Positions 1-64,000 of a stretch of DNA of 64,000 bases are shown in pieces. Source of the DNA: Longimonas halophila. GTDB lineage: Bacteria; Bacteroidota; Rhodothermia; Rhodothermales; Salinibacteraceae. The translations under genes and the position numbers were made by a program. The notes beneath the pieces were generated by a model. That model did not search any database and was not told where the DNA came from. It was given only the letters and a program-made list of their open reading frames with translations. Location: the NCBI RefSeq assembly GCF_002554705.1, contig NZ_PDEP01000003.1, positions 1 through 64,000 of the forward strand, in the 5' to 3' direction. Numbering within the stretch: position 1 is the first letter of the stretch; every line of letters begins with the position of its first letter.

Positions 1-109
1 ACGAACACAAAGACGCGAATGAGCGTAGATTGCCAGTCCATGTCACCAAGGGCTGTTTGTGAGAGCGGCGTTAAGCACCCTCCTCAAACAGCTTGCGGTG
101 ATGTGGGTC

Positions 110-1351
110 TCAACTCTGGATTGGCATATGTATTGTAGCAATAGCTCCAGATGGAGGCGCGTTAGAGGTATTGAGAATGCCAGAAGGGAGATATTCCACA
201 TCGTCAGACAGTTCGTCGTAGGGCACGAACTCATAACTTCCATCTTCTTCTACAATCCACCCTCCTTGCTCGCGGCGTTCGCTTTGGTCTGCAGCATCAG
301 GATTTGATGCTTCCCACAGTTCTTCCAATATCCCTAATTCATCAAGCGTCTCCATGACCTCAGCATGCGTAGCGTTGTCGAATTCTACTTCCGAGCAAGG
401 GGTAATGTCATCCTCCTCATCGTCACAGTACTCCGGCGGGGCGTCGCTTTCACAGGGGGCGACCGGCTCGCAGTCTGATCCGGGAGGTGGATTGATCTCT
501 GTGCAGTCTGTGTTGTTATCTCCTCCACCCGGTTCATCCCCATCTGAGCCACCGGGACCGCCTGGGTCATCAGGAAAACGATCTCCCCCCGTGGGCGGAC
601 TGCCGCCACCACATGGCACGGGTATTTCCTCAACGCCTTCAACTGTGCAGTTTCTGATTGGATCATAAGAAGGTCCCCTACACGTGACAAGGTATTTTAT
701 CTGTGTGCACGTTGACTTGGGAATAAGTCCTTGATCCTGAAGCGCTTGTTGGTTTGCATTTTCGAGGCCTGGATACAGAAGCTGCTCTTCAAGCACGCCT
801 TCCGCCTCATCGGTGTCAGGAATGACGCAGGTTGCATACCGAACGCCAACCTCTTCACGCAGTCCGGGACGCGAAACAGCCATGTAGCGCGCAACGGCGC
901 GCGTCTGGCCACCCGCGTCCTCTATAACCTCCTCTGGAAAGTGCAGATACCGGCTATGAAAGGCCACCTCGTCCGAATAGGGGCGCGAGGCCAGGTAGCA
1001 GCCGTAGGCGGAGGCGTCGGCATTGCTCTTTGGGGCAGGCTCGCCGGGTGTGAGCAGCTCGGACCCTGTGGGCATCGGTGCCAGCGCCAGCCCCGATGAA
1101 TCATCGGGCACCGTACGTGCCGTGGGGTCGGCGTCATCTTGTTGCAGATCAACAGACGAGTCGCAGCCTGCAACAAGGAGCAGCCCGCCCAGCAGCAGGA
1201 GCGGAATGGGGTGGAGTAAAGACGGTAGAGACGAAGGACGTGGACACGAAGCCGTCGAAGGCCGCAAGGAGAATAGCACAGGTACGAGAGCAGGCAATCC
1301 GAAAAGCAGACGAGCACAGCGCAACGGCAGCAAAATAACCGTATGCACCAT
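110..1351 (-). CDS. Cys-rich lipoprotein, C-terminus apparently truncated
   Basis: Not recognised by name. A hydrophobic stretch ending in a lipobox (L-V-A-G-C, Cys about residue 63) predicts a lipoprotein, but the 62-residue leader is long, so the real start may be an internal TTG or GTG. The mature part has scattered cysteines, a Gly/Pro/Asp-rich linker (about residues 250-300) and a C-terminal block with L-W-E-A-S-N-P and E-Q-G-G-W-I. From memory, this block precedes a JAB-like H-x-H-P metalloprotease motif in Bacteroidota proteins. Here the frame ends 6 codons after A-T-I-H, where that motif would begin, so the enzymatic part is missing. Family assignment is tentative; the open frame and lipobox are seen directly. 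Confidence 0.6.
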   Translation of the reverse strand: MVHTVILLPLRCARLLFGLPALVPVLFSLRPSTASCPRPSSLPSLLHPIPLLLLGGLLLVAGCDSSVDLQQDDADPTARTVPDDSSGLALAPMPTGSELLTPGEPAPKSNADASAYGCYLASRPYSDEVAFHSRYLHFPEEVIEDAGGQTRAVARYMAVSRPGLREEVGVRYATCVIPDTDEAEGVLEEQLLYPGLENANQQALQDQGLIPKSTCTQIKYLVTCRGPSYDPIRNCTVEGVEEIPVPCGGGSPPTGGDRFPDDPGGPGGSDGDEPGGGDNNTDCTEINPPPGSDCEPVAPCESDAPPEYCDDEEDDITPCSEVEFDNATHAEVMETLDELGILEELWEASNPDAADQSERREQGGWIVEEDGSYEFVPYDELSDDVEYLPSGILNTSNAPPSGAIATIHMPIQS

Positions 1352-1853
1352 TGCACCCGATCACGCCTCGTACCGACGGCGATCGTATGGGGCGCATGCC
1401 GATAGATACGTCACTCGGCATACGCAGACGGGCAGCTAAAATGCACTTATAGAGTAGCCCCCCCCCGCAGATCTGCAAGGTTAAATTGTAACGAAGTTGT
1501 GAGTGGGGTTTATCGCAGACGCCTTCGGTATCGGTAGTATGGATTAACGGGGAGTGTGTACATGTTTAGCGACCTGTAGCCCGGAACGGCATGCGCTCTA
1601 CGAACATCTCTTCCACACTGGCAGAAGCATACGGCTCACAGGCTGGGAGCGTCACATGAAGTACCGCTTCGGATCCACCCCTCAGTCGCTGCGCGACAGC
1701 TCCCCTCTCCAGGGGAGCGGCTTGTGATGGCACGTTTACACTTGTTTCTTCCTACACTAAAACACGTGCACGAGGACCGTTCGCGTCCGTCGAGGCAGCT
1801 TGTCGGCTCTGCTCACAATTCTGGTTCATGGGTACCAGCGTAGACGCACCAAC
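1352..1853. other. Intergenic region without a recognisable gene
   Basis: This stretch separates the lipoprotein gene from the sigma-factor terminator. Apart from the putative G9 promoter and a TTGTAACG octamer at 1486-1493, I see no open frame with protein-like composition and no RNA I recognise. Confidence 0.5.
1446..1478 (-). promoter_or_regulatory. Putative promoter with G9 tract in the spacer
   Basis: On the minus strand, TTGCAG (1473-1478) is followed 21 bases later by TATAAG (1446-1451). The spacer holds an uninterrupted run of nine G (C on the plus strand, 1458-1466). It lies about 95 bases upstream of the first possible start of the lipoprotein gene. A 21-base spacer is too long for good sigma-70 recognition; losing about four G would bring it to 17. 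The boxes are modest matches, so this is a candidate only. Confidence 0.35.
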
Positions 1854-1889
1854 AAAAACGCCCCACCGAGAGCCTATCTCGATGGGGCG
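1854..1889 (-). terminator. Intrinsic terminator of the sigma-factor gene
   Basis: A 13-bp stem (1859-1871 with 1877-1889, one wobble pair) is followed on the minus strand by a T5 run. It lies about 65 bases past the stop codon of the ECF sigma gene. Confidence 0.75.
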
Positions 1890-1953
1890 CGGTCTGGGTG
1901 TTGGGGGCGGCAACGCGTGTTGCATCCCCCTGAACCTGTATGGTGTGCGGGCA

Positions 1954-2610
1954 TCAGCTTTCGCCTTCGAAGGGGTAGACGTCCTTCAGGAGCGCTTGCA
2001 GCTTGGTTCGTCCACGGTTGATGCGGCTCTTGACCGTGCCCATGGGCAGGCCGGTGATCTCCGCAATCTCGTCGTAGGCCAGCTGCTGGATGTCGCGCAG
2101 CACCACCACTTCGCGGAAGGCGGGCGGGATCTCGTTCATCGCCTCCTGAATGTAGTGATCCTGAATCGTGCTCTCCGCGTGCTTATCGGGCGAGAACGAC
2201 TCGTCCGGGATTTCCATCTCGTACTCTTCGTTGTCCCGGTTCACCGACTGGATGGACTGCATCCGGCGGCGCTTGCGCTTGCGGTATTCGGAGCGCGCCA
2301 GGTTTCCGGCAATGGTGTAGAGCCATGTCGAGAACTTCGCAATGCGCCGGTACGAGTGGCGATTGCGGTGCACGCGCAGAAACGTCTCCTGCAACAGGTC
2401 TTCGCAGCGCTTCATATCGCCCAGAAAGCGATAGAGGTACTGCATGAGCCGGTCGGAGTACCGCTCCACAAGAATATTGAATGCCTCCACGGTACCGGCC
2501 TGAAACTGCGACATGAGATCTTCATCACTCATGTCTTGGAGCGCATCATACCGGTTGAAGGACTTGGTGTCCTTCTTCGTTTTGGTTACGACTTCTTTGT
2601 CCTTCGCCAT
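1954..2610 (-). CDS. ECF-family RNA polymerase sigma factor
   Basis: 218 residues, normal for an ECF (sigma-70 group 4) factor, which directs RNA polymerase to a stress or envelope regulon. Region 2 is clear (about residues 30-105, with D-L-L-Q-E-T-F and F-S-T-W-L-Y-T-I-A), followed by a basic K/R cluster. Region 4 (about 145-200) shows the helix-turn-helix Y-D-E-I-A-E-I-T-G-L-P-M-G-T-V-K-S-R. A charged linker separates the two. The gene is monocistronic with its own terminator, and no anti-sigma gene is adjacent, so control must come from elsewhere or by another mechanism. The ATG at 2610 is used. Confidence 0.93.
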   Translation of the reverse strand: MAKDKEVVTKTKKDTKSFNRYDALQDMSDEDLMSQFQAGTVEAFNILVERYSDRLMQYLYRFLGDMKRCEDLLQETFLRVHRNRHSYRRIAKFSTWLYTIAGNLARSEYRKRKRRRMQSIQSVNRDNEEYEMEIPDESFSPDKHAESTIQDHYIQEAMNEIPPAFREVVVLRDIQQLAYDEIAEITGLPMGTVKSRINRGRTKLQALLKDVYPFEGES

Positions 2611-2989
2611 ATATCTGCTATCGTTGCTACGTAAACGCCAATGGGCGGCGGGGCGCGTCTGTTCGTATTCCTAAATACGGGCCGAGCCAAACCAAACGCA
2701 AATGCAAGTTGTCACGAATACGGCACGCCCTGCCTTGTTCCTCCACACCTGCTTTGTGGACTATGATGTGCAGCAAATTACAGTCCAACATGCGGAAATG
2801 GAGCCTGTTTACCGTAAAGAGACGTGAAATTGCCGTTTTTTGCGCCATCCTGTCGGTAGAGCGCCGCATCGGCAGGGGCGCTCGGGGGCGCTGGTGGCGT
2901 TTTTCGAACGCATTGCCTACGTTGTCTCTCGTGATTTCCCCACCCGGCTGTTCGCTTTCGCACACGCTCAACGACACCTTTTGTCTATC
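2611..2989. other. Divergent intergenic region
   Basis: 379 bases between the divergent sigma-factor and isoaspartyl peptidase genes. It must carry both promoters, but I find no convincing -35/-10 pair and no small gene. Confidence 0.5.
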
Positions 2990-4066
2990 ATGCGGTACAT
3001 CTCTCTTCCCTCTGTCGGCGTATTGTGGATGCTTGGCACCCTGCTCATTCCGCTCATGGGATGCAACGACAGCGCCCCACCCTCGTCTTCATCGTCGGAT
3101 TCGTCGTCGGAGCCGCCCATTGCGCTTGCCATTCACGGCGGTGCGGGCACAATCTCGCCCGAGAACATGACCGATGACCAGGAGGCGGCCTATCGCACCG
3201 CGCTCAGCGAGGCCCTCGACGCCGGGTACGCAGTCTTGAACGAAGGCGGCTCCAGCCTCGATGCCGTAGAGGCGGCCATCGTGCGCATGGAAGACGACTC
3301 GCTCTTCAACGCGGCCCGCGGCGCGGTCTTTACCAACGAGGACCGCGTGGAACTGGACGCCTCGATTATGGACGGCGCGACCCGTAATGCGGGGGCCCTT
3401 ACGGGTGTAACTACTGTGCGCAACCCCATCCGCCTGGCGCGCACCATCATGACCGAGTCGCCTCATGTCATGATGGCGGGCGCAGGTGCCGAGGCCTTTG
3501 CCGATGGCTTCGACCTGGAGCGCGTCGAGAACTCGTACTTCCATACCGATCGGCGGCTGGAGGCTGCGCAGCGCGCCCGCGAGTCAGCCACATCGAGCCT
3601 GCGTCTCTCTGAAGACGAGAACCAGAAGCTCGGTACCGTAGGTGCCGTGGCGCTCGACCGCGACGGCAACCTGGCGGCGGGCACCTCCACCGGCGGCATG
3701 ACCAACAAGCAGTTCGGCCGCGTAGGCGATTCGCCCATCATTGGGGCCGGCACCTACGCTCACAACGCCACCTGCGCAGTGTCGTCAACCGGACACGGCG
3801 AGTACTTCATGCGCGGGGTGGTGGCGCACGACATTGCGGCGCGCATGCAGTACGGCGGACAGTCGCTCACGGATGCGGCCAACGCGGTCGTGCACGACAT
3901 GCTGCCCGACATGGGCGGCAGCGGCGGCGTCATTTCGCTGGATGCGGAGGGCACCGTGGCCATGCCGTTCAACACCTCGGGCATGTACCGGGCCTCGGTC
4001 GATGCAAGTGGCGAGCGCGTCGTGCGCATCTATGGCAACGAGGAGGAGGCTGCCTCCACCGAGTAG
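2990..4066 (+). CDS. Isoaspartyl peptidase / L-asparaginase (Ntn-hydrolase), lipoprotein
   Basis: Plant-type asparaginase family (IaaA-like). The precursor cleaves itself before a Thr nucleophile and hydrolyses isoaspartyl dipeptides or asparagine. The start at 2990 gives a signal peptide with lipobox L-M-G-C (Cys25), then a Ser-rich linker (32-40). The catalytic domain begins at I-A-L-A-I-H-G-G-A-G, and the cleavage motif L-G-T-V-G puts the nucleophile at Thr216. G-T-S-T-G-G follows, as expected. The length (358 residues) equals the usual enzyme plus a lipoprotein leader. Lipid anchoring implies periplasmic or surface action on damaged or exogenous peptides; family members are often cytoplasmic. 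Longer upstream starts exist but would bury the signal peptide. Confidence 0.9.
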   Translation: MRYISLPSVGVLWMLGTLLIPLMGCNDSAPPSSSSSDSSSEPPIALAIHGGAGTISPENMTDDQEAAYRTALSEALDAGYAVLNEGGSSLDAVEAAIVRMEDDSLFNAARGAVFTNEDRVELDASIMDGATRNAGALTGVTTVRNPIRLARTIMTESPHVMMAGAGAEAFADGFDLERVENSYFHTDRRLEAAQRARESATSSLRLSEDENQKLGTVGAVALDRDGNLAAGTSTGGMTNKQFGRVGDSPIIGAGTYAHNATCAVSSTGHGEYFMRGVVAHDIAARMQYGGQSLTDAANAVVHDMLPDMGGSGGVISLDAEGTVAMPFNTSGMYRASVDASGERVVRIYGNEEEAASTE

Positions 4067-4103
4067 TTCTCCCTACGCCCCCCTCTGATTACGCCCCTGT
4101 TGC

Positions 4104-4406
4104 ATGGATTCGCCGGAGGCCAACGAACCCACTGAGTATCCCATTGATGGCGTGCTCGACTTGCATGTGTTCGATCCGGGCGTGATCGGCGATCTGGTGC
4201 CCGACTACCTGCGCGCCTGTCACGCCAAGGGGATCTGCCGCGTGCGCATCATCCACGGTAAAGGCACCGGGCGCTTGCGACAGGGCGTGGTAAAACTGCT
4301 TGATGGCGACCCGCTGGTGCTGCGCCATCGCCCGGCCACCGACCGCAGCAGTTGGGGCGCTACGATTGCGTTTTTGGATCCCGAAGCACCGCCTGAGCCT
4401 ACATAG
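4104..4406 (+). CDS. Smr-domain protein
   Basis: 100 residues making up a stand-alone Smr (small MutS-related) domain. L-D-L-H near the start and H-G-K-G-T-G in the middle are the two family signatures. Such domains nick DNA or RNA in several bacteria; the substrate here is unknown. It lies 37 bases downstream of the isoaspartyl peptidase gene on the same strand and may be co-transcribed. There is no MutS2 core in the window. Confidence 0.88.
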   Translation: MDSPEANEPTEYPIDGVLDLHVFDPGVIGDLVPDYLRACHAKGICRVRIIHGKGTGRLRQGVVKLLDGDPLVLRHRPATDRSSWGATIAFLDPEAPPEPT

Positions 4407-4516
4407 CGCGGGGTCATGCATCACTTGCTGTACCTGCCTACACAAACAAACGGGCGCCCCTGCGGGAGCAGACGCTCACAACACAGCGTACCGCTCCCAA
4501 CTGCTCTCGCAGGTCA

Positions 4517-5041
4517 TTACAGTCCAAACAGCAGGCCGCCCCGGATGCCAAATGCATTCAGGTTCTGATCACCGTCCGTGAAGTAGACCGAGTAGCCCAG
4601 TTCCACAAACGGCTTTAGCGGCAGCAGGTCGAACTGTGCGCCCGTCACGATATTGATGCCCGCGTCGGTGACTGTATCAGCCGGTCCCTGCGCAAGGAAG
4701 GAGAAGCCAAGCCCGACGCCCGTGTACGGCGTAAACACCTGATTGGAGACGCCAAACGGAAAAAGCGCATTGACATTCAGCGTCGAGAAGTTGATGTCGG
4801 CCCCGTTTTCGTCGTCCAGGAAGTAGAAGTCGTACGTAGGATTGATAATGAACGGCAGCGCGACCGAGGAGATGCGCACGTCGGCGCCTGCTGCGAAGGT
4901 GGTGCTTCCCTCTTCGAGATCGTCGCCAATATCCAGACTAAGGCGTGGGCCTACTGTGAAGCCCACCTGGGCATCGGCTGTCGTTGGAAGCGCGAGCATG
5001 CAAAGTAGGGCCAGCGCAGCGGTGCAAAAGACACGAGTCAT
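4517..5041 (-). CDS. Small outer membrane beta-barrel protein
   Basis: Signal peptide (hydrophobic core, then A-D-A-Q) followed by about 150 residues of alternating polar/hydrophobic strands ending in G-L-L-F-G-L, as in OmpA/OmpX-like barrels with a terminal aromatic/hydrophobic residue. It is a divergent relative of the two downstream paralogues, sharing V-G-P-R-L-S near the N-terminus and a similar last strand. I chose the ATG at 5041 because the 53-bp repeat (5064-5116) and its TACAAT box end just upstream. The ATG at 5056 is an in-frame alternative. Specific role unknown. Confidence 0.75.
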   Translation of the reverse strand: MTRVFCTAALALLCMLALPTTADAQVGFTVGPRLSLDIGDDLEEGSTTFAAGADVRISSVALPFIINPTYDFYFLDDENGADINFSTLNVNALFPFGVSNQVFTPYTGVGLGFSFLAQGPADTVTDAGINIVTGAQFDLLPLKPFVELGYSVYFTDGDQNLNAFGIRGGLLFGL

Positions 5042-5063
5042 AACGGAATGTGGCATCTAATGG

Positions 5064-5116
5064 AAAAAGCATTGTACCTTCGAATATCGCAGCCATCCTG
5101 CAAAGGTGCAATGGGC
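5064..5116 (-). repeat. 53-bp exact repeat, copy 1
   Basis: Identical over 53 bases to 5838-5890. It lies immediately upstream of the barrel gene starting at 5041 and contains TACAAT on the minus strand (5071-5076). It probably marks the edge of the tandem duplication and may carry promoter or regulatory sequence. Confidence 0.9.
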
Positions 5117-5133
5117 AAACGTATCCGCCTCAA

Positions 5134-5170
5134 CAAAAAACGACGCAGCCCCCTTGAAGGGACTGCGCCG
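5134..5170 (-). terminator. Intrinsic terminator of the second barrel gene
   Basis: On the minus strand, a stem (5044+100 region: 5144-5148 with 5163-5167, extended by 5151-5153 with 5159-5161) is followed by six T (5135-5140 complement). It lies about 35 bases after the stop at 5203. Confidence 0.7.
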
Positions 5171-5202
5171 TGCATTGAACAGCTTAGCCGGTGTGCGCCT
5201 CT

Positions 5203-5745
5203 CTACAGGTCAAAGAGCACGCCTCCGCTAAGCCCAAAGAGCGTACCCGAATCCCCTTCCGAGAAGATAATTCCGAGTTCACCCTGCACGAAGGGCCGAA
5301 GTCCACTGTTGAGGTTGAACTCGACTCCACCAACCCCGCTCAGGCCAATGTCTGTGCTGCTGCTTTCGGTCTCTATATCGAATCCAAAACCAGTACCGCC
5401 CGTGTTGCCTATATTGTTATTTTCGTATGAACTGCTAAAAATCTGTGCACCTGCGCCTGCGTACGGCATAATGACCGAATTTTCGATCTCAAAGTCGACC
5501 AGCGCATGGGCTCCTGCTTCCCAGAAGGTGGTGTTTTCAGGCGCAAAGTAAAAGTTGAAGAACGGATTGATGCGTACCGGTGCGTCGCCCAGCCCGATGC
5601 GGACATCAGCGCCTATGAATGGGTCTTCGACATCACCAAGTCCGATGCCCGCTTTCGGACCAACAGCTACACTGGTCTGCGCCTGGGCCGCAACGGGAAG
5701 CAGCAAAAGTGCGAGAAGGATAAGCGTCCACGTGTACCGTTTCAT
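5203..5745 (-). CDS. Outer membrane beta-barrel protein, tandem paralogue A
   Basis: 180 residues. A signal peptide (M-K-R-Y-T-W then a Leu/Ala core, cleaved near A-Q-A-Q) precedes a small barrel of the OmpA-like/PorT-like type. Its C-terminal 46 residues are nearly identical to the next gene, including V-Q-G-E-L-G-I-I-F-S-E-G-D and the last strand G-G-V-L-F-D-L. The middle strands differ more, suggesting selection on exposed loops. I took the ATG at 5745 rather than 5793 because it begins the signal peptide. It has its own terminator downstream. Function beyond an envelope barrel cannot be told. Confidence 0.8.
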   Translation of the reverse strand: MKRYTWTLILLALLLLPVAAQAQTSVAVGPKAGIGLGDVEDPFIGADVRIGLGDAPVRINPFFNFYFAPENTTFWEAGAHALVDFEIENSVIMPYAGAGAQIFSSSYENNNIGNTGGTGFGFDIETESSSTDIGLSGVGGVEFNLNSGLRPFVQGELGIIFSEGDSGTLFGLSGGVLFDL

Positions 5746-5837
5746 ATCGTTGGGAACCATGTCTGTACGAGGTCTATGATAGCACGCCTTCACGCAAGGA
5801 GGCCGTTACAACCCTGCGTAATTGCGTATGCGCTTTA

Positions 5838-5890
5838 AAAAAGCATTGTACCTTCGAATATCGCAGCCATCCTGCAAAGGTGCAATGGGC
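5838..5890 (-). repeat. 53-bp exact repeat, copy 2
   Basis: The same 53 bases as 5064-5116, displaced by 774 bases. It lies between the terminator of paralogue B and the start of paralogue A, 93 bases upstream of that start. Confidence 0.9.
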
Positions 5891-5906
5891 GATCGTATCC
5901 CCCCAA

Positions 5907-5945
5907 ACAAGAAACGACGCAGTCCCTGTGAGGGAGCTGCGCCGC
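5907..5945 (-). terminator. Terminator-like hairpin after paralogue B
   Basis: Homologous to the hairpin at 5134-5170 (cgcag stem retained, loop changed), but the T-run is interrupted (GTTTCTTG on the minus strand). It was probably copied with the duplication and is likely weaker. Confidence 0.5.
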
Positions 5946-5970
5946 ATGCGTCATGAAAGCGCGTTATCGA

Positions 5971-6480
5971 TTACAGGTCAAATAGCACGCCTCCGCTAAG
6001 CCCAAAGAGCGTACCTGAATCCCCTTCCGAGAAGATGATTCCGAGTTCGCCCTGCACGAAGGGGCGGATTCCACTGTCAAGATTGAACTCGACTCCGCCA
6101 ACTCCACTCAGGCCCAGATCAGTACTGCTGGCACTTCCTCCAAAATCTCCTCCCAACTCAATCGATGTGTTAAGAATCTGAACCCCACCACCTACAAAAG
6201 GCGCTATTGGTGAGTCGTCTACGGGAAAGTCAAACAGTCCGTTGACACCTGCCGACCAGTATGTGAAGTTCTCAGGGGCAAAATAATATTCAAACTTCGG
6301 GTTGATGCGCACTGGAAAATCTTCAAGCGCTACACGCACATCGGCCCCGACGTACGGATCCTCAATGTCGCCCAAGCCAAACCCGGCCTTCGGACCTATC
6401 GACACAGTTGTTTGTGCCTGCGCCGTGGCAGGAATCAGAAAGAGCGCGAGAAGCAGAGCTGTCCAGGATAGTCGTTTCAT
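5971..6480 (-). CDS. Outer membrane beta-barrel protein, tandem paralogue B
   Basis: 169 residues. A signal peptide (M-K-R-L-S-W, hydrophobic core, A-Q-A-Q) is followed by a small beta-barrel. It shares the opening of the mature part (V-G/I-G-P-K-A-G-x-G-L-G-D-x-E-D-P) and the last 46 residues with paralogue A, and diverges in between. The DNA upstream of both genes also matches (an ATTACGCA block and TTGTAACG, 6532-6539 here). The ATG at 6480 starts the signal peptide; the longer frame to 6570 adds a second unlikely hydrophobic leader. Family-level assignment only. Confidence 0.8.
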   Translation of the reverse strand: MKRLSWTALLLALFLIPATAQAQTTVSIGPKAGFGLGDIEDPYVGADVRVALEDFPVRINPKFEYYFAPENFTYWSAGVNGLFDFPVDDSPIAPFVGGGVQILNTSIELGGDFGGSASSTDLGLSGVGGVEFNLDSGIRPFVQGELGIIFSEGDSGTLFGLSGGVLFDL

Positions 6481-6642
6481 AACAATGGTTGTTGTCAGTA
6501 ATTGGAGTACGAGAACCCCGCACAAGGGGGACGTTACAATTATGCGTAATTGCGCTCTCCTTACGGACATTTGCTCGTTTGCCCCTGTCTCTTTGTGTAA
6601 TCATGCGTATAGACGCGTGATTATGGCACCGGCGGAGGCATC

Positions 6643-8238
6643 ATGTCAAGAACAACGGTGCGCATCTTTTTTCTGGGCCGCTGGATGGTTACTATGCGTT
6701 TTCTTTGGGCTGCCGTCGTGCTGATTCTGCTTCCCGTCGCCCCTGCTGTTTCGCAGCCCGCTTCGATTGGTGTGGTGTGGACGCCTACCGGGCCATCGGA
6801 GACGCAGGTGCAGGCGCTTCGTACCATGCGCGACGCGGGCTTGCGGCACGTGCGTGCTGCGGCGTGGCCCCGGCCCGAAGCGCTACAGGCGGCTCACACC
6901 TTCGGCCTGCAGCTATATATTGACCTTGCCCCTCCTGTTGCCGATCCGTCGGTGCTCCGTGAGCGCCTTGCGCATCCGGCTGTGCGTGGCGTGGGCTGGG
7001 CTGGATCGCTTACAACGCGCGGCTGTGCCCGGTGGAACGCGCTCCGCTCAACTCTTCCTCCGTCTTCAATGCGCTACGTGGTAGCTCCTGTGGCTCCAGC
7101 AGGGGTCGCCTGCTCCTTCGATGCCTCCACCACGGTACTGGCGGACGTGCGTATGCTGGACCGACCGTTTGCACGCTGGTATCAGTGGCGGGCGGCTCAC
7201 GCTGGTCCAGTCGGGCTCGCAGCGTTAGGTCCTGCCCGAATGCTAACAGACGGACAAGGCTGGCAGGTGCCGCGCTCTATGCTGGCTCAGGCGCGCACCC
7301 TGGAGCACCTGTTGGAGCAAGTACACACGCGCGGCGTCCCGATTGCGTTTACCGCAGCATGGAGCACGACATCTGTACAGGGGCCGCTTCGCTTTCATAT
7401 AGCGGAGAGCGACTCGCTGCTGCCTCCAGGCAAAGTAGTAGCCGCTTCTACGACGGGCCCGCCCCCGCCCTTTGCCTGGCCAACCGGTTCGGTTTCTACC
7501 ATAGCGCGCGCGTTTCCAACCAGCACAACACTTGCGATCTGGGGACTTGTACTGGGCCTGATGGGTGTTTTTGTGCGCCTCCCGACGGCGCGCCGTACGG
7601 TACTGCGCTACCTGTTTACTCATGGTTTCTACCGGGCCTCGCTACGTGAGGGCCGCGACGCCACGGGCCCCACGCTGGCGGCGCTTGGCCTGCTGGTGGG
7701 CGGAGCGCTTTGGAGCGGCGGCCAGGTCCTGGTCGACCGTGCTACCTGGCTACGTCCGATACTGCTCGGACTGGAGGCGCTGCCGCCCTCGCTGCAGTCA
7801 TGGGTGGACGTGGGCATGACGCACCCAGGCTTTGCTGCTGCAGTTGTAACCCTGGCGCTGGGGGGCGCTCTGCTCTTCTGGACTACAGCCGTTGCTCTTG
7901 GCCTGCAAGCCGTGGGCACTCCTGTTTCATGGAGCCAGGTGCTTATGATGGGTCTGCTGCCCTGGTGGGGGGCGCCGCTATGGGCATTCGGAGCTGCTGC
8001 TCCTGCCGTTGGAACGGCTCTTCCTTTGGTGCTCTTCGCCATCGCATTCGCTGCAGCAGCATGGTCGGCGCTACGCACGGCGTACGACCTGCACCGCACG
8101 ATACATCCGCCGCTTAGCATTACGCTTGGGGCAGCCCTGTGCGCTCCGGGAAGCATCTTGCTGTTTGCCGTAGTGGGAATCGCCTACAGCACGGGCGTAG
8201 ACGGGCGCTGGGTGCTACAGCTTCTGGTCCATGCATAA
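6643..8238 (+). CDS. Secreted TIM-barrel-like domain fused to a multi-span membrane domain
   Basis: 531 residues, not recognised by name. After a signal-like segment (about 15-40), residues 42-270 look like a glycosidase-type TIM barrel (T-M-R-D-A-G-L-R-H-V-R, then L-Q-L-Y-I-D-L-A), but I cannot identify the usual catalytic acid pair. Residues 290-531 hold about six membrane segments, reminiscent of Yip1-like domains. A periplasmic sugar-binding or remodelling domain tethered to a membrane module is the simplest reading. The ATG at 6643 has GGAGG four bases upstream; ATG at 6694 is an alternative that would start at the signal core. It is convergent with the following glycosyltransferase gene. 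Confidence 0.6.
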   Translation: MSRTTVRIFFLGRWMVTMRFLWAAVVLILLPVAPAVSQPASIGVVWTPTGPSETQVQALRTMRDAGLRHVRAAAWPRPEALQAAHTFGLQLYIDLAPPVADPSVLRERLAHPAVRGVGWAGSLTTRGCARWNALRSTLPPSSMRYVVAPVAPAGVACSFDASTTVLADVRMLDRPFARWYQWRAAHAGPVGLAALGPARMLTDGQGWQVPRSMLAQARTLEHLLEQVHTRGVPIAFTAAWSTTSVQGPLRFHIAESDSLLPPGKVVAASTTGPPPPFAWPTGSVSTIARAFPTSTTLAIWGLVLGLMGVFVRLPTARRTVLRYLFTHGFYRASLREGRDATGPTLAALGLLVGGALWSGGQVLVDRATWLRPILLGLEALPPSLQSWVDVGMTHPGFAAAVVTLALGGALLFWTTAVALGLQAVGTPVSWSQVLMMGLLPWWGAPLWAFGAAAPAVGTALPLVLFAIAFAAAAWSALRTAYDLHRTIHPPLSITLGAALCAPGSILLFAVVGIAYSTGVDGRWVLQLLVHA

Positions 8239-8315
8239 CCCATGGTCAATGCGTGTTGCACAACTGCACATTGCACAACAGGATGTCGCATGCCTTACCT
8301 TTCTGCGCTGCATCG

Positions 8316-9317
8316 CTACTTTGGCGGCGTGGGTGCATGGGCAGAGGCTCCGTCGTTACTCATTGAGGAAGGCGTTGCAGCAACGAGGTCTGCCCAGGAC
8401 CGCTCGGCAAATGTATGAAATGGCTCTTTTTCATGGAGCCATCCAAAGTGGAGCACAAACGGCGTGATGCGCATCCGGTCGCCCATGCCGGGCAGACGGG
8501 AGAGAATTGCGATGAGCAGATCACGGATCGTTTCGTTGGGGATGCCCCGCAGGTCGTGTATGAACGGCAAGGTGTAATAGTCGCACACCACGTGTTCAAA
8601 GTCAGGGTCGTAGGTCGTCAGTCCGTCGATAAAGTCGAGCTGGGGCGTGTTGTGGCCCTGCATCCACGAAAAGACGTGCAGGTCGAGCTTGCTCATTGCC
8701 ATGGCCATGCTCCACTCGCACGATTCTTCGCTGCGCCCCTCGTCGAGGCGGCTGCGGAAGTGCGTGTCGTCGTCTTGACGAAGGAAGTGCCGCGCGGTGG
8801 CGCAGAACGTCTCTGTGACGGATCGGTCTTGCGCATACAGCATACCCGCTTGCACGCGGGGCAGATACGAGAGGCCAAAGTCGCTGAGCGTGCGGTCGCG
8901 CCGGTTCAACAGAAACTCAACAAGCACGCCGAGCCCCTTGGGGCCTCCGAAGAAAAAATCGGCGCGCATCCGTCCGGTTGCGGTGAAGGGGAATGCCTGC
9001 AATTGCTGCCACAACGGATCAGGATTGCGGCACCACACCATATCTGTATCGACAAAGAGGCACCGGTCGTAGGGCATAAACCGGTCGATGTGGTGCTTGA
9101 ACCCGACAATCGACCGGTGGGCTTCTGGAAGCAGTTCGATGCGGTCGAACAACGTATCCACCCCTGCCTCGGCCAGATAGGCCTTGTGCGACGCCGGGCA
9201 GTACAACGCAACCGGGCGCGTGGTGTCATAACGACGCAGGGTCGATACTGAGGCCGCTGCGTGGCGTGCGTAGGCCTCATCTCCGTAACTGTGCAGGACG
9301 TATCCTTCTGTGGGCAT
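8316..9317 (-). CDS. GT-A-fold glycosyltransferase-like protein
   Basis: 333 residues. The N-terminal half is an alpha/beta nucleotide-sugar fold with L-F-V-D-T-D-M-V-W, where Asp90-Thr-Asp92 is the metal-binding DxD motif of GT8-like enzymes. The C-terminal part contains the conserved-looking F-V-L-H-F-G-W-L-H. There is no signal peptide or membrane span, so it probably acts in the cytoplasm on an envelope glycan or lipid. The gene lies 69 bases downstream of mlaC in the same orientation and may belong to the tolC-mlaC transcript. Donor and acceptor cannot be inferred. Confidence 0.75.
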   Translation of the reverse strand: MPTEGYVLHSYGDEAYARHAAASVSTLRRYDTTRPVALYCPASHKAYLAEAGVDTLFDRIELLPEAHRSIVGFKHHIDRFMPYDRCLFVDTDMVWCRNPDPLWQQLQAFPFTATGRMRADFFFGGPKGLGVLVEFLLNRRDRTLSDFGLSYLPRVQAGMLYAQDRSVTETFCATARHFLRQDDDTHFRSRLDEGRSEESCEWSMAMAMSKLDLHVFSWMQGHNTPQLDFIDGLTTYDPDFEHVVCDYYTLPFIHDLRGIPNETIRDLLIAILSRLPGMGDRMRITPFVLHFGWLHEKEPFHTFAERSWADLVAATPSSMSNDGASAHAPTPPK

Positions 9318-9386
9318 GAAAGGCAGGGAACAACCGAAGCAACAGCGGGCCCGCTTGCCGCGGGCGTCTCCTGAAGGATAAGCGCC

Positions 9387-10067
9387 TTATTGCTCGCTGG
9401 TTTCTTGCTGGGCGCGGGCCTGGCGTTTCTTGAGGCTATTCATCAGCGTATCGAAGCCACGACGACGCATCACATTCTGGAACGAGCGCGCATACCCCTC
9501 GGCGGTGCTCACCTCGTCCAAGATTATGTCCGTGGCCAGCCAGGTGCTGTCTTTGTGGTGCATGACGTAGTCAACGGGCGTGTCACTGCCCTGGTAGCGC
9601 GTGGTCGTGCGCACAAACGCGCTGTCGTCTTCAACCTCGATACGGTCGTACGTAACCTGTGAGTTGTAGACCTCCAGGTCGCTCAGCGACTGCTGGCGCA
9701 CCACATCTTGGAACACGTCTACAAACTCGGTGCGCTGCTCGTCTGAAAGGTCGCTCCAGAACGGCCCCATCGCCTGCTGCCCCATCGCCCGAAAGTCGAT
9801 GAAGCCGTTGATCAAGGTCATGAGCTCCTGGCGCTGCGCACGGCTGAAGTCGCTCTCGGTGCCGTTCAGGATCGCCTTGATCTCGGCATCGCGCTCTTCA
9901 AGCATCGTGCGGATAGCATCGGCCTCCGACGACGCACCTGACTGCGCATGGGCCTGTGTCGCGCTAAACAGGAGTACGACGGCCAATAACGCCATGAGCG
10001 AAGCGGTGAATCCAAAACGAGACAGCAGAGAAGGCCACATAGCAACGCGTGGGATTAGGAAAGTCAT
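9387..10067 (-). CDS. mlaC: MlaC/Ttg2D-type phospholipid-binding periplasmic protein
   Basis: 226 residues. A signal peptide ends near A-H-A-Q-S. The mature domain has the MlaC pattern: N-G-F-I-D-F-R-A-M-G-Q-Q-A-M-G-P-F-W early, a middle of alternating beta strands (R-T-T-T-R-Y-Q-G), and L-A-T-D-I-I-L-D-E-V-S near the end. MlaC shuttles phospholipids between inner-membrane MlaFEDB and the outer membrane. The partner genes are not in this window. It follows tolC by 19 bases, so the two are probably co-transcribed. Starts at 10082 and 10040 are possible; an apparent extension to 10445 overlaps tolC in another frame and is spurious. Confidence 0.85.
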   Translation of the reverse strand: MTFLIPRVAMWPSLLSRFGFTASLMALLAVVLLFSATQAHAQSGASSEADAIRTMLEERDAEIKAILNGTESDFSRAQRQELMTLINGFIDFRAMGQQAMGPFWSDLSDEQRTEFVDVFQDVVRQQSLSDLEVYNSQVTYDRIEVEDDSAFVRTTTRYQGSDTPVDYVMHHKDSTWLATDIILDEVSTAEGYARSFQNVMRRRGFDTLMNSLKKRQARAQQETSEQ

Positions 10068-10086
10068 GTCGATAGGATGCATGCGG

Positions 10087-11580
10087 CTATGGTTCAATAA
10101 GCATGCCGCGTTCCACTTCTTGCGGTAGCGTGCCTGCCGTGCGAAGCAGGCGCAGCACCGCCACATTATAGCGCTGAACGGCCTCGTAGTAGGAGGCGCG
10201 GGTTTCGAGATTGGCCTGCACCGCATCCACCAGGTCTTGCGGATCGCCCAGGTCAAGATCAAAGTTGATTTGCTCGGTACGAAGCCACTCGCGCGTGGTG
10301 CGCACCGATTCGTCGAGCGACTGCATGCGTTGCTGGGCGATGCGGGCGGTGCGGTAGGCCTCTTCGACTTCCACAGCAATGAGCGTCTCGGCAGCCTCGC
10401 GCTGATAGGCCACTTCAGCGCGCTGCGCCTCGGCCTGCTCCACACGAGCCCGTGTCTGGAAGAAGTTCAGATTCTGCTGAATGCCAAATCCAGTGCGCGT
10501 GGACTGTCCACGATATGAGTCACCAATAAATGCATTTTCCTGCCGATACCGCCCCGGCGTCGCGCTGATACCGTACGATGCCTGCAGCGCCAGCTTCGGG
10601 TAGTAGTCGGAACGGGCCACCTCAACCAGCGCCTCGCGAGCAGCAAGGCCCGCGGTGGCCTGCTCAAACTCGGGACGATGACGGCGTGCATCGGCCTGAT
10701 ACATGGCAAGCGAATCGCCCAGCAGGTTCATGGGCAGCGGACGCAGCGTCTCGGCTTCCACGGCAACAGCGGTGTTCGCGTTGGGCATAACCTGTGCCTG
10801 AAGCGCCGCCCGGGCGGTGGCCTGGCGCTCGCGCACCTCGGTGCGGCGACGCTCAAACTCATCTTGCGACAGGTCGAGCTTGAACAGGTCGGCCTGGCTC
10901 ACCTCGGTGCTGCCTTCGTCGAGCAGCGTCTCGACTTCGTTGCGGGCCTGCCGCAGCAGCGACTCGGCTTCGTCGGTAAGATCACGCAGAGCATTGGCCA
11001 GGAGCATGTTCTGATACAGTTCGCCGGCCCGCATTGCCACCTCCAGGCGCTGCCCCTGCACACGGGCGTCCTCGGCCTCGGCCCCGTGTCGCGCAGCATC
11101 AATGGTGCCCGAGAGTTCGCCCCAGGTAAGCAGCGGCTGCTGCACAACAGCTTCGACCCGGTTAAACGGGCGCAAGCTCCCAATCTGCCAGTCGTTCTCG
11201 ACGTCGGGGTTCAGGTAAAGCTCGCTGGTCGGGCGCGTGTTGTTGTCTGGAATGTCAAGGCTCGGCGCAATGGAGTGCGCGGTGCTCAGGGTAAAGTTGG
11301 TCGCAAACCGGCTGGCCCGTGCTTCCTGATAGCGCGCGGCGGCTCTGTTGCGCTGGGCGGCCCGCACCTTAATATCAGGGCTGGTTTGCAACGCCTGCAT
11401 AATCGCATCTTGCAACGATACCGTGGTGGTGTCGGGCGCCGTCTGGGATTGCGCTCCGGCTGGGATGGCGCTAACTGCTCCCCCCACAAGAGCGACTGCC
11501 AGAAGTATCATGCACAAACGCACGGTGCCCTGCCACATGCCAGGTGCTGTTCGAGTCGAGACAGGAAAGAAGCAAGACAT
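10087..11580 (-). CDS. TolC-family outer membrane efflux protein
   Basis: 497 residues with a signal peptide (about 1-43). Two OEP repeats follow: long alpha-helical stretches with heptad character (R-A-A-A-R-Y-Q-E-A-R-A-S-R, then R-R-T-E-V-R-E-R-Q-A-T-A-R) alternating with barrel strands. The protein forms a trimeric channel-tunnel for tripartite efflux or type I secretion. No membrane-fusion protein or inner-membrane pump is adjacent; instead mlaC follows 19 bases later, which hints at a lipid-transport partnership or simple co-regulation. No lipobox is seen. Confidence 0.9.
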   Translation of the reverse strand: MSCFFPVSTRTAPGMWQGTVRLCMILLAVALVGGAVSAIPAGAQSQTAPDTTTVSLQDAIMQALQTSPDIKVRAAQRNRAAARYQEARASRFATNFTLSTAHSIAPSLDIPDNNTRPTSELYLNPDVENDWQIGSLRPFNRVEAVVQQPLLTWGELSGTIDAARHGAEAEDARVQGQRLEVAMRAGELYQNMLLANALRDLTDEAESLLRQARNEVETLLDEGSTEVSQADLFKLDLSQDEFERRRTEVRERQATARAALQAQVMPNANTAVAVEAETLRPLPMNLLGDSLAMYQADARRHRPEFEQATAGLAAREALVEVARSDYYPKLALQASYGISATPGRYRQENAFIGDSYRGQSTRTGFGIQQNLNFFQTRARVEQAEAQRAEVAYQREAAETLIAVEVEEAYRTARIAQQRMQSLDESVRTTREWLRTEQINFDLDLGDPQDLVDAVQANLETRASYYEAVQRYNVAVLRLLRTAGTLPQEVERGMLIEP

Positions 11581-11704
11581 AAGCTGCGTTAGAAAACCGC
11601 ATAAGAGAACGTCATCGGTGGGGCCGCCTGCATGGCGCGAAACGTAACACGCCAGAGATGGGTGTTAAGAAGAGCCCCTTCGGGCCACATGCTTATTTTC
11701 TTGG

Positions 11705-12010
11705 ATGCTGCTGCCCCTTATGCCAACCGACGATCCTCAGCCGCTGGGCGACATTCTCGGCAACGTACTCGACCGCCTCAACGTAGGCGGCAAGATCGAC
11801 GAAGCCCGCGTGGTGGAGGCGTGGGCCATGCTCGCAGGCCCACAGATCAACAAGGTCACCGAAAGCGTGTGGATGAAAGGGCCGCGCCTCTTCGTCAAGA
11901 TTCAGTCGGCAGCGTGGCGTCAAGAGCTCCATCTACAGCGGCAGCAGTGGCGCGACCGCCTCAACGAAGAGCTGGAGCAAGAGCTTATTCAAGAAGTCGT
12001 GTTTCGGTAG
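11705..12010 (+). CDS. DUF721/DciA-like protein
   Basis: 101 residues. The pattern L-G-D-I-L, then V-V-E-A-W-A-M-L-A-G-P, L-F-V-K-I-Q-S-A-A-W-R-Q-E-L, and a C-terminal L-I-Q-E-V-V-F matches DUF721. The DciA branch of that family loads the replicative helicase in bacteria lacking DnaC. In Bacteroidota, short DUF721 proteins are common and their role is less certain. The ATG at 11720 is an in-frame alternative. The gene stands alone between divergent tolC and convergent fabF. Confidence 0.85.
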   Translation: MLLPLMPTDDPQPLGDILGNVLDRLNVGGKIDEARVVEAWAMLAGPQINKVTESVWMKGPRLFVKIQSAAWRQELHLQRQQWRDRLNEELEQELIQEVVFR

Positions 12011-12082
12011 GATGCGCCGGGAGCTGCTCTCGTACATCCAACTGTCGCATCTCCACTTGCTCAACGGTTGCCCCTGCGCCTG

Positions 12083-13336
12083 TTACCCTTCAAACGCCCC
12101 CAGCACAAGTGAGGTGTTGTGGCCGCCGAACCCAAATGCGTTGTTCAGCACCACGTTAAGCTCGCGCTCTTGCGGCTCGTTGAACGTATAATTGAGATCA
12201 CAATCTGGGTCGGCCTCCTCAAAGTTGATCGTGGGCGGCACCACGTTGTGCTTCATCGCCTGGATGCAGGCAATGGCTTCAATCGCACCGGCTGCGCCCA
12301 GCAAGTGTCCGGTCATGCTCTTGGTCGAGGAAACATTCAGGTCGTAGGCATGGTCGCCAAAGACCTGCTTAATGGCTGAGGTTTCGGCAGCGTCGCCCAG
12401 CGGGGTAGATGTACCATGGGCGTTGATGTAGTCGATGTCTTCCGGGTTCATCCCAGCGGTTTCGAGCGCGCGGTTCAGTGCCAGCTTTACGCCGCCGCCT
12501 TCCGGATCGGGCGCGGTGAGGTGATGGGCATCGGCAGACATGCCGGTGCCAAGCACTTCTGCATGAATGGTTGCGCCTCGGGCCTGTGCGTGCTCCAGAC
12601 TTTCCAGAAAGAGCGCCCCTGCGCCCTCGCCCATTACGAACCCGTCGCGGTGCTTGTCGAAGGGACGGCTGGCATGGGCCGGGTCGTCGTTTCGCGTGGA
12701 GAGCGCCCGCATGGAGGCAAAACCCGCAATGCCGAGCTTGGTCACGCACGCGTCGGTGCCTCCGCAAACGGCCCCGTCAATGGTGCCGTCTTTGATGAGA
12801 CGAAAGGCGTCAGAGATGTTGTGGTTGCCGGTGGCACACGCCGATACGACAGCGTGATTGGGGCCGCGGAATCCATGCTGAATCGCGATCTGCCCACTGG
12901 CAATATCGGGAATGAGCATCGGGATAAAGAATGGCGAGACGCGCGTTTCACCGCTATTTATGAAGTAGTCGGTCTGCTCATAGAACGTCTGCATTCCGCC
13001 AATGCCGCTTCCATAGATCACACCAATGCGATCCTTCAGGTCTTGCGGCATCTCGTCGCTATCGAACCCAGCGTGGCGCACCGCCTCATCAGCGGCAACG
13101 AGCGCGTACTGGCAAAACGGGTCCATGCGACGGGCCGATTTGGCATCGAGGTAGTCCTCGGCATCGAAGTCGGGCAGTTCGCAGGCAAAGGTGGTACGCA
13201 GCTTTTCGGCATCGAACGACTCGATGGGAGCAGCGCCGCTGGTGCCGTTGAGCGCGGCCTCCCAGAACGCATCAACGGAAAGGCCCAGCGGGGTAAGCGC
13301 GCCCATCCCGGTAACAACAACACGGCGAGCAGACAT
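12083..13336 (-). CDS. fabF: Beta-ketoacyl-ACP synthase II (FabF)
   Basis: 417 residues, standard for FabF, which condenses malonyl-ACP with acyl-ACP in fatty acid elongation. The thiolase fold carries the Cys-His-His triad: Cys167 in S-A-C-A-T-G, His307 in N-A-H-G-T-S-T-P and His344 in S-T-K-S-M-T-G-H. V-V-V-T-G-M-G near the start is typical. It lies 141 bases downstream of acpP on the same strand, the classical acpP-fabF order. Rounded expression of both as one unit is likely, as no terminator is visible between them. Confidence 0.97.
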   Translation of the reverse strand: MSARRVVVTGMGALTPLGLSVDAFWEAALNGTSGAAPIESFDAEKLRTTFACELPDFDAEDYLDAKSARRMDPFCQYALVAADEAVRHAGFDSDEMPQDLKDRIGVIYGSGIGGMQTFYEQTDYFINSGETRVSPFFIPMLIPDIASGQIAIQHGFRGPNHAVVSACATGNHNISDAFRLIKDGTIDGAVCGGTDACVTKLGIAGFASMRALSTRNDDPAHASRPFDKHRDGFVMGEGAGALFLESLEHAQARGATIHAEVLGTGMSADAHHLTAPDPEGGGVKLALNRALETAGMNPEDIDYINAHGTSTPLGDAAETSAIKQVFGDHAYDLNVSSTKSMTGHLLGAAGAIEAIACIQAMKHNVVPPTINFEEADPDCDLNYTFNEPQERELNVVLNNAFGFGGHNTSLVLGAFEG

Positions 13337-13477
13337 GATAACAACAGCACTTTGAAGCAGATGGTGAACAAGAGGCCCTGCAGCCGAGCCGCAGCGCCCC
13401 AGAACAGCAAACCCGGCGCACCAACTCGCGTCTGGGCGAGGGGCGGCCGGGAGGCTGGATACAGCGCCGAAACGACG

Positions 13478-13717
13478 TTACGCCGCTTTTTCAGAGAGAT
13501 AGTCAACGGCATCGCCCACCGTCGCAATGTTCTCAGCGTCCTCGTCTGAAATCGTCAGGTCGAACTCCTTTTCGAATTCCATAATCAACTCGACTGTGTC
13601 GAGCGAGTCGGCCCCCAGGTCGTTTGTGAACGACGCATCGGTAGTCACATCGGACTCGTCTACGCCCAGCTTTTCGACGATGATGTTCTTAACGGCGGAC
13701 TCGATATCAGTAGCCAT
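13478..13717 (-). CDS. acpP: Acyl carrier protein
   Basis: 79 residues, acidic. It carries the growing fatty acyl chain as a thioester on 4'-phosphopantetheine, attached to Ser38 in G-A-D-S-L-D. The surrounding helix II ([14 protein letters not shown]) is the docking surface for FAS enzymes. It is directly upstream of fabF. The start at 13717 gives the normal length. No recognisable promoter precedes it, although TTACTT with TATTTC 16 bases later is possible about 45-75 bases upstream. Confidence 0.97.
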
Positions 13718-13952
13718 GGGTTAGGGTTGTTTATGCGTTAAATCAGTACGAAATATGTTCCTCGACGGAGGAAGTAACCCGACGCCGCCGCATCGTTACG
13801 GGGCGCGTATCGGGGGGAATGACATGCGTAGGCGGCTGTGGGGCCGCTTCCGCGCCTGTCCGCACACTACACGGCGCCCGTGTGCAAATGGTTTCGGTAT
13901 GCAACCACCGGATGCCGTGAAGGACTGACGTGCGGAAAATGGGAATGACCCG

Positions 13953-16085
13953 TTAGAATGCAGCCAGTTCGCGGGCGGCCTCAATCACGTCGTCGTCGCT
14001 GGGTAGCACTTCACGCTCCAGGCTGTGTGCAAACGGAATTGGGGAGAACGCCCCTGCTACGCGGCGTACCGGTGCATCCAGCTGCTTAAACGCGAGATCG
14101 GCGATCTGAGCGCTAACCTCCGCGCCGTAGCCAATGAACTCATGGTCTTCGTAGAGCACGAGCGCACGGTTGGTCTTCGACACCGATTCGAGGATCGTGT
14201 CGGTATCGAGCGGGACCATGGTGCGCAGATCAATCACTTCCACGCTAATGCCTTCTTTGGCGAGCTCTCGGGCCGCGTTGTTGGCCTTATGCACCATCAT
14301 GCCGTAGGTGATGATGCTAAGATCGGTGCCTTCGTGGGCCACACGTGCCTGACCGAACGGAAGCAGATACTCTTCGGGCGGGGTGGGCGTGCGAGCAGCA
14401 GCGGCGCGGTAGAGCGCTTTGTGCTCCAAGAACATAACGGGGTCTTCCATCCGCATGGCCGTGGTAAGGAGCCCTTTTGCATCCGCGGCCGTGGAGGGCA
14501 TCGCGATCTTCAGACCCGGGGTGTGACCAAAGATCGACTCGATGTTCTGCGAGTGGCAGAGTCCGCCATGGATGTATCCGCCGCACGGCACACGAATGAC
14601 CATGGGGCAGCTCCATGTGTTGTTGGAGCGGTACCGGAACGGCGCCACCTGGTTGCGCAGGTGCTGCATGCCGGGCCAGATGTAGTCGGCAAACTGGATC
14701 TCGATGACGGGACGATAGCCACTCGCGGCCCAGCCGACGGCGCTTCCGATGATGGAGGCCTCAGCCAGCGGCGCGTTGAAGCAGCGATCTTCGCCGTACA
14801 GGCGCGTCAGGTCTTTTGTCGCGGTAAAGACGCCGCCCTTGTTACCCGCTACGTCTTCGCCGTAGACAACGATCTTCTCGTTACGCGCCATCTCTTCTTT
14901 CAGCGCCCGATTGATCGCATCCACCATAACGATGGGATCGGCATCGGAGTCGAGGTCAGATTCGTCGTTGTAGCTAAGGCCAAGATCGCCTTCGAAAAAG
15001 ACGTGCTCGGTGGCCGTGGCCGGGTCCGGGTCGGGCTGCTCTTGAGCCCACTTTGCAGCGTCTTCGACCTGCTGATGCACATCGTCATGAAGGGCGTCGA
15101 GCTCTTCGGATGCGAAAAGGTTCGCTTCGATGAGCGTGTTTCGCATCCGCTCAATAGGATCGATGGCACGGTCGGCCTCCAGCTCGTCGTCGGGGCGATA
15201 CTTGGTGTGATCGTCAGACGAGGAGTGCGGCAGGAGGCGCACCACATCGGCCACGAGGCACACCGGGCCGCCGCCGTTGCGCATGTGGGTGATGGCGGCT
15301 TCGGCGGCGCTGGCCATCTCGAAAAAGTCGGTGCCGTCTACGCGGATGCGGCTGAGCCCGTCGTATCCCGCTGCCAGTTTGTAGGCCGTGCCGCCTGCAG
15401 TTTGCTCTTCGACGGGGACCGAGATCGCATACTTGTTGTCCTGCACCATAAACAGAACAGGAGCCTGGGCACGCGTGGCCCAATTAAGCGCCTCGTGGAA
15501 GTCGCCCTGCGAGGTGGCGCCATCGCCGCACGACGCGTAGACGAAGGCGTCGTCGCCGCGCTGCTGAATGGCGAGGCCGAACCCAACGGCCGGCATAAAC
15601 TGCGCCCCCACCGACGAGGATGTCGTCATTACATTCAGGTCGCGCAGCCCGAAGTGCTCCGGCATCTGGCGTCCGCCCGAATGCGGGTCATTGGCTTTGG
15701 CGAGGTGGGCGAGGAATGCATCTTCGGGGCGCATGCCCAGCGACAGCGTGATACAGAGGTCGCGGTAGTACATGGCAAACCAGTCGTGGCCCGGCTGCGC
15801 GTGGAGCCCGACGGCAGCTTGTGCCGCCTCGTGCCCTGAGGCGCCAATATGAAAGTGTCCTTTGCCCTGCTTGAGAAGCGTCATCATTTTCTCATCGAGG
15901 CGCCGCGACAGCATCATGGTGCGCAGCACCTGTCGCAGCGTATCGGGCGAGAAATCGTGCGGGGTACGGGGCTCCAGGTCGAAAGGGGCCTCGTACTGCG
16001 GCGTAGAAACCGCGTCGGTGGCGGCATGGGCCGCAGCATCGGCAAGATGCGAGTTCGGATTGGGCATGGGAGAGCGCTGGTTCAT
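13953..16085 (-). CDS. Fused E1 alpha-beta 2-oxoacid dehydrogenase
   Basis: About 710 residues: E1-alpha (about 45-375) and E1-beta (about 390-710) in one chain. It decarboxylates pyruvate or a branched-chain 2-oxoacid with thiamine diphosphate and passes the acyl group to E2. The ThDP motif is G-D-G (187-189) through N217 in V-Q-D-N-K-Y-A-I-S; E1-beta starts with E-D-V-A-G-N-K-G-G. The linker is acidic. Fused E1 chains annotated as branched-chain dehydrogenases occur in Bacteroidota relatives; the substrate is not decidable here. No E2 or E3 gene is adjacent. The ATG at 16085 is preferred over 16094. Confidence 0.92.
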   Translation of the reverse strand: MNQRSPMPNPNSHLADAAAHAATDAVSTPQYEAPFDLEPRTPHDFSPDTLRQVLRTMMLSRRLDEKMMTLLKQGKGHFHIGASGHEAAQAAVGLHAQPGHDWFAMYYRDLCITLSLGMRPEDAFLAHLAKANDPHSGGRQMPEHFGLRDLNVMTTSSSVGAQFMPAVGFGLAIQQRGDDAFVYASCGDGATSQGDFHEALNWATRAQAPVLFMVQDNKYAISVPVEEQTAGGTAYKLAAGYDGLSRIRVDGTDFFEMASAAEAAITHMRNGGGPVCLVADVVRLLPHSSSDDHTKYRPDDELEADRAIDPIERMRNTLIEANLFASEELDALHDDVHQQVEDAAKWAQEQPDPDPATATEHVFFEGDLGLSYNDESDLDSDADPIVMVDAINRALKEEMARNEKIVVYGEDVAGNKGGVFTATKDLTRLYGEDRCFNAPLAEASIIGSAVGWAASGYRPVIEIQFADYIWPGMQHLRNQVAPFRYRSNNTWSCPMVIRVPCGGYIHGGLCHSQNIESIFGHTPGLKIAMPSTAADAKGLLTTAMRMEDPVMFLEHKALYRAAAARTPTPPEEYLLPFGQARVAHEGTDLSIITYGMMVHKANNAARELAKEGISVEVIDLRTMVPLDTDTILESVSKTNRALVLYEDHEFIGYGAEVSAQIADLAFKQLDAPVRRVAGAFSPIPFAHSLEREVLPSDDDVIEAARELAAF

Positions 16086-16291
16086 TCCTACCAAGTTCGA
16101 GCGGATCCGCCGACGGGCCAGGCCGGTCGGGGGCGATGCCGGAAACGATGCCAGGCAGACGTAGTGCGCTGCCTTACAAAGCGCTTCCGATCAATTAAGT
16201 ATAGGGAGATCTGTACTGGATTCGGGTGAAAAACTGCTTAGAACACCGCTCTCTGCATCCCCCTACACAGGATGTCATACAAAATGTCGGG

Positions 16292-17113
16292 CTACAAGGC
16301 CAAATCGGACGTATCGGTCTGCCCTGTATCGCTATTGCTTGAAGACGACGCAGTGCCCCGTCCTGGCACCTTATCGTTGTCCTCCGCACTATCGTGCTCC
16401 GCATCCTCCGAGCGCTCGCCTGGCGTTGCAGTGTTCATCAGGGTTTTCATGACGCGCGTGGCGGCTTCGGTAGCATGCTCCACATCGTCGGGCGAAGGCG
16501 ACGGCTCGTCGAGCGTCTCCATCGACGTAGTGGGCGCATCAAGCCCGAACAGCAGCGGGTTGTCCTCCTCGGTTTCAGCCCGAATACGATCCAGATGCAT
16601 GCGCATACCCGACCGCAGGCTCGGCAGCAACTGGATGGTACGCACGCGGTTGCCGGTCCGAATGCGAATGGTGCCGCTGTCCATGTCCACATCGTCGGCT
16701 CGCAGCTTTAGTGCCTGCTTCATTTCGATGGAGCAACGCAGTAGCAGGTGTGCAAACAAGCTGCGCGCCGATGTTGGACGCGGAAAGGACTCCACCTCAT
16801 CGATCTCATCCTGGTCTTCGGCGTGGCGGATGTCGGTCAGGTAGAACATCACGGCGTCGAGCGCCTGGTTGCGCTCGGCCTCCGACAACTGGGCCTGGCT
16901 GCCCAAAAAATCCATAAAGGCAGATACGCTGTCCATCCACACTACCGGCAGATCCTGATTTGAACAAAACCGGTGATAACAAATTGTCCACACCCCGTAG
17001 ATCTCGGCGCGCTGGCGCGGCACGTTGAACTGCGGCGCCAGGCGGCGAATAGTATCCAGCAGGTCAACCTCCTCATTGCGAACGTTGATCGTGGGCTTTT
17101 CGGGGTCAGCCAT
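16292..17113 (-). CDS. Tyrosine-recombinase-like protein lacking the catalytic site
   Basis: 273 residues. Residues about 15-115 resemble the SAM-like core-binding domain of phage integrases. Residues about 118-170 match the opening of the catalytic domain: a helix then L-K-L-R-A-D-D-V-D-M-D-S-G-T-I-R-I-R and I-Q-L-L-P-S-L-R. The usual first catalytic Arg context (G-x-R-x-S-E) reads R-C-S-I-E-M here, and no H-x-x-R or Tyr motif follows. Instead there is an acidic Ser/Asp-rich tail (about 190-273). It may be a repurposed DNA-binding protein or a decayed integrase. The ATG at 17113 is chosen because residues before it look non-coding. Confidence 0.6.
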   Translation of the reverse strand: MADPEKPTINVRNEEVDLLDTIRRLAPQFNVPRQRAEIYGVWTICYHRFCSNQDLPVVWMDSVSAFMDFLGSQAQLSEAERNQALDAVMFYLTDIRHAEDQDEIDEVESFPRPTSARSLFAHLLLRCSIEMKQALKLRADDVDMDSGTIRIRTGNRVRTIQLLPSLRSGMRMHLDRIRAETEEDNPLLFGLDAPTTSMETLDEPSPSPDDVEHATEAATRVMKTLMNTATPGERSEDAEHDSAEDNDKVPGRGTASSSSNSDTGQTDTSDLAL

Positions 17114-17575
17114 GACGATAGACTTCAGCCAAAGAGGGTGCGGGTGAGCGTGGCGTTCCTGCCATTGCATCTACGTTGCACGAGCCCTACACGGGGGCAT
17201 GCTTGTACAATACGTCTCCTGCTTAGGTACTTAAGAGTACGCAGGCAGGCAATGGTTCGCACGCAATGGGTTAAATGGGTTATGAGCAATATACAGATTG
17301 GAACGGTACGGGCGCAATGCCGCATTTCCGAGTGCTGAACTGACGTAGCCTGTCTCCAGTGTAGCACGCCTCTTGCGCCTCCTACAGCGGACCTTTGCAA
17401 ACAACTACTTCGTATAGATTCATTAGCTGTTCCGTTACGCTACGGTATGATGCTACTTCATGTAGCCCGCACAGCTAACGGCGCAAACGTTTCCGCTGCA
17501 TCACTCTTTTGTGTTCTCGTTCTTTTATTCATTGCCTGTTGGACGCAGAGTAGCGCACGCCAGGCACAACAGCCA
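17114..17575. other. Divergent intergenic region
   Basis: 462 bases between the recombinase-like gene and the Omp85-type gene (which may start as early as 17447). It contains a near-palindrome GTACTTAAGAGTAC around 17225 but no clear promoter or RNA. Confidence 0.45.
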
Positions 17576-18778
17576 ATGTTGGGTATGATTGGGACTGGAA
17601 CCAGCACGTTGCGGCCGCGACATCAATGGCTGTTGCTGTGCGCCCTACTTTTCACTCTGCTGCTAAGCAGTATTCTCCCTTGCGGGGTTTATGCCACAGC
17701 GCACGACCGCCCCGTGGCCTCGTGGCTGACGGAGCCGCGTGACACAACCGAAACCAGTTTGTGGGACACGATTCCTCTTGCCGGTGCCGATACGGCATCG
17801 AACACCAGCTGGTACGCGCTTCCACTCATGTACTACACCCCTGAAACCAGCGTTGGCGGTGGGTTCTCGGCTGGTTACTTCTTTGGTAGCGACCCCGCGC
17901 GCATCTCCAGCGTCAAGTCCGACCTGTCTGCCACGCTGAACGGCGAATACGAGGTATCATTCGACTCTGAGTTGTATCTGAACGACGGTCGCTACCGTTT
18001 ATGGGCTCAGGTCAATGCCGCGCAAACGCCAACCTCCTTTTTTGGGGTAGGCCCTAACAGCAACACCCGTGAATCCTACACGCGACAGATGGTTGATGTG
18101 AAGATGCGGGGCGCACGACGCCTTACGCAGGCCTTGCATGTGGGCCTACGCATGCGTGTACGTCGTACCACCATTACATCGGTGGATGACGGGGGCCTGC
18201 TTGACCAGAATGCAGTGCCTGGTGCCCGCGGAAGCAGCGTGGTTGGCATTGGCCCTATTCTGTTTGTAGATACCCGCTCACGTACCTACTACCCGCGCCG
18301 TGGGCACTACGTCTCGCTGTATGCCCTGACCCATCCGTACGTGCACAACGCCCAGGGCACGTTTACACGGTTTGGGGCAGACATGCGGCGGTTTCTTCCT
18401 ATGGGCACAGACCAGGTGCTTGCCTTGCAGGCCTATGCCGAGGCCGTTACGGATATGCCACCGTTTGCGCTCCTGCCTAAGCTGGGAGGGTCGGCGCGCA
18501 TGCGGGGCTATCAGAATGCACGCTTCCGCGACCGCGTGACGGTAAGCGCACAGGCCGAGTGGCGCGCTCCAATATGGTGGCGCATTGATGGGGCCGTGTT
18601 TGCCAGCGTGGGCACCATCGCGCCACGCATAGCCGAGCTTGGCCATAGCGGACTGAAACCCGCAGGAGGCATTGGAATGCGGTACAAACTGAACGACTCG
18701 GGCGTACGCCTGCGCGCCGACTTTGCCGTTAGCCCCGACGGTACCGGACTATACTTGACGGGCTCCCCTCCGTTTTAG
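17576..18778 (+). CDS. Omp85/BamA-superfamily outer membrane protein
   Basis: About 400 residues from the ATG at 17576; an in-frame ATG at 17447 would add another hydrophobic stretch. After the signal peptide come roughly 16 beta strands of a surface-antigen (D15) type barrel. G-G-S-A-R-M-R-G-Y-Q-N-A-R-F-R-D corresponds to the loop-6 V/M-R-G-F/Y motif that sits inside the barrel. There is little room for POTRA domains, so it is a short barrel like those of patatin-associated or TamA-derived proteins. It probably inserts or transports a substrate at the outer membrane; the substrate is unknown. Confidence 0.82.
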   Translation: MLGMIGTGTSTLRPRHQWLLLCALLFTLLLSSILPCGVYATAHDRPVASWLTEPRDTTETSLWDTIPLAGADTASNTSWYALPLMYYTPETSVGGGFSAGYFFGSDPARISSVKSDLSATLNGEYEVSFDSELYLNDGRYRLWAQVNAAQTPTSFFGVGPNSNTRESYTRQMVDVKMRGARRLTQALHVGLRMRVRRTTITSVDDGGLLDQNAVPGARGSSVVGIGPILFVDTRSRTYYPRRGHYVSLYALTHPYVHNAQGTFTRFGADMRRFLPMGTDQVLALQAYAEAVTDMPPFALLPKLGGSARMRGYQNARFRDRVTVSAQAEWRAPIWWRIDGAVFASVGTIAPRIAELGHSGLKPAGGIGMRYKLNDSGVRLRADFAVSPDGTGLYLTGSPPF

Positions 18779-18865
18779 GATAGCACACGTTGTTTGGCCA
18801 ATCCCCTAACGGATTCACTCCGAACTGACACCTCAAACACTCCTCACACCTCTCAAACCCTAACT

Positions 18866-18895
18866 TTGTAACGATTGATGTTCTCACGTTATGAT
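18866..18895 (+). promoter_or_regulatory. Sigma-70-like promoter of a candidate small RNA
   Basis: TTGTAA (18866-18871) and TATGAT (18890-18895) are separated by 18 bases. No protein gene follows, but a strong terminator lies about 105 bases downstream of the -10 box. Confidence 0.45.
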
Positions 18896-18901
18896 CTCTA
18901 C

Positions 18902-19038
18902 CGAACGGGGTCATAATGGTGCGTTTCCAGATAGGCCGCACTTTGCGAGCACACACGCATCGCTCATACACACCGTTCGCCTCCGGTTCATTTCTCTAAG
19001 CGCCTGGTCTCTGGTGGGAGACCAGGCGCTTTCTTTGT
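18902..19038 (+). ncRNA. Candidate small RNA of about 135 nt
   Basis: The predicted start from the promoter at 18866-18895 is about 18902. Bases 18902-18908 can pair with 18973-18979 (7 bp), and the transcript would end at the 13-bp terminator hairpin (18999-19035). No RNA family is recognised and there is no convincing open frame. Promoter, internal pairing and terminator together make the case; each alone would be weak. Confidence 0.35.
18999..19035 (+). terminator. Strong intrinsic terminator
   Basis: A perfect 13-bp GC-rich stem (18999-19011 with 19018-19030) has a 6-base loop and is followed by TTCTTTG. It ends 257 bases after the Omp85-type gene, which is far for that gene and fits the candidate small RNA better. 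Confidence 0.7.
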
Positions 19039-19275
19039 ATGGGGCTGCTAAGGATGTGCGTTCTACACGCGGGCAGAAAAGGAGTCAAGTGACCCACACA
19101 GCAAAAGGTAGCGGTTCAACGCTACGTGATGGAGGCAATAGGCCAGTAGCCGGAGACGGGGAGCGCCGTCCGGTGTGGACGTCTCCGCATGGCTGACGGG
19201 AGCGAATGGGGGACCGTTCACCCCAGAAAAGATTCTTATCAGGGGAGTTATCATTTAACGTCTATCCACTACCCA
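19039..19275. other. Intergenic region without a recognisable gene
   Basis: Between the two terminators I looked for RNase P RNA, tmRNA and SRP RNA motifs on both strands and found none. Some local inverted repeats occur but no protein-like frame. Confidence 0.4.
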
Positions 19276-19313
19276 ACAAAAAAAGCGCCTTGAAACCAAA
19301 GCTCCAAGGCGCT
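19276..19313 (-). terminator. Intrinsic terminator of the tRNA transcript
   Basis: A 9-bp stem (19284-19292 with 19305-19313) is followed on the minus strand by seven T. It lies 17 bases beyond the 3' end of tRNA-Leu. Confidence 0.75.
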
Positions 19314-19329
19314 CTTCGTGCTTGACGTG

Positions 19330-19415
19330 TGCCCGAGAGAGGACTCGAACCTCCACGGCCTAAAACGGCCACATGGCCCTCAACCATGCGCGTCTACCAA
19401 TTCCGCCACTCGGGC
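19330..19415 (-). tRNA. tRNA-Leu (GAG)
   Basis: 86 nt. The acceptor stem GCCCGAG/CTCGGGC carries discriminator A, with the long variable arm of class II tRNAs. The anticodon stem CATGG/CCATG encloses the loop TTGAGGG, giving anticodon GAG. CCA is not encoded. It follows tRNA-Lys on the same strand. Confidence 0.95.
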
Positions 19416-19418
19416 ATT

Positions 19419-19500
19419 CTAATTTGGATTTTTAGATTTTGGATTGTCGATTCTGTTTCTCAAATCCAAAATCCGCAATCTGAAATCCGCAATCCAAAAT
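19419..19500. repeat. AT-rich AATCC-type inverted and direct repeat between tRNA genes
   Basis: Low-GC DNA unlike its surroundings. The direct repeat AATCCGCAATC occurs at 19470-19480 and 19484-19494 (period 14), and the arms 19434-19453 and 19481-19500 are inverted copies (about 16 of 20 matches). If transcribed with the tRNAs it would fold into a long hairpin between them. Confidence 0.75.
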
Positions 19501-19504
19501 GGTG

Positions 19505-19577
<73 letters not shown>

Positions 19578-19752
19578 GGCGATGTACACGGCACAGGGTC
19601 CATGCGCGTTGCCTATTACGATCAGACAACGTAGCACCTACAATGATTCGTTGCAAGAAGATGTGCCCGCTCGTACGCCGAGATTCCTTGAAGCGTTTGT
19701 GACCTCTGTGTGCAGGGCGACCTACTGGGCCCCTTGCGCGGCTCATGTGCTG

Positions 19753-20157
19753 CTACCGATCCCACAGCACATGCATCGGCTCACGCATCACCAACCGCCC
19801 TTCCAGAAGCCGGGGGGCGTAGTTCATGAAACCATGTACGGTGTAGATTTCGGGTGGCGTACAGTTGTACAGCCACTTTCCTTGACGTACGCCCGTGCGG
19901 TCGTCGGTCGTAAGGAGCAGCGCCACGAGTCCAGTCGTGCCCGTCCCGCGAAAGCAGTCCACGGCCTCGCCATCGCCACCCATGGTGCCAGGAATGTAGC
20001 CATAGTCGAGCGGATACACCACGGTGGGATAGTCGGGGTGCGCACTGCGTGCTGGCCGGTCAATGATGAGCCCTCGTGCTGCAATGAGCGCCTCCCATGC
20101 CTCCCACCGTACCTGTTTGGCAACCAGCGATGTAAATGCGGTGTGGGGGGCAAGCAT
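19753..20157 (-). CDS. Short inorganic-pyrophosphatase-like protein
   Basis: 134 residues. Y-P-L-D-Y-G-Y-I-P-G-T with G-G-D-G-E-A-V-D corresponds to the core of soluble family I pyrophosphatases (Y-P-x-N-Y-G-Y-I and D-G-D-P-x-D), with the middle Asp replaced by Glu. Short proteins with D-G-E in this position exist in Firmicutes and are annotated as diphosphatases, so the change may be a family feature. The usual third Asp region (D-D-R-T-G) is present but altered. Activity on pyrophosphate is uncertain. The gene is upstream of the tRNA pair on the same strand. Confidence 0.7.
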   Translation of the reverse strand: MLAPHTAFTSLVAKQVRWEAWEALIAARGLIIDRPARSAHPDYPTVVYPLDYGYIPGTMGGDGEAVDCFRGTGTTGLVALLLTTDDRTGVRQGKWLYNCTPPEIYTVHGFMNYAPRLLEGRLVMREPMHVLWDR

Positions 20158-20301
20158 AGCAGTGAGATGACAGCACGTTGAGGGATGCGACAGGCAGCAG
20201 CTACGCGTGCAACGCAGACCTGCAGCACAGACGTTCCGGCCATTGTGCCGCCTATGATTTTCGATGCGATCATACGCGCGCCTCTTGCGTGTATGGGTCT
20301 C

Positions 20302-20324
20302 GTGTAACGAAATTGTGTAACGAA
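20302..20324 (+). repeat. Direct repeat GTGTAACGAA x2
   Basis: Two copies of the 10-mer at 20302-20311 and 20315-20324 (13-base period), 53-75 bases upstream of the AbgT transporter start. They could be an operator or an activator site. Confidence 0.4.
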
Positions 20325-20376
20325 CAGGCTGCCTGCCTGCTTCGCGTCGTAACTCTTTGGTTAGGTTCCCTTTGCT

Positions 20377-22065
20377 ATGGCCTCCCCGCCCCCCGAATCC
20401 AACGAATCAACGACTTCGTCAGGCCCCGATGCGTCCGCCTCCCCAGTTACAAACGGCACGCCAGCCGGCGAGTCGTCGACCAACAAGTGGTTTGAGTACT
20501 TCCTGAACGGCGTCGAGCGGCTGGGCAATATCTTGCCGCATCCGGTCACGCTATTTGCGCTGTTTGCGCTGAGCATTGTTGTAATTAGTGGCATCGCCGA
20601 GTGGCTGGGCGTGGCGGTCGAAGATCCGCGCCCCGGCGTAGATCGCACCATCGAGGCCATTAGCCTGATGAACGGCGAGGGCTTGCGCCGCATTGTGGAG
20701 AACCTGGTGGAGAACTTCACTTCGTTTGCGCCGCTGGGCACCGTACTCGTGGCGCTGCTGGGCGTGGGCGTGGCCCAGCACTCCGGACTCATCAAGGCAT
20801 GTGTGCGTGGCATTGTGCTAACGGCGGCGTCGGTGCGGCCGAAGGGCGACGGCATCATCGCGTTCCTGCTGGAGCCGCGCCGCCTCGTTACGCTGTCGGT
20901 GGTGTTTACCGGGGTCATCTCAAACACCGCCTCGGAGCTGGGCTACGTGGTGCTTGTGCCCCTCGGTGCTATCGTCTTCCTATCCATGGAGCGCCACCCG
21001 CTGGCCGGTCTTGCCGCCGCGTTTGCGGGCGTGTCGGGCGGATACAGCGCCAACCTGCTCCTGGGCACGATCGATCCACTTCTTGCAGGGCTCACGCAAG
21101 AGGCGGCCCAGCTTCTGGATCCCGAGTACACGGTGCACGCCGCTGTAAACTACTACTTTATGATCGCCAGTACCTTCCTCATTACCGGCTTGGGCACCTG
21201 GGTTACGCTTAGCATTGTGGAGCCGTGGCTGGGCGAGTACGACCCGTCGCTCGCCTCCGAGGATCTGAGCGATGATGCCCAGCTCGAACCGCTCTCGGAC
21301 AACGAAAAGCGCGGCCTGAAGTGGACCGGCATCGCTGTCCTCGGTATGACCGCCGTCTTAGCACTCACCATCGTACCTGAATGGGGCGTGCTGCGCAATC
21401 CCGACACGGGCGAAGTGCTGAACTCCCCGTTCCTGAACGGCATCGTATCCATCATCTTCATTGCCTTTGTGATTCCTGGCTTCGTCTTCGGATACGCCAC
21501 CGGCTCCATGACCAGCGACCGCGACGTGGTCGACGGCATGGCCGAGGCCATGAGCACCCTCGGCCTCTACATCGTCATTGTGTTCTTTGCCGCGCAGTTT
21601 GTCGCGTTCTTTGGGTGGACCAACCTGGGCCAGATCGTCGCGGTTACTGGCGCGCAGTTTCTTGAAGACATCGGTCTAACCGGACCGCTCGTCTTTGTCG
21701 GGTTCATCTTCGTATCCGGCTTTGTGAATCTGATGCTGGGCTCGGCCTCGGCGCAGTGGGCCGTCACCGCACCCATCTTCGTGCCCATGCTGATGCTGAC
21801 GGGCTACAGCCCCGAGGTCATCCAGGCAGCCTACCGCATTGGCGACTCGGTGACCAACATCATTACCCCCATGATGAGCTACTTCGGCCTTATCCTCGCT
21901 TTCGCTGAGCGCTACGAGAAGAACATCGGCATTGGCACCGTCATCTCGGCGATGCTGCCGTACAGCCTCGCGTTCCTGGCCGGATGGATGGTGCTGTTCT
22001 ACATCTGGGTGTTTGGGCTGGGGCTTCCTGTAGGTCCGGAAGCGCCCACCTTCTATACCCCCTAA
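20377..22065 (+). CDS. AbgT-family transporter
   Basis: 562 residues and about 11-13 membrane segments. After a Ser/Thr/Glu-rich cytoplasmic leader (about 1-35) comes W-F-E-Y-F-L-N-G-V-E-R-L-G-N-I-L-P-H-P, typical of AbgT proteins. The C-terminal half has G-D-S-V-T-N-I-I-T-P-M-M-S-Y-F in the substrate-binding hairpin. Characterised members import p-aminobenzoyl-glutamate or export sulfonamides. No abgA or abgB peptidase is nearby, so which of these it does here is open. It is followed by an EEP-fold gene 64 bases later on the same strand. Confidence 0.92.
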   Translation: MASPPPESNESTTSSGPDASASPVTNGTPAGESSTNKWFEYFLNGVERLGNILPHPVTLFALFALSIVVISGIAEWLGVAVEDPRPGVDRTIEAISLMNGEGLRRIVENLVENFTSFAPLGTVLVALLGVGVAQHSGLIKACVRGIVLTAASVRPKGDGIIAFLLEPRRLVTLSVVFTGVISNTASELGYVVLVPLGAIVFLSMERHPLAGLAAAFAGVSGGYSANLLLGTIDPLLAGLTQEAAQLLDPEYTVHAAVNYYFMIASTFLITGLGTWVTLSIVEPWLGEYDPSLASEDLSDDAQLEPLSDNEKRGLKWTGIAVLGMTAVLALTIVPEWGVLRNPDTGEVLNSPFLNGIVSIIFIAFVIPGFVFGYATGSMTSDRDVVDGMAEAMSTLGLYIVIVFFAAQFVAFFGWTNLGQIVAVTGAQFLEDIGLTGPLVFVGFIFVSGFVNLMLGSASAQWAVTAPIFVPMLMLTGYSPEVIQAAYRIGDSVTNIITPMMSYFGLILAFAERYEKNIGIGTVISAMLPYSLAFLAGWMVLFYIWVFGLGLPVGPEAPTFYTP

Positions 22066-22129
22066 TAAGGCAGGCGCGTAATAGAGCGGAGGCACTGGGC
22101 CTCTTTTCACCGACCAACTGCGTAGTTTC

Positions 22130-23227
22130 ATGGCGGTAGGCCGCACTGTGCTTGGAGGATTCGTAACACTGGTCAGCATGCTGGTGCTGACGCTATTCAG
22201 CATCGGGTTTGCAAGCGCCTACCTGCCGCCTGCGTGGTTTTGGTGGACGGGTCTGCCTGCCTCGCTCTTGCCGTTTCTGGCCATGGCCGCGGCGGGCCTC
22301 TTCCTGTTGCACGCGTTGCTGCGCCACAGCCGCTGGGTGGCGGTTCATGCTGTCATTGTTGTGCTGTTCATCAGCCGTGCGGGTTGGCCCGCCCCTATGC
22401 AGGCGGATGCCAACACCGCTACCAACGCCGACACGCTCACGGTAATGAGCTTCAATTACACCCCACAGGAGCCTCGCCCCGAACATGCTCCTGCTTTGCG
22501 CGGCGCGCTCGGGCATCTTGCCTCCACCTATGCCCCTGATCTTATTGCCACGCAGAGTACCCGCGTGTTTCAGCGGCGTGGAGGCATTGCTCTTATCAAC
22601 GAACTCGACACGCTGGCTACCGTCGGCTATCAGGCCAAGCCCGATGCCGGGTTTGCGCCCCGATTCGACACGCGCGTCCCGCTCTTTAGCCGCCTACAAG
22701 GACCGGTGCAGCAAGAACCCATCGTGCTGGAGGCCCAGCAAGACACCGACCGCCACATCACGCGCGCCGAACTCTCGTGGCGCGGACGCGATATTGTCGT
22801 CTACAACGTGCACTTGCGCTCCTTTGAGCGCGGCTATGCGCTCGATCTGCTCGAAGCCGGGCGCTACCGCGATGCGCTGCGCGAGCTCGTAGCCGTCTAC
22901 CGCCGCGATGTGCTGCGCCGTGTGCACGAGGTGCGCGAGCTGCGCCGCCGCCTCGAACGCGAAACCAAACCCACGCTGCTTATCGGCGACCTCAACGCCT
23001 CTCCCTTTAACTGGGAGTACCGCCACGTGCGCGGAGCGCTGCGCGATGCCCCGGCACGCCTGGGGGGCAACTGGCGCTTTACCTGGCACACACGGATGCC
23101 GCTGGCCCGCATTGACCATGTGCTCACCAGCACGCACTGGGAGGCGCTCTCCATGCACGTCGATGCCACCACCATCTCCGACCACTTTCCGCTGATCGTC
23201 ACGCTGCGACTTCGGGAGGATGCGTAG
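22130..23227 (+). CDS. Membrane-anchored endonuclease/exonuclease/phosphatase-fold protein
   Basis: 365 residues. Three membrane segments (about 5-85) precede an EEP domain (about 103-360). Visible motifs are V-M-S-F-N (N109), V-Y-N-V-H-L-R-S, I-G-D-L-N-A-S-P-F-N, R-I-D-H-V-L and the final S-D-H-F-P-L. The metal-binding Glu usually found in the L-x-x-Q-E motif is Ser143 here (I-A-T-Q-S). The same architecture occurs in many Bacteroidota proteins of unknown substrate, facing the periplasm. It may be an enzyme with altered metal binding or a non-catalytic relative. Confidence 0.8.
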   Translation: MAVGRTVLGGFVTLVSMLVLTLFSIGFASAYLPPAWFWWTGLPASLLPFLAMAAAGLFLLHALLRHSRWVAVHAVIVVLFISRAGWPAPMQADANTATNADTLTVMSFNYTPQEPRPEHAPALRGALGHLASTYAPDLIATQSTRVFQRRGGIALINELDTLATVGYQAKPDAGFAPRFDTRVPLFSRLQGPVQQEPIVLEAQQDTDRHITRAELSWRGRDIVVYNVHLRSFERGYALDLLEAGRYRDALRELVAVYRRDVLRRVHEVRELRRRLERETKPTLLIGDLNASPFNWEYRHVRGALRDAPARLGGNWRFTWHTRMPLARIDHVLTSTHWEALSMHVDATTISDHFPLIVTLRLREDA

Positions 23228-23241
23228 GACCGCCTTCCCTC

Positions 23242-24741
23242 CTACGCGCCATCCGATACCGCGGGCCCCCGCCCCAGTGCGCGCTCGACGCCCTCGGCCA
23301 GGGCCAGCAGCACGACCGTCAGCAAGGCAGCAGGCACGGTGCCTTCCAGAATCAAACCCATATCGGCGCGGCGGATGCCGGTCAAAATCGGCTGGCCGTA
23401 CCCGCCTGCGCCAATGAGCGCACCCAGCGTGGCGGTGCCCACGTTAATCACGACCGCGATCTTGATGCCGGCCAGGATCGACCCCGCTGCCAGTGGCAGC
23501 TCTACGCACCAGAGCTTGGCCCATGGCGACAGTCCCAGCGCCGTGGCCGACTCCATGAGCGGGGGCGGAATGTCGCGCAGGCCTGTGTACGTATTCCATA
23601 CAATCGGCAACAGGCTGTACACCACCAGCGCGGTGACCGCTGGTACGTAGCCCACGCCCAGCGGCGGCACCATCAGCGCCAGCAGCGCCAGCGCAGGCAC
23701 GGTGTAGGTAACACCGACAGCAATCAGCACCGCAGGCCCCACCCAGCGCAACTTGGCGGCGATGATGCCCAGCGGAATGCTGAACCCAATGGCAAACAGC
23801 AGCGACACGCCCACCAGCGCCAGATGCTCGGCTGTCCGCGTCTGTACACGGTCCATGCGCGACGGGGCCTGGACATCCCCCGAAACGATATTCAGCGCCC
23901 GCTGCACGAACGCTGCTGCAACCTCGCGCTCCGGTTCTCCCTGAATGGCAGATCGGGCATTCAGCACACGCATGGTATCAGCAGGAATGCGGTCTTCGAG
24001 ACGGGCCAGCGCAGCGGGGGCGGCAGGCGCCTCGGCCTCCAGGTCGGCGCGGTAGACGAGCACGGCCTCGTACTTGGGAAAATGGCCACGGTCGTCTTCC
24101 AGCACGCGCAGGTCGTAGCGCTGGATCTCGGCATCGGTCGAGTAGAGGTCAATCACGTCGATGGCGTCATTCGTCAGCGCGCGATAGGCGATGTCGTGGT
24201 CGAGCCCCTGCGCCGTAAAGGGGAGATTGTAGACCTGGCGAAGCGAGGGCCAGCCATCGCTGCGTTCCATAAACTCGTTCGAAAAGCCGACCCGCAGATC
24301 CGGGTGATTGCGCAGATCCGAGATCGTCTCGATCCCCAGTTTCCTGGCGTGGGCCTCCCGCATCCCCAAGGCATAGGTGTTGTTGAAGCCGAGCGGCGCT
24401 GTCATGCGCACGCCGCGCTCCGCCAGCACGTCGCGTAGAGTGGCTGGAGTCACCTCCGTGTCCGCCAGAATTTCCTCGATGAGCGTGCCCGTGTACTCGG
24501 GATACACGTCAATATCGCCCCGGACCAGCGCGTCCCACAGGAACCGGGAGCCGCCCAGCTGTTCGCGATGGCGTGTATCGAATCCGGCATCCTGAAGCGT
24601 GTAGGCAGCAGCCCAGCCCAGAATTACGTTTTCGGTAAACATCTTGGATCCAACCGTAAGCGTTGAATCTTGGGCTGCTAAGGACACTGGGGCTACGCCC
24701 ACGCCAATAAGCAGGAGCCAGCAAAGAAAGCGCATGCGCAT
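23242..24741 (-). CDS. Osmoprotectant ABC importer, substrate-binding protein fused to permease
   Basis: 499 residues. A signal peptide (1-23) is followed by an OpuAC-type binding domain (about 25-285: L-T-V-G-S-K-M-F-T-E-N at the start, Y-P-E-Y-T-G-T-L in the middle). A BPD-transporter permease domain (about 300-490, five or six spans) follows. It would import glycine betaine, choline or a similar compatible solute. Fusion of the two functions in this order puts the binding domain ahead of the first span, so it is tethered outside. The matching ATPase gene lies 45 bases upstream. The set suits a halophile. Confidence 0.88.
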   Translation of the reverse strand: MRMRFLCWLLLIGVGVAPVSLAAQDSTLTVGSKMFTENVILGWAAAYTLQDAGFDTRHREQLGGSRFLWDALVRGDIDVYPEYTGTLIEEILADTEVTPATLRDVLAERGVRMTAPLGFNNTYALGMREAHARKLGIETISDLRNHPDLRVGFSNEFMERSDGWPSLRQVYNLPFTAQGLDHDIAYRALTNDAIDVIDLYSTDAEIQRYDLRVLEDDRGHFPKYEAVLVYRADLEAEAPAAPAALARLEDRIPADTMRVLNARSAIQGEPEREVAAAFVQRALNIVSGDVQAPSRMDRVQTRTAEHLALVGVSLLFAIGFSIPLGIIAAKLRWVGPAVLIAVGVTYTVPALALLALMVPPLGVGYVPAVTALVVYSLLPIVWNTYTGLRDIPPPLMESATALGLSPWAKLWCVELPLAAGSILAGIKIAVVINVGTATLGALIGAGGYGQPILTGIRRADMGLILEGTVPAALLTVVLLALAEGVERALGRGPAVSDGA

Positions 24742-24786
24742 GAGACGGAGGGACCAACGAAGCGTAGGGGAGGCGAAGCGATGTGC

Positions 24787-25530
24787 TCAGGTGTCGAGGG
24801 CCGTTGTCAGCGACTGTTGCGCCTGCACGAACTCGCGAACGAAGTCGGAGGCCGGGGCGTCGCGCAGTTCGCGGAAGGGGCCCTGCTGCGCCACCTGTCC
24901 ACTGCGCAAGAGCACGATCTGGTCGCCAAAGTAGGCGGCCTCGTGCAGGTCGTGCGTGACGAGCACCACGGTTTTACCCAGGGTGCGGAAGATGCGTCGC
25001 AGGTCGGTTTGCAGGTCGGCGCGAATGAGCGGATCGAGCGCGCCAAGCGGTTCATCGAGAAGGAGCAGCGGCGGATCGAGCATGAGCGCGCGCATCAGGC
25101 TCACGCGCTGGCGCTGCCCGCCCGAAAGCTGCGGTGGGGGCACATCGAGGCGGTCGGCAGGAAGCTGCACCAGTTCAAGCAGCGCTTCGATACGGTCGCG
25201 GATGCGCGTGGTGCTCCACCTTAGGTGCTTCGCCAGCAGCGTTACGTTGCCCCGGGCCGTGCGATGCGGAAAGAGCCCGCCCTCTTGAATGACGTAGCCC
25301 ATGCGGTGGCGCAGCGTACGCAAGTTGGCATCAGACAGCGTGGTGCCGTCTACGCGAATGGTGCCGCTATCCGGACGAATCAGCCCGATAATGAGGCGCA
25401 GCAGGGTCGACTTTCCGCATCCGCTGGGCCCAATGAGCACGGTGGTCTGTCCCTCAGGCACATGAAGCGACACGTTGTCGGCGGCGCGTTCGGCTCCGAA
25501 GGTTTTGGTGACATCGGTGAGGGTGACCAT
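24787..25530 (-). CDS. Osmoprotectant ABC importer ATPase
   Basis: 247 residues. Walker A G-P-S-G-C-G-K-S-T, the Q-loop in Y-V-I-Q-E-G-G-L-F-P, signature L-S-G-G-Q-R-Q-R-V and Walker B L-L-L-L-D-E-P-L-G-A-L-D are all present. It powers the fused binding-protein/permease encoded 45 bases downstream. Unlike OpuCA and ProV it has no CBS domains, so ionic-strength sensing, if any, must lie elsewhere. The ATG at 25530 fits the usual N-terminus (M-V-T-L-T-D-V-T-K); an upstream extension to 25602 is probably not translated. Confidence 0.93.
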   Translation of the reverse strand: MVTLTDVTKTFGAERAADNVSLHVPEGQTTVLIGPSGCGKSTLLRLIIGLIRPDSGTIRVDGTTLSDANLRTLRHRMGYVIQEGGLFPHRTARGNVTLLAKHLRWSTTRIRDRIEALLELVQLPADRLDVPPPQLSGGQRQRVSLMRALMLDPPLLLLDEPLGALDPLIRADLQTDLRRIFRTLGKTVVLVTHDLHEAAYFGDQIVLLRSGQVAQQGPFRELRDAPASDFVREFVQAQQSLTTALDT

Positions 25531-25686
25531 AGCAGAAAGCCCAGGCAGAAAGAACAGACGTACACGTAACGGCTGCTCCCTGCTGATGTGCCTGTCCGTC
25601 AATCCATGATGAAACTACGCGTCCTTCCATGCCGTGCCCGGATCATTGCAGGATGCGTCGCGTGCATCTTTTGCTTCTAAAAAAGC

Positions 25687-25762
25687 GCCAACGTAGCTCA
25701 GTTGGTAGAGCAGTCCCCTCGTAAGGGACAGGTCACCGGTTCGAGTCCGGTCGTTGGCTCCA
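25687..25762 (+). tRNA. tRNA-Thr (CGT)
   Basis: 76 nt including an encoded CCA. The acceptor is GCCAACG/CGTTGGC with discriminator T. The anticodon stem GTCCC/GGGAC with loop CTCGTAA gives anticodon CGT. Unlike the two other tRNA genes here, the CCA end is in the DNA. Confidence 0.95.
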
Positions 25763-25774
25763 TATGCACATTTC

Positions 25775-25828
25775 AGCCCCGCTATCCGGCGCAGGTCCCC
25801 CCTCCTGCGTGGATGGTGGGGCTTTTTT
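25775..25828 (+). terminator. Intrinsic terminator after tRNA-Thr
   Basis: An outer stem (AGCCCC 25775-25780 with GGGGCT 25818-25823) and inner stem (25790-25795 with 25804-25809) are followed by six T. It lies 13 bases beyond the tRNA. Confidence 0.75.
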
Positions 25829-25998
25829 GTTGTGCCCTTGCTGTTGGGAGGTAGGGGCGCTTTAGCATCCCCAATGCTTTTCCCGGATCCTGCTCATCTC
25901 TGCACTGTTTTTACATATCCCACATCCGCCTGATGTATCCCCGTGGTGCAGCGACTGTGCGGTGCGCTGCATCTGCTTCATAAGCTGATTTTGCTGTT

Positions 25999-26691
25999 AT
26001 GGCTACGCCTTCTGTATCAACGCTACCCCGTCTGAAGAACGGCGACCGGCTCACACGCTTCGAGTTCGAACGCCGCTACCAGACGATGCCCGGCATCAAA
26101 AAGGCTGAACTGATTGAAGGAAAAGTTTATATGCCCTCTCCTGTAACCGCCCGCCACCACAGCCAGCCTCATGCATACCTTACGACGTGGCTGGGCACAT
26201 ACGCTGTCCACACGCCGGGCGTCACGGTGCACGACAATGCCACTGTGCAGCTCGACCTGGATAACGAGCCGCAGCCCGATGCCCTCTTGCGCATTGACGA
26301 GGCGTGCGGCGGACAGTCGCACATCAACGATGATGATTACATCGAGGGCGCGCCGGAGCTGGTGGTGGAGGTCGCGCACAGCAGTGCGGCGTACGACCTG
26401 CACGACAAGAAGCGCGCGTACCGGCGCAACGGCGTGCAGGAGTATGTGGTGTGGCAGATGGAGGAGGCGCGCCTCGACTGGTTCCAGTTGGAGGGCGGCG
26501 CGTACACGACGCAATCGCCCGATGAGGACGGCTGCCTGCACAGCATGGCGTTTCCAGGGTTGGTGCTGGATGTGAATGCACTCTTGGATGACGATCCGGC
26601 GGCGGTGCTCACTCGGCTCAACGAGGCGCTCGGCAGCGAGACGCACCGCAACTTCGTGTCGCAGCTGGAGGAGGCCCGCTCGGATGCGTAG
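25999..26691 (+). CDS. Uma2-family (DUF820) restriction-endonuclease-fold protein
   Basis: 230 residues. The PD-(D/E)xK core is visible: P-D-A-L-L (Asp94), E-L-V-V-E-V-A (Glu124) and Y-D-L-H-D-K-K (Lys137 or 138), then Y-R-R-N-G-V-Q-E-Y-V-V-W. Uma2 proteins are abundant in cyanobacteria and some Bacteroidota, often in many copies, and their targets are unknown. It stands alone after the tRNA-Thr terminator, and nothing nearby looks like a partner toxin, antitoxin or methyltransferase. Confidence 0.9.
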   Translation: MATPSVSTLPRLKNGDRLTRFEFERRYQTMPGIKKAELIEGKVYMPSPVTARHHSQPHAYLTTWLGTYAVHTPGVTVHDNATVQLDLDNEPQPDALLRIDEACGGQSHINDDDYIEGAPELVVEVAHSSAAYDLHDKKRAYRRNGVQEYVVWQMEEARLDWFQLEGGAYTTQSPDEDGCLHSMAFPGLVLDVNALLDDDPAAVLTRLNEALGSETHRNFVSQLEEARSDA

Positions 26692-26793
26692 CACATGCCT
26701 GTTTGCATGGAGCCCCATGCAATGGTATGCCCCCCGTTGGACGGGTAAACGAGGTGCTCTGGCGGCTCTTGTATTGATCTTGGAGCACCACCG

Positions 26794-27888
26794 TTATGTC
26801 CACTTCTCAGGCGGCGCAATGAATCCAACAGCCGCCGTGCCGATTCGCAGGACGGTATGCGCAGCATCCCACAGCGGAGCAAGCAACAACGGGGACGGCT
26901 GCTGCAATATAGCTTCAGCGCGAGACATAACGTGCACTACGCCGATGGTGCGGAGCGCCAGCAGCCCCGCGCCCATGGGTCCGAGTATGAGTGGCGCGCC
27001 CCACACGAGCAGCGCCGACGCGTAGTAGGCAGTAAGATGCAACGCGGGCCCCGTCGCGTAGGCGCGTCCGGTTGAGGTGTGGCGGCGCTGCGCCCGCAGC
27101 CAGCGGCGCCACGAACGGGGCGATTTCGTCGGCACGTGTGCCCGGGCGTCCCAAACAGCACGACACGGCACCCCAGCGTGGCGCGCTGCCTGCACGAACA
27201 GGTCATCGTCGCCGCTGAGCAGGTGCGCGTGTGCCTGGTGTCCATCCACGCATTCGTAGACCGAGGTGGAGTAGCTCAGATTGCGGCCCACGGCCATGTA
27301 CGCTGTGCCGTGCTGGGCTGCTGCCAGCATAGCGATGTTTGCCGTCCACGTTTCGTATCCTGCGAGCCGCTGAAGCACGCCCCGTGGCTCCGCAGGTAGG
27401 CTGGCGCCAATGAGCACCGCGCTCTGGTCGGTGTGCATGTGGCACTGGGCCAGCACCGCCAGCCAGTGCGGCGGCGGCGTGCAGTCGGCATCGGTGAAGG
27501 CAAGCACTTCGGTGGACGCGGCCTGGATGCCTGCATTGAGCGCGTGCTTCTTGCCGGGTGGTCCGCTATGGTGCACGACTTGCTCGCGGGGACGCAGGGC
27601 CGCCTGCGTATCCAACCAACGAGCCGTGCCATCGGTCGAGTGATCGTTGACCCACACGATGTGCACGCTGGGATGCGTTTGCGCCCGGAGCGCCTGCGCC
27701 AGTGCGGGAAGCTGGTCCTGTTCGTCACGGAGCGCCACCACAACGGTGATGGGCGGTGCTGCTTCAAACGAGGCGTCGCCGTTCGCATCTCCAACAGAGG
27801 CCGGGGGATGCGTAGGTATTCCTGCTAACAGCCAGGCCAGGTATCCAGCTTGCACGAAAAACGCCCCCACGCACAGTACTTCGATCAT
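26794..27888 (-). CDS. Membrane glycosyltransferase, family 2
   Basis: 364 residues. An N-terminal span (1-24) is followed by a GT-A catalytic domain: V-V-V-A-L-R-D-E, V-N-D-H-S-T-D-G-T, and the DxD motif F-T-D-A-D-C (Asp133, Asp135). G-D-D-D-L-F-V and W-R-R-W-L-R-A-Q-R-R-H fit the ED and QxxRW-like acceptor motifs of processive or lipid glycosyltransferases. Two or three spans follow near the C-terminus. Likely products are a glycolipid or envelope polysaccharide. It is divergent from the phosphatidyltransferase run that follows. Confidence 0.85.
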   Translation of the reverse strand: MIEVLCVGAFFVQAGYLAWLLAGIPTHPPASVGDANGDASFEAAPPITVVVALRDEQDQLPALAQALRAQTHPSVHIVWVNDHSTDGTARWLDTQAALRPREQVVHHSGPPGKKHALNAGIQAASTEVLAFTDADCTPPPHWLAVLAQCHMHTDQSAVLIGASLPAEPRGVLQRLAGYETWTANIAMLAAAQHGTAYMAVGRNLSYSTSVYECVDGHQAHAHLLSGDDDLFVQAARHAGVPCRAVWDARAHVPTKSPRSWRRWLRAQRRHTSTGRAYATGPALHLTAYYASALLVWGAPLILGPMGAGLLALRTIGVVHVMSRAEAILQQPSPLLLAPLWDAAHTVLRIGTAAVGFIAPPEKWT

Positions 27889-28103
27889 GACGGGCGTTCT
27901 TTTGGGAGAGAGCTTGCGGACAATGTGCTACATCCTACCTGCTGCGCCCATGTGGTGCAAGCAATTCGTGTATTCAATTGGACTTGTGCCCCCGTGTGGG
28001 GGAAAGTTTTAGTGGATTTGATAGAGCCATCCCGCACGCGCTTTCGAAAGCGGTGGCGGCGTTGCATATTGCAAGTCGATCTATTTCACGAATCCCCCTT
28101 CCT

Positions 28104-28865
28104 ATGACTGCACGCGCGAACGAATGGCCCAACCTGGGGCGGTTCTGGACCATCCCCAACGCGCTGAGTCTGCTCCGGCTGGTGCTGGTGCTGCCTATTG
28201 CCTGGCTGATCTGGCAAGACGGTCCGCTGGAATGGGTGGTGGGGCTGGTGCTCGTGGCGATTCTTACCGACTGGTTCGATGGGCGCCTGGCCCGCTGGCT
28301 CGGCACGGTATCGGAGTGGGGCAAGGTGCTTGACCCGCTGGCCGATAAGGCCGCGGGTGGACTGGCGGTGCTGGCGCTTACGTTTCGGGCCTCCGACCCC
28401 AACCTGCCGGTGTGGTTTCTGCTGCTTGTGCTCGTGCGCGATGGTGCCATCGTCGCCGGGAGCGCAATTCTGGCGCGCCGCGTGGGCAAGGTCGTCATGA
28501 GCGCCTGGCTCGGCAAAGCCGCCACCACATGGCTCGCCATTACCGTGCTGGCCGCCCTGCTGCGCGCCGACGCGCCTGTGCTGGACGTGTGCGTGTACAT
28601 GACGGCGGGGCTGCTCGTTGTATCGTTTTTTGTGTACACGTGGCACTTCATCCGCACCGCGCAGGCCCCTGAGGGGCAGAAGAAAGTCTACCAGATGGAT
28701 CTGAGTGCCACTCGCGGGCATCCCGATCGGCCTGATTCGACTGCAGGGGCTGACGCCGAGCCGCCCGACCAGGAAAGCTCCAGCGAAATGCCCTCCCGCG
28801 AGCCTCCTCCCGATACGGAAACCCAACAGGCGCGCTCGGGCACCTCATCCCCCAACACATCGTAA
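28104..28865 (+). CDS. CDP-alcohol phosphatidyltransferase (PgsA-like)
   Basis: 253 residues with about five spans. The CDP-alcohol signature D-G-x2-A-R-x8-G-x3-D-x3-D is complete: D-W-F-D-G-R-L-A-R through G-K-V-L-D-P-L-A-D. It transfers a phosphatidyl group from CDP-diacylglycerol, most probably to glycerol 3-phosphate on the way to phosphatidylglycerol. Other acceptors are possible. After the last span there is an unusual tail of about 55 residues rich in Pro, Ser and Glu. The start at 28104 follows the N-terminus of homologues (F-W-T-I-P-N-A-L-S). It opens a co-directional run with ftsY 61 bases later. Confidence 0.88.
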   Translation: MTARANEWPNLGRFWTIPNALSLLRLVLVLPIAWLIWQDGPLEWVVGLVLVAILTDWFDGRLARWLGTVSEWGKVLDPLADKAAGGLAVLALTFRASDPNLPVWFLLLVLVRDGAIVAGSAILARRVGKVVMSAWLGKAATTWLAITVLAALLRADAPVLDVCVYMTAGLLVVSFFVYTWHFIRTAQAPEGQKKVYQMDLSATRGHPDRPDSTAGADAEPPDQESSSEMPSREPPPDTETQQARSGTSSPNTS

Positions 28866-28926
28866 GGCGGATGCGTACAGCGCATCTGCATCCTTCCATA
28901 CTCTTCTCGCTGACCCGCTGCATCCG

Positions 28927-29892
28927 ATGGGCTTCCTTGATCGATTTACCAACCGCAATACCGACGAAGAACAGGAAAAGCTGGATAAGGGGATGGACAA
29001 GACCCGCTCCAGCTTTATGGGCAAGCTGAACCGGCTGGTGCGCGGGAAGGACACGGTCGATGCCGCCCTGCTCGACGACTTGGAAGAACTTCTTGTTACC
29101 AGCGATGTGGGGGTGGATACCACGCTCGACATCATCGACCACATCGAGGAGCGCGTGGCCCGCGATCAGTACGTGTCGACTGAGGAGCTAAACGCGATGA
29201 TCCGCGAGGAGATCGCCATGCTCATGCTCGACACCGAAGACGAGCGCCCCGCCGACTTCGACGCGGAGTTGCCCAACAAGCCGCATGTGGTGATGGTGGT
29301 GGGTGTGAACGGCGTGGGCAAAACGACGACGATTGGGAAGATGGCCCATCGCTACAAGCAGGCAGGCAAGTCGGTACTGATGGGCGCAGGCGACACCTTC
29401 CGCGCCGCCGCGATTGAGCAGCTCGAAATCTGGTCGGAGCGGGCCGATGTGCCGATGATCAAGCAGAAGCATGGCTCCGACCCGGCAGCAGTCGCTTTTG
29501 ACACCATTGAGGCAGCGGTAGCGCGCGACTCGGATGTGGTGCTCATCGACACCGCCGGGCGCCTGCACACCAAGGGCGGTCTGATGGACGAGCTCAGCAA
29601 GATGAAGCGCATCATGAGCCGCAAGGTGCCCGACGCGCCCCACGAGGTGCTGCTGGTGCTCGATGCCTCGACTGGACAGAACGCGATCCGGCAGGCCGAA
29701 GAGTTTACGAAGAGCGTGGATGTGACAGGCCTGGCCCTCACCAAGCTCGACGGCACCGCCAAAGGCGGCGTTGTCATTGGCGTGTCGCATCAGTTTCAGG
29801 TGCCCGTCAAATACATCGGCGTGGGCGAGGGGCTCGACGACCTGCAGGTGTTCGACCGCAAGGGCTTTGTGGAAGCGCTCTTCGGCGAATGA
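28927..29892 (+). CDS. ftsY: Signal recognition particle receptor FtsY
   Basis: 321 residues. A short acidic N-terminus leads to the N domain (about 15-95) and the GTPase domain: G1 G-V-N-G-V-G-K-T-T (126-134), D-T-F-R-A-A-A, G3 D-T-A-G-R (208-212) and G4 T-K-L-D-G (272-276). It binds Ffh in the SRP complex and docks ribosomes making membrane proteins at the translocon. The long A domain of E. coli FtsY is absent, as in many bacteria. The ATG at 28927 gives the standard M-G-F-L-D-R-F start. Confidence 0.97.
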   Translation: MGFLDRFTNRNTDEEQEKLDKGMDKTRSSFMGKLNRLVRGKDTVDAALLDDLEELLVTSDVGVDTTLDIIDHIEERVARDQYVSTEELNAMIREEIAMLMLDTEDERPADFDAELPNKPHVVMVVGVNGVGKTTTIGKMAHRYKQAGKSVLMGAGDTFRAAAIEQLEIWSERADVPMIKQKHGSDPAAVAFDTIEAAVARDSDVVLIDTAGRLHTKGGLMDELSKMKRIMSRKVPDAPHEVLLVLDASTGQNAIRQAEEFTKSVDVTGLALTKLDGTAKGGVVIGVSHQFQVPVKYIGVGEGLDDLQVFDRKGFVEALFGE

Positions 29893-29937
29893 TGCGCCCC
29901 AACGTCTCCCCCGTGTATTTCTTTTGATGCTACGCGT

Positions 29938-30909
29938 ATGGCTATGAACATCGTTTTTATGGGCACCCCCGAGTTTGCGGTGCCCTCGCTCGAAGCGCTT
30001 TCCGACGCCGGATACCGTCCGCAGACTGTAGTTACAGGTCCCGACCGTGGGCGGGGGCGAGGCCAGTCGATGCGTCCAACCGCCGTCAAGAAGGCGGCGC
30101 AGGCGCTGGAGATTGACGATATTCTCCAGCCCGATTCGGTGCACGACGCCTCGTTTGCCGAGAGCCTGCGCGAACGCGCCCCCGACTGCTTTGTGGTCGT
30201 GGCGTTCAAGATTCTGCCGCCGTCGGTGCTCTCGATTCCGAGCAAAGGCGCGTTCAACCTGCACGGCTCGCTGCTTCCGGCCTATCGCGGGGCAGCGCCC
30301 ATCCACCGCGCCGTCATGAATGGCGATGCAGAAACCGGCGTCACCACGTTTTTTCTGGAGCCGAAGGTCGATACCGGAGACATGATTCTGAAGAAGCGGA
30401 TGCCGATTGGTCCAAACGAGACCACAGGCGATGTGCACGACCGCATGATGCACCTGGGCGCCGAAGCGGTTGTTGAAACAGTACAGCTTATCGAACAGGG
30501 CACCGCCCCACGCATCCCCCAGGACAACGACGCGGCCACGCCCGCCCCTAAGGTGCATGCTGAAGAGGCGGACATCCCGTGGTCGGCATCGGCCGCCACA
30601 GTGCACAACCACATTCGGGGCCTCTCGCCCATTCCCGGGGCCTGGACGCTGCATGGCGACACCCGGCTGAAGGTGTACCGCTCGCATCGGCTTGAGGATG
30701 AAGCGGAGGCCGCCCATGACACAACGCCGGGCACGGTGCTCTCAACCAACGGCGTAGTGCATGTGGCCTGCGGCAGCGGAGCCGTGTCTCTCGATGTGAT
30801 TCAGCAGCCCGGCAAACAGCGTCTGGATGCCGAGGCCTTTGTGAACGGCTACCCGATGTCTGCTGGTGATGTGCTCGCCTCGTCTGCAACCGCGTCGACG
30901 GTGGCATAG
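29938..30909 (+). CDS. fmt: Methionyl-tRNA formyltransferase
   Basis: 323 residues. It formylates initiator Met-tRNA with 10-formyl-tetrahydrofolate. The catalytic residues Asn107, His109 and Asp145 fall in F-N-L-H-G-S-L-L-P and V-D-T-G. The opening N-I-V-F-M-G-T-P-E-F-A-V is typical, and the C-terminal OB-like domain (about 210-315) binds tRNA. It is 45 bases after ftsY. The usual partner def (peptide deformylase) is not here. The second ATG (29944) is possible. Confidence 0.96.
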   Translation: MAMNIVFMGTPEFAVPSLEALSDAGYRPQTVVTGPDRGRGRGQSMRPTAVKKAAQALEIDDILQPDSVHDASFAESLRERAPDCFVVVAFKILPPSVLSIPSKGAFNLHGSLLPAYRGAAPIHRAVMNGDAETGVTTFFLEPKVDTGDMILKKRMPIGPNETTGDVHDRMMHLGAEAVVETVQLIEQGTAPRIPQDNDAATPAPKVHAEEADIPWSASAATVHNHIRGLSPIPGAWTLHGDTRLKVYRSHRLEDEAEAAHDTTPGTVLSTNGVVHVACGSGAVSLDVIQQPGKQRLDAEAFVNGYPMSAGDVLASSATASTVA

Positions 30910-30954
30910 CACCTGTAGCCTCACCCTCCTGCTCACGATTGGATGCCTCTTGCT

Positions 30955-32169
30955 ATGCCTGCTTCCTCCTCGTCCCTCCGCTCGCCCCAACGGGCCGATC
31001 TCGCATCGTCGACGGTGGATGCAGCGCGTACGTGTTTTGATGAGCATTTTGAGGATGCTGAAGAAGCATCGCCCGTTGTCGTCTATCAGCAGGCTCCCCT
31101 GGCCATTCAGGCCGACCACACGCACTACAGCGAGGGCTTTGCGCTGTTCGCGGGTCTTCCGCATGGCGTAGCCGTGGTAGCGCGTCCGTCTTCGGATGGA
31201 CCGTCGCGCCTGGCCACCGCCGACATGCCCGCCCGCGTAGCCCTTCCTGCTGACGAGCCTCCTCGCACCAACGCTACTATGACGACCCGCGTGGTGCACG
31301 CCTTGCTGGCTGCAACGTCTGACGCAGCTCCAGCTCTGGATGTTGCGGTGGCGCATGCCTTGCCTAACGCATGTCGAGACGCCTACGCAGCTGCTCTGAC
31401 GCGCGCCGCACACCGCGCCATTGTGCAGTGCACCCCCACCTCTGCGGGTCCGCCCTTTGCTACGTCGTTTGTGCCTGTTGCACAATCGGTCTTGGCGGAT
31501 ACACAGGGGCGTCCGTACAGCCATGCCTATCCGCTTGCCGTGAGCGACGCGGCTCACTCCAGTGGACGCCTGGCACCATTCGTGCTGGTCGACACGCCCG
31601 AGCACGATGCACTTCCTGTGCCCGCTCAACACAACGACGCCCTGCAGTGGGGCTTTTTTGCACCGGGTGTGCCGCCTCAATACAGGCCCGCCACGTCGGA
31701 GCACCGCAAGCAACGCGTACAGGCGGCGCTCGCTGCCCTACAGTCCACCGAGGACTTTGCCGAACTAAACACCTTTAGTTCCCTGGAGCACCGGGCGCTC
31801 GACCGGGCGCTGCGTCAGGTAGCGCCCGAACATCGGCCCATTGTGCGCCACCTGGTTACCGAAAACCGGCGCGTGCAGAAGCACGTGGTGGCGCTGCGCC
31901 ACGGCGACGGCCAGATGAGCGGGGCGCTCCTTCATATGACGCATGCCTCGCTCCAGACCACCTGGGACGGCGCGTCGGCGGCTGCGAATTTTCTTGTAGG
32001 CCAGGCCAAAGGCTACACCGAGGCCGGCCTCTATGGCGCAGGCATGACCGGACGCGATGGCTATGTGCTTACCGTGGGTCGCCGCCCGGCGTATCCGGCC
32101 CACATTCGCACCCTATGTGAACGCTACGAGACCACCTTTCACCATCCCGTTCCCTTTATTGCCCTGTAG
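30955..32169 (+). CDS. Galactokinase-like protein (GHMP family), probably catalytically inactive
   Basis: 404 residues, about galactokinase length. The galactokinase signature region is recognisable but altered: residues 47-64 read Q-A-D-H-T-H-Y-S-E-G-F-A-L where G-E-H-T-D-Y-N-x-G would be expected, and the usual Arg before it is Leu. The ATP-binding G-L-S-S-S-A motif cannot be found. The C-terminal domain keeps L-V-T-E-N-R-R-V, T-H-A-S-L and G-A-G-M-T-G. This suggests a GHMP fold retained for binding rather than phosphotransfer. It is 11 bases upstream of the MoxR gene, so translation may be coupled. Confidence 0.65.
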   Translation: MPASSSSLRSPQRADLASSTVDAARTCFDEHFEDAEEASPVVVYQQAPLAIQADHTHYSEGFALFAGLPHGVAVVARPSSDGPSRLATADMPARVALPADEPPRTNATMTTRVVHALLAATSDAAPALDVAVAHALPNACRDAYAAALTRAAHRAIVQCTPTSAGPPFATSFVPVAQSVLADTQGRPYSHAYPLAVSDAAHSSGRLAPFVLVDTPEHDALPVPAQHNDALQWGFFAPGVPPQYRPATSEHRKQRVQAALAALQSTEDFAELNTFSSLEHRALDRALRQVAPEHRPIVRHLVTENRRVQKHVVALRHGDGQMSGALLHMTHASLQTTWDGASAAANFLVGQAKGYTEAGLYGAGMTGRDGYVLTVGRRPAYPAHIRTLCERYETTFHHPVPFIAL

Positions 32170-32180
32170 TCCGCCCGCCT

Positions 32181-33176
32181 ATGCCGAATGCCGATCTAAC
32201 CGCCATCAAGGAGCGCGTGGTGCGCCATGGCGCCTTTGTACACGACGTGATTGACGAGATGGGCGGCGTGGTGGTCGGCCAAACCCGCATGATAGAGCGT
32301 CTGCTCATTGGCTTGCTCTGCAACGGCCATGTGCTGTTGGAGGGCGTGCCCGGCCTGGCCAAGACGCTTACGGTGCGCATGCTGGCGCAGTGTATTGGTA
32401 CCTCGTTCCAGCGCATCCAGTTCACCCCCGACCTCTTGCCCGCCGATGTGCTGGGCACCCTTGTCTACAACCAGCAGACCGGGCGCTTTACGGTCGAGAA
32501 AGGACCGATCTTTGCCAACGTCATTCTTGCCGACGAGATCAACCGCTCTCCAGCCAAGGTGCAGAGCGCCCTGCTCGAAAGCATGCAAGAGCATCAGGTC
32601 ACCATTGGCGACCAGACCTTCCCGCTCGACGATCCGTTTCTTGTGCTTGCTACGCAGAACCCCATTGAGCAACAGGGCACCTACCCGCTGCCTGAGGCGC
32701 AGATGGATCGCTTTATGATGAAGGTGCAGGTGCCATATCCTTCACGCGAGCAAGAACTCGAAATCATGCGCCGTATGGCCCGCACCAACACCGCACCCGC
32801 CGTCTCGGAGGTAGCCACTCCTGAACAAGTCATTCGCGTACGGCAGGTCGTTAACGAACTGTACATGGATGCGCAAGTCGAGCAATATATCGTCGACCTG
32901 GTGCTGGCGACCCGCACCCCGGCTGCGTACGGAACCGAGCGCCTTGCGCGTCTGATTGAGCATGGCGCCTCGCCACGCGCGTCCATCAACCTGAACCTGG
33001 CTGCGCGGGGCCATGCGCTCTTGCGTCGGCGCGCATACGTGACCCCCGACGATGTGCGCGCTGTTGTGCCCGAAGTGCTGGCCCATCGCATTGTGCGGAC
33101 CTACGAGGCCGAGGCCGAAGGTGTTACGGCTACCGCGCTCGTGCAAGATATCCTTGATACCGTTGAGGTCCCCTGA
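32181..33176 (+). CDS. MoxR-family AAA+ ATPase
   Basis: 331 residues. Walker A G-V-P-G-L-A-K-T (55-62), Walker B V-I-L-A-D-E-I (Asp118-Glu119), the sensor region A-T-Q-N-P-I-E-Q and the C-terminal lid are all standard. MoxR ATPases act as chaperones, usually with von Willebrand A domain partners and a DUF58 protein encoded next door. Here the neighbours are instead the galactokinase-like protein (11 bases upstream) and HPr kinase (71 bases downstream), which is unusual. Confidence 0.93.
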   Translation: MPNADLTAIKERVVRHGAFVHDVIDEMGGVVVGQTRMIERLLIGLLCNGHVLLEGVPGLAKTLTVRMLAQCIGTSFQRIQFTPDLLPADVLGTLVYNQQTGRFTVEKGPIFANVILADEINRSPAKVQSALLESMQEHQVTIGDQTFPLDDPFLVLATQNPIEQQGTYPLPEAQMDRFMMKVQVPYPSREQELEIMRRMARTNTAPAVSEVATPEQVIRVRQVVNELYMDAQVEQYIVDLVLATRTPAAYGTERLARLIEHGASPRASINLNLAARGHALLRRRAYVTPDDVRAVVPEVLAHRIVRTYEAEAEGVTATALVQDILDTVEVP

Positions 33177-33247
33177 TTCCATGAGCCGACCGCCTCAAGG
33201 GCCTCGCTGCCCGTCCACTCGCTCCTGCTTCCACTGCGCCATCCGCT

Positions 33248-34255
33248 ATGTCTGAGGCCGAATCGAACGCTCCTACTCTCTCCATCGACACCTTTGTGGA
33301 ACGCTTGCGTGAGCGCGCCGAACTCCCACTCACGCCGCTAAACAGCGTGGATGCGCCCTGTGCCTCCATTCAAGAAGACCACCTACACCGTCCGGGGCTG
33401 GCATTGGCGGGATACGTAGAGCTGTTCACCTACCAGCGCGTGCAGATTCTGGGCAACACCGAAACGCGCTACTTGCGGCATCTGGATGCACAGGCGCGGC
33501 GCGAGGCATTCGCTCACCTTACGCAGTTCGACATCCCCTGTATTATTTGCACTGCTGGCAACTCTCTTGGCGCATCCCTGCTCAGCATGGCCACTGAGGC
33601 GCATATCCCCGTCTTCCAGACCGATACGCCTACGGTAGATGCGATGGCGACCATCCGAGCGCTTTTGGTGGACCACTTTGCCCCTCAGAAGGCGGTACAC
33701 GGCTCGCTGGTCGACGTGTACGGCGTTGGGCTTTTGCTTTCTGGGCCCTCGGGCATTGGCAAAAGCGAGGTCGCCCTCGACCTTATCGAACGCGGCCACC
33801 GCCTCGTGGCCGACGATGTGGTCATGGTCACCCGCCGCGATTCCTCGATCCTGATGGGCGCTGGCACCGATCTCGTGCAGCATTTCATGGAGGTGCGCGG
33901 GCTTGGGCTCGTCGACATCCGGGCGATGTTTGGCATTCGTGCGATTCGCTTCCAGAAACGCGTAGAACTGGTTGTACAGATGGAGATGGCCGATGCCAAT
34001 ACCGAGTACACCCGCATCGACATGATTGAGGGGACCCATGAGATTCTTGGCGTGCCACTTCCTCAGGTCCGCGTGCCCATCACACCGGGCAAGAGCGTAA
34101 CGGTGATCTGTGAAGTCATTGCCATGAACTATTTACTGCGTCACTACGGATATAACCCAAAAGAAGTCTTTCAGCAACGTCTGCGCGACCGCATTCAGTC
34201 GAAGCGCAGCGGGCTACAGCGCGGAATTCACTATTTTGAGCAGGACTATGAGTAG
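33248..34255 (+). CDS. hprK: HPr kinase/phosphorylase
   Basis: 335 residues, near full length. The N-terminal domain (about 10-135) is followed by the P-loop domain: H-G-S-L-V-D-V-Y-G (His152), Walker A G-P-S-G-I-G-K-S (166-173), D-D-V-V, and the family signature M-E-V-R-G-L-G-L-V-D-I. In Firmicutes it phosphorylates Ser46 of HPr for carbon catabolite control. Many bacteria outside that phylum have it with only an incomplete PTS. No HPr or PTS gene lies in this window, so its partner here is unknown. It ends the pgsA-like to hprK run. Confidence 0.94.
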   Translation: MSEAESNAPTLSIDTFVERLRERAELPLTPLNSVDAPCASIQEDHLHRPGLALAGYVELFTYQRVQILGNTETRYLRHLDAQARREAFAHLTQFDIPCIICTAGNSLGASLLSMATEAHIPVFQTDTPTVDAMATIRALLVDHFAPQKAVHGSLVDVYGVGLLLSGPSGIGKSEVALDLIERGHRLVADDVVMVTRRDSSILMGAGTDLVQHFMEVRGLGLVDIRAMFGIRAIRFQKRVELVVQMEMADANTEYTRIDMIEGTHEILGVPLPQVRVPITPGKSVTVICEVIAMNYLLRHYGYNPKEVFQQRLRDRIQSKRSGLQRGIHYFEQDYE

Positions 34256-34611
34256 AGAATAGCACCCAGCAGACCCAAAATGTCCAAAATCTGAAGAAAG
34301 GCTCATCTTTCATGCATCATTCTGGCTAATGTGGTACAGTGCTTGTCCATACAGTAGCAACACATACGAAGACGGCAAGTACGCGCGACTTGCGTTGCTA
34401 CCTGGACTTTGCGCAACATGCCGCTTTACAAGGTTTTGGCGTGCTCGTAATATAGCGATTGTATTGCATATGCGTTGCATCAGCGCTTCTGGAGTGTGGG
34501 ACCGCTTCCAAGCGCCATGCGTGGCAGTATACGTGCAAATGTATTGAGGCGGCAACACAGTCCCCAACCGCCTTCCCCCCCCAATATGCAAAGGATCTTG
34601 CACCGCCGACC
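34256..34611. other. Intergenic region upstream of the M23 peptidase
   Basis: About 360 bases with no gene-like frame. It includes a C8 run (34575-34582) about 30 bases upstream of the promoter described next. No terminator is obvious after hprK. Confidence 0.45.
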
Positions 34612-34640
34612 TTGACACCGAAACCCGTGTATTCTATATT
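34612..34640 (+). promoter_or_regulatory. Near-consensus sigma-70 promoter
   Basis: TTGACA (34612-34617), 17-base spacer, TATATT (34635-34640). The start of transcription would be about 34647, leaving about 57 bases of leader before the M23 gene. It is the best promoter match in the window. Confidence 0.75.
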
Positions 34641-34703
34641 TGGCGCAGCCTGTACACGGTCATCCTCCCCACCGCTTTCGCCCCTCCACTTGACCTTGTT
34701 CAC

Positions 34704-35717
34704 ATGAATCCGGAGACCGAGTATCGCTATGACCCCGAAACGTGTCGTTTTGTTGAAGTTAGAGAGACGTCATTAGAGAAGGCAAAGCGGTATGCATGGG
34801 TATTCGGCCTTGTCCTTATGTTGGCGGGAGCACTTGCCTGGGCAATGGAGACCGAGCTCATCCGTACGCCAACCGAGTACGCCTTGCAGAGCGAGAATGA
34901 GGCGCTACACCATCAGCTTGAGCGGGCCAGCGGGCAGCTCGAAGTGCTCTCGGACGAGATCGACGAGCTGGCCAGCCGAGACGAGGAACTCTACCGCACG
35001 CTCTTGCAAGTCGAGCCCATCTCTGACGATATTCGGCAGGTGGGCGTGGGAGGGGCCGACCAGTACGGAGAGTTTGATCGCTTCGAAGAGGATACCGCCA
35101 CGTTGCTTCGTGAAACCGAGGCGTTGCTCGACAAGATGGAGCGCCAGGTGGGCCTGCAAAGCGCCAGCTACCGCGAGCTGGTACGCTACGCCGAGCAGCA
35201 CGAGGACCGCCTCGACCAGCTTCCGGCCCTGCGCCCGGTGAACGCGCGTATCGTGTCGAACTACGGCTACCGCACCGATCCCATTTTGGGGGTACGCCGC
35301 ATGCACTCAGGTATTGACTTCGTAACGCGCATGGGCACTCCGGTCGTAGCTCCGGCTGATGGCGTGGTGCTTGAATCAACCTACTCATCCTCGTACGGCA
35401 ATTACGTTGATCTGCGCCATCCTGAGACCGGGTATATAACGCGATACGCTCATCTCTCAGAACCTGCCGATGGCATCCGTCCCGGTACGCAGGTAAAACG
35501 GGGCGAACTGATCGCATACACCGGTAACTCCGGGCGCTCTACCGGCCCGCATCTCCACTATGAGCTCCGCACCGAAAACGACGAGGCGCTGAATCCGCTC
35601 AACTTCTTCGTGCCTGACATGACGCCGCAGACGTACATTACACTCGCTGCGCAAAACGATCAGCACGAATTGCACGACCACGCTGGCACTGAGCAAACCC
35701 TTTCTATGATGCGATAG
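34704..35717 (+). CDS. M23-family peptidase, membrane-anchored
   Basis: 337 residues. One span (about 30-50) is followed by a coiled coil (about 62-95 and 125-175) and an M23 (LytM/lysostaphin) domain (about 190-300). The zinc ligands sit in H-S-G-I-D-F (His-x3-Asp) and H-L-H-Y-E-L. This architecture, as in EnvC-, MepM- or NlpD-like proteins, cleaves peptidoglycan cross-links or activates amidases. All three metal-ligand motifs are intact, so it is probably active. A strong sigma-70 promoter precedes it, implying high constitutive expression. Confidence 0.92.
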   Translation: MNPETEYRYDPETCRFVEVRETSLEKAKRYAWVFGLVLMLAGALAWAMETELIRTPTEYALQSENEALHHQLERASGQLEVLSDEIDELASRDEELYRTLLQVEPISDDIRQVGVGGADQYGEFDRFEEDTATLLRETEALLDKMERQVGLQSASYRELVRYAEQHEDRLDQLPALRPVNARIVSNYGYRTDPILGVRRMHSGIDFVTRMGTPVVAPADGVVLESTYSSSYGNYVDLRHPETGYITRYAHLSEPADGIRPGTQVKRGELIAYTGNSGRSTGPHLHYELRTENDEALNPLNFFVPDMTPQTYITLAAQNDQHELHDHAGTEQTLSMMR

Positions 35718-35802
35718 CGCACAGACGCTGCACGGGGCTTCGTGCATCCAGCAAACCGTCATTCCTCGTCCAGCAGCCTGCTGCCGCATGCCAACGCACA
35801 GG

Positions 35803-38328
35803 CTACGTCCCCATCAGGGCATGCATATCACGTGGGAGACGCACGGTAAAGCGTGTACCCACGCCCTGCTCGCTGTCTACCTCAATGGTCCCGTGCATAA
35901 GCTCGACGAGCTCGCGCGTGATGGCCAGCCCAAGCCCACTTCCTTCGTATTTGCGATGATGCCCGGTCGACTCCTGTTGAAACGGGGCAAACAGCTGGTC
36001 AATGAACGCCTCCCCAATACCGATGCCGGTATCGCGCACTATGAGCAGAACATGGGTATCTGTGCATGAACATTCGAGCGTAACCGAGCCCCCTGCATCC
36101 GTGAACTTGATTGCGTTGCTTAGCAGATTGCTGATCACACGTTGCACTGCGCTTTCATCGAGCACAACCGGGATTGGGTTCGGTGGATACTTGAACGCAA
36201 GCTGCACATCGTTCTCGCGAGCCCGCTCCCGAAACATAGCGTGCACCCCCTCCAGCTGACGCTTGAGGTCGAATGCCTCGGGCGTAATCTCCGCGGTCCC
36301 GGCCTCCAGCTGCGAAAGGCTGAGCACCGAATTAAGGGTACGCATGAGACGCTCACCCGCTTTGTGCACCAGCTTCACAAACCGATCGGCGGGAGCGTCG
36401 AGTGCCTCGTTGAGGAGCACCTCAGAAAATCCAATGATTGAGGTGAGCGGCGTACGAATTTCGTGGCTCATGTTCGCCAGCAAGGCCGACTTCAGGCGGC
36501 TCATCTCCTCGGCCTGCTCCTTGGCAGCGATAAGCTCCTGCTCGTACCGCTTGCGCCCACTAATGTCAATGCCAATGGCAATGCGCAGGTCTTGCATCGG
36601 CGCCACGATCGTCCACGACGTGTCAACCACGGCGCCACTACGCGTATGCACCGGAATGTCGCGCCATGCGTCGGGGGCTTCGATGAGAAATGAGCGAGCC
36701 TGGGCACGAAGCACATCGTCTGGAAACAGCGCCTTGAGTATGTTGGGATGATCGAGCGCCTCCTCCATCGACCAGCCCATGACCTGCTGCCAGTGGCGGT
36801 TTACCATGCTCAGCGAGCCGTCCATGGAGTAGAACGAGATCATGGCGGGCACATGGTCAAAGATGACCTGCAGAATCTCTTTTTGCTCTTTCAGCGCCTT
36901 CTTGGTTTGGCGCGTTTCGGTAAGATCCATGTGCGTGCCTACAGCGCGGCGCGGCGTGCCGTCCTTGTTCCATTCGAGCACTTTGCCTCGCATAAGCACG
37001 ACCCGCACCCGTCCGGCTTTTGTGCGCATGCGAAGCGTGGCCTCGATGACCGGTCGTCCGCCTTCAACGTGGGCATCAACGGCCTTATGGAAGAGCGTGC
37101 GGTCTTCGGGATGCAGCCGCTGCAGAAAAAAGTCGAGGGTCGGCTTCATCTCATCGGGAGCGTAGCCTAGCATGTGGGCCCACCGCGCATCGACGGTGTA
37201 CGTGCGTGTGGTGAAGTTATACTCCCAGCTTCCCAGGTCGCCGCCGTAGAGCGTCATTTCGAGACGTTCGCGCTCGGTGCGAAGCCGCGTGCGCTGCCGA
37301 TGGTGCGTAATGGCTACGCGTGCCAATTGCACCACCGCATCGATGACCTGCTGCTCGGCAGGCGCCGGTACACGCGTATCGGGATAGTACAACGCAAACG
37401 TTCCCAGCACCTCGCCTTCCTCATTCCGAATGGGCGTTGACCAGCACGAACGCAGGTCGTGCTTCAGTGCCAAGTCGCGGTAGTCGGCCCATCGCGGATC
37501 GTGTGCAATATCTTCGCTTACAACCTGCGCGTTGTGATGCATGGCGGCCCCGCACGATCCTACGGTAGGCCCGACCACGATTCCATCAATGGCATTCACA
37601 TACGCATCGGGAAGATGTGGCGCTGCACTGTGACGCATACTGTTCTCTTCGGCGTCATAAAGCAGCACCGACCCGCGCGCCATCGGACTGTGGGCTTCGG
37701 CCAGCGACACGATGTTCGCCAACACCTCGGGGAGCGGCGTTTCGGTCGCGATCTGCTCCAGAATGGTGTGCTGATACGTTTGCAGCTGCTGAATGCGCTC
37801 CTGGTCATGCGCTTGTCGCCGTAACGCGAGCAGATCAGCAACCACCTTGGCCAGCTCCTCTAACTCATGCAGAGCTGTTTGGGGGAGCTCGCGAGCTACG
37901 GTATCCATAATGCAGAGCGTTCCGATTACGTAGCCCTCTACCCGAACGGGTATGCCCGCATAGCACCGCACATGCGGCGGCGTGGCGACCAGCAGTGTCT
38001 GCGCAAACGCCTCGTGCTTAGCGGCATTAGCCACCATGAGCGCCGTCTCAGTCTCCATGACCTGGCTGCACATTGCCAGTGGCTCGCTTCGTTCATTCAG
38101 GTCGAGGCCCACGCATACTTTAAACCACCGGGCCGTGCCCGTACGTAACGAGAGCGCAGCAAACGGCGCATCCGCCGCGCGGGCTGCGAGCCGCACGATG
38201 CGAGCCAAGGGGGCCTTCGGAGCACTATCGAGCAGGTCGTACTGTCGCACCACAGCCTCACGAGTCGACGCAGCGGTAGCACGCGGCTCAAAGGCTTCTG
38301 GCTCGAACGGAGATGAGGCTTCCGGCAT
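35803..38328 (-). CDS. Hybrid-sensing histidine kinase (GAF-GAF-PAS-PAS)
   Basis: 841 residues, no membrane span. Domains in order: GAF (about 36-170), GAF (about 195-345), PAS with PAC (about 355-475), PAS with PAC (about 485-600), HisKA with the phospho-acceptor His622 in N-M-S-H-E-I-R-T-P, and HATPase_c (about 720-840: N-box L-L-S-N-A-I-K-F, D-T-G-I-G-I-G, G-S-G-L-G-L). It senses a cytoplasmic signal (redox, light or small molecule) through the GAF/PAS domains. No receiver domain or response regulator is encoded nearby, so its partner is elsewhere. It follows era on the same strand. Confidence 0.93.
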   Translation of the reverse strand: MPEASSPFEPEAFEPRATAASTREAVVRQYDLLDSAPKAPLARIVRLAARAADAPFAALSLRTGTARWFKVCVGLDLNERSEPLAMCSQVMETETALMVANAAKHEAFAQTLLVATPPHVRCYAGIPVRVEGYVIGTLCIMDTVARELPQTALHELEELAKVVADLLALRRQAHDQERIQQLQTYQHTILEQIATETPLPEVLANIVSLAEAHSPMARGSVLLYDAEENSMRHSAAPHLPDAYVNAIDGIVVGPTVGSCGAAMHHNAQVVSEDIAHDPRWADYRDLALKHDLRSCWSTPIRNEEGEVLGTFALYYPDTRVPAPAEQQVIDAVVQLARVAITHHRQRTRLRTERERLEMTLYGGDLGSWEYNFTTRTYTVDARWAHMLGYAPDEMKPTLDFFLQRLHPEDRTLFHKAVDAHVEGGRPVIEATLRMRTKAGRVRVVLMRGKVLEWNKDGTPRRAVGTHMDLTETRQTKKALKEQKEILQVIFDHVPAMISFYSMDGSLSMVNRHWQQVMGWSMEEALDHPNILKALFPDDVLRAQARSFLIEAPDAWRDIPVHTRSGAVVDTSWTIVAPMQDLRIAIGIDISGRKRYEQELIAAKEQAEEMSRLKSALLANMSHEIRTPLTSIIGFSEVLLNEALDAPADRFVKLVHKAGERLMRTLNSVLSLSQLEAGTAEITPEAFDLKRQLEGVHAMFRERARENDVQLAFKYPPNPIPVVLDESAVQRVISNLLSNAIKFTDAGGSVTLECSCTDTHVLLIVRDTGIGIGEAFIDQLFAPFQQESTGHHRKYEGSGLGLAITRELVELMHGTIEVDSEQGVGTRFTVRLPRDMHALMGT

Positions 38329-38432
38329 AGCAATTCAAGTCACTGAGCAAGGTCCTGCCACGGAAGATGCAGGCGTCTCTCTACAAACACAACGTCGCTC
38401 TGCGCTTCCGCATAGCGTGCCCACCAGGCTCT

Positions 38433-39326
38433 CTACTCCCGGTATCCATACGAACGCAAAAACTGCTCCCGGTTTCGCCAATCTTTTCGCACCTTAACGT
38501 GCAGTTGGAGATATACCGATTTGCCTAAAAACTCTTCAATGGTATGCCGTGCGGCTTTGCCCAGTCGCTTTAGCGCCTGCCCGCCTTTTCCGATGAGAAT
38601 GCCTTTGTGGCTCTTCCGCGTGACCACGATCTCTGCATCAATGAAGTCTTTGCTGCCGTCGCGCTCGGTGTACTCGACAATGTTGACCTGTGTGGAGTAC
38701 GGAACCTCTTCGTGGAAATACTCCAGGATCTGCTCGCGAATGAGCTCTGCAACAAAGAATCGCTGCGGATGCTCGCTAATCTGGTCTTTCGGATAAAACG
38801 GCGGACCCTGCGGCAGCATGTCACGCAGCGTATCGAGCAGCACATCGAGATTGAACCCGGTAACAGACGACGTGGGCACAACTTCTTCGAAGCCGCGCAG
38901 GCCGGTGTACGTCTCAACAAGCGGAAGCGCCTGCTCTTGGGGAATGAGATCCATTTTGGTGAGCACAAGCAGCGCCGGGCGATCTTCGATGTGCTCTAAG
39001 CTGAGCGTATCGGGCGTGTCGCGGGTGGCATCGGCCAGGAAGAGCAGCAGGTCGGCATCACGAATGGCCGTGGTTACCTGGTCCATCATGGCATTGTGCA
39101 GGCCATATTCGGGCTTGATGATGCCCGGCGTATCCTGAAAGATAATCTGGTGCTCAGGCCCCGAGTGAATCCCCACAATGCGGTGCCGCGTGGTTTGCGG
39201 CTTGCGCGTTACGATGGAGAGCTTCTGACCCAGCAGCGCATTCATGAGCGTGCTCTTGCCCACATTGGGCTTGCCCACAAGCGACACATAGCCGCTGCGG
39301 TGGGAATCGGGAATGTCGTCGAACAT
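38433..39326 (-). CDS. era: GTPase Era
   Basis: 297 residues. The GTPase domain has G1 G-K-P-N-V-G-K-S-T (18-26), G2 T-T-R-H-R, G3 D-T-P-G (65-68) and G4 T-K-M-D (123-126). The KH domain near the C-terminus contains G-K-G-G-Q-A-L-K-R-L-G. Era binds the 3' end of 16S rRNA during 30S assembly. The ATG at 39326 gives the standard N-terminus and sits 25 bases after pdxJ, so the two are probably co-transcribed. Confidence 0.96.
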   Translation of the reverse strand: MFDDIPDSHRSGYVSLVGKPNVGKSTLMNALLGQKLSIVTRKPQTTRHRIVGIHSGPEHQIIFQDTPGIIKPEYGLHNAMMDQVTTAIRDADLLLFLADATRDTPDTLSLEHIEDRPALLVLTKMDLIPQEQALPLVETYTGLRGFEEVVPTSSVTGFNLDVLLDTLRDMLPQGPPFYPKDQISEHPQRFFVAELIREQILEYFHEEVPYSTQVNIVEYTERDGSKDFIDAEIVVTRKSHKGILIGKGGQALKRLGKAARHTIEEFLGKSVYLQLHVKVRKDWRNREQFLRSYGYRE

Positions 39327-39351
39327 AGGGAAGGCGGAGGTCTGAAACAGG

Positions 39352-40083
39352 TTAGGCGGTGTGGATGAGGTGGCGCATGTCGCGTACGGCCTGCGGGAGG
39401 CCGCTGAACACCGCTCGGCTAATGACGGCGAATCCGATTGAGACTTCGGCCACATGCGGCACGGCCCGTACGAACGGCTGCACGTTGGTGTAGTTGAGCC
39501 CGTGACCCGCGTGTACGCGAAGGCCTGCTTGGTGGGCCGCCTCTGCCCCCGTTGCCAGACGGTCGAGCTCGTGGAAGCGGTCCGACTCGGTCGTCGCGTT
39601 GGCATAGTCGCCTGTGTGCAGTTCGACTGCATGGGCCCCGGCTTCAGCTGCTGCCTCAATCTGATGCGGCACCGGATCTACAAAGAGGGCGACCTGCTCA
39701 ACACCGGCGCCTTTCAGCTTCGGAATCACCGCATCCAGCCGCTCTGCATTGGCCGTTACGTCGAGCCCGCCCTCGGTCGTCACTTCTTCACGCCGCTCGG
39801 GCACAAGCGTAGCCAATTCGGGCTGTACATCGCAGCAGATGTCGACCTCTTCGGTATTTGTAGACAGCTCAAAGTCGAGCTTGCCGTGCACGGTCTGCTT
39901 GAGCAAACGCACGTCGCGCTCGGTGATGTGGCGTCGATCTTCACGCAAATGAAACACGATTCCGTGAGCATTTGCCTGCATGCAGAGCCCGGCGGCGTGC
40001 ACCGGGTCTGGGGCCGCCTCACGGCGTGCATTGCGCAGCGTGGCTACATGGTCGATGTTAATCAGCAGGCGCGGAACGGTCAT
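39352..40083 (-). CDS. pdxJ: Pyridoxine 5'-phosphate synthase
   Basis: 243 residues, the normal length. It makes pyridoxine 5'-phosphate from 1-deoxyxylulose 5-phosphate and 3-amino-2-oxopropyl phosphate, the last step of the DXP-dependent B6 route. L-L-I-N-I-D-H-V-A-T-L-R-N-A-R opens the TIM barrel, with H-L-R-E-D-R-R-H-I and later H-A-G-H-G-L-N-Y. The pathway partner pdxA is not in the window. It heads a likely pdxJ-era transcript. Confidence 0.96.
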   Translation of the reverse strand: MTVPRLLINIDHVATLRNARREAAPDPVHAAGLCMQANAHGIVFHLREDRRHITERDVRLLKQTVHGKLDFELSTNTEEVDICCDVQPELATLVPERREEVTTEGGLDVTANAERLDAVIPKLKGAGVEQVALFVDPVPHQIEAAAEAGAHAVELHTGDYANATTESDRFHELDRLATGAEAAHQAGLRVHAGHGLNYTNVQPFVRAVPHVAEVSIGFAVISRAVFSGLPQAVRDMRHLIHTA

Positions 40084-40560
40084 GAATACAAAAAAATGCG
40101 TAATGCAGGGCAGGTGGGCATTCAGATCGGTCTTCTCTGTACCCGAGCTGTAGCGCTTTGTTTAGGCCGTATCCGAAAAGGGTAGTAGGCCGATCCTAAT
40201 GAGAAACGTTGACCGGGGTAGCGCTGGCCTCCGCTATCCGGCGGCATGTAGCTCGCAGCGAGTTTTCAGATGTTGTTTGAGCTTTCTCATACAGATATGC
40301 TGCCTTTGGAACCCGCTTCGGCTTATTGTCACGTCAATAAATAACGATCTGGAAAACGATCCTTGCAATTCGTTATGGTACCGTATATTTTTGATTCATG
40401 TTATAGCACGCAGTCAGTGCCACAGGCTCATATGCTCTGGGTGCTGTCCCACTAAACACCGCCCAGTCGGCCCTCGTTTTCGGGAAGCACCGCTTCCACA
40501 TGCTCCGTCGCAGGTCGGCGTTTAGATTCTCCACTATCGTCTTACCCACTGCTGTACTTT
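40084..40560. other. Divergent intergenic region
   Basis: 477 bases, AT-richer in 40260-40420. TTGCAA (40363-40368) with TATATT 15 bases later (40384-40389), or TATTTT 17 bases later, is a weak candidate promoter for the plus-strand run. No gene or RNA is recognised. Confidence 0.4.
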
Positions 40561-41028
40561 ATGGCGCTCAAGAGCGATCGTCTCCGGACTACTCTGCAAG
40601 TTGTGCTGGCCATTGTTATCGGCGCACTTGCGTACTTCCTGTATTACTCGATCACCGAACCGTATGAGGCCATCGAGCGCGAGCAGCGGATCACCGAGGA
40701 GGTGCGCAATCGCATGTCCGACATCCGCACCGTCTTGAACCGCTACGAGCGTGACAGCACCACCTACCCCGACTCGCTCGACCAGCTCATGGCCCACATT
40801 CAGCGGGATTCGGCGCTTCTGGCCAGTCGCGACAGTATCTTCACAACGTCGTTTGAGCTCGACTCGATGTTCTACTCGCCCCGCAATGGCGAGCCGTTCA
40901 CCTACACCCTCAGCGACACCGGCCAGGTGCCTACCTACCTGCTGGAAGCTCCGGCCCCCGATTCGACCGACCAGATCGGTACGCTTTCGGGCGACCCCAC
41001 ACGCACCAATGTGGCCAGCTGGGAGTAG
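40561..41028 (+). CDS. Pseudopilin-like membrane-anchored protein
   Basis: 155 residues with one N-terminal span (about 12-30), then a helix continuing past it (Y-E-A-I-E-R-E-Q-R-I-T-E-E-V) and a short C-terminal domain with Y-P-D-S-L-D-Q-L-M. This layout recalls GspG-like pseudopilins, but the G/F-E cleavage motif before the helix is not clear. The family is not identified; it is probably a conserved envelope protein of this lineage. It precedes the DUF3822-like gene by about 130 bases. Confidence 0.6.
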   Translation: MALKSDRLRTTLQVVLAIVIGALAYFLYYSITEPYEAIEREQRITEEVRNRMSDIRTVLNRYERDSTTYPDSLDQLMAHIQRDSALLASRDSIFTTSFELDSMFYSPRNGEPFTYTLSDTGQVPTYLLEAPAPDSTDQIGTLSGDPTRTNVASWE

Positions 41029-41157
41029 CCACGGCGAACCGCATGATGGCCCTGACGACTTCGCCTCGGCATTTGCGCCGGGGCGGCGTCTCCCCTTGCA
41101 CGATCCGGTAGATCGTGCCGGGGGCACACCGGCCCGCCGGGATGTACCCCATCTCTT

Positions 41158-42081
41158 ATGAACACCGCGTATGATGCTGTCGTGGAGCTTTGGGGGACAA
41201 CCTGCCGTGTTGCGGTAGGGTCGCGTGCACCTGTACAGTGGTATGCCCACACTGAGCAAACGCTCAATGCTCACGCCAGCCGGGCCCTATTCGCACCCGC
41301 TCCCCTGCCTGATGCGCAGGCTGCTGCGCTCACCGACGTTCAGGCGCAGTTAACGGCTACCTTTCGCACCGCAACGGTTGCGGTGGACACTTTGCATGTG
41401 CTCGTGCATCCCCCTGCGGCGCTTACCGTACAGGCTCCCCTCCAGTCCACAGCCTCAGCATCGGCATGTCGGCGCGCGCTTATGCAGCAGGCGGCTCTGC
41501 TTACCGGAGCACGCCGTGCCCAGGCGCTTCAGCTCTCCATGACGACCATCGACGCGCCCCTGCCAGCCCCTGCATCAATGCAGTGGTATCGCGGGCTCGT
41601 TCTGCCTCATGCGGCGCACGCACGTGCCAGCGAGTGGGCTGAAGCTATCAATGCAGACCACATAGCCATTGCCAACAGCGCAGCCCGCACCTGCGACGCG
41701 AGTGCCTCACGCCAACACGGCTGGCACTTAGGGGTTGGTTGTCATTCTTCACATACCGAGTATGCCCTGTGGCATAGCGATTCGTGTGCGTATCTCTACT
41801 ATACGCCTCTTGCATCCACGCCAACCGACCGCGCATACTTTGCTGCCCTACTGCTGAACCGGCTGCGCCTCTCCGAATCAGGGATTGCCGCTGTCTGGAC
41901 CTACGGCCCTGCCGCTCAGCACGCCGCTATGATGCCTCCCATTGCAGGCGTACAGCCCCGCCTGGCCCAGCTTCCGCATTCGAAGACAATGCACCGTCTG
42001 CATGCGTCCGATGCGTCCGGCAGCCTGCACCCATTACGGTGGGCCGCCGTCCACAGCGTACTGGCGTCCCCAACGTCGTAA
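41158..42081 (+). CDS. DUF3822-like protein
   Basis: 307 residues with no signal peptide or span. Sequence motifs are weak, but the position directly upstream of rsmD and coaD is that of DUF3822 proteins in Bacteroidota, which have an actin/HSP70-like ATPase fold. Size and the alternating strand/helix pattern agree. I do not see clear phosphate-binding loops, so ATP binding is unproven. Its function in any species is unknown to me. Confidence 0.55.
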   Translation: MNTAYDAVVELWGTTCRVAVGSRAPVQWYAHTEQTLNAHASRALFAPAPLPDAQAAALTDVQAQLTATFRTATVAVDTLHVLVHPPAALTVQAPLQSTASASACRRALMQQAALLTGARRAQALQLSMTTIDAPLPAPASMQWYRGLVLPHAAHARASEWAEAINADHIAIANSAARTCDASASRQHGWHLGVGCHSSHTEYALWHSDSCAYLYYTPLASTPTDRAYFAALLLNRLRLSESGIAAVWTYGPAAQHAAMMPPIAGVQPRLAQLPHSKTMHRLHASDASGSLHPLRWAAVHSVLASPTS

Positions 42082-42182
42082 GCTACGCGGCTGCACAGCC
42101 CCCGCGCGAACCTGTCCGGTATCACCCCGGTACACAATTTACCTTGCTTAGCGCGTTTCTTTCGTACTAACTGCTTGCCTGT

Positions 42183-42791
42183 ATGCGCATTATTGCTGGC
42201 CAATTCCGAGGGCACACGATTGATGCCCCCGACGGGCACCGCACCCGCCCCTCTACGGCCCGCACCCGCGAATCCCTCTTCAGCCTGATTGATAGTCGCA
42301 TTTATCTGCAAGGGGCCGAGGTGATCGACCTGTTCGCCGGTACCGGGGCGCTGGGGCTTGAGGCTATTAGCCGCGGCGCAGCGCTCGTCACATTCGTCGA
42401 GTCGGACGGCCATGTGCTCAACTGCGCACGCCAAAACGCCGAACGCCTGGGCGTATCCGACCAATGCCTGTTTGTACAGGGGGATGCCGTTACGTATCTG
42501 GATCGCTACACCGGTCCCGATGTAGACCTGATCATGGCCGACCCGCCGTATAAGCTGGAGGCGATGCGCGAGATGCCCGACCTGGCCGTGCCGCACCTCA
42601 ACACCGATGGCGTCTTTACGCTGGAGCACAGCTCCCATCACTTTTTCGATGACCACCCACACCGCACCATGCATCGTGCATACGGGCGCACCATCGTCAC
42701 CGTCTTTCGTCCCCCACTTCCGCCTGCAGATACCGATGCTGTAGATGCCGAGGCCGCATCGGCAGATCCCGAATCTGCTGCGGATGCATAA
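42183..42791 (+). CDS. rsmD: 16S rRNA (guanine(966)-N(2))-methyltransferase
   Basis: 202 residues. The SAM-binding motif D-L-F-A-G-T-G-A-L-G-L-E-A (49-61) and catalytic D-P-P-Y (120-123) are clear, and the N-terminus M-R-I-I-A-G-Q-F-R-G is typical. It methylates G966 in the 30S decoding region. The last about 30 residues are an acidic Ala/Asp/Glu tail not needed for the fold. coaD follows 35 bases later, the usual Bacteroidota order. Confidence 0.95.
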   Translation: MRIIAGQFRGHTIDAPDGHRTRPSTARTRESLFSLIDSRIYLQGAEVIDLFAGTGALGLEAISRGAALVTFVESDGHVLNCARQNAERLGVSDQCLFVQGDAVTYLDRYTGPDVDLIMADPPYKLEAMREMPDLAVPHLNTDGVFTLEHSSHHFFDDHPHRTMHRAYGRTIVTVFRPPLPPADTDAVDAEAASADPESAADA

Positions 42792-42826
42792 GCTGCCCTG
42801 CTCTTGCCTGATTCCCTTCACTGCCT

Positions 42827-43318
42827 GTGCTTGCCCTGTACCCCGGCACATTCGACCCCTTCACATACGGCCACCTCGACGTACTGGAGCGCGCGCTGGC
42901 GCTCTTTGATTGCGTAGAGGTGACCGTAGGCATAAACGCCTCGAAGGAGACGCTCTTTTCAACCGAGGAGCGCATCGACCTTATTGAGTCGTGCACCCAA
43001 TCGCTTGATGATGTGCAGGTGGTGGCCCATGAAGGGCTTATCGTCGATCGCGCGGAGGAGGCCGGTGCACAGGTGCTGGTGCGGGGCTTGCGACAGGTCA
43101 GCGACTTTGACTATGAGTTTCGCATGGCCTTCGCCAATCGCAAACTGGCGCCCGATCTCGAAACCATCTTTCTCATGACCTCGGAGGCGCATGCGTTTGT
43201 GAGCGCCTCCATCGTGCGCGATGTGCACCACTGGGGCGGCGATGTCTCGAAGTTTGTGCCTCCTCCTGTGGTACAGGCGCTCGCGCGCAAGCCCCAAGCG
43301 CCCGAGACGGCCTCGTAA
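42827..43318 (+). CDS. coaD: Phosphopantetheine adenylyltransferase (GTG start)
   Basis: 163 residues. It transfers AMP from ATP to 4'-phosphopantetheine, the penultimate step of coenzyme A synthesis. The nucleotidyltransferase motif T-x-x-H reads T-Y-G-H-L-D near residue 13, and the second motif appears as F-V-S-A-S-I-V-R. The start is GTG at 42827; no ATG exists at the right place. rsmD lies 35 bases upstream. Confidence 0.95.
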   Translation: MLALYPGTFDPFTYGHLDVLERALALFDCVEVTVGINASKETLFSTEERIDLIESCTQSLDDVQVVAHEGLIVDRAEEAGAQVLVRGLRQVSDFDYEFRMAFANRKLAPDLETIFLMTSEAHAFVSASIVRDVHHWGGDVSKFVPPPVVQALARKPQAPETAS

Positions 43319-43380
43319 GCGTTGTTTCCTTGCAAGGCCCCCTGTCTTTCTCGTATACCAGCCCACGCCACATCCTGCTC

Positions 43381-44586
43381 ATGCCTAATTCCATCCGATT
43401 CAATGCTCGCGTTGCCCAGATGCAGCCGTCGGCTACCCTCGCTATGAAGTCGCGTGCCTCGGCCCTGCGTCGCGCCGGGCACCCGGTCGTCGCGCTCAGC
43501 GCAGGCGAGCCCGACTTCAACACGCCCCAAGCTATTGCACAGGCGGGCAAGCAGGCCATCGACGAGGGATTCACCAATTACACGGAGAATCCGGGCATGG
43601 CCTCGCTGCGTGAGACGATTGCCGACAAGTTCGAGCACGATAACGACCTCTCGTACACGCCCGAGCAGATTCTATGCTCGAACGGCGCCAAGCAGTCCAT
43701 CGCGCTGGCCGTGCACGTCTTGTGCGACAAGGGCGACGAGGTGCTCATCCCGGCTCCCTACTGGGTCAGCTATCCCGAGATGACGCGCTTTGCTGGCGCT
43801 ACGCCGCGTACGGTGTCGACTACGCCGGAGCAGCAGTATCGCCTTACGCCCGAGCAGCTTGACGCCGCCATCACGCCCGAGACGCGCCTGCTCATCCTGT
43901 GCTCGCCCTCGAATCCCACCGGCTCGGTGTACACGCGTGGCGAACTGGAAGCGCTCGCCGAGGTGCTACGGGCAAACGACCACGTGTACGTACTCTCTGA
44001 CGAGATCTACGAGCATGTCGTGTTTGATGCCGAGCACACCGCCATAGCTGGGCTGCCCGAACTCTACGACCGCACCATCACCATCAACGGCTTCTCGAAA
44101 GCCTTTGCGATGACCGGATGGCGCCTGGGCTACATGGCGGGGCCTGAACCCATTGTGCAGGCCGCGGCCAAAGTGCAGGGGCAGTTCACCTCCGCACCAA
44201 GCAGCATCTCGCAACGCGCCGGGCAAGCGGCCCTCACGATGGACATGCAGCCGGTGTACGACATGGTGGATGCGTTCCACGAGCGCCGCGACTACGTGCT
44301 GGGTCGCCTCGACAGCATAGCTGGCGTTACGTGTCCCACACCCGAAGGCGCGTTCTACCTCTTCCCCGATGTGTCGGCGCTCTTTGGCACAGCCACGCCC
44401 GATGGTACGGCCATTACGAGCAGCAACGACCTGTGCATGTATCTGCTGGAGCAGCACCACGTGGCGCTGGTGCCCGGCGAGGCGTTTGGCGACCCAAACG
44501 GGCTGCGCATCTCATACGCATCGTCGATGGACGACCTCGAAACGGCGCTCGACCGCATTGCCACTGGCCTCAACGCCCTCTCGTAG
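43381..44586 (+). CDS. Class I aminotransferase (aspartate-type)
   Basis: 401 residues. The PLP-binding Lys240 is in N-G-F-S-K-A-F-A-M-T-G-W-R-L-G-Y. A-G-E-P-D-F-N-T-P and C-S-P-S-N-P-T-G are the subgroup I-gamma (Thermus-type aspartate/prephenate aminotransferase) signatures. It probably makes aspartate or aromatic amino acids from oxaloacetate or prephenate. The start at 43381 follows the homologue N-terminus. It is in the run from DUF3822 to the PorV trio but not obviously linked to it. Confidence 0.9.
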   Translation: MPNSIRFNARVAQMQPSATLAMKSRASALRRAGHPVVALSAGEPDFNTPQAIAQAGKQAIDEGFTNYTENPGMASLRETIADKFEHDNDLSYTPEQILCSNGAKQSIALAVHVLCDKGDEVLIPAPYWVSYPEMTRFAGATPRTVSTTPEQQYRLTPEQLDAAITPETRLLILCSPSNPTGSVYTRGELEALAEVLRANDHVYVLSDEIYEHVVFDAEHTAIAGLPELYDRTITINGFSKAFAMTGWRLGYMAGPEPIVQAAAKVQGQFTSAPSSISQRAGQAALTMDMQPVYDMVDAFHERRDYVLGRLDSIAGVTCPTPEGAFYLFPDVSALFGTATPDGTAITSSNDLCMYLLEQHHVALVPGEAFGDPNGLRISYASSMDDLETALDRIATGLNALS

Positions 44587-44644
44587 CCCGACACCACGCC
44601 CACGGCCCGTACCTGGCTTCTTCTCCTCGTAGCCCGCCCCCTTC

Positions 44645-45844
44645 ATGCCCAACTCTGCATCGTCTTCGGCCTCGTCGCCACGCGCCTCGTCGCAGGCCTC
44701 GCCCGACCGGGCCTGGCTGCACCTGGGGCTGTTTGTGCTGACGCTGGCGTCGACGATCTACGCGGGCACGCTCTGGGTGAACCGGGCCCTCTACTACGAA
44801 ACGGCCGGCCAGTGGGCGCTGTGGCTCGACGGGATTCGCTATGCCGTGCCGCTCCTTGGCTTTCTGACCGTGCACGAGTTCGGGCACTACTTTGCAGCGC
44901 GCCACCACGGCATCAACACGTCGCTGCCGTACTACATTCCGTTTCCGTTCAATGGCATCGGTAACTTTGGAGCCGTCATTCGGATTCGGGAGCCTATCCC
45001 CTCCATGCGTACGCTCTTCGACATTGGGGCCTCGGGGCCGGTGGCCGGGTTCGTGATTGCGCTTGGCATCCTGCTATATGCATTTGCAACCCTGCCGCCG
45101 CCCGAGTATCTCCTGGATCAGCCGGGCCACGAAGCACTCAAGACACATATCGAGCAGTACGGCACCTTCCCCGATGAACCGCCCTCGTTGGCGGATGCGG
45201 AGGGCGAGGCCTCGGTGCTGGTGGTGGGCCAGACGCCGCTGTTCTGGGCGCTCTCGCAGCTGTTCGAGAATGTGCCACCCATGTACGAAATCTACCACTA
45301 CCCGGTGCTCTTTGCCGGATGGCTGGGCCTCTTTTTTACCGCGCTCAACCTGCTTCCCGTAGGCCAGCTTGACGGTGGCCATGTGCTCTACGCACTGTTC
45401 GGGGACCGATGGCACCGCCGTCTGGCCCGCCTCTTCGTATGGATTCTGCTGCTTTCGGGCAGTATCGGGTTCATGGAAGGCATTCAGCCCGCCCTGCTTG
45501 CGTTCTCGCCTGCGTGGGGCACCTGGCTCTCGTGGGGCGTGTTAGCAGGCGTACTGTATCTCTACAACCGAAGCATATTCAGCAAAGCCCCTGTTTTACA
45601 GATTGTTAGCTTAGGCACCCTTCTTGGTGGAGCCGCCCTCGCAGAAATGGAGTGGGCCGGGCTACACACCATCGGGTACAGCGGGTGGCTGATCTGGACG
45701 CTGCTCATTCTGTGGCTGATTCGCGTCGAACACCCGCCGGTGCACCGCCGCGAACGGCTCTCGCCTGCGCGGCGCTGGCTCGGATATCTGTGCATCGCCA
45801 TCTTTATCTCGTCGTTCAGCCTGCAACCGCTCTCCATCATGTAG
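44645..45844 (+). CDS. Site-2-protease-family (M50) membrane protease
   Basis: 399 residues, about eight spans. Zinc ligands are H-E-F-G-H (77-81) and Asp243 in G-Q-L-D-G-G-H. There is no PDZ domain, so it resembles the EGY/YwhC-like branch rather than RseP. A Ser/Ala-rich cytoplasmic leader (about 1-20) precedes the first span. It would cleave membrane-embedded regulators. An ECF sigma factor exists in this window but not nearby, so no pairing is implied. Confidence 0.9.
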   Translation: MPNSASSSASSPRASSQASPDRAWLHLGLFVLTLASTIYAGTLWVNRALYYETAGQWALWLDGIRYAVPLLGFLTVHEFGHYFAARHHGINTSLPYYIPFPFNGIGNFGAVIRIREPIPSMRTLFDIGASGPVAGFVIALGILLYAFATLPPPEYLLDQPGHEALKTHIEQYGTFPDEPPSLADAEGEASVLVVGQTPLFWALSQLFENVPPMYEIYHYPVLFAGWLGLFFTALNLLPVGQLDGGHVLYALFGDRWHRRLARLFVWILLLSGSIGFMEGIQPALLAFSPAWGTWLSWGVLAGVLYLYNRSIFSKAPVLQIVSLGTLLGGAALAEMEWAGLHTIGYSGWLIWTLLILWLIRVEHPPVHRRERLSPARRWLGYLCIAIFISSFSLQPLSIM

Positions 45845-45893
45845 CGCGTGACTACCACAGCGCACGGGCTCTGCTTCACAACGCCGCTGCCTC

Positions 45894-46376
45894 ATGCCGT
45901 TTGCTCTGCCGTTTTGTTATCGCCCCGCTTTCGCCGGTGCCTGGGTCTGTGGGATCCTCGTGGGCCTCCTGCTTGCCGGATGTACCGATGCCCCCACCAC
46001 GGCTCCGCCGCTCGACCGCGCGGCCCCGCAGGTGCGCAACCTGAGCTATGCGCCGCAACGCGTGCTGCTTGCCAACCCCGATCCCGACGCCGATGTGCGC
46101 GTGCCGCTGAACCTCAATATCACAGCCGACCCGGGCTCGGCTCCCATCGATCGTGTGGTGTTCTCGCTACTGGCCAGCGGCTCCAACCTCGGCGCTACCG
46201 GCACGCTCCCCGATCCGACCGAGGGCAACACCTACACGCTGTCGGCGCAGTTCACCCTGCCCGCAGCCCCCGATCAATACACCCTGCGCGTTTTTGCCAT
46301 CGGCGCCGATAGCCTGCAAAGCAACGTCGCGCTGGGCCAGATTCGCATCGTTCCCGATACAACGACCACGCCATGA
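45894..46376 (+). CDS. Lipoprotein, first gene of the PorV-like trio
   Basis: 160 residues with lipobox L-L-A-G-C (Cys30). The remainder (about 45-155) looks like one all-beta, Ig-like domain. Not recognised by name. Its stop overlaps the next ATG (ATGA at 46373-46376), so translation is coupled with the propeller protein. It may be an outer-membrane or surface partner of the downstream pair. Confidence 0.65.
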   Translation: MPFALPFCYRPAFAGAWVCGILVGLLLAGCTDAPTTAPPLDRAAPQVRNLSYAPQRVLLANPDPDADVRVPLNLNITADPGSAPIDRVVFSLLASGSNLGATGTLPDPTEGNTYTLSAQFTLPAAPDQYTLRVFAIGADSLQSNVALGQIRIVPDTTTTP

Positions 46377-47977
46377 CCTGCTCGCTTTTTTCTGTATCGC
46401 GTGTTCTGGGGGATGCGGCTGCATCGCGCTTTTGGGCATGGGCCGTGCTAATCGTTGTGGGCCTTGTTGCCCCCGTGCAGGCCCAAACTCCACCCGACGC
46501 GGCCCTCCAACCCGTGCCGGGTCCCGCCAGCAACGTGGTGCAGGTGCTTGAAGCCCAAGGCGACTCGCTCTGGATCGGCCCGAATCTGGCGCTCACAACC
46601 GACGGCGGCACCTCCTTTCGCGAAGCCGAGGCCCCCGCCCTGCAAGACGACGACAATGTCGTCTTCGCGGTCGACGTGCGAACGGACCTGCCGGGCTCCT
46701 CGCTGGTGGCGGCCGGGCTGGCCTTCGACGCAAACGGGCAATCGGCTGCGGGCGGCTTCCTCCTCTCGCGCGACGGGGGCGAGACCTTCCGCTTTGAGCC
46801 TCCCGCCCTTGACGCGGGGCAAGACACCACCATTACGTACGGTATAAACACGCTTTCGGCCCGCCCCATTGTGCAAGAAGCCGGCAGTGCGCCGCAAGGT
46901 CTTGCTACCTCGGCCTCGGGCGATACGCTATGGCTGGCAGCCGGGCAGGCCGGCATCCGCTACAGCACCAACGACGGCGCCTCATGGCAGCGCGTGGTAC
47001 TGCCTCCCGACACGCTCAATGCCATCAACCCAGACACCGCGTACGACTTCCCCATTGCCCCCGCCGGAGATCAGTCGGGCTTCTTCAACCACATCGGGAG
47101 CAGTGTGCTGGTGGATGCCTCCGGTACCGTGTGGGCAGGCACCGCGGGCGGACTCAACCGCTCCACGCCCAACGACCGCACCAACAGCGGCGCCCGCGCC
47201 TGGCAGCGCTTTACGTACACCGGCACGCCCAACGGCTTAACCGGCAACAACGTCGTGCGCATCACTGAGCAAGTCCGGCCCAACGCACCCAATGCACTCT
47301 GGATGATTACGTGGCCCGTGAATACCGAGCCGGGACAGCAGCAGCGCTTTGGCGTCACGCGCACCACCAACAACGGGGCTTCGTTCACGCAGACCCTGGT
47401 CGATGAGCGTATCTTCGACCTCGCATTTGACGATGAGCGCGTGTATGCAGCTGGCGACAACGGACTGTTCATCTCTGAAGACGATGGGGCCACCTGGACG
47501 GCCACCCGCCGCTTTGCATTGCCCAGCGGCGCCTACCACCGCCCCGATGCAGGCGTCCGAGCAGTGACCACGACGCGCAACGCCGTGTGGGTGGGCACCA
47601 CCGACGGCCTCCTGCGCAGCACCGATCGGGGCCTCACCTGGCAGTTGTTTCGCGCATCGGCCCCGCTGGATCCCGACACGCCCGGCGGACGCTCAGTCGA
47701 CACGTACGCCTACCCGAATCCCTTTACCCCCTCTGCCGACCGCGTGGTGCGCATCCGCTATGCCCGCGACGAGCCGGGCACCACCCGCGTGCGCATCCTT
47801 GACTTTTCGATGCAACGCGTCCGTACGCTGCGCTCCGAGGGCGACGCATCCGGCGAGCAGGAGCTCGTGTGGGACGGTACCGACGAAAGCGGCCTCCGCC
47901 TGCCCAACGGCACCTACTTCTACGAAGTCGAGACCGACCGCGGCAGCGCCCGTGGCAAAATTCTGCTGATTGACTGA
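46373..47977 (+). CDS. Secreted beta-propeller protein with FlgD-type C-terminal domain
   Basis: 534 residues. A signal peptide (about 15-40) is followed by repeated BNR/Ycf48-like blades (about 45-430; S-x-D-x-G-x-T/S-W motifs such as S-T-N-D-G-A-S-W, S-E-D-D-G-A-T-W and S-T-D-R-G-L-T-W). A C-terminal FlgD-like Ig domain (about 440-534) begins Y-A-Y-P-N-P-F-T-P and ends G-K-I-L-L-I-D. Y-P-N-P-F C-terminal domains act as outer-membrane sorting signals in T9SS bacteria. It overlaps both neighbours (ATGA with the lipoprotein, TGATG with the PorV-like gene). Confidence 0.82.
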   Translation: MTCSLFSVSRVLGDAAASRFWAWAVLIVVGLVAPVQAQTPPDAALQPVPGPASNVVQVLEAQGDSLWIGPNLALTTDGGTSFREAEAPALQDDDNVVFAVDVRTDLPGSSLVAAGLAFDANGQSAAGGFLLSRDGGETFRFEPPALDAGQDTTITYGINTLSARPIVQEAGSAPQGLATSASGDTLWLAAGQAGIRYSTNDGASWQRVVLPPDTLNAINPDTAYDFPIAPAGDQSGFFNHIGSSVLVDASGTVWAGTAGGLNRSTPNDRTNSGARAWQRFTYTGTPNGLTGNNVVRITEQVRPNAPNALWMITWPVNTEPGQQQRFGVTRTTNNGASFTQTLVDERIFDLAFDDERVYAAGDNGLFISEDDGATWTATRRFALPSGAYHRPDAGVRAVTTTRNAVWVGTTDGLLRSTDRGLTWQLFRASAPLDPDTPGGRSVDTYAYPNPFTPSADRVVRIRYARDEPGTTRVRILDFSMQRVRTLRSEGDASGEQELVWDGTDESGLRLPNGTYFYEVETDRGSARGKILLID

Positions 47978-49065
47978 TGCCTATGTTTATGCTGCGTGCT
48001 ACCAAATCGGCCCGTTCCTCTGCCCCGCGTGCGTGGAGCGCCGCATGGATTGGAGCCATCATGGGGCTCCTGATAGGTCTGCTGACCAGTCCCCCCCCAC
48101 TGGTTGCGCAAGATACTGCTGCTGGCGCCTTTGCTCGCATCGGGGCGGATGCGCAGGGGATGGCCCTGGGCAACGCGCTCGGCGCATCTCCCGAGGCCGA
48201 CATCGCTGCGCTCTACAATCCGGCGCTCGCCCACCAGGCCAGCGGCCAGTACCTGTCGCTCTCAGCCGCACTGATGAGCTTCGACCGCGAATTGCAACTG
48301 GCCGCCTTCAACACACCGCTGGGCCCCACCGCCGGTATCAGCGCAGGGGTGTTACGCGCTGGCGTAAGCGACATTGACGGGCGGGATCCCAGCGGAAACC
48401 CCACCGAAACGCTCTCCACCAACGAGTACGCGCTCTTTCTTGCATTTGGCAACCAGTTTTTCGATCGCGTTGCCGCCGGCGCCACGCTCAAGTTTTACAT
48501 TGCCGACCTCGTCGACGAAGTCAGTACCGTACAGAGCCTTGGCGTAGACCTGGGCCTCACCTACACGCCTCGCGACGGTACGATGCTTGGTCTTACGGTG
48601 AACGACCTGCTGGCCGCCTACGAGTGGGAAACGGGGGGCGTTGGTGGGCGCTCTGCCACCGACGCGTTTCCTGTACGTCTCCGCATAAGTGGCTCGCAGC
48701 AACTGCTCGGCGGCGACCTGATGCTTCTTGCCGAGTATGAGGCGCGTTTTAGTGAGCGCGAGCAGCGCCGTCGCATCCCCCGCGACCCGCCCGTTCAGCC
48801 CGTTGACCAGATCGCAACCTCGTCGTTTCGGATTAACGAGTCGCTCGGGCGTGTGGGCGTGCGCTATCGCCTGCTCGATGTGCTCGATGTGCGCGGCGGG
48901 GCCGACCGTCTGGGCGCGAACGGATTCGAGGGCTGGAAGCCCAGCGCCGGGTTCGGACTCCGCCAGTCCGTCGGCACGCTTAACCTTCGCATCGACTACG
49001 CGGCTGTGGTCGAGCCGTATGTGACCGACTTGATGAATGTGCTCAGCATACGCATCTATCTGTGA
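47977..49065 (+). CDS. PorV/PorQ-family outer membrane protein
   Basis: 362 residues. A signal peptide (about 22-45) is followed by a barrel of the UPF0164/PorV type: A-R-I-G-A-D-A-Q-G-M-A-L-G-N-A and A-L-Y-N-P-A-L-A near the mature N-terminus, and G-L-T-V-N-D-L-L later. PorV in Bacteroidota shuttles T9SS cargo at the outer membrane. Start ATG at 47977 overlaps the preceding stop (TGATG). A C8 run (48091-48098) sits in the signal-peptide codons. Other T9SS parts are not in this window. Confidence 0.85.
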   Translation: MPMFMLRATKSARSSAPRAWSAAWIGAIMGLLIGLLTSPPPLVAQDTAAGAFARIGADAQGMALGNALGASPEADIAALYNPALAHQASGQYLSLSAALMSFDRELQLAAFNTPLGPTAGISAGVLRAGVSDIDGRDPSGNPTETLSTNEYALFLAFGNQFFDRVAAGATLKFYIADLVDEVSTVQSLGVDLGLTYTPRDGTMLGLTVNDLLAAYEWETGGVGGRSATDAFPVRLRISGSQQLLGGDLMLLAEYEARFSEREQRRRIPRDPPVQPVDQIATSSFRINESLGRVGVRYRLLDVLDVRGGADRLGANGFEGWKPSAGFGLRQSVGTLNLRIDYAAVVEPYVTDLMNVLSIRIYL

Positions 49066-49104
49066 GCCGCTTCCTCTAAGCCAATGGGCACGCGCGGTCG
49101 GCAG

Positions 49105-51414
49105 CTATGCGATTGCACTTTCGCGTCCTGAGTCGCGCACGAACACACACGACGACTCGGTGGTGGACACAAGTTCGCGGAAGAACGCGAAGTTGGGATT
49201 GGGAAGCAGGCCAAAGATATTGAGATCGGCATGGGGCGCCTGCTGCACGTAGTCCTTGAACTCGCCGTGCTCAGCAATCAGTGTAGCATTAGGAATGCGG
49301 CCCAGATCGATTAGCTTTGCCAGGAAGTCGCGTGCCTTTTCCAGTTCGTCTGGGTCATCAACGATGGTAATGAGGCGTAGCTTTGCATCCCAATTCTGCG
49401 AAAGCTTGTAGGCGGCGAGTAGTGCAAGGTCGAGGTTGCCTGTCTGCATGGCAATACGCCAGTCGGGACTGCGATCATGAATCCACACGTTGATGACCTC
49501 ACGCTGTCCCAATGCAGCCCGAGGGTGGGGCGCATAAATCATCACAGCAATCTCCTCGCGCTCGGCCTCCCGAATGATAACCTGCTGTTCGTCTTCTCGG
49601 GTGTTGCTTTCGGGGAGGCGAAGGAAGACGGTGTTGGGGCGAAAGAACGCGCTACGAAGCGCCTGCATAGCCGCACATACGCTGCCCGCAAAGTCGCCCA
49701 CGTCGAGGACTGTGGAGGAAGCAAACACCCCACGCTCGCGGAAGGAGTGCGTAAGCGTCTCGATCTCGGTATCCATCACGTCGGGATGCCCCTCTGGGGC
49801 CACCCCCAGAATCTTGACCGATCCCTGCGGCTTGGTAATGTTTTCGATGAGCAAGAAGCTGCCGCGCAGGTCATTGGCGTTTTCAACCGGCACGAGCAGG
49901 TTGGGCTTCCAGGCGCGCTCTTGCATGGTGGGAAGCTCCGTAACGCGCTTGGCGGCCCACTCCGCAAACGCGACAAACATGCCGCTGCGTACGTCTTCGA
50001 ACGGAGCATCGAGATGGCGCCGGGCCAGCACTACGTAGAAACCAAGCGTAACAACAACAGCAACGAGGCTCACCGTTGGATTGATGATAAACATGGCAAA
50101 CAGCGAGCCGATGAGTCCCAAGAACGAGACCCAGCGTGGGATTTGCAGCCGAGGCCGAAAGCTGACCAGGTCCAGGCTCTGTTCAATCAGTACCGACGCG
50201 CAGATCATAGCGTACGTTACCAGAAAGAACATCGTGATGAGCGGCGCGACTGCATTTAGGTCGCGGACCAGAAGAGAGAGGAAGATGATACCGCCTGTGA
50301 TCCACATGGCGTTGCGCGGCTCTCCGTTCTCAGAGAGCTGCTCCAACCAGTCGGCGCCCGGTACTACGCGGTGAGCGCCCATTGCCTGTAAGATCCGTGC
50401 GGCCCCAACCAGCGACGCCAGTGCTGAGGAGAACGTGGCCCCCAGCAGTCCGGCCAACACCGCCGACGGCCAGTAGGCCTTGTCCATCATGATGGTGTAG
50501 TTGCTCGTCATCTCCTCGGGCGTCGCCGAGCGGGCCAGCCAGATCGCCAGCACAACGTAGATCACGAAGGAAACGCCGATGGCAAGGAGCGTTCCGAGTG
50601 GAATGGCGCGCTTCGGATCCTTCAAGTCGCCGCTCATGTTTGCGCCCGCCATGATGCCTGTGGTAGCAGGAAAGAACACGGCAAACACGACCCAGAAGCC
50701 GGATCCGCCCGTATCCGCGCTTCCAGCAAAGTCGCCCCACAGTTGGACCTCACCCAGGCTGTACTGCATGGAGCCCGTGGCTGCAGCCATCCCGATCGAT
50801 GCAAGCGCGCAGGCAATGACTGCCATGATGAGATACTGCACGCGAATCGCGAAGTCTGCGCTCACGTATGCGATGACAAACACCGTCAGAAAGGTCGCCG
50901 CATCAACAAGCAGCGTCGGATGCTCGGGAAAGATGTAGAGCCAGCCTTCCCGAAAGCCAAACAGGTACATGGTCACGGCAAGGGCCTGCGACAGAAACCG
51001 CGGAATCCCTACGCTTCCGCCCACTTCCAGTCCCAACGATTGCGCAATGATCGCATATGCCCCTCCGGCACCAATGCGGATATTCGTGGTGATGGCCGAC
51101 ATGGCCAGTGCGGTGCATAATGTGATCCCAAATCCCACTGTAATAATGAGCAGCCCGCCCAGCAAGCCCGCATGGCCGATGACCCAGCCCTCGCGCACAA
51201 ACATGATTACGCCAAGGATGGTAAGCAGCGTCGGCGTAAACACCCCACCAAACCATCCAAACTGGTTTTGCTGTGCTGCCGAGGCTCCTTCAGGCAGCTG
51301 AATGCTCGGATCGATCTGCGCGGTGTTGCTCGCATCCGATGCTCCAGCGTCTCCACTCGCTACAGGTTGGGGAGATGCGGCACTCTGTGCTTCCGCTTTT
51401 GAGCTGTCAGCCAT
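49105..51414 (-). CDS. SLC12-like (amino acid/cation-chloride) transporter
   Basis: 769 residues. About 12 spans (60-500) follow the APC fold, beginning F-G-W-F-G-G-V-F-T-P-T-L-L-T-I-L-G-V, which is characteristic of Na-K-Cl-type cotransporters. The soluble C-terminal region (about 510-769) resembles the SLC12 domain (H-D-R-S-P-D-W-R-I-A-M-Q). The ATG at 51414 avoids a Pro-rich upstream extension. In a halophile it could move potassium or chloride for osmotic balance. Ions are inferred. Convergent with the PorV trio. Confidence 0.85.
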   Translation of the reverse strand: MADSSKAEAQSAASPQPVASGDAGASDASNTAQIDPSIQLPEGASAAQQNQFGWFGGVFTPTLLTILGVIMFVREGWVIGHAGLLGGLLIITVGFGITLCTALAMSAITTNIRIGAGGAYAIIAQSLGLEVGGSVGIPRFLSQALAVTMYLFGFREGWLYIFPEHPTLLVDAATFLTVFVIAYVSADFAIRVQYLIMAVIACALASIGMAAATGSMQYSLGEVQLWGDFAGSADTGGSGFWVVFAVFFPATTGIMAGANMSGDLKDPKRAIPLGTLLAIGVSFVIYVVLAIWLARSATPEEMTSNYTIMMDKAYWPSAVLAGLLGATFSSALASLVGAARILQAMGAHRVVPGADWLEQLSENGEPRNAMWITGGIIFLSLLVRDLNAVAPLITMFFLVTYAMICASVLIEQSLDLVSFRPRLQIPRWVSFLGLIGSLFAMFIINPTVSLVAVVVTLGFYVVLARRHLDAPFEDVRSGMFVAFAEWAAKRVTELPTMQERAWKPNLLVPVENANDLRGSFLLIENITKPQGSVKILGVAPEGHPDVMDTEIETLTHSFRERGVFASSTVLDVGDFAGSVCAAMQALRSAFFRPNTVFLRLPESNTREDEQQVIIREAEREEIAVMIYAPHPRAALGQREVINVWIHDRSPDWRIAMQTGNLDLALLAAYKLSQNWDAKLRLITIVDDPDELEKARDFLAKLIDLGRIPNATLIAEHGEFKDYVQQAPHADLNIFGLLPNPNFAFFRELVSTTESSCVFVRDSGRESAIA

Positions 51415-51712
51415 AGGAGAGGGGCAAGAAGGAAAGCCAAAGGATGGAGGTTGCACAACAGTCAACGCACAAGGCAGTATGCGTGTCCACGCCAGTCTCC
51501 ATTATCCAACACGGACCCAAGCACAGGGGGCTACGGCGCACGACAGCGTCACCACTGATTTATTCAAACTACGTATCCACGGCAACCCGGTGCCGCGTAC
51601 AGGGTACCAACCCCGAGCATCTACCCCAGGCAAAGCTTTCTTCGTTGTACCGATTTGTGCGTGTCACCGCCCCTGTTATCCCTTTCTCTCAGTAGCTATG
51701 ATGCAGCAAACT
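51415..51712. other. Intergenic region upstream of the SLC12-like gene
   Basis: About 300 bases between the SLC12-like transporter and the lemA promoter. I see no gene-like frame and no convincing promoter for the transporter on the minus strand. Confidence 0.45.
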
Positions 51713-51741
51713 TGAAGAACCGACCACGCATCCGTATCTAT
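51713..51741 (+). promoter_or_regulatory. Sigma-70-like promoter of the lemA operon
   Basis: TTGAAG (51713-51718), 17-base spacer, TATCTA (51736-51741). Two copies of ATCTGTAGACT (51741-51751 and 51756-51766) overlap and follow the -10 box. The leader to lemA would be about 120 bases. Confidence 0.45.
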
Positions 51742-51867
51742 CTGTAGACTGTGCATCTGTAGACTATCTGTGCGTTGCATACGCCCAGCTCACTGGCCGG
51801 AGCCGATGGCGAACTGCGCATATGAACATGGCCGCTGCCTTTGTTTTCTCGTTAACGCCCTACTCCC

Positions 51868-52473
51868 ATGATTCTCACGCTGATTATCGTTCTGGCACTG
51901 ATCCTCATCCCCCTGGTGCTGGTGGGGCTGTATGCCGTAAGCCAGTACAACAAGCTCGTAAAGCTCGACCAGCGCTACCAGAGCCTCTACTCTGACATCG
52001 ACGTGCAGCTGCAGCGTCGCCACGACCTCATCCCGCAACTGGTCAACACCGCCAAGGGCGCGATGAAGCACGAAGAGAAGATCTTCCAGGCGCTCTCCGA
52101 TGCGCGTAACCAGGCTGAAAAGGCCCGCAAGAGTGCGAAAGCCAACCCCGGCGACCCTGAAGCGATGAAGAACCTGGCTGCTGCCGAGCAGGTGCTCGAT
52201 AAGCAGGTAAGCGGGTTCATGATTCAGGTGGAAGACAATCCTGAGTTGCAAGCCAACGAGAACATGCTGAAGCTGCAAGAGCAGCTGCAAACCACCGAAA
52301 ACAAGGTGAGTTTTGCCCGGCAGGCCTACAACGACGGCGTGCGTGCCTACAACACAGCTCGCGAGAGCTTCCCCACCGTCATTATTGCCAATATGTTTGG
52401 CTACGGCGAAGCCGAATACTTCGAGGTTGATACCGCCGAGGTGCGCAATGCCCCCGAAGTATCGTTCGACTAA
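51868..52473 (+). CDS. LemA-family protein
   Basis: 201 residues. One N-terminal span (about 3-24) is followed by long helices with the LemA pattern: Y-N-x-L-V-K-L-D-Q-R-Y-Q, then V-Q-L-Q-R-R-H-D-L-I-P-Q-L-V, and near the end Y-N-D-G-V-R-A-Y-N and F-P. LemA has no established role; in many genomes it sits next to an HtpX or TPM_phosphatase gene. Here the M48 protease follows 72 bases later, which supports co-function. Confidence 0.92.
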   Translation: MILTLIIVLALILIPLVLVGLYAVSQYNKLVKLDQRYQSLYSDIDVQLQRRHDLIPQLVNTAKGAMKHEEKIFQALSDARNQAEKARKSAKANPGDPEAMKNLAAAEQVLDKQVSGFMIQVEDNPELQANENMLKLQEQLQTTENKVSFARQAYNDGVRAYNTARESFPTVIIANMFGYGEAEYFEVDTAEVRNAPEVSFD

Positions 52474-52545
52474 CCCCGTCTGCCCCCTTGCGGCCTGTCG
52501 ACTGACTCACTGGCTCTTTGCTGCTGCGCGCTGTCCTCTGCTGTC

Positions 52546-54498
52546 ATGAAAAACTTTTTCGAGCGCCAAGACGAAGCCCGGCGCAACACCACCCGGCTCA
52601 TCGTGCTGTTCATTGCCGCTGTGATTGGGCTCGTTATAGCTGGATACGGCGTTGCGCTGGCGATCCTCATGTTTATGAGCGAAGGCGGGATATCTCCCAT
52701 TCAGCCGGGGCTGTTTGTTCTCATTGTGCTGGGTACCGTGGTCATTGTGGGCGGGGGCAGCGCCTTCAAGATCATCCAGCTTAAGCAAGGCGGGCATGTC
52801 GTGGCCGAATCGCTGGGCGGCCAGCCCCTCGACCGCAATCCGTCCGACTACGACGAGCAGGTGCTGCGCAACGTAGTCGAGGAGATGGCCATTGCCTCGG
52901 GCGTGCCCACGCCCGAAGTGTATGTGCTCGACGAAGACGGCATCAACGCGTTTGCAGCGGGCTACACGGTAGACGACGCCGTTATCGGCGTGACGCGCGG
53001 CTGCATGAAGCAACTCAACCGGGCCGAACTACAGGGCGTTATTGCCCACGAGTACAGCCACATCCTAAACGGCGATATGCGGCTGAACATCCGCCTCATG
53101 GGCGTGCTCAATGGCATCCTACTCGTTGCTATTCTTGGACGTACGCTACTACGCGCTACGTTCTACAGCAGCATGGGCCGCCGCCGCAGCGAGGACAACA
53201 AGGGGCAGCTTATTATGATTGCCGCCGGGGTGGGCCTGCTTGTTATCGGCAGTGTGGGGCTGCTGTCTGGTCGTCTCATCAAGAGCGCGGTGTCGCGCCA
53301 GCGTGAGTTTCTGGCCGACGCCGCTGCAGTGCAGTTCACTCGCAACCCGCAGGGCATTGGCGGTGCCCTCAAAAAGATAGGGGGATACGAATCTGGCTCA
53401 ACCATCGAACACCCGAAAGCCGAAGAGTCCAGCCACCTCTTCTTCAGCGACGGCGTTGGCAGTGCGCTGTTTGGCGGTGGAGCCTTTGCTACGCACCCCC
53501 CGCTCGAAGAACGTATTCAACGCATCGACTCGGACTTCGAAGGCGAGCAGCGTGAGGCGCAATCCTCCGCTTCGGGAGGGGCGGGCGCGGCCCAGGCCGC
53601 TGGTGCGTCGGGCTTTGCTGGAGACAGCAGCGCGTCATCGCCGAGCCGCTCGGCCCCCAATGCCGACGATGTCGTATCGCACACTGGCGACCTCACCGCC
53701 GACGACGTTGACTTTGGTGCCAAGTTGCGCAATGCAGTCCCTGAATCTCTGCTCGACGCAGCTCACGAGCCGCTTGGCGCTACGGCCATTGTGTACGGCC
53801 TGCTCCTCTCGCCGCAGACCGGCTCCGACAACCGCACCGCTCAGATGGATGTCCTGCGCGAACACACGACATCTGAAGAGCGCGATGAAGTGATGCGGCT
53901 GCTGGACGATCTGCACGCCTTGCCACACCGCCTGCGCCTCCCCCTACTCAACATTACCGCCCCAGCGCTGCGCCATCGCAGCGCCGACCAGCGCACCGCC
54001 CTTCATGACACCGCGCAGGCTCTTGTTCGAGCCGATGATCAGCTCACGGTGTTTGAATACGCTCTCGAAACCGTTGTGCGGCACCGGCTTGACCGCATTG
54101 CCAACCCATCGTCCGATCGTCCTCGGTTTAAGCGGTTTAGCCAGATTCAAGACGACGCGGTTGCGCTCCTCTCTATGATCGCCCAGGCAGGCGCACAGAC
54201 TCAACGTGAAGCGGCCCAGGCCTTTGAAGCCGGAATCGGCGCCTTTGACGATGTAAGCGACCCAAGCGCGCACCAACGCACCAGCGCCCACCCCAGCCAG
54301 CTCGACGATGCACTCGACCGCCTGGCTCAGACGCGCCCAGCGCTCAAACAGCAAGTGCTTGAGGCCTGCGCGCGCTGTATCCTGGATGACGACACCGTTA
54401 CCGACGCCGAAGCCGACCTGCTCATGGCTGTGGCCGAGGCGCTGGACTGCCCGGTACCTCCTTTCGTTCTGCACGCCGATGCCCTCTCGTCCTCATGA
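52546..54498 (+). CDS. M48 membrane metalloprotease with long C-terminal extension
   Basis: 650 residues. Spans near 18-42, 58-76, 185-205 and 220-242 surround the active site H-E-Y-S-H (168-172), and R-E-F-L-A-D-A-A-A provides the third zinc ligand. This half is HtpX-like. A low-complexity linker (about 335-370) leads to about 270 extra residues, of which the end (C-I-L-D-D-D-T-V-T-D-A-E-A-D-L-L) resembles a TerB-like domain. It probably degrades misfolded membrane proteins. lemA is just upstream and the next gene overlaps by four bases. Confidence 0.9.
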   Translation: MKNFFERQDEARRNTTRLIVLFIAAVIGLVIAGYGVALAILMFMSEGGISPIQPGLFVLIVLGTVVIVGGGSAFKIIQLKQGGHVVAESLGGQPLDRNPSDYDEQVLRNVVEEMAIASGVPTPEVYVLDEDGINAFAAGYTVDDAVIGVTRGCMKQLNRAELQGVIAHEYSHILNGDMRLNIRLMGVLNGILLVAILGRTLLRATFYSSMGRRRSEDNKGQLIMIAAGVGLLVIGSVGLLSGRLIKSAVSRQREFLADAAAVQFTRNPQGIGGALKKIGGYESGSTIEHPKAEESSHLFFSDGVGSALFGGGAFATHPPLEERIQRIDSDFEGEQREAQSSASGGAGAAQAAGASGFAGDSSASSPSRSAPNADDVVSHTGDLTADDVDFGAKLRNAVPESLLDAAHEPLGATAIVYGLLLSPQTGSDNRTAQMDVLREHTTSEERDEVMRLLDDLHALPHRLRLPLLNITAPALRHRSADQRTALHDTAQALVRADDQLTVFEYALETVVRHRLDRIANPSSDRPRFKRFSQIQDDAVALLSMIAQAGAQTQREAAQAFEAGIGAFDDVSDPSAHQRTSAHPSQLDDALDRLAQTRPALKQQVLEACARCILDDDTVTDAEADLLMAVAEALDCPVPPFVLHADALSSS

Positions 54499-55427
54499 TG
54501 CCTGCTTGGCTCTCTCGAACGGCTCTTGCGTGGATCGGGCTTCTGCTCGCCGTTATGGCTCTGGGATGCACCGCTGAACGCGATACGAACGACGCCCCTC
54601 CTGCTCCCCCCGCAACCGACATCTTCCAGGCTGCGTACACGGTCCAGGGGGATTCGATTGCGATTGCTCCCCCCATCAACCGGACGCAGCGCACAGGGTA
54701 CGACAATCAGCCGCAGTTCACCTTCGATGGGCACGCGCTTCTCTACACCTCCGCACGCAACGGGCAGACCGACATCTACCGCTGGCCGCTGGATGCCGAC
54801 GCGCCGCATCCTTTGACCGCTACGCCCACCAGCGAGTATTCGCCCACCCCGCTCTCCGACAGCACCTACGCCGTAGTCCGTGTGGAAGACGATGGTACCC
54901 AGCGGCTCTGGAAGTTTTCCATGCGTGAGGCAGCGGTCCCTGCTACAACGGGAACCGTGCTGCTGCCCCAGATTGAACCGGTGGGCTACTTTGCTCCAGT
55001 AGATACAACGCACTGGGCGCTGTTTGTGCTGGGCGAACCGCCCACGCTGCAGTGGACTCCGCGCAGCCCCAATGCCGACCCGACGGTGGTTCGCCGCAAC
55101 ATTGGGCGGTCTATTCAAGTGCATCCAGATGGCAGGCGCATCAGTGCCGTGCAGCGCCATGCCGATGCCCAAGATTCGCTGCTGGTGGTGCGCAGCCCGG
55201 AAGAGGTGAAGACATACGCCCCGGCGTTAGATGGCAACGGCGACCACGTGTGGACGCCCGAGGGCTACCTGCTTATGACAAGCGGCACAGCGCTCTATCA
55301 GTGGCATCCTGAGGCCGCCTCGTGGCGTGTGGTGCATGACTGGGCCCCCGCTACACCTTCGCGCATTGCCGTATCGCCGCAGGGTGGGCAGCTTGCCGTC
55401 GTAGTGGCGCCTGCTGATTCTTCGTAG
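54495..55427 (+). CDS. TolB-like beta-propeller lipoprotein
   Basis: 310 residues. Lipobox A-L-G-C (Cys25) after a signal peptide. D-N-Q-P-Q-F-T-F-D-G-H-A-L-L-Y-T-S-A-R-N followed by D-I-Y-R-W-P is a WD40/TolB-type (PD40) blade; similar repeats continue to the end. Not recognised as a named protein. It starts four bases inside the M48 gene (ATGATG), so it is translationally coupled and may present or regulate substrates for the protease. Confidence 0.7.
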   Translation: MMPAWLSRTALAWIGLLLAVMALGCTAERDTNDAPPAPPATDIFQAAYTVQGDSIAIAPPINRTQRTGYDNQPQFTFDGHALLYTSARNGQTDIYRWPLDADAPHPLTATPTSEYSPTPLSDSTYAVVRVEDDGTQRLWKFSMREAAVPATTGTVLLPQIEPVGYFAPVDTTHWALFVLGEPPTLQWTPRSPNADPTVVRRNIGRSIQVHPDGRRISAVQRHADAQDSLLVVRSPEEVKTYAPALDGNGDHVWTPEGYLLMTSGTALYQWHPEAASWRVVHDWAPATPSRIAVSPQGGQLAVVVAPADSS

Positions 55428-55451
55428 AGTGGGTGTGCTCTTCTACCTCGT

Positions 55452-56675
55452 TCAAGAAGCATTTTCAGGAGAAACATTGCGTCCGAGTGGATCGCGAAGG
55501 GCCGCCTTCACCTGCTGCAGCTTCTCTTGCTCTTCCTCGTCGCTCTGATTTGCGAAGAACGTGCGCGCAAATGCACCTCCGATGCCAACAATTCCTCCTA
55601 AGAAGGCGCTAAGTAGTACCAGCAGCGTGCGCTGGGGGGCACTGCGATTGATAGGCGGTGTGGGCGCTTCCAGAATCGTGATGACAGGCTGACTCTTTTG
55701 AAGCTCAATCTGTGCTTGCGTGCGCTGCGTCTGAAACTCGCTATACAGGTTGGATGCAAACTGGACCTGGCGCTGGAGACGATCGCGCTCAGTGCGCAGA
55801 CGAGCCGACTGAATGTCACGGTTGCGGTCGCTGAACGCCGCCAGGCGCTGCTCAGCAGCTTCCAGCTCATCCTCCGCTTCCTCAAACCGTTCATTAATGA
55901 ATGCCAGGTTGTCGCGCGACTTCTGCGTGCGAATCGTACGCACGCGCTCGGTGAGATGCGTTAGAAAGCTGTCGGCGATCTCCGCCGCCCGCACCGGATC
56001 ATAATCAGTCACCGACACTGTCATAATACCACTTTCAACGTCAACTGAGGAGTTCACCATGTTGCTGATGATCTCCATTGCTTCCTCTTCTTCTTCAGCC
56101 GGGTACACCTGTTCATCTCCATCCAACGTTTCTACGGGACGCTGCCTCGGTTCACTTTTCAGAGCACTCAAAATTTGCCCTGGTAGCCCGATTGTATACT
56201 TTTTCAGTGCAGACAGTACGCCGCCCGTCTCACGCGCATGGTAGTCAACGAAGCTCATCTCCTGCTCTGCATCAGCAAAGTAGAAGGTGTCGCGCACCAC
56301 CGATAGTGTAACCTCACGGCTGGTGAGAATGCGCGGATAGGTTTCTGCCGTCAACCCTGTCGATCCGCCCCCCAGGCTAATGCCCAGGCCGCGCAGCGCC
56401 GAAAATCCGCCTGGAACGGAGGCCGACCCGTCCTCCACCTCACGCACCATTTCTGCCCTCGATGTGTACTGCTCAGGCGTAACAACGGCATAGATCACCC
56501 CAAAGAGCGTGAATACCACAACGCACCCGATAACAAAGCGTCGGTTCTGCGCCAGAACGACCAGCAGGTCGAGCAGCGAGATTTCTTCCTCTGCATAGGG
56601 TGAGGTTGCCTCCGTGGGCGATCCGTCCGAAGGCGGCGTGGAAGAAGCAGACGAAGCGTTGACAGTCTCAGACAT
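55452..56675 (-). CDS. Wzz-family polysaccharide chain-length protein
   Basis: 407 residues. Two spans (about 45-67 and 345-367) flank a periplasmic region with coiled coils (about 225-300). P-T-P-P-I-N-R-S-A-P precedes the second span, as in Wzz/PCP proteins. It sets the chain length of an exported polysaccharide. No tyrosine-kinase domain is attached. It follows the SLBB protein by 56 bases on the same strand; the pair probably serves one export machine. Confidence 0.87.
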   Translation of the reverse strand: MSETVNASSASSTPPSDGSPTEATSPYAEEEISLLDLLVVLAQNRRFVIGCVVVFTLFGVIYAVVTPEQYTSRAEMVREVEDGSASVPGGFSALRGLGISLGGGSTGLTAETYPRILTSREVTLSVVRDTFYFADAEQEMSFVDYHARETGGVLSALKKYTIGLPGQILSALKSEPRQRPVETLDGDEQVYPAEEEEEAMEIISNMVNSSVDVESGIMTVSVTDYDPVRAAEIADSFLTHLTERVRTIRTQKSRDNLAFINERFEEAEDELEAAEQRLAAFSDRNRDIQSARLRTERDRLQRQVQFASNLYSEFQTQRTQAQIELQKSQPVITILEAPTPPINRSAPQRTLLVLLSAFLGGIVGIGGAFARTFFANQSDEEEQEKLQQVKAALRDPLGRNVSPENAS

Positions 56676-56731
56676 AGCGTCGGGGCAACCGAGGAACCAG
56701 GAAGAGGCAATGCAAAAGGTCGAGTCTGCGT

Positions 56732-59700
56732 TTAGTCAAACGCGCGGCTCGCAAGCACAATGATCGTAAGCGCACTCGACAGGATGCCAGTTACCTCGGT
56801 AAGCGTTTCGGAGAGATCGAACGACTCTTCACTTTCGGGCTGCTCGGGCTCGGCAATGACCTCGATGGTCGCGCCGTCGTCAACGCGGGGGGTGCGCCGA
56901 AACCATCCGGTACGCACCCGAAAGGTAGCTCCCGATGCCTGGGTAAGCAAGATGGTTTCAGTATCCTCGCGGAGCCCACCCGCACGGTCGATATAGTACC
57001 CAACGCGCTTTCCTGACTCGTGCTTAATCAGCCCCTCGTTGGCCACATTACCACGTACGGTCACTGTATTCGGGCGTTTGGGGATGACGATGCGGTCGCC
57101 CGGTTGCACGATGATATCGCTTCGCTCGCGCCCATCGATTGCTTCGCCAATATCGCTAATAACCTGCTCACCCTCCCGGATGAGGCGCCCTCCGCCCGCG
57201 TATCCCGTAGACGAAATGCCGCCTGCCCGTTGCAGCACTTCGCTGAGGCGTTCGTTGTCTTCAAGGATGGTGTATTGACCGGGAAACTGCACTTCGCCTT
57301 CTACGGCAATGGTTTCTTGCGTACGGAACGCCGGGTCTTGGCGTACAAAGATGCGGTCGCGATGCTGTAGTTCGAACGTGCGCGCCTCACCGAGCACCTG
57401 TGCCGAATCGCCATCTGCAGCAAAGCTGACCGGATCGGTGTACTGCGTTCCGCCCAGCGGAACCGTAATCGGAGTGGCTCGCTCGTTGCCATCTGCGTCG
57501 ATACGCATGCGCGTGACTTCTACTTCGCGAAGCAGCGCGCCTTCGTCAAGTCCACCTGCCTGCAGTAGTGCATCGGCCAGGGTCATGTCATCGCGGTACG
57601 GGATACGACCGCCATCTTTGACGCGACCGCTCACCTCCACAAAGCGCTCTTCGAGACGCTCTACCGTAGCCTGATAGATGCGCACTTCGTCGCCCGGCTG
57701 CAGGCGGCGATCGGCCTCGCCGGTGCCTTCGATCGCGTTGCCCAGGTGAAAGGGGATGATCTCGGTACGGCTGCCATCGGGCGACTCCCGAAACAGATCA
57801 GCGCGCTCCATGAATACATCTTTCTGATACTCTTCGTCGAAGAGCCCGCCGCCCTGTGCAAGCAGGTCACGCAGCGTCATGTCGGTACGTAGGCGATAGC
57901 GACCGGGGCGCCGCACCTCGCCAGAAATACGTACTTGCCGGTCGCGCAGCACCGCGTTGCGCGATGCCACATGCAAGCTATCGCCCGGCTGCAGCACCAC
58001 GTTTTGGGTCGGATCGTCGTTGAGAACGGCTTCCAGGTCGAGGCCACGTACGGCTGGGTCGAGGTTCTCATCGATGCGCAAGAGTTCGGCGCGCGGCATG
58101 TAGGCATCTCCGGTTACGCCATCGGCGGCTTCCACCAGGTCGCGCACGGTGCGAATGTCTCCGCCAAGCTCATACTCGCCCGGCTGAAAAACGGCTCCTG
58201 ATACCTGCGCGCTGTTCACGCGGGCTCGGGCGGCCCGTTCGTCGGCCTCCAGAATCGTGCGAATGCGAACGAAATCGCCGTCGTTGAGCCCGACTTGTAC
58301 ATCCCCCGAACGTGCTGCATTGAGGTTCAGGTTGACGACTTCACGCGCAATCGAGGGATCACTGCGCTCATCAAACGGCACGATGCGATTGATGGTAAAC
58401 CGATCCGTGTAGGCATTGGCTTCGAGTCCGCCCGCGTACTCGACGAGATCGGCCAAGGTCTCGTTCGGACGCATTTCGTAGATGGCGGGTCGTTTTACGG
58501 CTCCGCTCACGGCTACTGTTTCTCCGCGTGGCGGGACAAATACCACATCGTTATTCTGCAGTTGCACTGGGTTTTCGGCAAAGCCTTGCAGCAGGTAGTC
58601 GTAAAAGTCGACAGTGGCAATAACGTTACCATTGCGAATGACCTTTACATTGCGCAAGCTGCCGCGCTCCAGCGGGCCACCTACGCTGTAGAGCGCGTTG
58701 AATGCCGTAGAGAAGCTGCTCATGGTGTATCCACCAGGCTGCGATACCTCGCCCAGCACAAACACCTGTACCGGACGCAAACGCGTGACCGTGAGGTCCA
58801 TAAACGCGGTGGGCGGGTCGGTGGTGAGCTGCGAATAGCTCCGCGAAAGCTGCTGCTTTACGTCTTCGCGAAGCGTAGACAGGCGCTTTCCGGCTACGGT
58901 AATCTGCCCCACATCCGGAATGTTGATCCGCCCTTCGCGGTCAACGGTCAGGTCGTACTGAAAATCGGCTGCGCCCCACACCGTAAGCCGCAGTTCGTCG
59001 TTGGGTCCCACGATGTAGCTGTCATCAACCGGCCCCACGGGCTGCGGCGCAAAGGCTTCTGGAATGGAATCGAACAGTTCGTATCCAAACGCAGACAGAT
59101 CGTCGAGGCGCGGGCGGGCGTCCTCGTCGGGCTCATCCTCGTCTTCAATCGGGGTATCCGTTAGCTCCAGGCGACGCCCTGTAGCAATGACAACCGTGGT
59201 GTCTTGCGTTTCAACGCGCGTGAAAAGCGGCCAATTGGCGGGGTCGCTTTCTTCGGGCGTAAAGAGGCGACCTTCCCATGTGCCCTCTTGTTCAGATCCG
59301 GAAATACGTTCCACACTCTCTACGCGCGCGGTGTCGCCTTCTGCGGTCAGGAAGAACGGATTCACGTTTTCGATAGGCTGTTCGCTCCGCAGCGGTACCC
59401 GTACAGACACCTCGCGCGGTAGGTCGCCCACGAAAATCTGGGCCGGGTTGAGCGATGCGCGGCCTGTGAGCATCGGCACCGAAGGCATGGCTATAGTTTC
59501 TTCTGCTTGTTGGCCATCCCCACTGCCGCGCTCCGCACGTTCGGCCGCCTGTAGCAACGCGTTGATGCGCGACTCCGGAACCCCCAGCTGGCGGGCTTGC
59601 TGTGCCGCGCGCTGCGGGTTGGACAGGTCGATGCCCAACTCGCGGGCCTGGCGCCGCGCCTCGGCCGCTGACATGCCCTGGTTGTTCAGCTCTTCGCGCA

Positions 59701-59803
59701 CTTCGGGGCTAACGTCCTGGGCAACGCTTTCAACCGGCGCGCTTATCCATACCAACAACAGCAGCCCTGCTACTATGCAGCGTAACGAAAGTCGTGAGAT
59801 CAT
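56732..59803 (-). CDS. Giant SLBB-domain polysaccharide export protein
   Basis: About 1,023 residues from the ATG at 59803 (59836 is an alternative with a longer leader). A signal peptide is followed by an alpha-helical region rich in Ala/Gln/Arg, then a Poly_export (Wza) domain (about 260-335; Y-I-V-G-P-N-D-E-L-R-L-T-V-W-G) and several SLBB repeats through residue 950. The last span (A-L-T-I-I-V-L-A-S-R-A-F) is at the very end. It is expected to form an outer-membrane or periplasmic conduit. Wza itself is about a third of this length, so the repeats make a long periplasmic tube likely. Confidence 0.88.
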   Translation of the reverse strand: MISRLSLRCIVAGLLLLVWISAPVESVAQDVSPEVREELNNQGMSAAEARRQARELGIDLSNPQRAAQQARQLGVPESRINALLQAAERAERGSGDGQQAEETIAMPSVPMLTGRASLNPAQIFVGDLPREVSVRVPLRSEQPIENVNPFFLTAEGDTARVESVERISGSEQEGTWEGRLFTPEESDPANWPLFTRVETQDTTVVIATGRRLELTDTPIEDEDEPDEDARPRLDDLSAFGYELFDSIPEAFAPQPVGPVDDSYIVGPNDELRLTVWGAADFQYDLTVDREGRINIPDVGQITVAGKRLSTLREDVKQQLSRSYSQLTTDPPTAFMDLTVTRLRPVQVFVLGEVSQPGGYTMSSFSTAFNALYSVGGPLERGSLRNVKVIRNGNVIATVDFYDYLLQGFAENPVQLQNNDVVFVPPRGETVAVSGAVKRPAIYEMRPNETLADLVEYAGGLEANAYTDRFTINRIVPFDERSDPSIAREVVNLNLNAARSGDVQVGLNDGDFVRIRTILEADERAARARVNSAQVSGAVFQPGEYELGGDIRTVRDLVEAADGVTGDAYMPRAELLRIDENLDPAVRGLDLEAVLNDDPTQNVVLQPGDSLHVASRNAVLRDRQVRISGEVRRPGRYRLRTDMTLRDLLAQGGGLFDEEYQKDVFMERADLFRESPDGSRTEIIPFHLGNAIEGTGEADRRLQPGDEVRIYQATVERLEERFVEVSGRVKDGGRIPYRDDMTLADALLQAGGLDEGALLREVEVTRMRIDADGNERATPITVPLGGTQYTDPVSFAADGDSAQVLGEARTFELQHRDRIFVRQDPAFRTQETIAVEGEVQFPGQYTILEDNERLSEVLQRAGGISSTGYAGGGRLIREGEQVISDIGEAIDGRERSDIIVQPGDRIVIPKRPNTVTVRGNVANEGLIKHESGKRVGYYIDRAGGLREDTETILLTQASGATFRVRTGWFRRTPRVDDGATIEVIAEPEQPESEESFDLSETLTEVTGILSSALTIIVLASRAFD

Positions 59804-59886
59804 GACCAGCAATACTAAATGGAGAGGTCGCGACATGCCAGTAGACCTGGCTGAAGACGTGAACGCGACAAATAAGCGGAATACAC

Positions 59887-59915
59887 TTTATCGAAATACA
59901 ATAGCTGCCTGTGAA
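59887..59915 (-). promoter_or_regulatory. Possible promoter of the polysaccharide export operon
   Basis: On the minus strand TTCACA (59910-59915), 17-base spacer, GATAAA (59887-59892). The leader to the preferred start would be about 80 bases. Both boxes deviate from consensus. Confidence 0.3.
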
Positions 59916-60077
59916 TCGCGAACAGCGGGCCCAGCTCCGTGGCCAAGTTAGCACATTTTTCGTGCTCTTGTGTACAGACAGAGTACCAATGAAACCGATA
60001 CGCCCTGTTGGCAATGCAACTGTGACGACGCTGCCTGTACGGCTCCTTGTCGTTGCCTTCACTTGTTCTGATTACTC

Positions 60078-61007
60078 ATGCCCGCTTCGCATTCTCGCTC
60101 TGCCTCGCTCTCGCACGCACATCTTCTCGATCTTACGGCGTACACAGCCACCGATCTGCGCCGCATTCTGGATACGGCGCATGCTTTTCATGACGGCGTA
60201 GATACCGAGCTACCGTCTCTTCATGACCGCACGGTAGCCACCTTATTCTTTGAGCCCTCTACGCGCACCAAGACCTCGTTTCAGCAAGCGGCCCAGCAGC
60301 TTGAGGCCCGCGTCATTGGCGTAGATGCATCGGGGTCTTCGGTGGTAAAAGGTGAGTCGCTGAAGGATACAGCGCAGACGCTCCAGGCCCTGAACGCAGA
60401 GATTTTTGTTGTGCGGCACGCCGCGGCCAGTGCGGCGCACTTCGTAGCTCAGCATACCGACGCAACTGTCATTAACGCGGGGGATGGCGCACGGGCGCAC
60501 CCTACGCAGGCCCTTCTCGACCTGTACACGTTGGATGCCCACTACCCCGCCGTGCGCGACCTGCATGTTGCTATCGTTGGCGATATTACGCACAGCCGCG
60601 TGGCGCGCTCCAACATTCGTGCGCTGCGCACCATGGGTGCCGAGGTCACGGTGTGCGGCCCTCCTACGCTGCTGCCTGCCGATCTGGCGGCAATGGATGT
60701 GCACGTTACGCATACCTTGAGGGATGCGCTTGACGCTTGCGACGTGGCCATGCTCCTGCGGCTCCAACTGGAGCGCCAGCGAACGGGGCTCTTCCCCAGC
60801 CTGCCCGAGTACCACGCTCAGTTTGGCGTCACGGCGGCACATCTCCAGGCGTACCCTGATCTGCGCATCATGCACCCCGGTCCAGTCAACCGGGGGGTCG
60901 AAATTGAGGCGGCGGTGGTTGACCACGAACGGTCTATGATTCTCGACCAGGTTGCCCATGGCGTGCCTGTGCGCATGGCGGTGATGGCGCTCCTGGCTCG
61001 CTCGTAG
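60078..61007 (+). CDS. pyrB: Aspartate carbamoyltransferase, catalytic chain
   Basis: 309 residues. It joins carbamoyl phosphate and aspartate in pyrimidine synthesis. The carbamoyl-phosphate motif F-E-P-S-T-R-T-K-T-S-F is clear, H-P-T-Q-A-L-L-D and, near the end, H-P-G-P-V-N-R-G follow. No pyrI regulatory chain or pyrC is adjacent, so it may act as an unregulated trimer or with a DHOase elsewhere. The ATG at 60078 gives normal length. It is convergent with the methyltransferase gene. Confidence 0.96.
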   Translation: MPASHSRSASLSHAHLLDLTAYTATDLRRILDTAHAFHDGVDTELPSLHDRTVATLFFEPSTRTKTSFQQAAQQLEARVIGVDASGSSVVKGESLKDTAQTLQALNAEIFVVRHAAASAAHFVAQHTDATVINAGDGARAHPTQALLDLYTLDAHYPAVRDLHVAIVGDITHSRVARSNIRALRTMGAEVTVCGPPTLLPADLAAMDVHVTHTLRDALDACDVAMLLRLQLERQRTGLFPSLPEYHAQFGVTAAHLQAYPDLRIMHPGPVNRGVEIEAAVVDHERSMILDQVAHGVPVRMAVMALLARS

Positions 61008-61032
61008 GTATTGAGAGCACAATAGACCACAG

Positions 61033-61644
61033 CTATGCCACCGCGTATCCCGCACAGTGTGGACGGATAACCGGCACACCTACGCTAAAATGAGTCATGG
61101 CTACCTCCTGGAATCCAGCCTGCCGAATCGCACGGTCGGTGGCGCGGTTGGGATGACAGCCATCGAGGCATCGATGCCACAGCGGGGTAATGCGGTCTTG
61201 CACCAGGCGCGGCCAACTGTGGTCTTCTGCAGCAATGTGTTCGATGAACACGAACCGCCCGCCCGGACGCAGCAATCGCCGAATGGAAGCAAGGGCTGCA
61301 GCTACGTTGGGCACGGAGCACAGCACCAGCGTACTGATGACCACATCGGCACACTGGGGCGGTAGCGCCTCAGCTTCTACCGGATTCGCAAGCACGCGCC
61401 CGCCAATGCCGTGCGTACGCATTTGAGCACGAATACGTGCGTGTAGATGACGGTTAGGCTCCAGTCCGACATACGTCACGTCGCGGTTGAGATACGCCAG
61501 GTTGAGTCCTGTACCGGGCCCAATCTCAACCACTGTACCGCGTAGCCCACCCAGCAAACGTGTTTTATGCGCTGCGTACACCGCGTGCTGCATCGCGTCG
61601 ATGCGGCGCAGTCCTTTCGCAAAGATCAACTGGCGAAGCGACAT
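61033..61644 (-). CDS. Class I SAM-dependent methyltransferase
   Basis: 203 residues. SAM-binding motif I is V-V-E-I-G-P-G-T-G-L-N-L; R-L-L-R-P-G-G-R-F-V-F-I-E-H is the usual motif after beta-5. This UbiE-like size fits small-molecule or lipid methylation; the substrate is unknown. It is 44 bases downstream of the ctpA-type gene and may be its co-transcript. Confidence 0.85.
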   Translation of the reverse strand: MSLRQLIFAKGLRRIDAMQHAVYAAHKTRLLGGLRGTVVEIGPGTGLNLAYLNRDVTYVGLEPNRHLHARIRAQMRTHGIGGRVLANPVEAEALPPQCADVVISTLVLCSVPNVAAALASIRRLLRPGGRFVFIEHIAAEDHSWPRLVQDRITPLWHRCLDGCHPNRATDRAIRQAGFQEVAMTHFSVGVPVIRPHCAGYAVA

Positions 61645-61688
61645 GGCCGGTCATGGGGGAGTAGTCGGTAGCCGGAGCCTGGACGAGC

Positions 61689-63329
61689 CTATGGGTTAAG
61701 CACCGTTACGTAGCGACGCTCGTCGTTTAGCAGGCGTGTTGCCTCTTGCACCATTTCGTCTTCGGCAAGCGTGGCCGCGTAGTAGCCCCGTGATGTGAGG
61801 TAGCGGCTTCGTATTTCGGAAAGCAGTTGCGCTACGATCAGATCGGCATGGGCATCGAACTGCCCCTCAACCGAAGCATCGAGCGCCTCGCGAAGGCGAT
61901 CGAGCTGCGCGTCGGCTTCCGGATGGTCAGCCACCACCAGCGAGTCGATCGGCTGTAGCGCGCGCTGTGCTTCCGTCTGAACCGGAATTGACTCAGACTC
62001 GACCCACGCCCGGAATTCGTTGAGCAGTTCATCCGAATCCCACCCGCCTGCAGGGGGATGCGGATGCGTACGCGCCACCCGACTGGCAAACCGAAAAAAC
62101 GCACCCTCGCGCTGCAGTGCTTCTTCGAGCGGACTCGCATAGTTGTCATCAATCGGCACATCGGGCTCGATGCCGTGACGCTCGCGAATGAGACGCCCTG
62201 AATCGGTTCTGAAGGCGGCTGTATGCATCGTCTCCTGCATCACGTCCGTCGTCTCCGCCTGGATGCTACGTCCGCTGGGCGTGTAGTAGCGCGCTGTTGT
62301 CATCTTGAGGGACGCGCCATGCGGGAGGGACCGAATCACCTGCACAAGACCCTTCCCAAACGTCGTTTGTCCGAGCACGACGCCACGGTCATGGTCTTGC
62401 AGTGCTCCGGCTAAGATCTCGCTCGCCGAGGCGCTGCGTCCGTTTACCAGCAGCACGAGGGGCATGTCAGGATGCGCGGGCGTTGTGGTGTTGCGGTAGG
62501 TGCGCGCACTACGCTCGGTGCGCCCTCGGGTGGAAACGACTACGCGGCCTCGATCCAGAAAGAGCGCCCCAACATCGACAGCCGCCTCCAGCAGCCCGCC
62601 CGGATTGTCGCGCACGTCGAGCACGAGGCCCTTGACCGGGGCGCTGTCTTCCAGATCGGCAATAGCCTCCTCCACCTCGTGCGCTGCTTGCTGCGTGAAG
62701 CGCTCGATGCGCACGTAGCCCATGCCCTCGTGCACACCGCCAATAAACCCGGAGTACGGAACCGCCGCCAGCTCCACCGGCGTCCGGTCGAGCGTTACCG
62801 TGTCGGGGGTTTCGCCCATGCGCAAGATAGAAAGCGTAACGGTGCTGCCCGATTCGCCGCGCAGTGCGCCGCGCACACGGTGAATGCTCCAATCCTCTAC
62901 GGAAGCGCCGTCGATGTGCGTAACTACGTCGCCGATGGACAAGCCCTGCTGCTCGGCGGTGCTTCCCTGTACAACCGACTCGACGACCACGTGCCGCCCG
63001 CGCCGCTCGACCTGGGCCCCAACGCCAATATATCGGCCTTGTGTGAGTGCCTCGACCGTAGCGCGCTCGTCTTCGCTGATGTACGCGGTGTACGGATCGA
63101 GTTCGCTGAGCATAGCCTGCAGCCCAACCTCCATGAAGTCCTGTGCGTCAACGGGATCCACATAGGTGTTGACGACCTCCTCGAATGCGGCTGACCAGAT
63201 CTGAATGCTTTTGCGTACGTCAGCATCGGTCTGTGAGCGTGCCATGCCGAATCCAACGAGCAGCCCGACCAGAGCCGCCACGACCCAGCCTCCCCAAATG
63301 TACGTGTGGCGTGTATCGATACGCATCAT
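61689..63329 (-). CDS. C-terminal processing protease (S41)
   Basis: 546 residues. An N-terminal span or signal anchor (about 12-30) is followed by a PDZ domain (about 95-185; Y-I-G-V-G-A-Q-V) and the S41 protease domain, with nucleophile Ser301 in S-A-S-E-I and Lys326 in T-F-G-K-G. A C-terminal region of about 150 residues is extra compared with CtpA. It trims or degrades periplasmic proteins from their C-termini. tatC is 94 bases upstream on the same strand. Confidence 0.93.
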   Translation of the reverse strand: MMRIDTRHTYIWGGWVVAALVGLLVGFGMARSQTDADVRKSIQIWSAAFEEVVNTYVDPVDAQDFMEVGLQAMLSELDPYTAYISEDERATVEALTQGRYIGVGAQVERRGRHVVVESVVQGSTAEQQGLSIGDVVTHIDGASVEDWSIHRVRGALRGESGSTVTLSILRMGETPDTVTLDRTPVELAAVPYSGFIGGVHEGMGYVRIERFTQQAAHEVEEAIADLEDSAPVKGLVLDVRDNPGGLLEAAVDVGALFLDRGRVVVSTRGRTERSARTYRNTTTPAHPDMPLVLLVNGRSASASEILAGALQDHDRGVVLGQTTFGKGLVQVIRSLPHGASLKMTTARYYTPSGRSIQAETTDVMQETMHTAAFRTDSGRLIRERHGIEPDVPIDDNYASPLEEALQREGAFFRFASRVARTHPHPPAGGWDSDELLNEFRAWVESESIPVQTEAQRALQPIDSLVVADHPEADAQLDRLREALDASVEGQFDAHADLIVAQLLSEIRSRYLTSRGYYAATLAEDEMVQEATRLLNDERRYVTVLNP

Positions 63330-63423
63330 ACGAGCAAGAGGGCCAAATGCAACAAATAGCGAGACAACATGCCCACAACGCTTCTCCCAACCTTGGCGTC
63401 ATAGCAACTGCACCATCTTGGCG

Positions 63424-64000
63424 CTACTGGGATGCGCGTGCTTGCTGGCGGTTTACGTAGGCCGACACACCGATGGAGAGTTCGTAGAGCAGCAGTAGCG
63501 GCACAGCTACCAGAATCTGGCTGAACGGATCGGGCGGAGTGAGTAGCGCCCCCACCACAAGCACCACAAGCAGCGCATATTTGCGATACGTACGCATGAG
63601 ATCGGGCGTAAGCAGTCCCACCTTCGACAGGAAGTACACCACCACCGGGAGCTCAAACAAAAGGCCAGTGCCCAGCGCCCAGAACGTCACCATGTTAAAA
63701 TAGGTGATGATGTCGAACTGGTTTGCGATCTGCGCTGAGATCTCGTAGGTCGCAAAAAATTGCAGCGCCACCGGCGTCAGGATCAGGTAGCCAAACGCAA
63801 TGCCCAACAAGAAGAAAAACGTAGCTGAAACAGATGCAAACTTCATGCCTGCACGCTCTTTTGGATAGAGCGCCGGTTCAATGAACCGCCACAGGTAGTA
63901 CACCAGTACCGGCGACCCTGCGACCATGCCCACCACGAGAATTGTACCGATGTCTGCAAAGAATTGCCCGGTGATGGTCCGGTTGAGCAGGTTCAATTCT
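63424..64000 (-). CDS. tatC: TatC, twin-arginine translocase subunit (5' end outside the window)
   Basis: At least 190 residues from the C-terminal part. The frame continues past the window edge, so the ATG at 63996 is not the true start. Four spans are visible, with F-F-L-L-G-I-A-F-G-Y and F-E-L-P-V-V-V-Y-F-L-S-K-V-G-L typical of TatC, and L-T-P-P-D-P-F-S-Q near the end. TatC recognises twin-arginine signal peptides of folded proteins. TatA and TatB genes are not in the window. Confidence 0.93.
   Translation of the reverse strand, partial: ELNLLNRTITGQFFADIGTILVVGMVAGSPVLVYYLWRFIEPALYPKERAGMKFASVSATFFFLLGIAFGYLILTPVALQFFATYEISAQIANQFDIITYFNMVTFWALGTGLLFELPVVVYFLSKVGLLTPDLMRTYRKYALLVVLVVGALLTPPDPFSQILVAVPLLLLYELSIGVSAYVNRQQARASQ

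What the first reader, a model, noticed from the sequence alone, without database searches (positions are those of the whole stretch)
18866..19038. Candidate orphan small RNA between the Omp85-type gene and the tRNAs
A sigma-70-like promoter (TTGTAA, 18 bases, TATGAT at 18890-18895) is followed within about 145 bases by a perfect 13-bp terminator (18999-19035). The predicted first bases (18902-18908) pair exactly with 18973-18979. The stretch has no credible reading frame. Promoter, 5' pairing and terminator are seen; that they form one transcript is inference.
Basis: partly seen in the sequence, partly recalled or inferred. Interest (0 to 1): 0.55.

Follow-up and report, generated by a model that had tools for sequence, protein, structure and literature searches.

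The report
Paired small-RNA genes, one promoter type
The stretch is very probably a real gene for a small non-coding RNA of about 135 bases, and a shorter sister gene with the same promoter boxes and the same end signal sits elsewhere in the genome and in one related species; this gives a little-studied bacterial group a candidate pair of regulatory RNAs.

Summary
The interpretation (a free-standing small RNA) is supported; one detail, the 7-bp helix, is not. A congeneric genome (G001) keeps the region in the same place (Omp85 gene - RNA - tRNA-Leu - tRNA-Lys). There the two promoter boxes are identical with unchanged spacing, 7 of 9 spacer bases between them changed, and the RNA body is 90% identical against 67% at four-fold sites of the adjacent Omp85 gene. 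A whole-genome search with the promoter block found a second locus in both genomes ("RNA-B", about 83 nt): the same two 11-base boxes, the core RGRGTCAT-N4-GTGC, the same terminator. In both genomes the gene upstream of RNA-B points away, so RNA-B is no gene's 3' tail. The four terminator stems pair in 60 of 60 cells, with one compensatory pair. Best reading: two sibling trans-acting sRNAs driven by one specialised promoter, in the style of streptococcal csRNAs or Bacteroides FopS. Only the layout is shown; expression, regulator, targets and function are inferred, and no target was found. No Rfam family matches; covariance model R1 hit 2 of 114 genomes of the order. New member of a known kind.

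The parts
18865..18875 (+). Promoter box 1, TTTGTAACGAT (contains most of the -35-like TTGTAA 18866-18871)
   Evidence: Identical in 4 of 4 sequences (RNA-A and RNA-B in two genomes)
18876..18884 (+). Spacer between the boxes: 9 bases in 4 of 4, sequence not conserved (1-4 of 9 identical in each pair of sequences)
18885..18895 (+). Promoter box 2, CACGTTATGAT (contains the -10-like TATGAT 18890-18895; CACGTTACGAT in RNA-B). Boxes 1 and 2 hold a direct repeat GTAACGAT / GTTAYGAT, 20 bp apart
   Evidence: 10-11 of 11 identical in every pair of sequences; the direct repeat is read from the sequence
18902..19036 (+). Predicted RNA-A, about 135 nt; the start is inferred from the -10 box (18900-18904), the end from the terminator
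   Evidence: Inferred; promoter and terminator conservation
18907..18914 (+). Shared core near the 5' end, RGRGTCAT (GGGGTCAT, GGGGTCAT, AGGGTCAT, GGAGTCAT in the four); anti-start-codon-like CAU; candidate seed, though partly paired in the predicted folds
   Evidence: folds
18906..18985 (+). Helix P1: 18906-18911 pairs with 18979-18985; one G-C to G.U change between species
   Evidence: structure derived from the same two sequences
18918..18942 (+). Helix P2: 18918-18923 with 18937-18942; one G-C to G.U change
18944..18959 (+). Helix P3: UGCG 18944-18947 with CGCA 18956-18959; UACG/CGUA in G001, a compensatory change
18986..18997 (+). Stretch before the terminator, unpaired in the A consensus fold, with UUCAU that is T[T/C]CAT in all four; second candidate pairing region (but this segment is paired in the B consensus fold)
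18998..19038 (+). Intrinsic terminator, 15-pair stem 18998-19031 and T-rich tail; 23 bases CGCCTGGTCTCTGGTGGGRGACC shared with RNA-B
17447..18778 (+). Upstream Omp85-superfamily gene (443 aa); the scan listed no + strand terminator between its stop and 18998
   Evidence: PF01103
19329..19577 (-). Convergent tRNA-Leu(GAG) and tRNA-Lys(UUU); the same order in G001

Best explanation
18866-19038 is a gene for a small RNA (RNA-A, about 135 nt) with its own promoter and intrinsic terminator. It is one of two sibling sRNA genes found in this genus; the other, RNA-B (about 83 nt), has the same promoter boxes, core and terminator without about 50 bases of A's middle. Shown by comparison: promoter, body and terminator are one unit, on the + strand, kept by selection. 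Inferred: a sigma-70-family holoenzyme, probably with a dedicated activator on the direct repeat GTAACGAT-N12-GTTAYGAT (or an alternative sigma factor), turns both genes on together. The RNAs then act in trans by short base pairing, most likely through the shared RGRGUCAU near the 5' end and/or the UUCAU stretch before the terminator, both of which could cover AUG start regions of target mRNAs and block translation. The Omp85 mRNA probably also ends at A's terminator.
For: Synteny and conservation in G001: RNA 18906-19037 114/126 identical (9 gap columns) against 154/230 at four-fold sites of Omp85, Fisher p = 3.6e-7. Boxes unchanged at fixed spacing with 2/9 of the spacer identical. A whole-genome pattern search found two loci in each of the two genomes and 0 hits of the reversed control pattern; expected by chance about 0.0003 per genome at the window's base composition, 0.0015 at equal bases. 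RNA-B has the same core and terminator. The gene upstream of RNA-B is divergent in both genomes, and is a different gene in each (ECF sigma factor in L101; a frame starting at 572 on the - strand in L102), so B has its own promoter. Terminator stem 60/60 cells paired over four sequences with one A-U/G-C compensatory pair. P3 compensatory change. In A the three other changed pairs (P1, P2, terminator) are all G.U on the + strand and would be A.C mismatches on the - strand. No frame keeps its sequence, and 3 of 4 sequences lack a stop before the terminator in the shared ATG frame.
Against: No expression data. Only two species and four sequences; R1 found nothing in the other 112 of 114 genomes of the order, though R1 lacks the terminator and also missed RNA-B. 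No target found: complements of the conserved 18973-18992 stretch occur only at the gene itself at up to 3 mismatches, and the 13-base core gave 17 and 9 hits in the two genomes against 11 and 12 for the control. Three hits fall at orthologous sites; all lie well inside long open frames of one strand or the other, not at starts. The candidate seeds are partly paired: RGRG of the core in the A fold, and the TCAT before the terminator in the B fold. Without its terminator the G001 copy of A folds no better than shuffles (z = +0.2 and +0.5). The sibling's -10 (TACGAT) is too weak for the sigma-70 scan. Outside boxes, core and terminator, A and B hardly align. The A and B structures were derived from the same pairs of sequences that they are counted on; on four sequences 90 of 500 shuffles reach the terminator's covariation score.
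Confidence: 0.55

Rival explanations
1. The stretch is only the 3' untranslated tail and terminator of the Omp85 mRNA, perhaps processed into a 3'-UTR RNA; the promoter is a chance match.
For: Omp85 lies upstream on the same strand, and the first + strand terminator listed after its stop is 18998-19031.
Against: Both boxes are conserved at fixed spacing with a changed spacer. The sibling with the same boxes, core and terminator has a divergent upstream gene in both genomes. 26 of 27 genomes of the family have a match to the Omp85 protein, but R1 finds the RNA in only 2 of the 27.
Confidence: 0.1
2. The RNA works by binding a protein (6S-like mimicry of a promoter, or titration of a regulator) rather than by pairing with mRNAs.
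For: Much of it is paired in the consensus folds, the candidate seeds partly included; no 6S RNA was detectable in 31 of 31 genomes of the group with RF00013, so a strongly diverged functional substitute cannot be excluded; no target sites were found.
Against: No Rfam family reaches its threshold, 6S included. It lacks the long interrupted hairpin recalled for 6S. R1 finds it in one genus only. The A and B folds before the terminator differ.
Confidence: 0.17
3. It is the mRNA of a very small protein starting at the ATG in or beside GGTCATG (window 18916, 27 codons).
For: All four sequences have an ATG within 3 bases of the same place; 27-codon frame with stop just before the terminator in the window; in RNA-B 4 of 5 substitutions in this frame fall on third positions (counted by eye).
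Against: 3 of 4 sequences have no stop before the terminator (none within the 50 codons printed); the frame breaks between the two A orthologues; the B frames diverge after the hairpin.
Confidence: 0.07
4. The inverted repeat TTATGATC-N12-GGTCATAA (18889-18916) is the functional object: an operator, or an RNA hairpin in a longer transcript (18887-18918).
For: 12-pair hairpin in the window, z = -4.3, and z = -2.3 in G001; 10 of 12 pairs kept in G001, one of them by a U-A to U.G change. G000 has 4 other places at 2 mismatches against 1 control hit; these were not looked at.
Against: Absent from both RNA-B copies. G001 has 2 other places, the same as its control, and every other place in both genomes needs 2 mismatches.
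Confidence: 0.06

Closest known systems
csRNAs of streptococci (CiaR-dependent sibling sRNAs; PMC3091779, found passages read, one of them from the abstract)
   Same: Several intergenic sRNAs that share a strong regulated promoter with a direct repeat and an intrinsic terminator; variable size (51-202 nt in that paper); CAU anti-start-codon segments in unpaired regions; candidates found there too by promoter plus terminator.
   Different: The box is different (TTTAAG-N5-TTTAAG against GTAACGAT-N12-GTTAYGAT), the phylum is different, no regulator is known here, and no anti-Shine-Dalgarno segment is shared by the four RNAs (read).
FopS / GibS sRNAs of Bacteroides thetaiotaomicron (PMC11697453 and PMC7366714, found passages read)
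   Same: Paralogous, mostly intergenic sRNAs in a related lineage described as lacking an obvious Hfq; conserved 5' segment. GibS has a conserved non-canonical promoter.
   Different: No Rfam family matches here at threshold; sequence relation to FopS itself was not tested. FopS has 14 members and known targets; here two loci per genome found and no known target.
6S RNA (RF00013)
   Same: Free-standing structured RNA of similar size class.
   Different: No match; no long interrupted hairpin (recalled feature); about 135 and 83 nt only; one genus.
Neisseria NgncR_162/163, OmrA/B and Qrr sibling sRNAs (recalled; named in a found passage of PMC11697453 and, for Neisseria, in the search listing)
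   Same: Small sets of co-regulated sibling sRNAs with a shared seed.
   Different: Different promoters, chaperones and hosts; no relation tested.

Membership tests
Intergenic, independently transcribed bacterial sRNA | Own promoter | tested here: met
   By conservation only: two 11-base boxes at fixed spacing in 4 of 4 sequences, spacer diverged; upstream gene of RNA-B divergent in both genomes; no start mapped
Intergenic, independently transcribed bacterial sRNA | Intrinsic terminator | tested here: met
   15-pair stem and T-rich tail, conserved with a compensatory change
Intergenic, independently transcribed bacterial sRNA | No protein-coding signal | tested here: met
   Substitutions spread 6/4/4 over codon positions 1/2/3 in the 101-codon frame, 18891-18956; no conserved stop
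Intergenic, independently transcribed bacterial sRNA | A stable transcript exists | not testable with these tools
   No RNA data for this organism on hand
Intergenic, independently transcribed bacterial sRNA | Base pairing with target mRNAs | tested here: inconclusive
   One candidate segment (18973-18992) searched in two genomes; hits at control level; RGRGUCAU and the UUCAU stretch were not searched
csRNA (CiaR-dependent) | Promoter repeat TTTAAG-N5-TTTAAG | tested here: not met
   Boxes are TTTGTAACGAT and CACGTTAYGAT
csRNA (CiaR-dependent) | Several siblings sharing promoter and terminator layout | tested here: met
   Two loci in each of two genomes
FopS/GibS | R1 seed sequence and RbpB binding | not tested
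   No FopS sequence was fetched or typed; the only Bacteroides sRNA family in the Rfam results was BTnc201, E 0.28, 18.9 bits against 105
6S RNA | Match to RF00013 / long interrupted hairpin | tested here: not met
   No match; fold differs from the recalled 6S fold

The most novel reading that the evidence does not exclude
The two boxes are the site of a dedicated regulator or alternative sigma factor whose main outputs, perhaps its only ones, are two sibling sRNAs: a small RNA-output regulon in Rhodothermales in which no Hfq was found, with A's extra middle domain giving the two RNAs different targets.
Probability: 0.35. Interest if true: 0.6.

Novelty: new member of a known kind. Interest (0 to 1): 0.45.

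Why it matters
Regulatory RNA seems hardly explored in the Rhodothermales: three full-text searches of the openly licensed library (15 papers listed, 1 paper, 0 papers) showed no title about sRNAs of this group. The one relevant paper, a halite metatranscriptome (PMC7002113, found passages read), names Salinibacter in an antisense RNA-gene pair. No Hfq was found in either genome. A conserved sibling pair with a precise shared promoter gives a concrete entry point: the boxes can be used to find the regulator, and the two RNAs to find targets and any chaperone.

Tried and rejected
Bacteroidota-type -7 element TAACTTTG at 18861-18868, overlapping box 1: its TA is CG in G001, so dropped. The Bacteroidota motif TAnnTTTG was counted upstream of 33 long frames of the window: 2 observed, 1 on the reverse strand, 0.9 in shuffles; TTG-N17-22-TAnnTTTG 1, reverse 1, shuffles 0.06; TTGNNN-N16-18-TANNNT 4, reverse 4, shuffles 2.7. 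This does not define the lineage's promoter. PMC3155529 (found passages) was read for Shine-Dalgarno use in this group and not used further.

Operator or hairpin reading of 18889-18916: absent in RNA-B, no clear family of copies (4 further places at 2 mismatches in G000 not examined).

Long ancestry: R1 (113 positions, no terminator) in 27 family genomes and 114 order genomes hit only G000 and G001. Ten stretches at Omp85 relatives of other genera were fetched (one of them only 1,534 bases); none of the 10 has tRNA-Leu or tRNA-Lys. 6S: 0 of 31. Target search: control level.

Calls that went wrong and count for nothing: one search aligned the wrong strand of L004; one search used a pattern one base too long and missed even the window; one search used a structure one column off (repeated correctly); one search used a poor pattern for a repeat end. 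One comparison inside one search was one base out of register (repeated correctly). Three of the 20 repeat copies had ends misplaced by the script.

Full report
What is there. The promoter-like hexamers, the exact 7-base complement and the strong terminator are at the stated places. The terminator is a 15-pair stem (14 Watson-Crick plus U.G), and is the only place in 64 kb with a perfect stem of 13 bp or more and a loop of 3-8; ten random windows of the same first-order composition had none. The rest of the predicted RNA is not unusually stable on its own (18902-18997, z = -1.3; the G001 copy z = +0.2). Neighbours: an Omp85-superfamily gene upstream on the same strand (PF01103) and tRNA-Leu(GAG) and tRNA-Lys on the other strand downstream. 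Rfam: at gathering score only the three tRNAs of the window, nothing credible at a lax threshold.

The organism. The closest named record is an uncultured Rhodothermaceae MAG contig (CAJXLX010000032.1), which has the same length as contig C32 of the same-genus genome G001 (30440 bases), so I treat them as one source. The lineage is therefore Rhodothermales-like; this rests on that record's title only.

Comparison with the one close relative. Of 41 genomes searched with the 551-base DNA, 2 (G000 itself and G001) matched. G001 keeps the order Omp85 (384/423 aa identical) - RNA - tRNA-Leu - tRNA-Lys. In ungapped register: 18865-18876 12/12 identical, 18877-18885 2/9, 18886-18897 12/12, 18898-18905 2/8, 18906-18956 43/51. 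From 18906 to 19037 114 of 126 aligned positions agree (9 gap columns), against 154 of 230 four-fold sites in Omp85, p = 3.6e-7; the stretch between the Omp85 stop and 18830 is at 28/42 with 17 gap columns. The boxes are thus under constraint while the spacer keeps its length and not its letters, which is what a promoter looks like.

The sibling. Searching both genomes with the promoter block (24 fixed bases, up to 3 mismatches) gave two loci in each, and none for the reversed control; the chance expectation is about 0.0003 per genome at the window's composition, 0.0015 at equal bases. The second locus (L101 4112 on, in G000; L102 888 on, in G001; 3 mismatches each to the window's block) has the two boxes of the consensus TTTGTAACGAT-N9-CACGTTAYGAT (written after all four were seen), a third and fourth spacer sequence of the same 9-base length, the core RGRGTCAT-N4-GTGC-NN-TTC, and the 23-base terminator sequence CGCCTGGTCTCTGGTGGGRGACC. 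RNA-B lacks about 50 bases of the middle of RNA-A. A scan of the 434,074 bases then held, at up to 5 (boxes) and 4 (terminator) mismatches, found only these two loci in the two genomes, some in several overlapping records. Nearby in L101: an ECF-type sigma factor and a FecR-domain gene, both on the - strand upstream, rpsU on the - strand (PF01165) and a Ham1-family gene on + further on. L102 has the Ham1-family gene too, but of the 887 bases held upstream of RNA-B most is a different - strand frame, starting at 572 and running off the contig (it looks to me like a solute symporter, untested); the ECF and FecR proteins have no tblastn match in L102 better than E = 1.9. In both genomes the gene before RNA-B points away, so the unit has its own promoter.

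Structure. Over the four sequences the terminator stem is paired in 60 of 60 cells, with one compensatory pair and three one-sided changes; slid controls give 40-58%. The shuffle control is weak here (90 of 500 reach the covariation score), as expected with four sequences. For the two A sequences RNAalifold gives P1 (18906-18911/18979-18985), P2 (18918-18923/18937-18942, with two inner pairs), P3 (18944-18947/18956-18959) and the terminator; P3 has a clean compensatory change, UGCG/CGCA to UACG/CGUA. The three other changed pairs are G.U on the + strand. This structure was derived from the same two sequences, so its 100% pairing is partly built in; the compensatory change is one event, and half of the shuffles (260 of 500) do as well. 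The B pair folds differently before the terminator, and there the TCAT segment is paired. A strong alternative hairpin at 18887-18918 in the window overlaps the -10 box and is missing in B.

Coding. In the 101-codon frame the substitutions of 18891-18956 fall 6/4/4 on codon positions 1/2/3; Omp85 for contrast has 799/846 identical at positions 1+2 and 303/423 at position 3. A shared ATG near GGTCATG has no stop before the terminator in 3 of 4.

How it probably works. Shown: two conserved units of promoter, short body and terminator. Inferred: co-expression from one regulated promoter type; action by base pairing of the shared RGRGUCAU or of the UUCAU stretch with start regions. The TTG-N21-TAYGAT geometry fits a housekeeping-type promoter with an 18-base spacer, but boxes of 11 nearly invariant bases exceed what such a promoter needs, and the direct repeat GTAACGAT / GTTAYGAT at a 20-bp period suggests a bound activator; an ECF-type reading (GTAAC ... 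CGTT) is possible with an unusually short spacer (motif knowledge recalled). No target could be shown, and the seeds are partly paired in the predicted folds. Hfq was not found in the two genomes, while the same search rang in 5 of 14 control genomes.

Against the known. It works like sibling sRNA sets such as the csRNAs (PMC3091779) and the Bacteroides FopS family (PMC11697453) or GibS (PMC7366714); of these papers I read found passages. It is not a csRNA (different box) and matches no Rfam family; membership in FopS was not tested. Full-text searches for Salinibacter or Rhodothermales with small-RNA terms listed no paper with a title on such RNAs in this group; the library holds only openly licensed papers.

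Noticed in passing
window 19107-19273: A 167-bp dispersed repeat just downstream of the RNA gene: ends GGTAG...CTACC, imperfect terminal inverted repeats of about 24 bp read by eye. 15 places in G000 (this one included) and 14 in G001, where only 15 candidates per genome were scored, and one more in L004. 8-bp target duplications with 0 or 1 mismatch in 13 of 20 aligned copies, and an apparently empty site in G001. A MITE-like non-autonomous element; its transposase was not looked for.
   Followed up: partly
L101 2110-3856: ECF sigma factor and FecR-type gene pair directly upstream of, and divergent from, RNA-B in G000; in G001 a different divergent gene stands there.
   Followed up: partly
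window 19416-19500: A/T-rich intergenic stretch between tRNA-Leu and tRNA-Lys made of imperfect repeats of the type AATCCGCAATCCAAAAT in both orientations, variable in length between the two species.
   Followed up: no
search over 31 genomes: No 6S RNA detectable with RF00013 in 31 genomes of this order (E up to 0.1), though 5 of 14 control genomes rang. Either absent or too diverged for the model.
   Followed up: no
window 19753-20157: A 134-aa frame with a weak, below-cutoff inorganic pyrophosphatase match (22.1 bits against 23.5) on the - strand behind the tRNAs.
   Followed up: no
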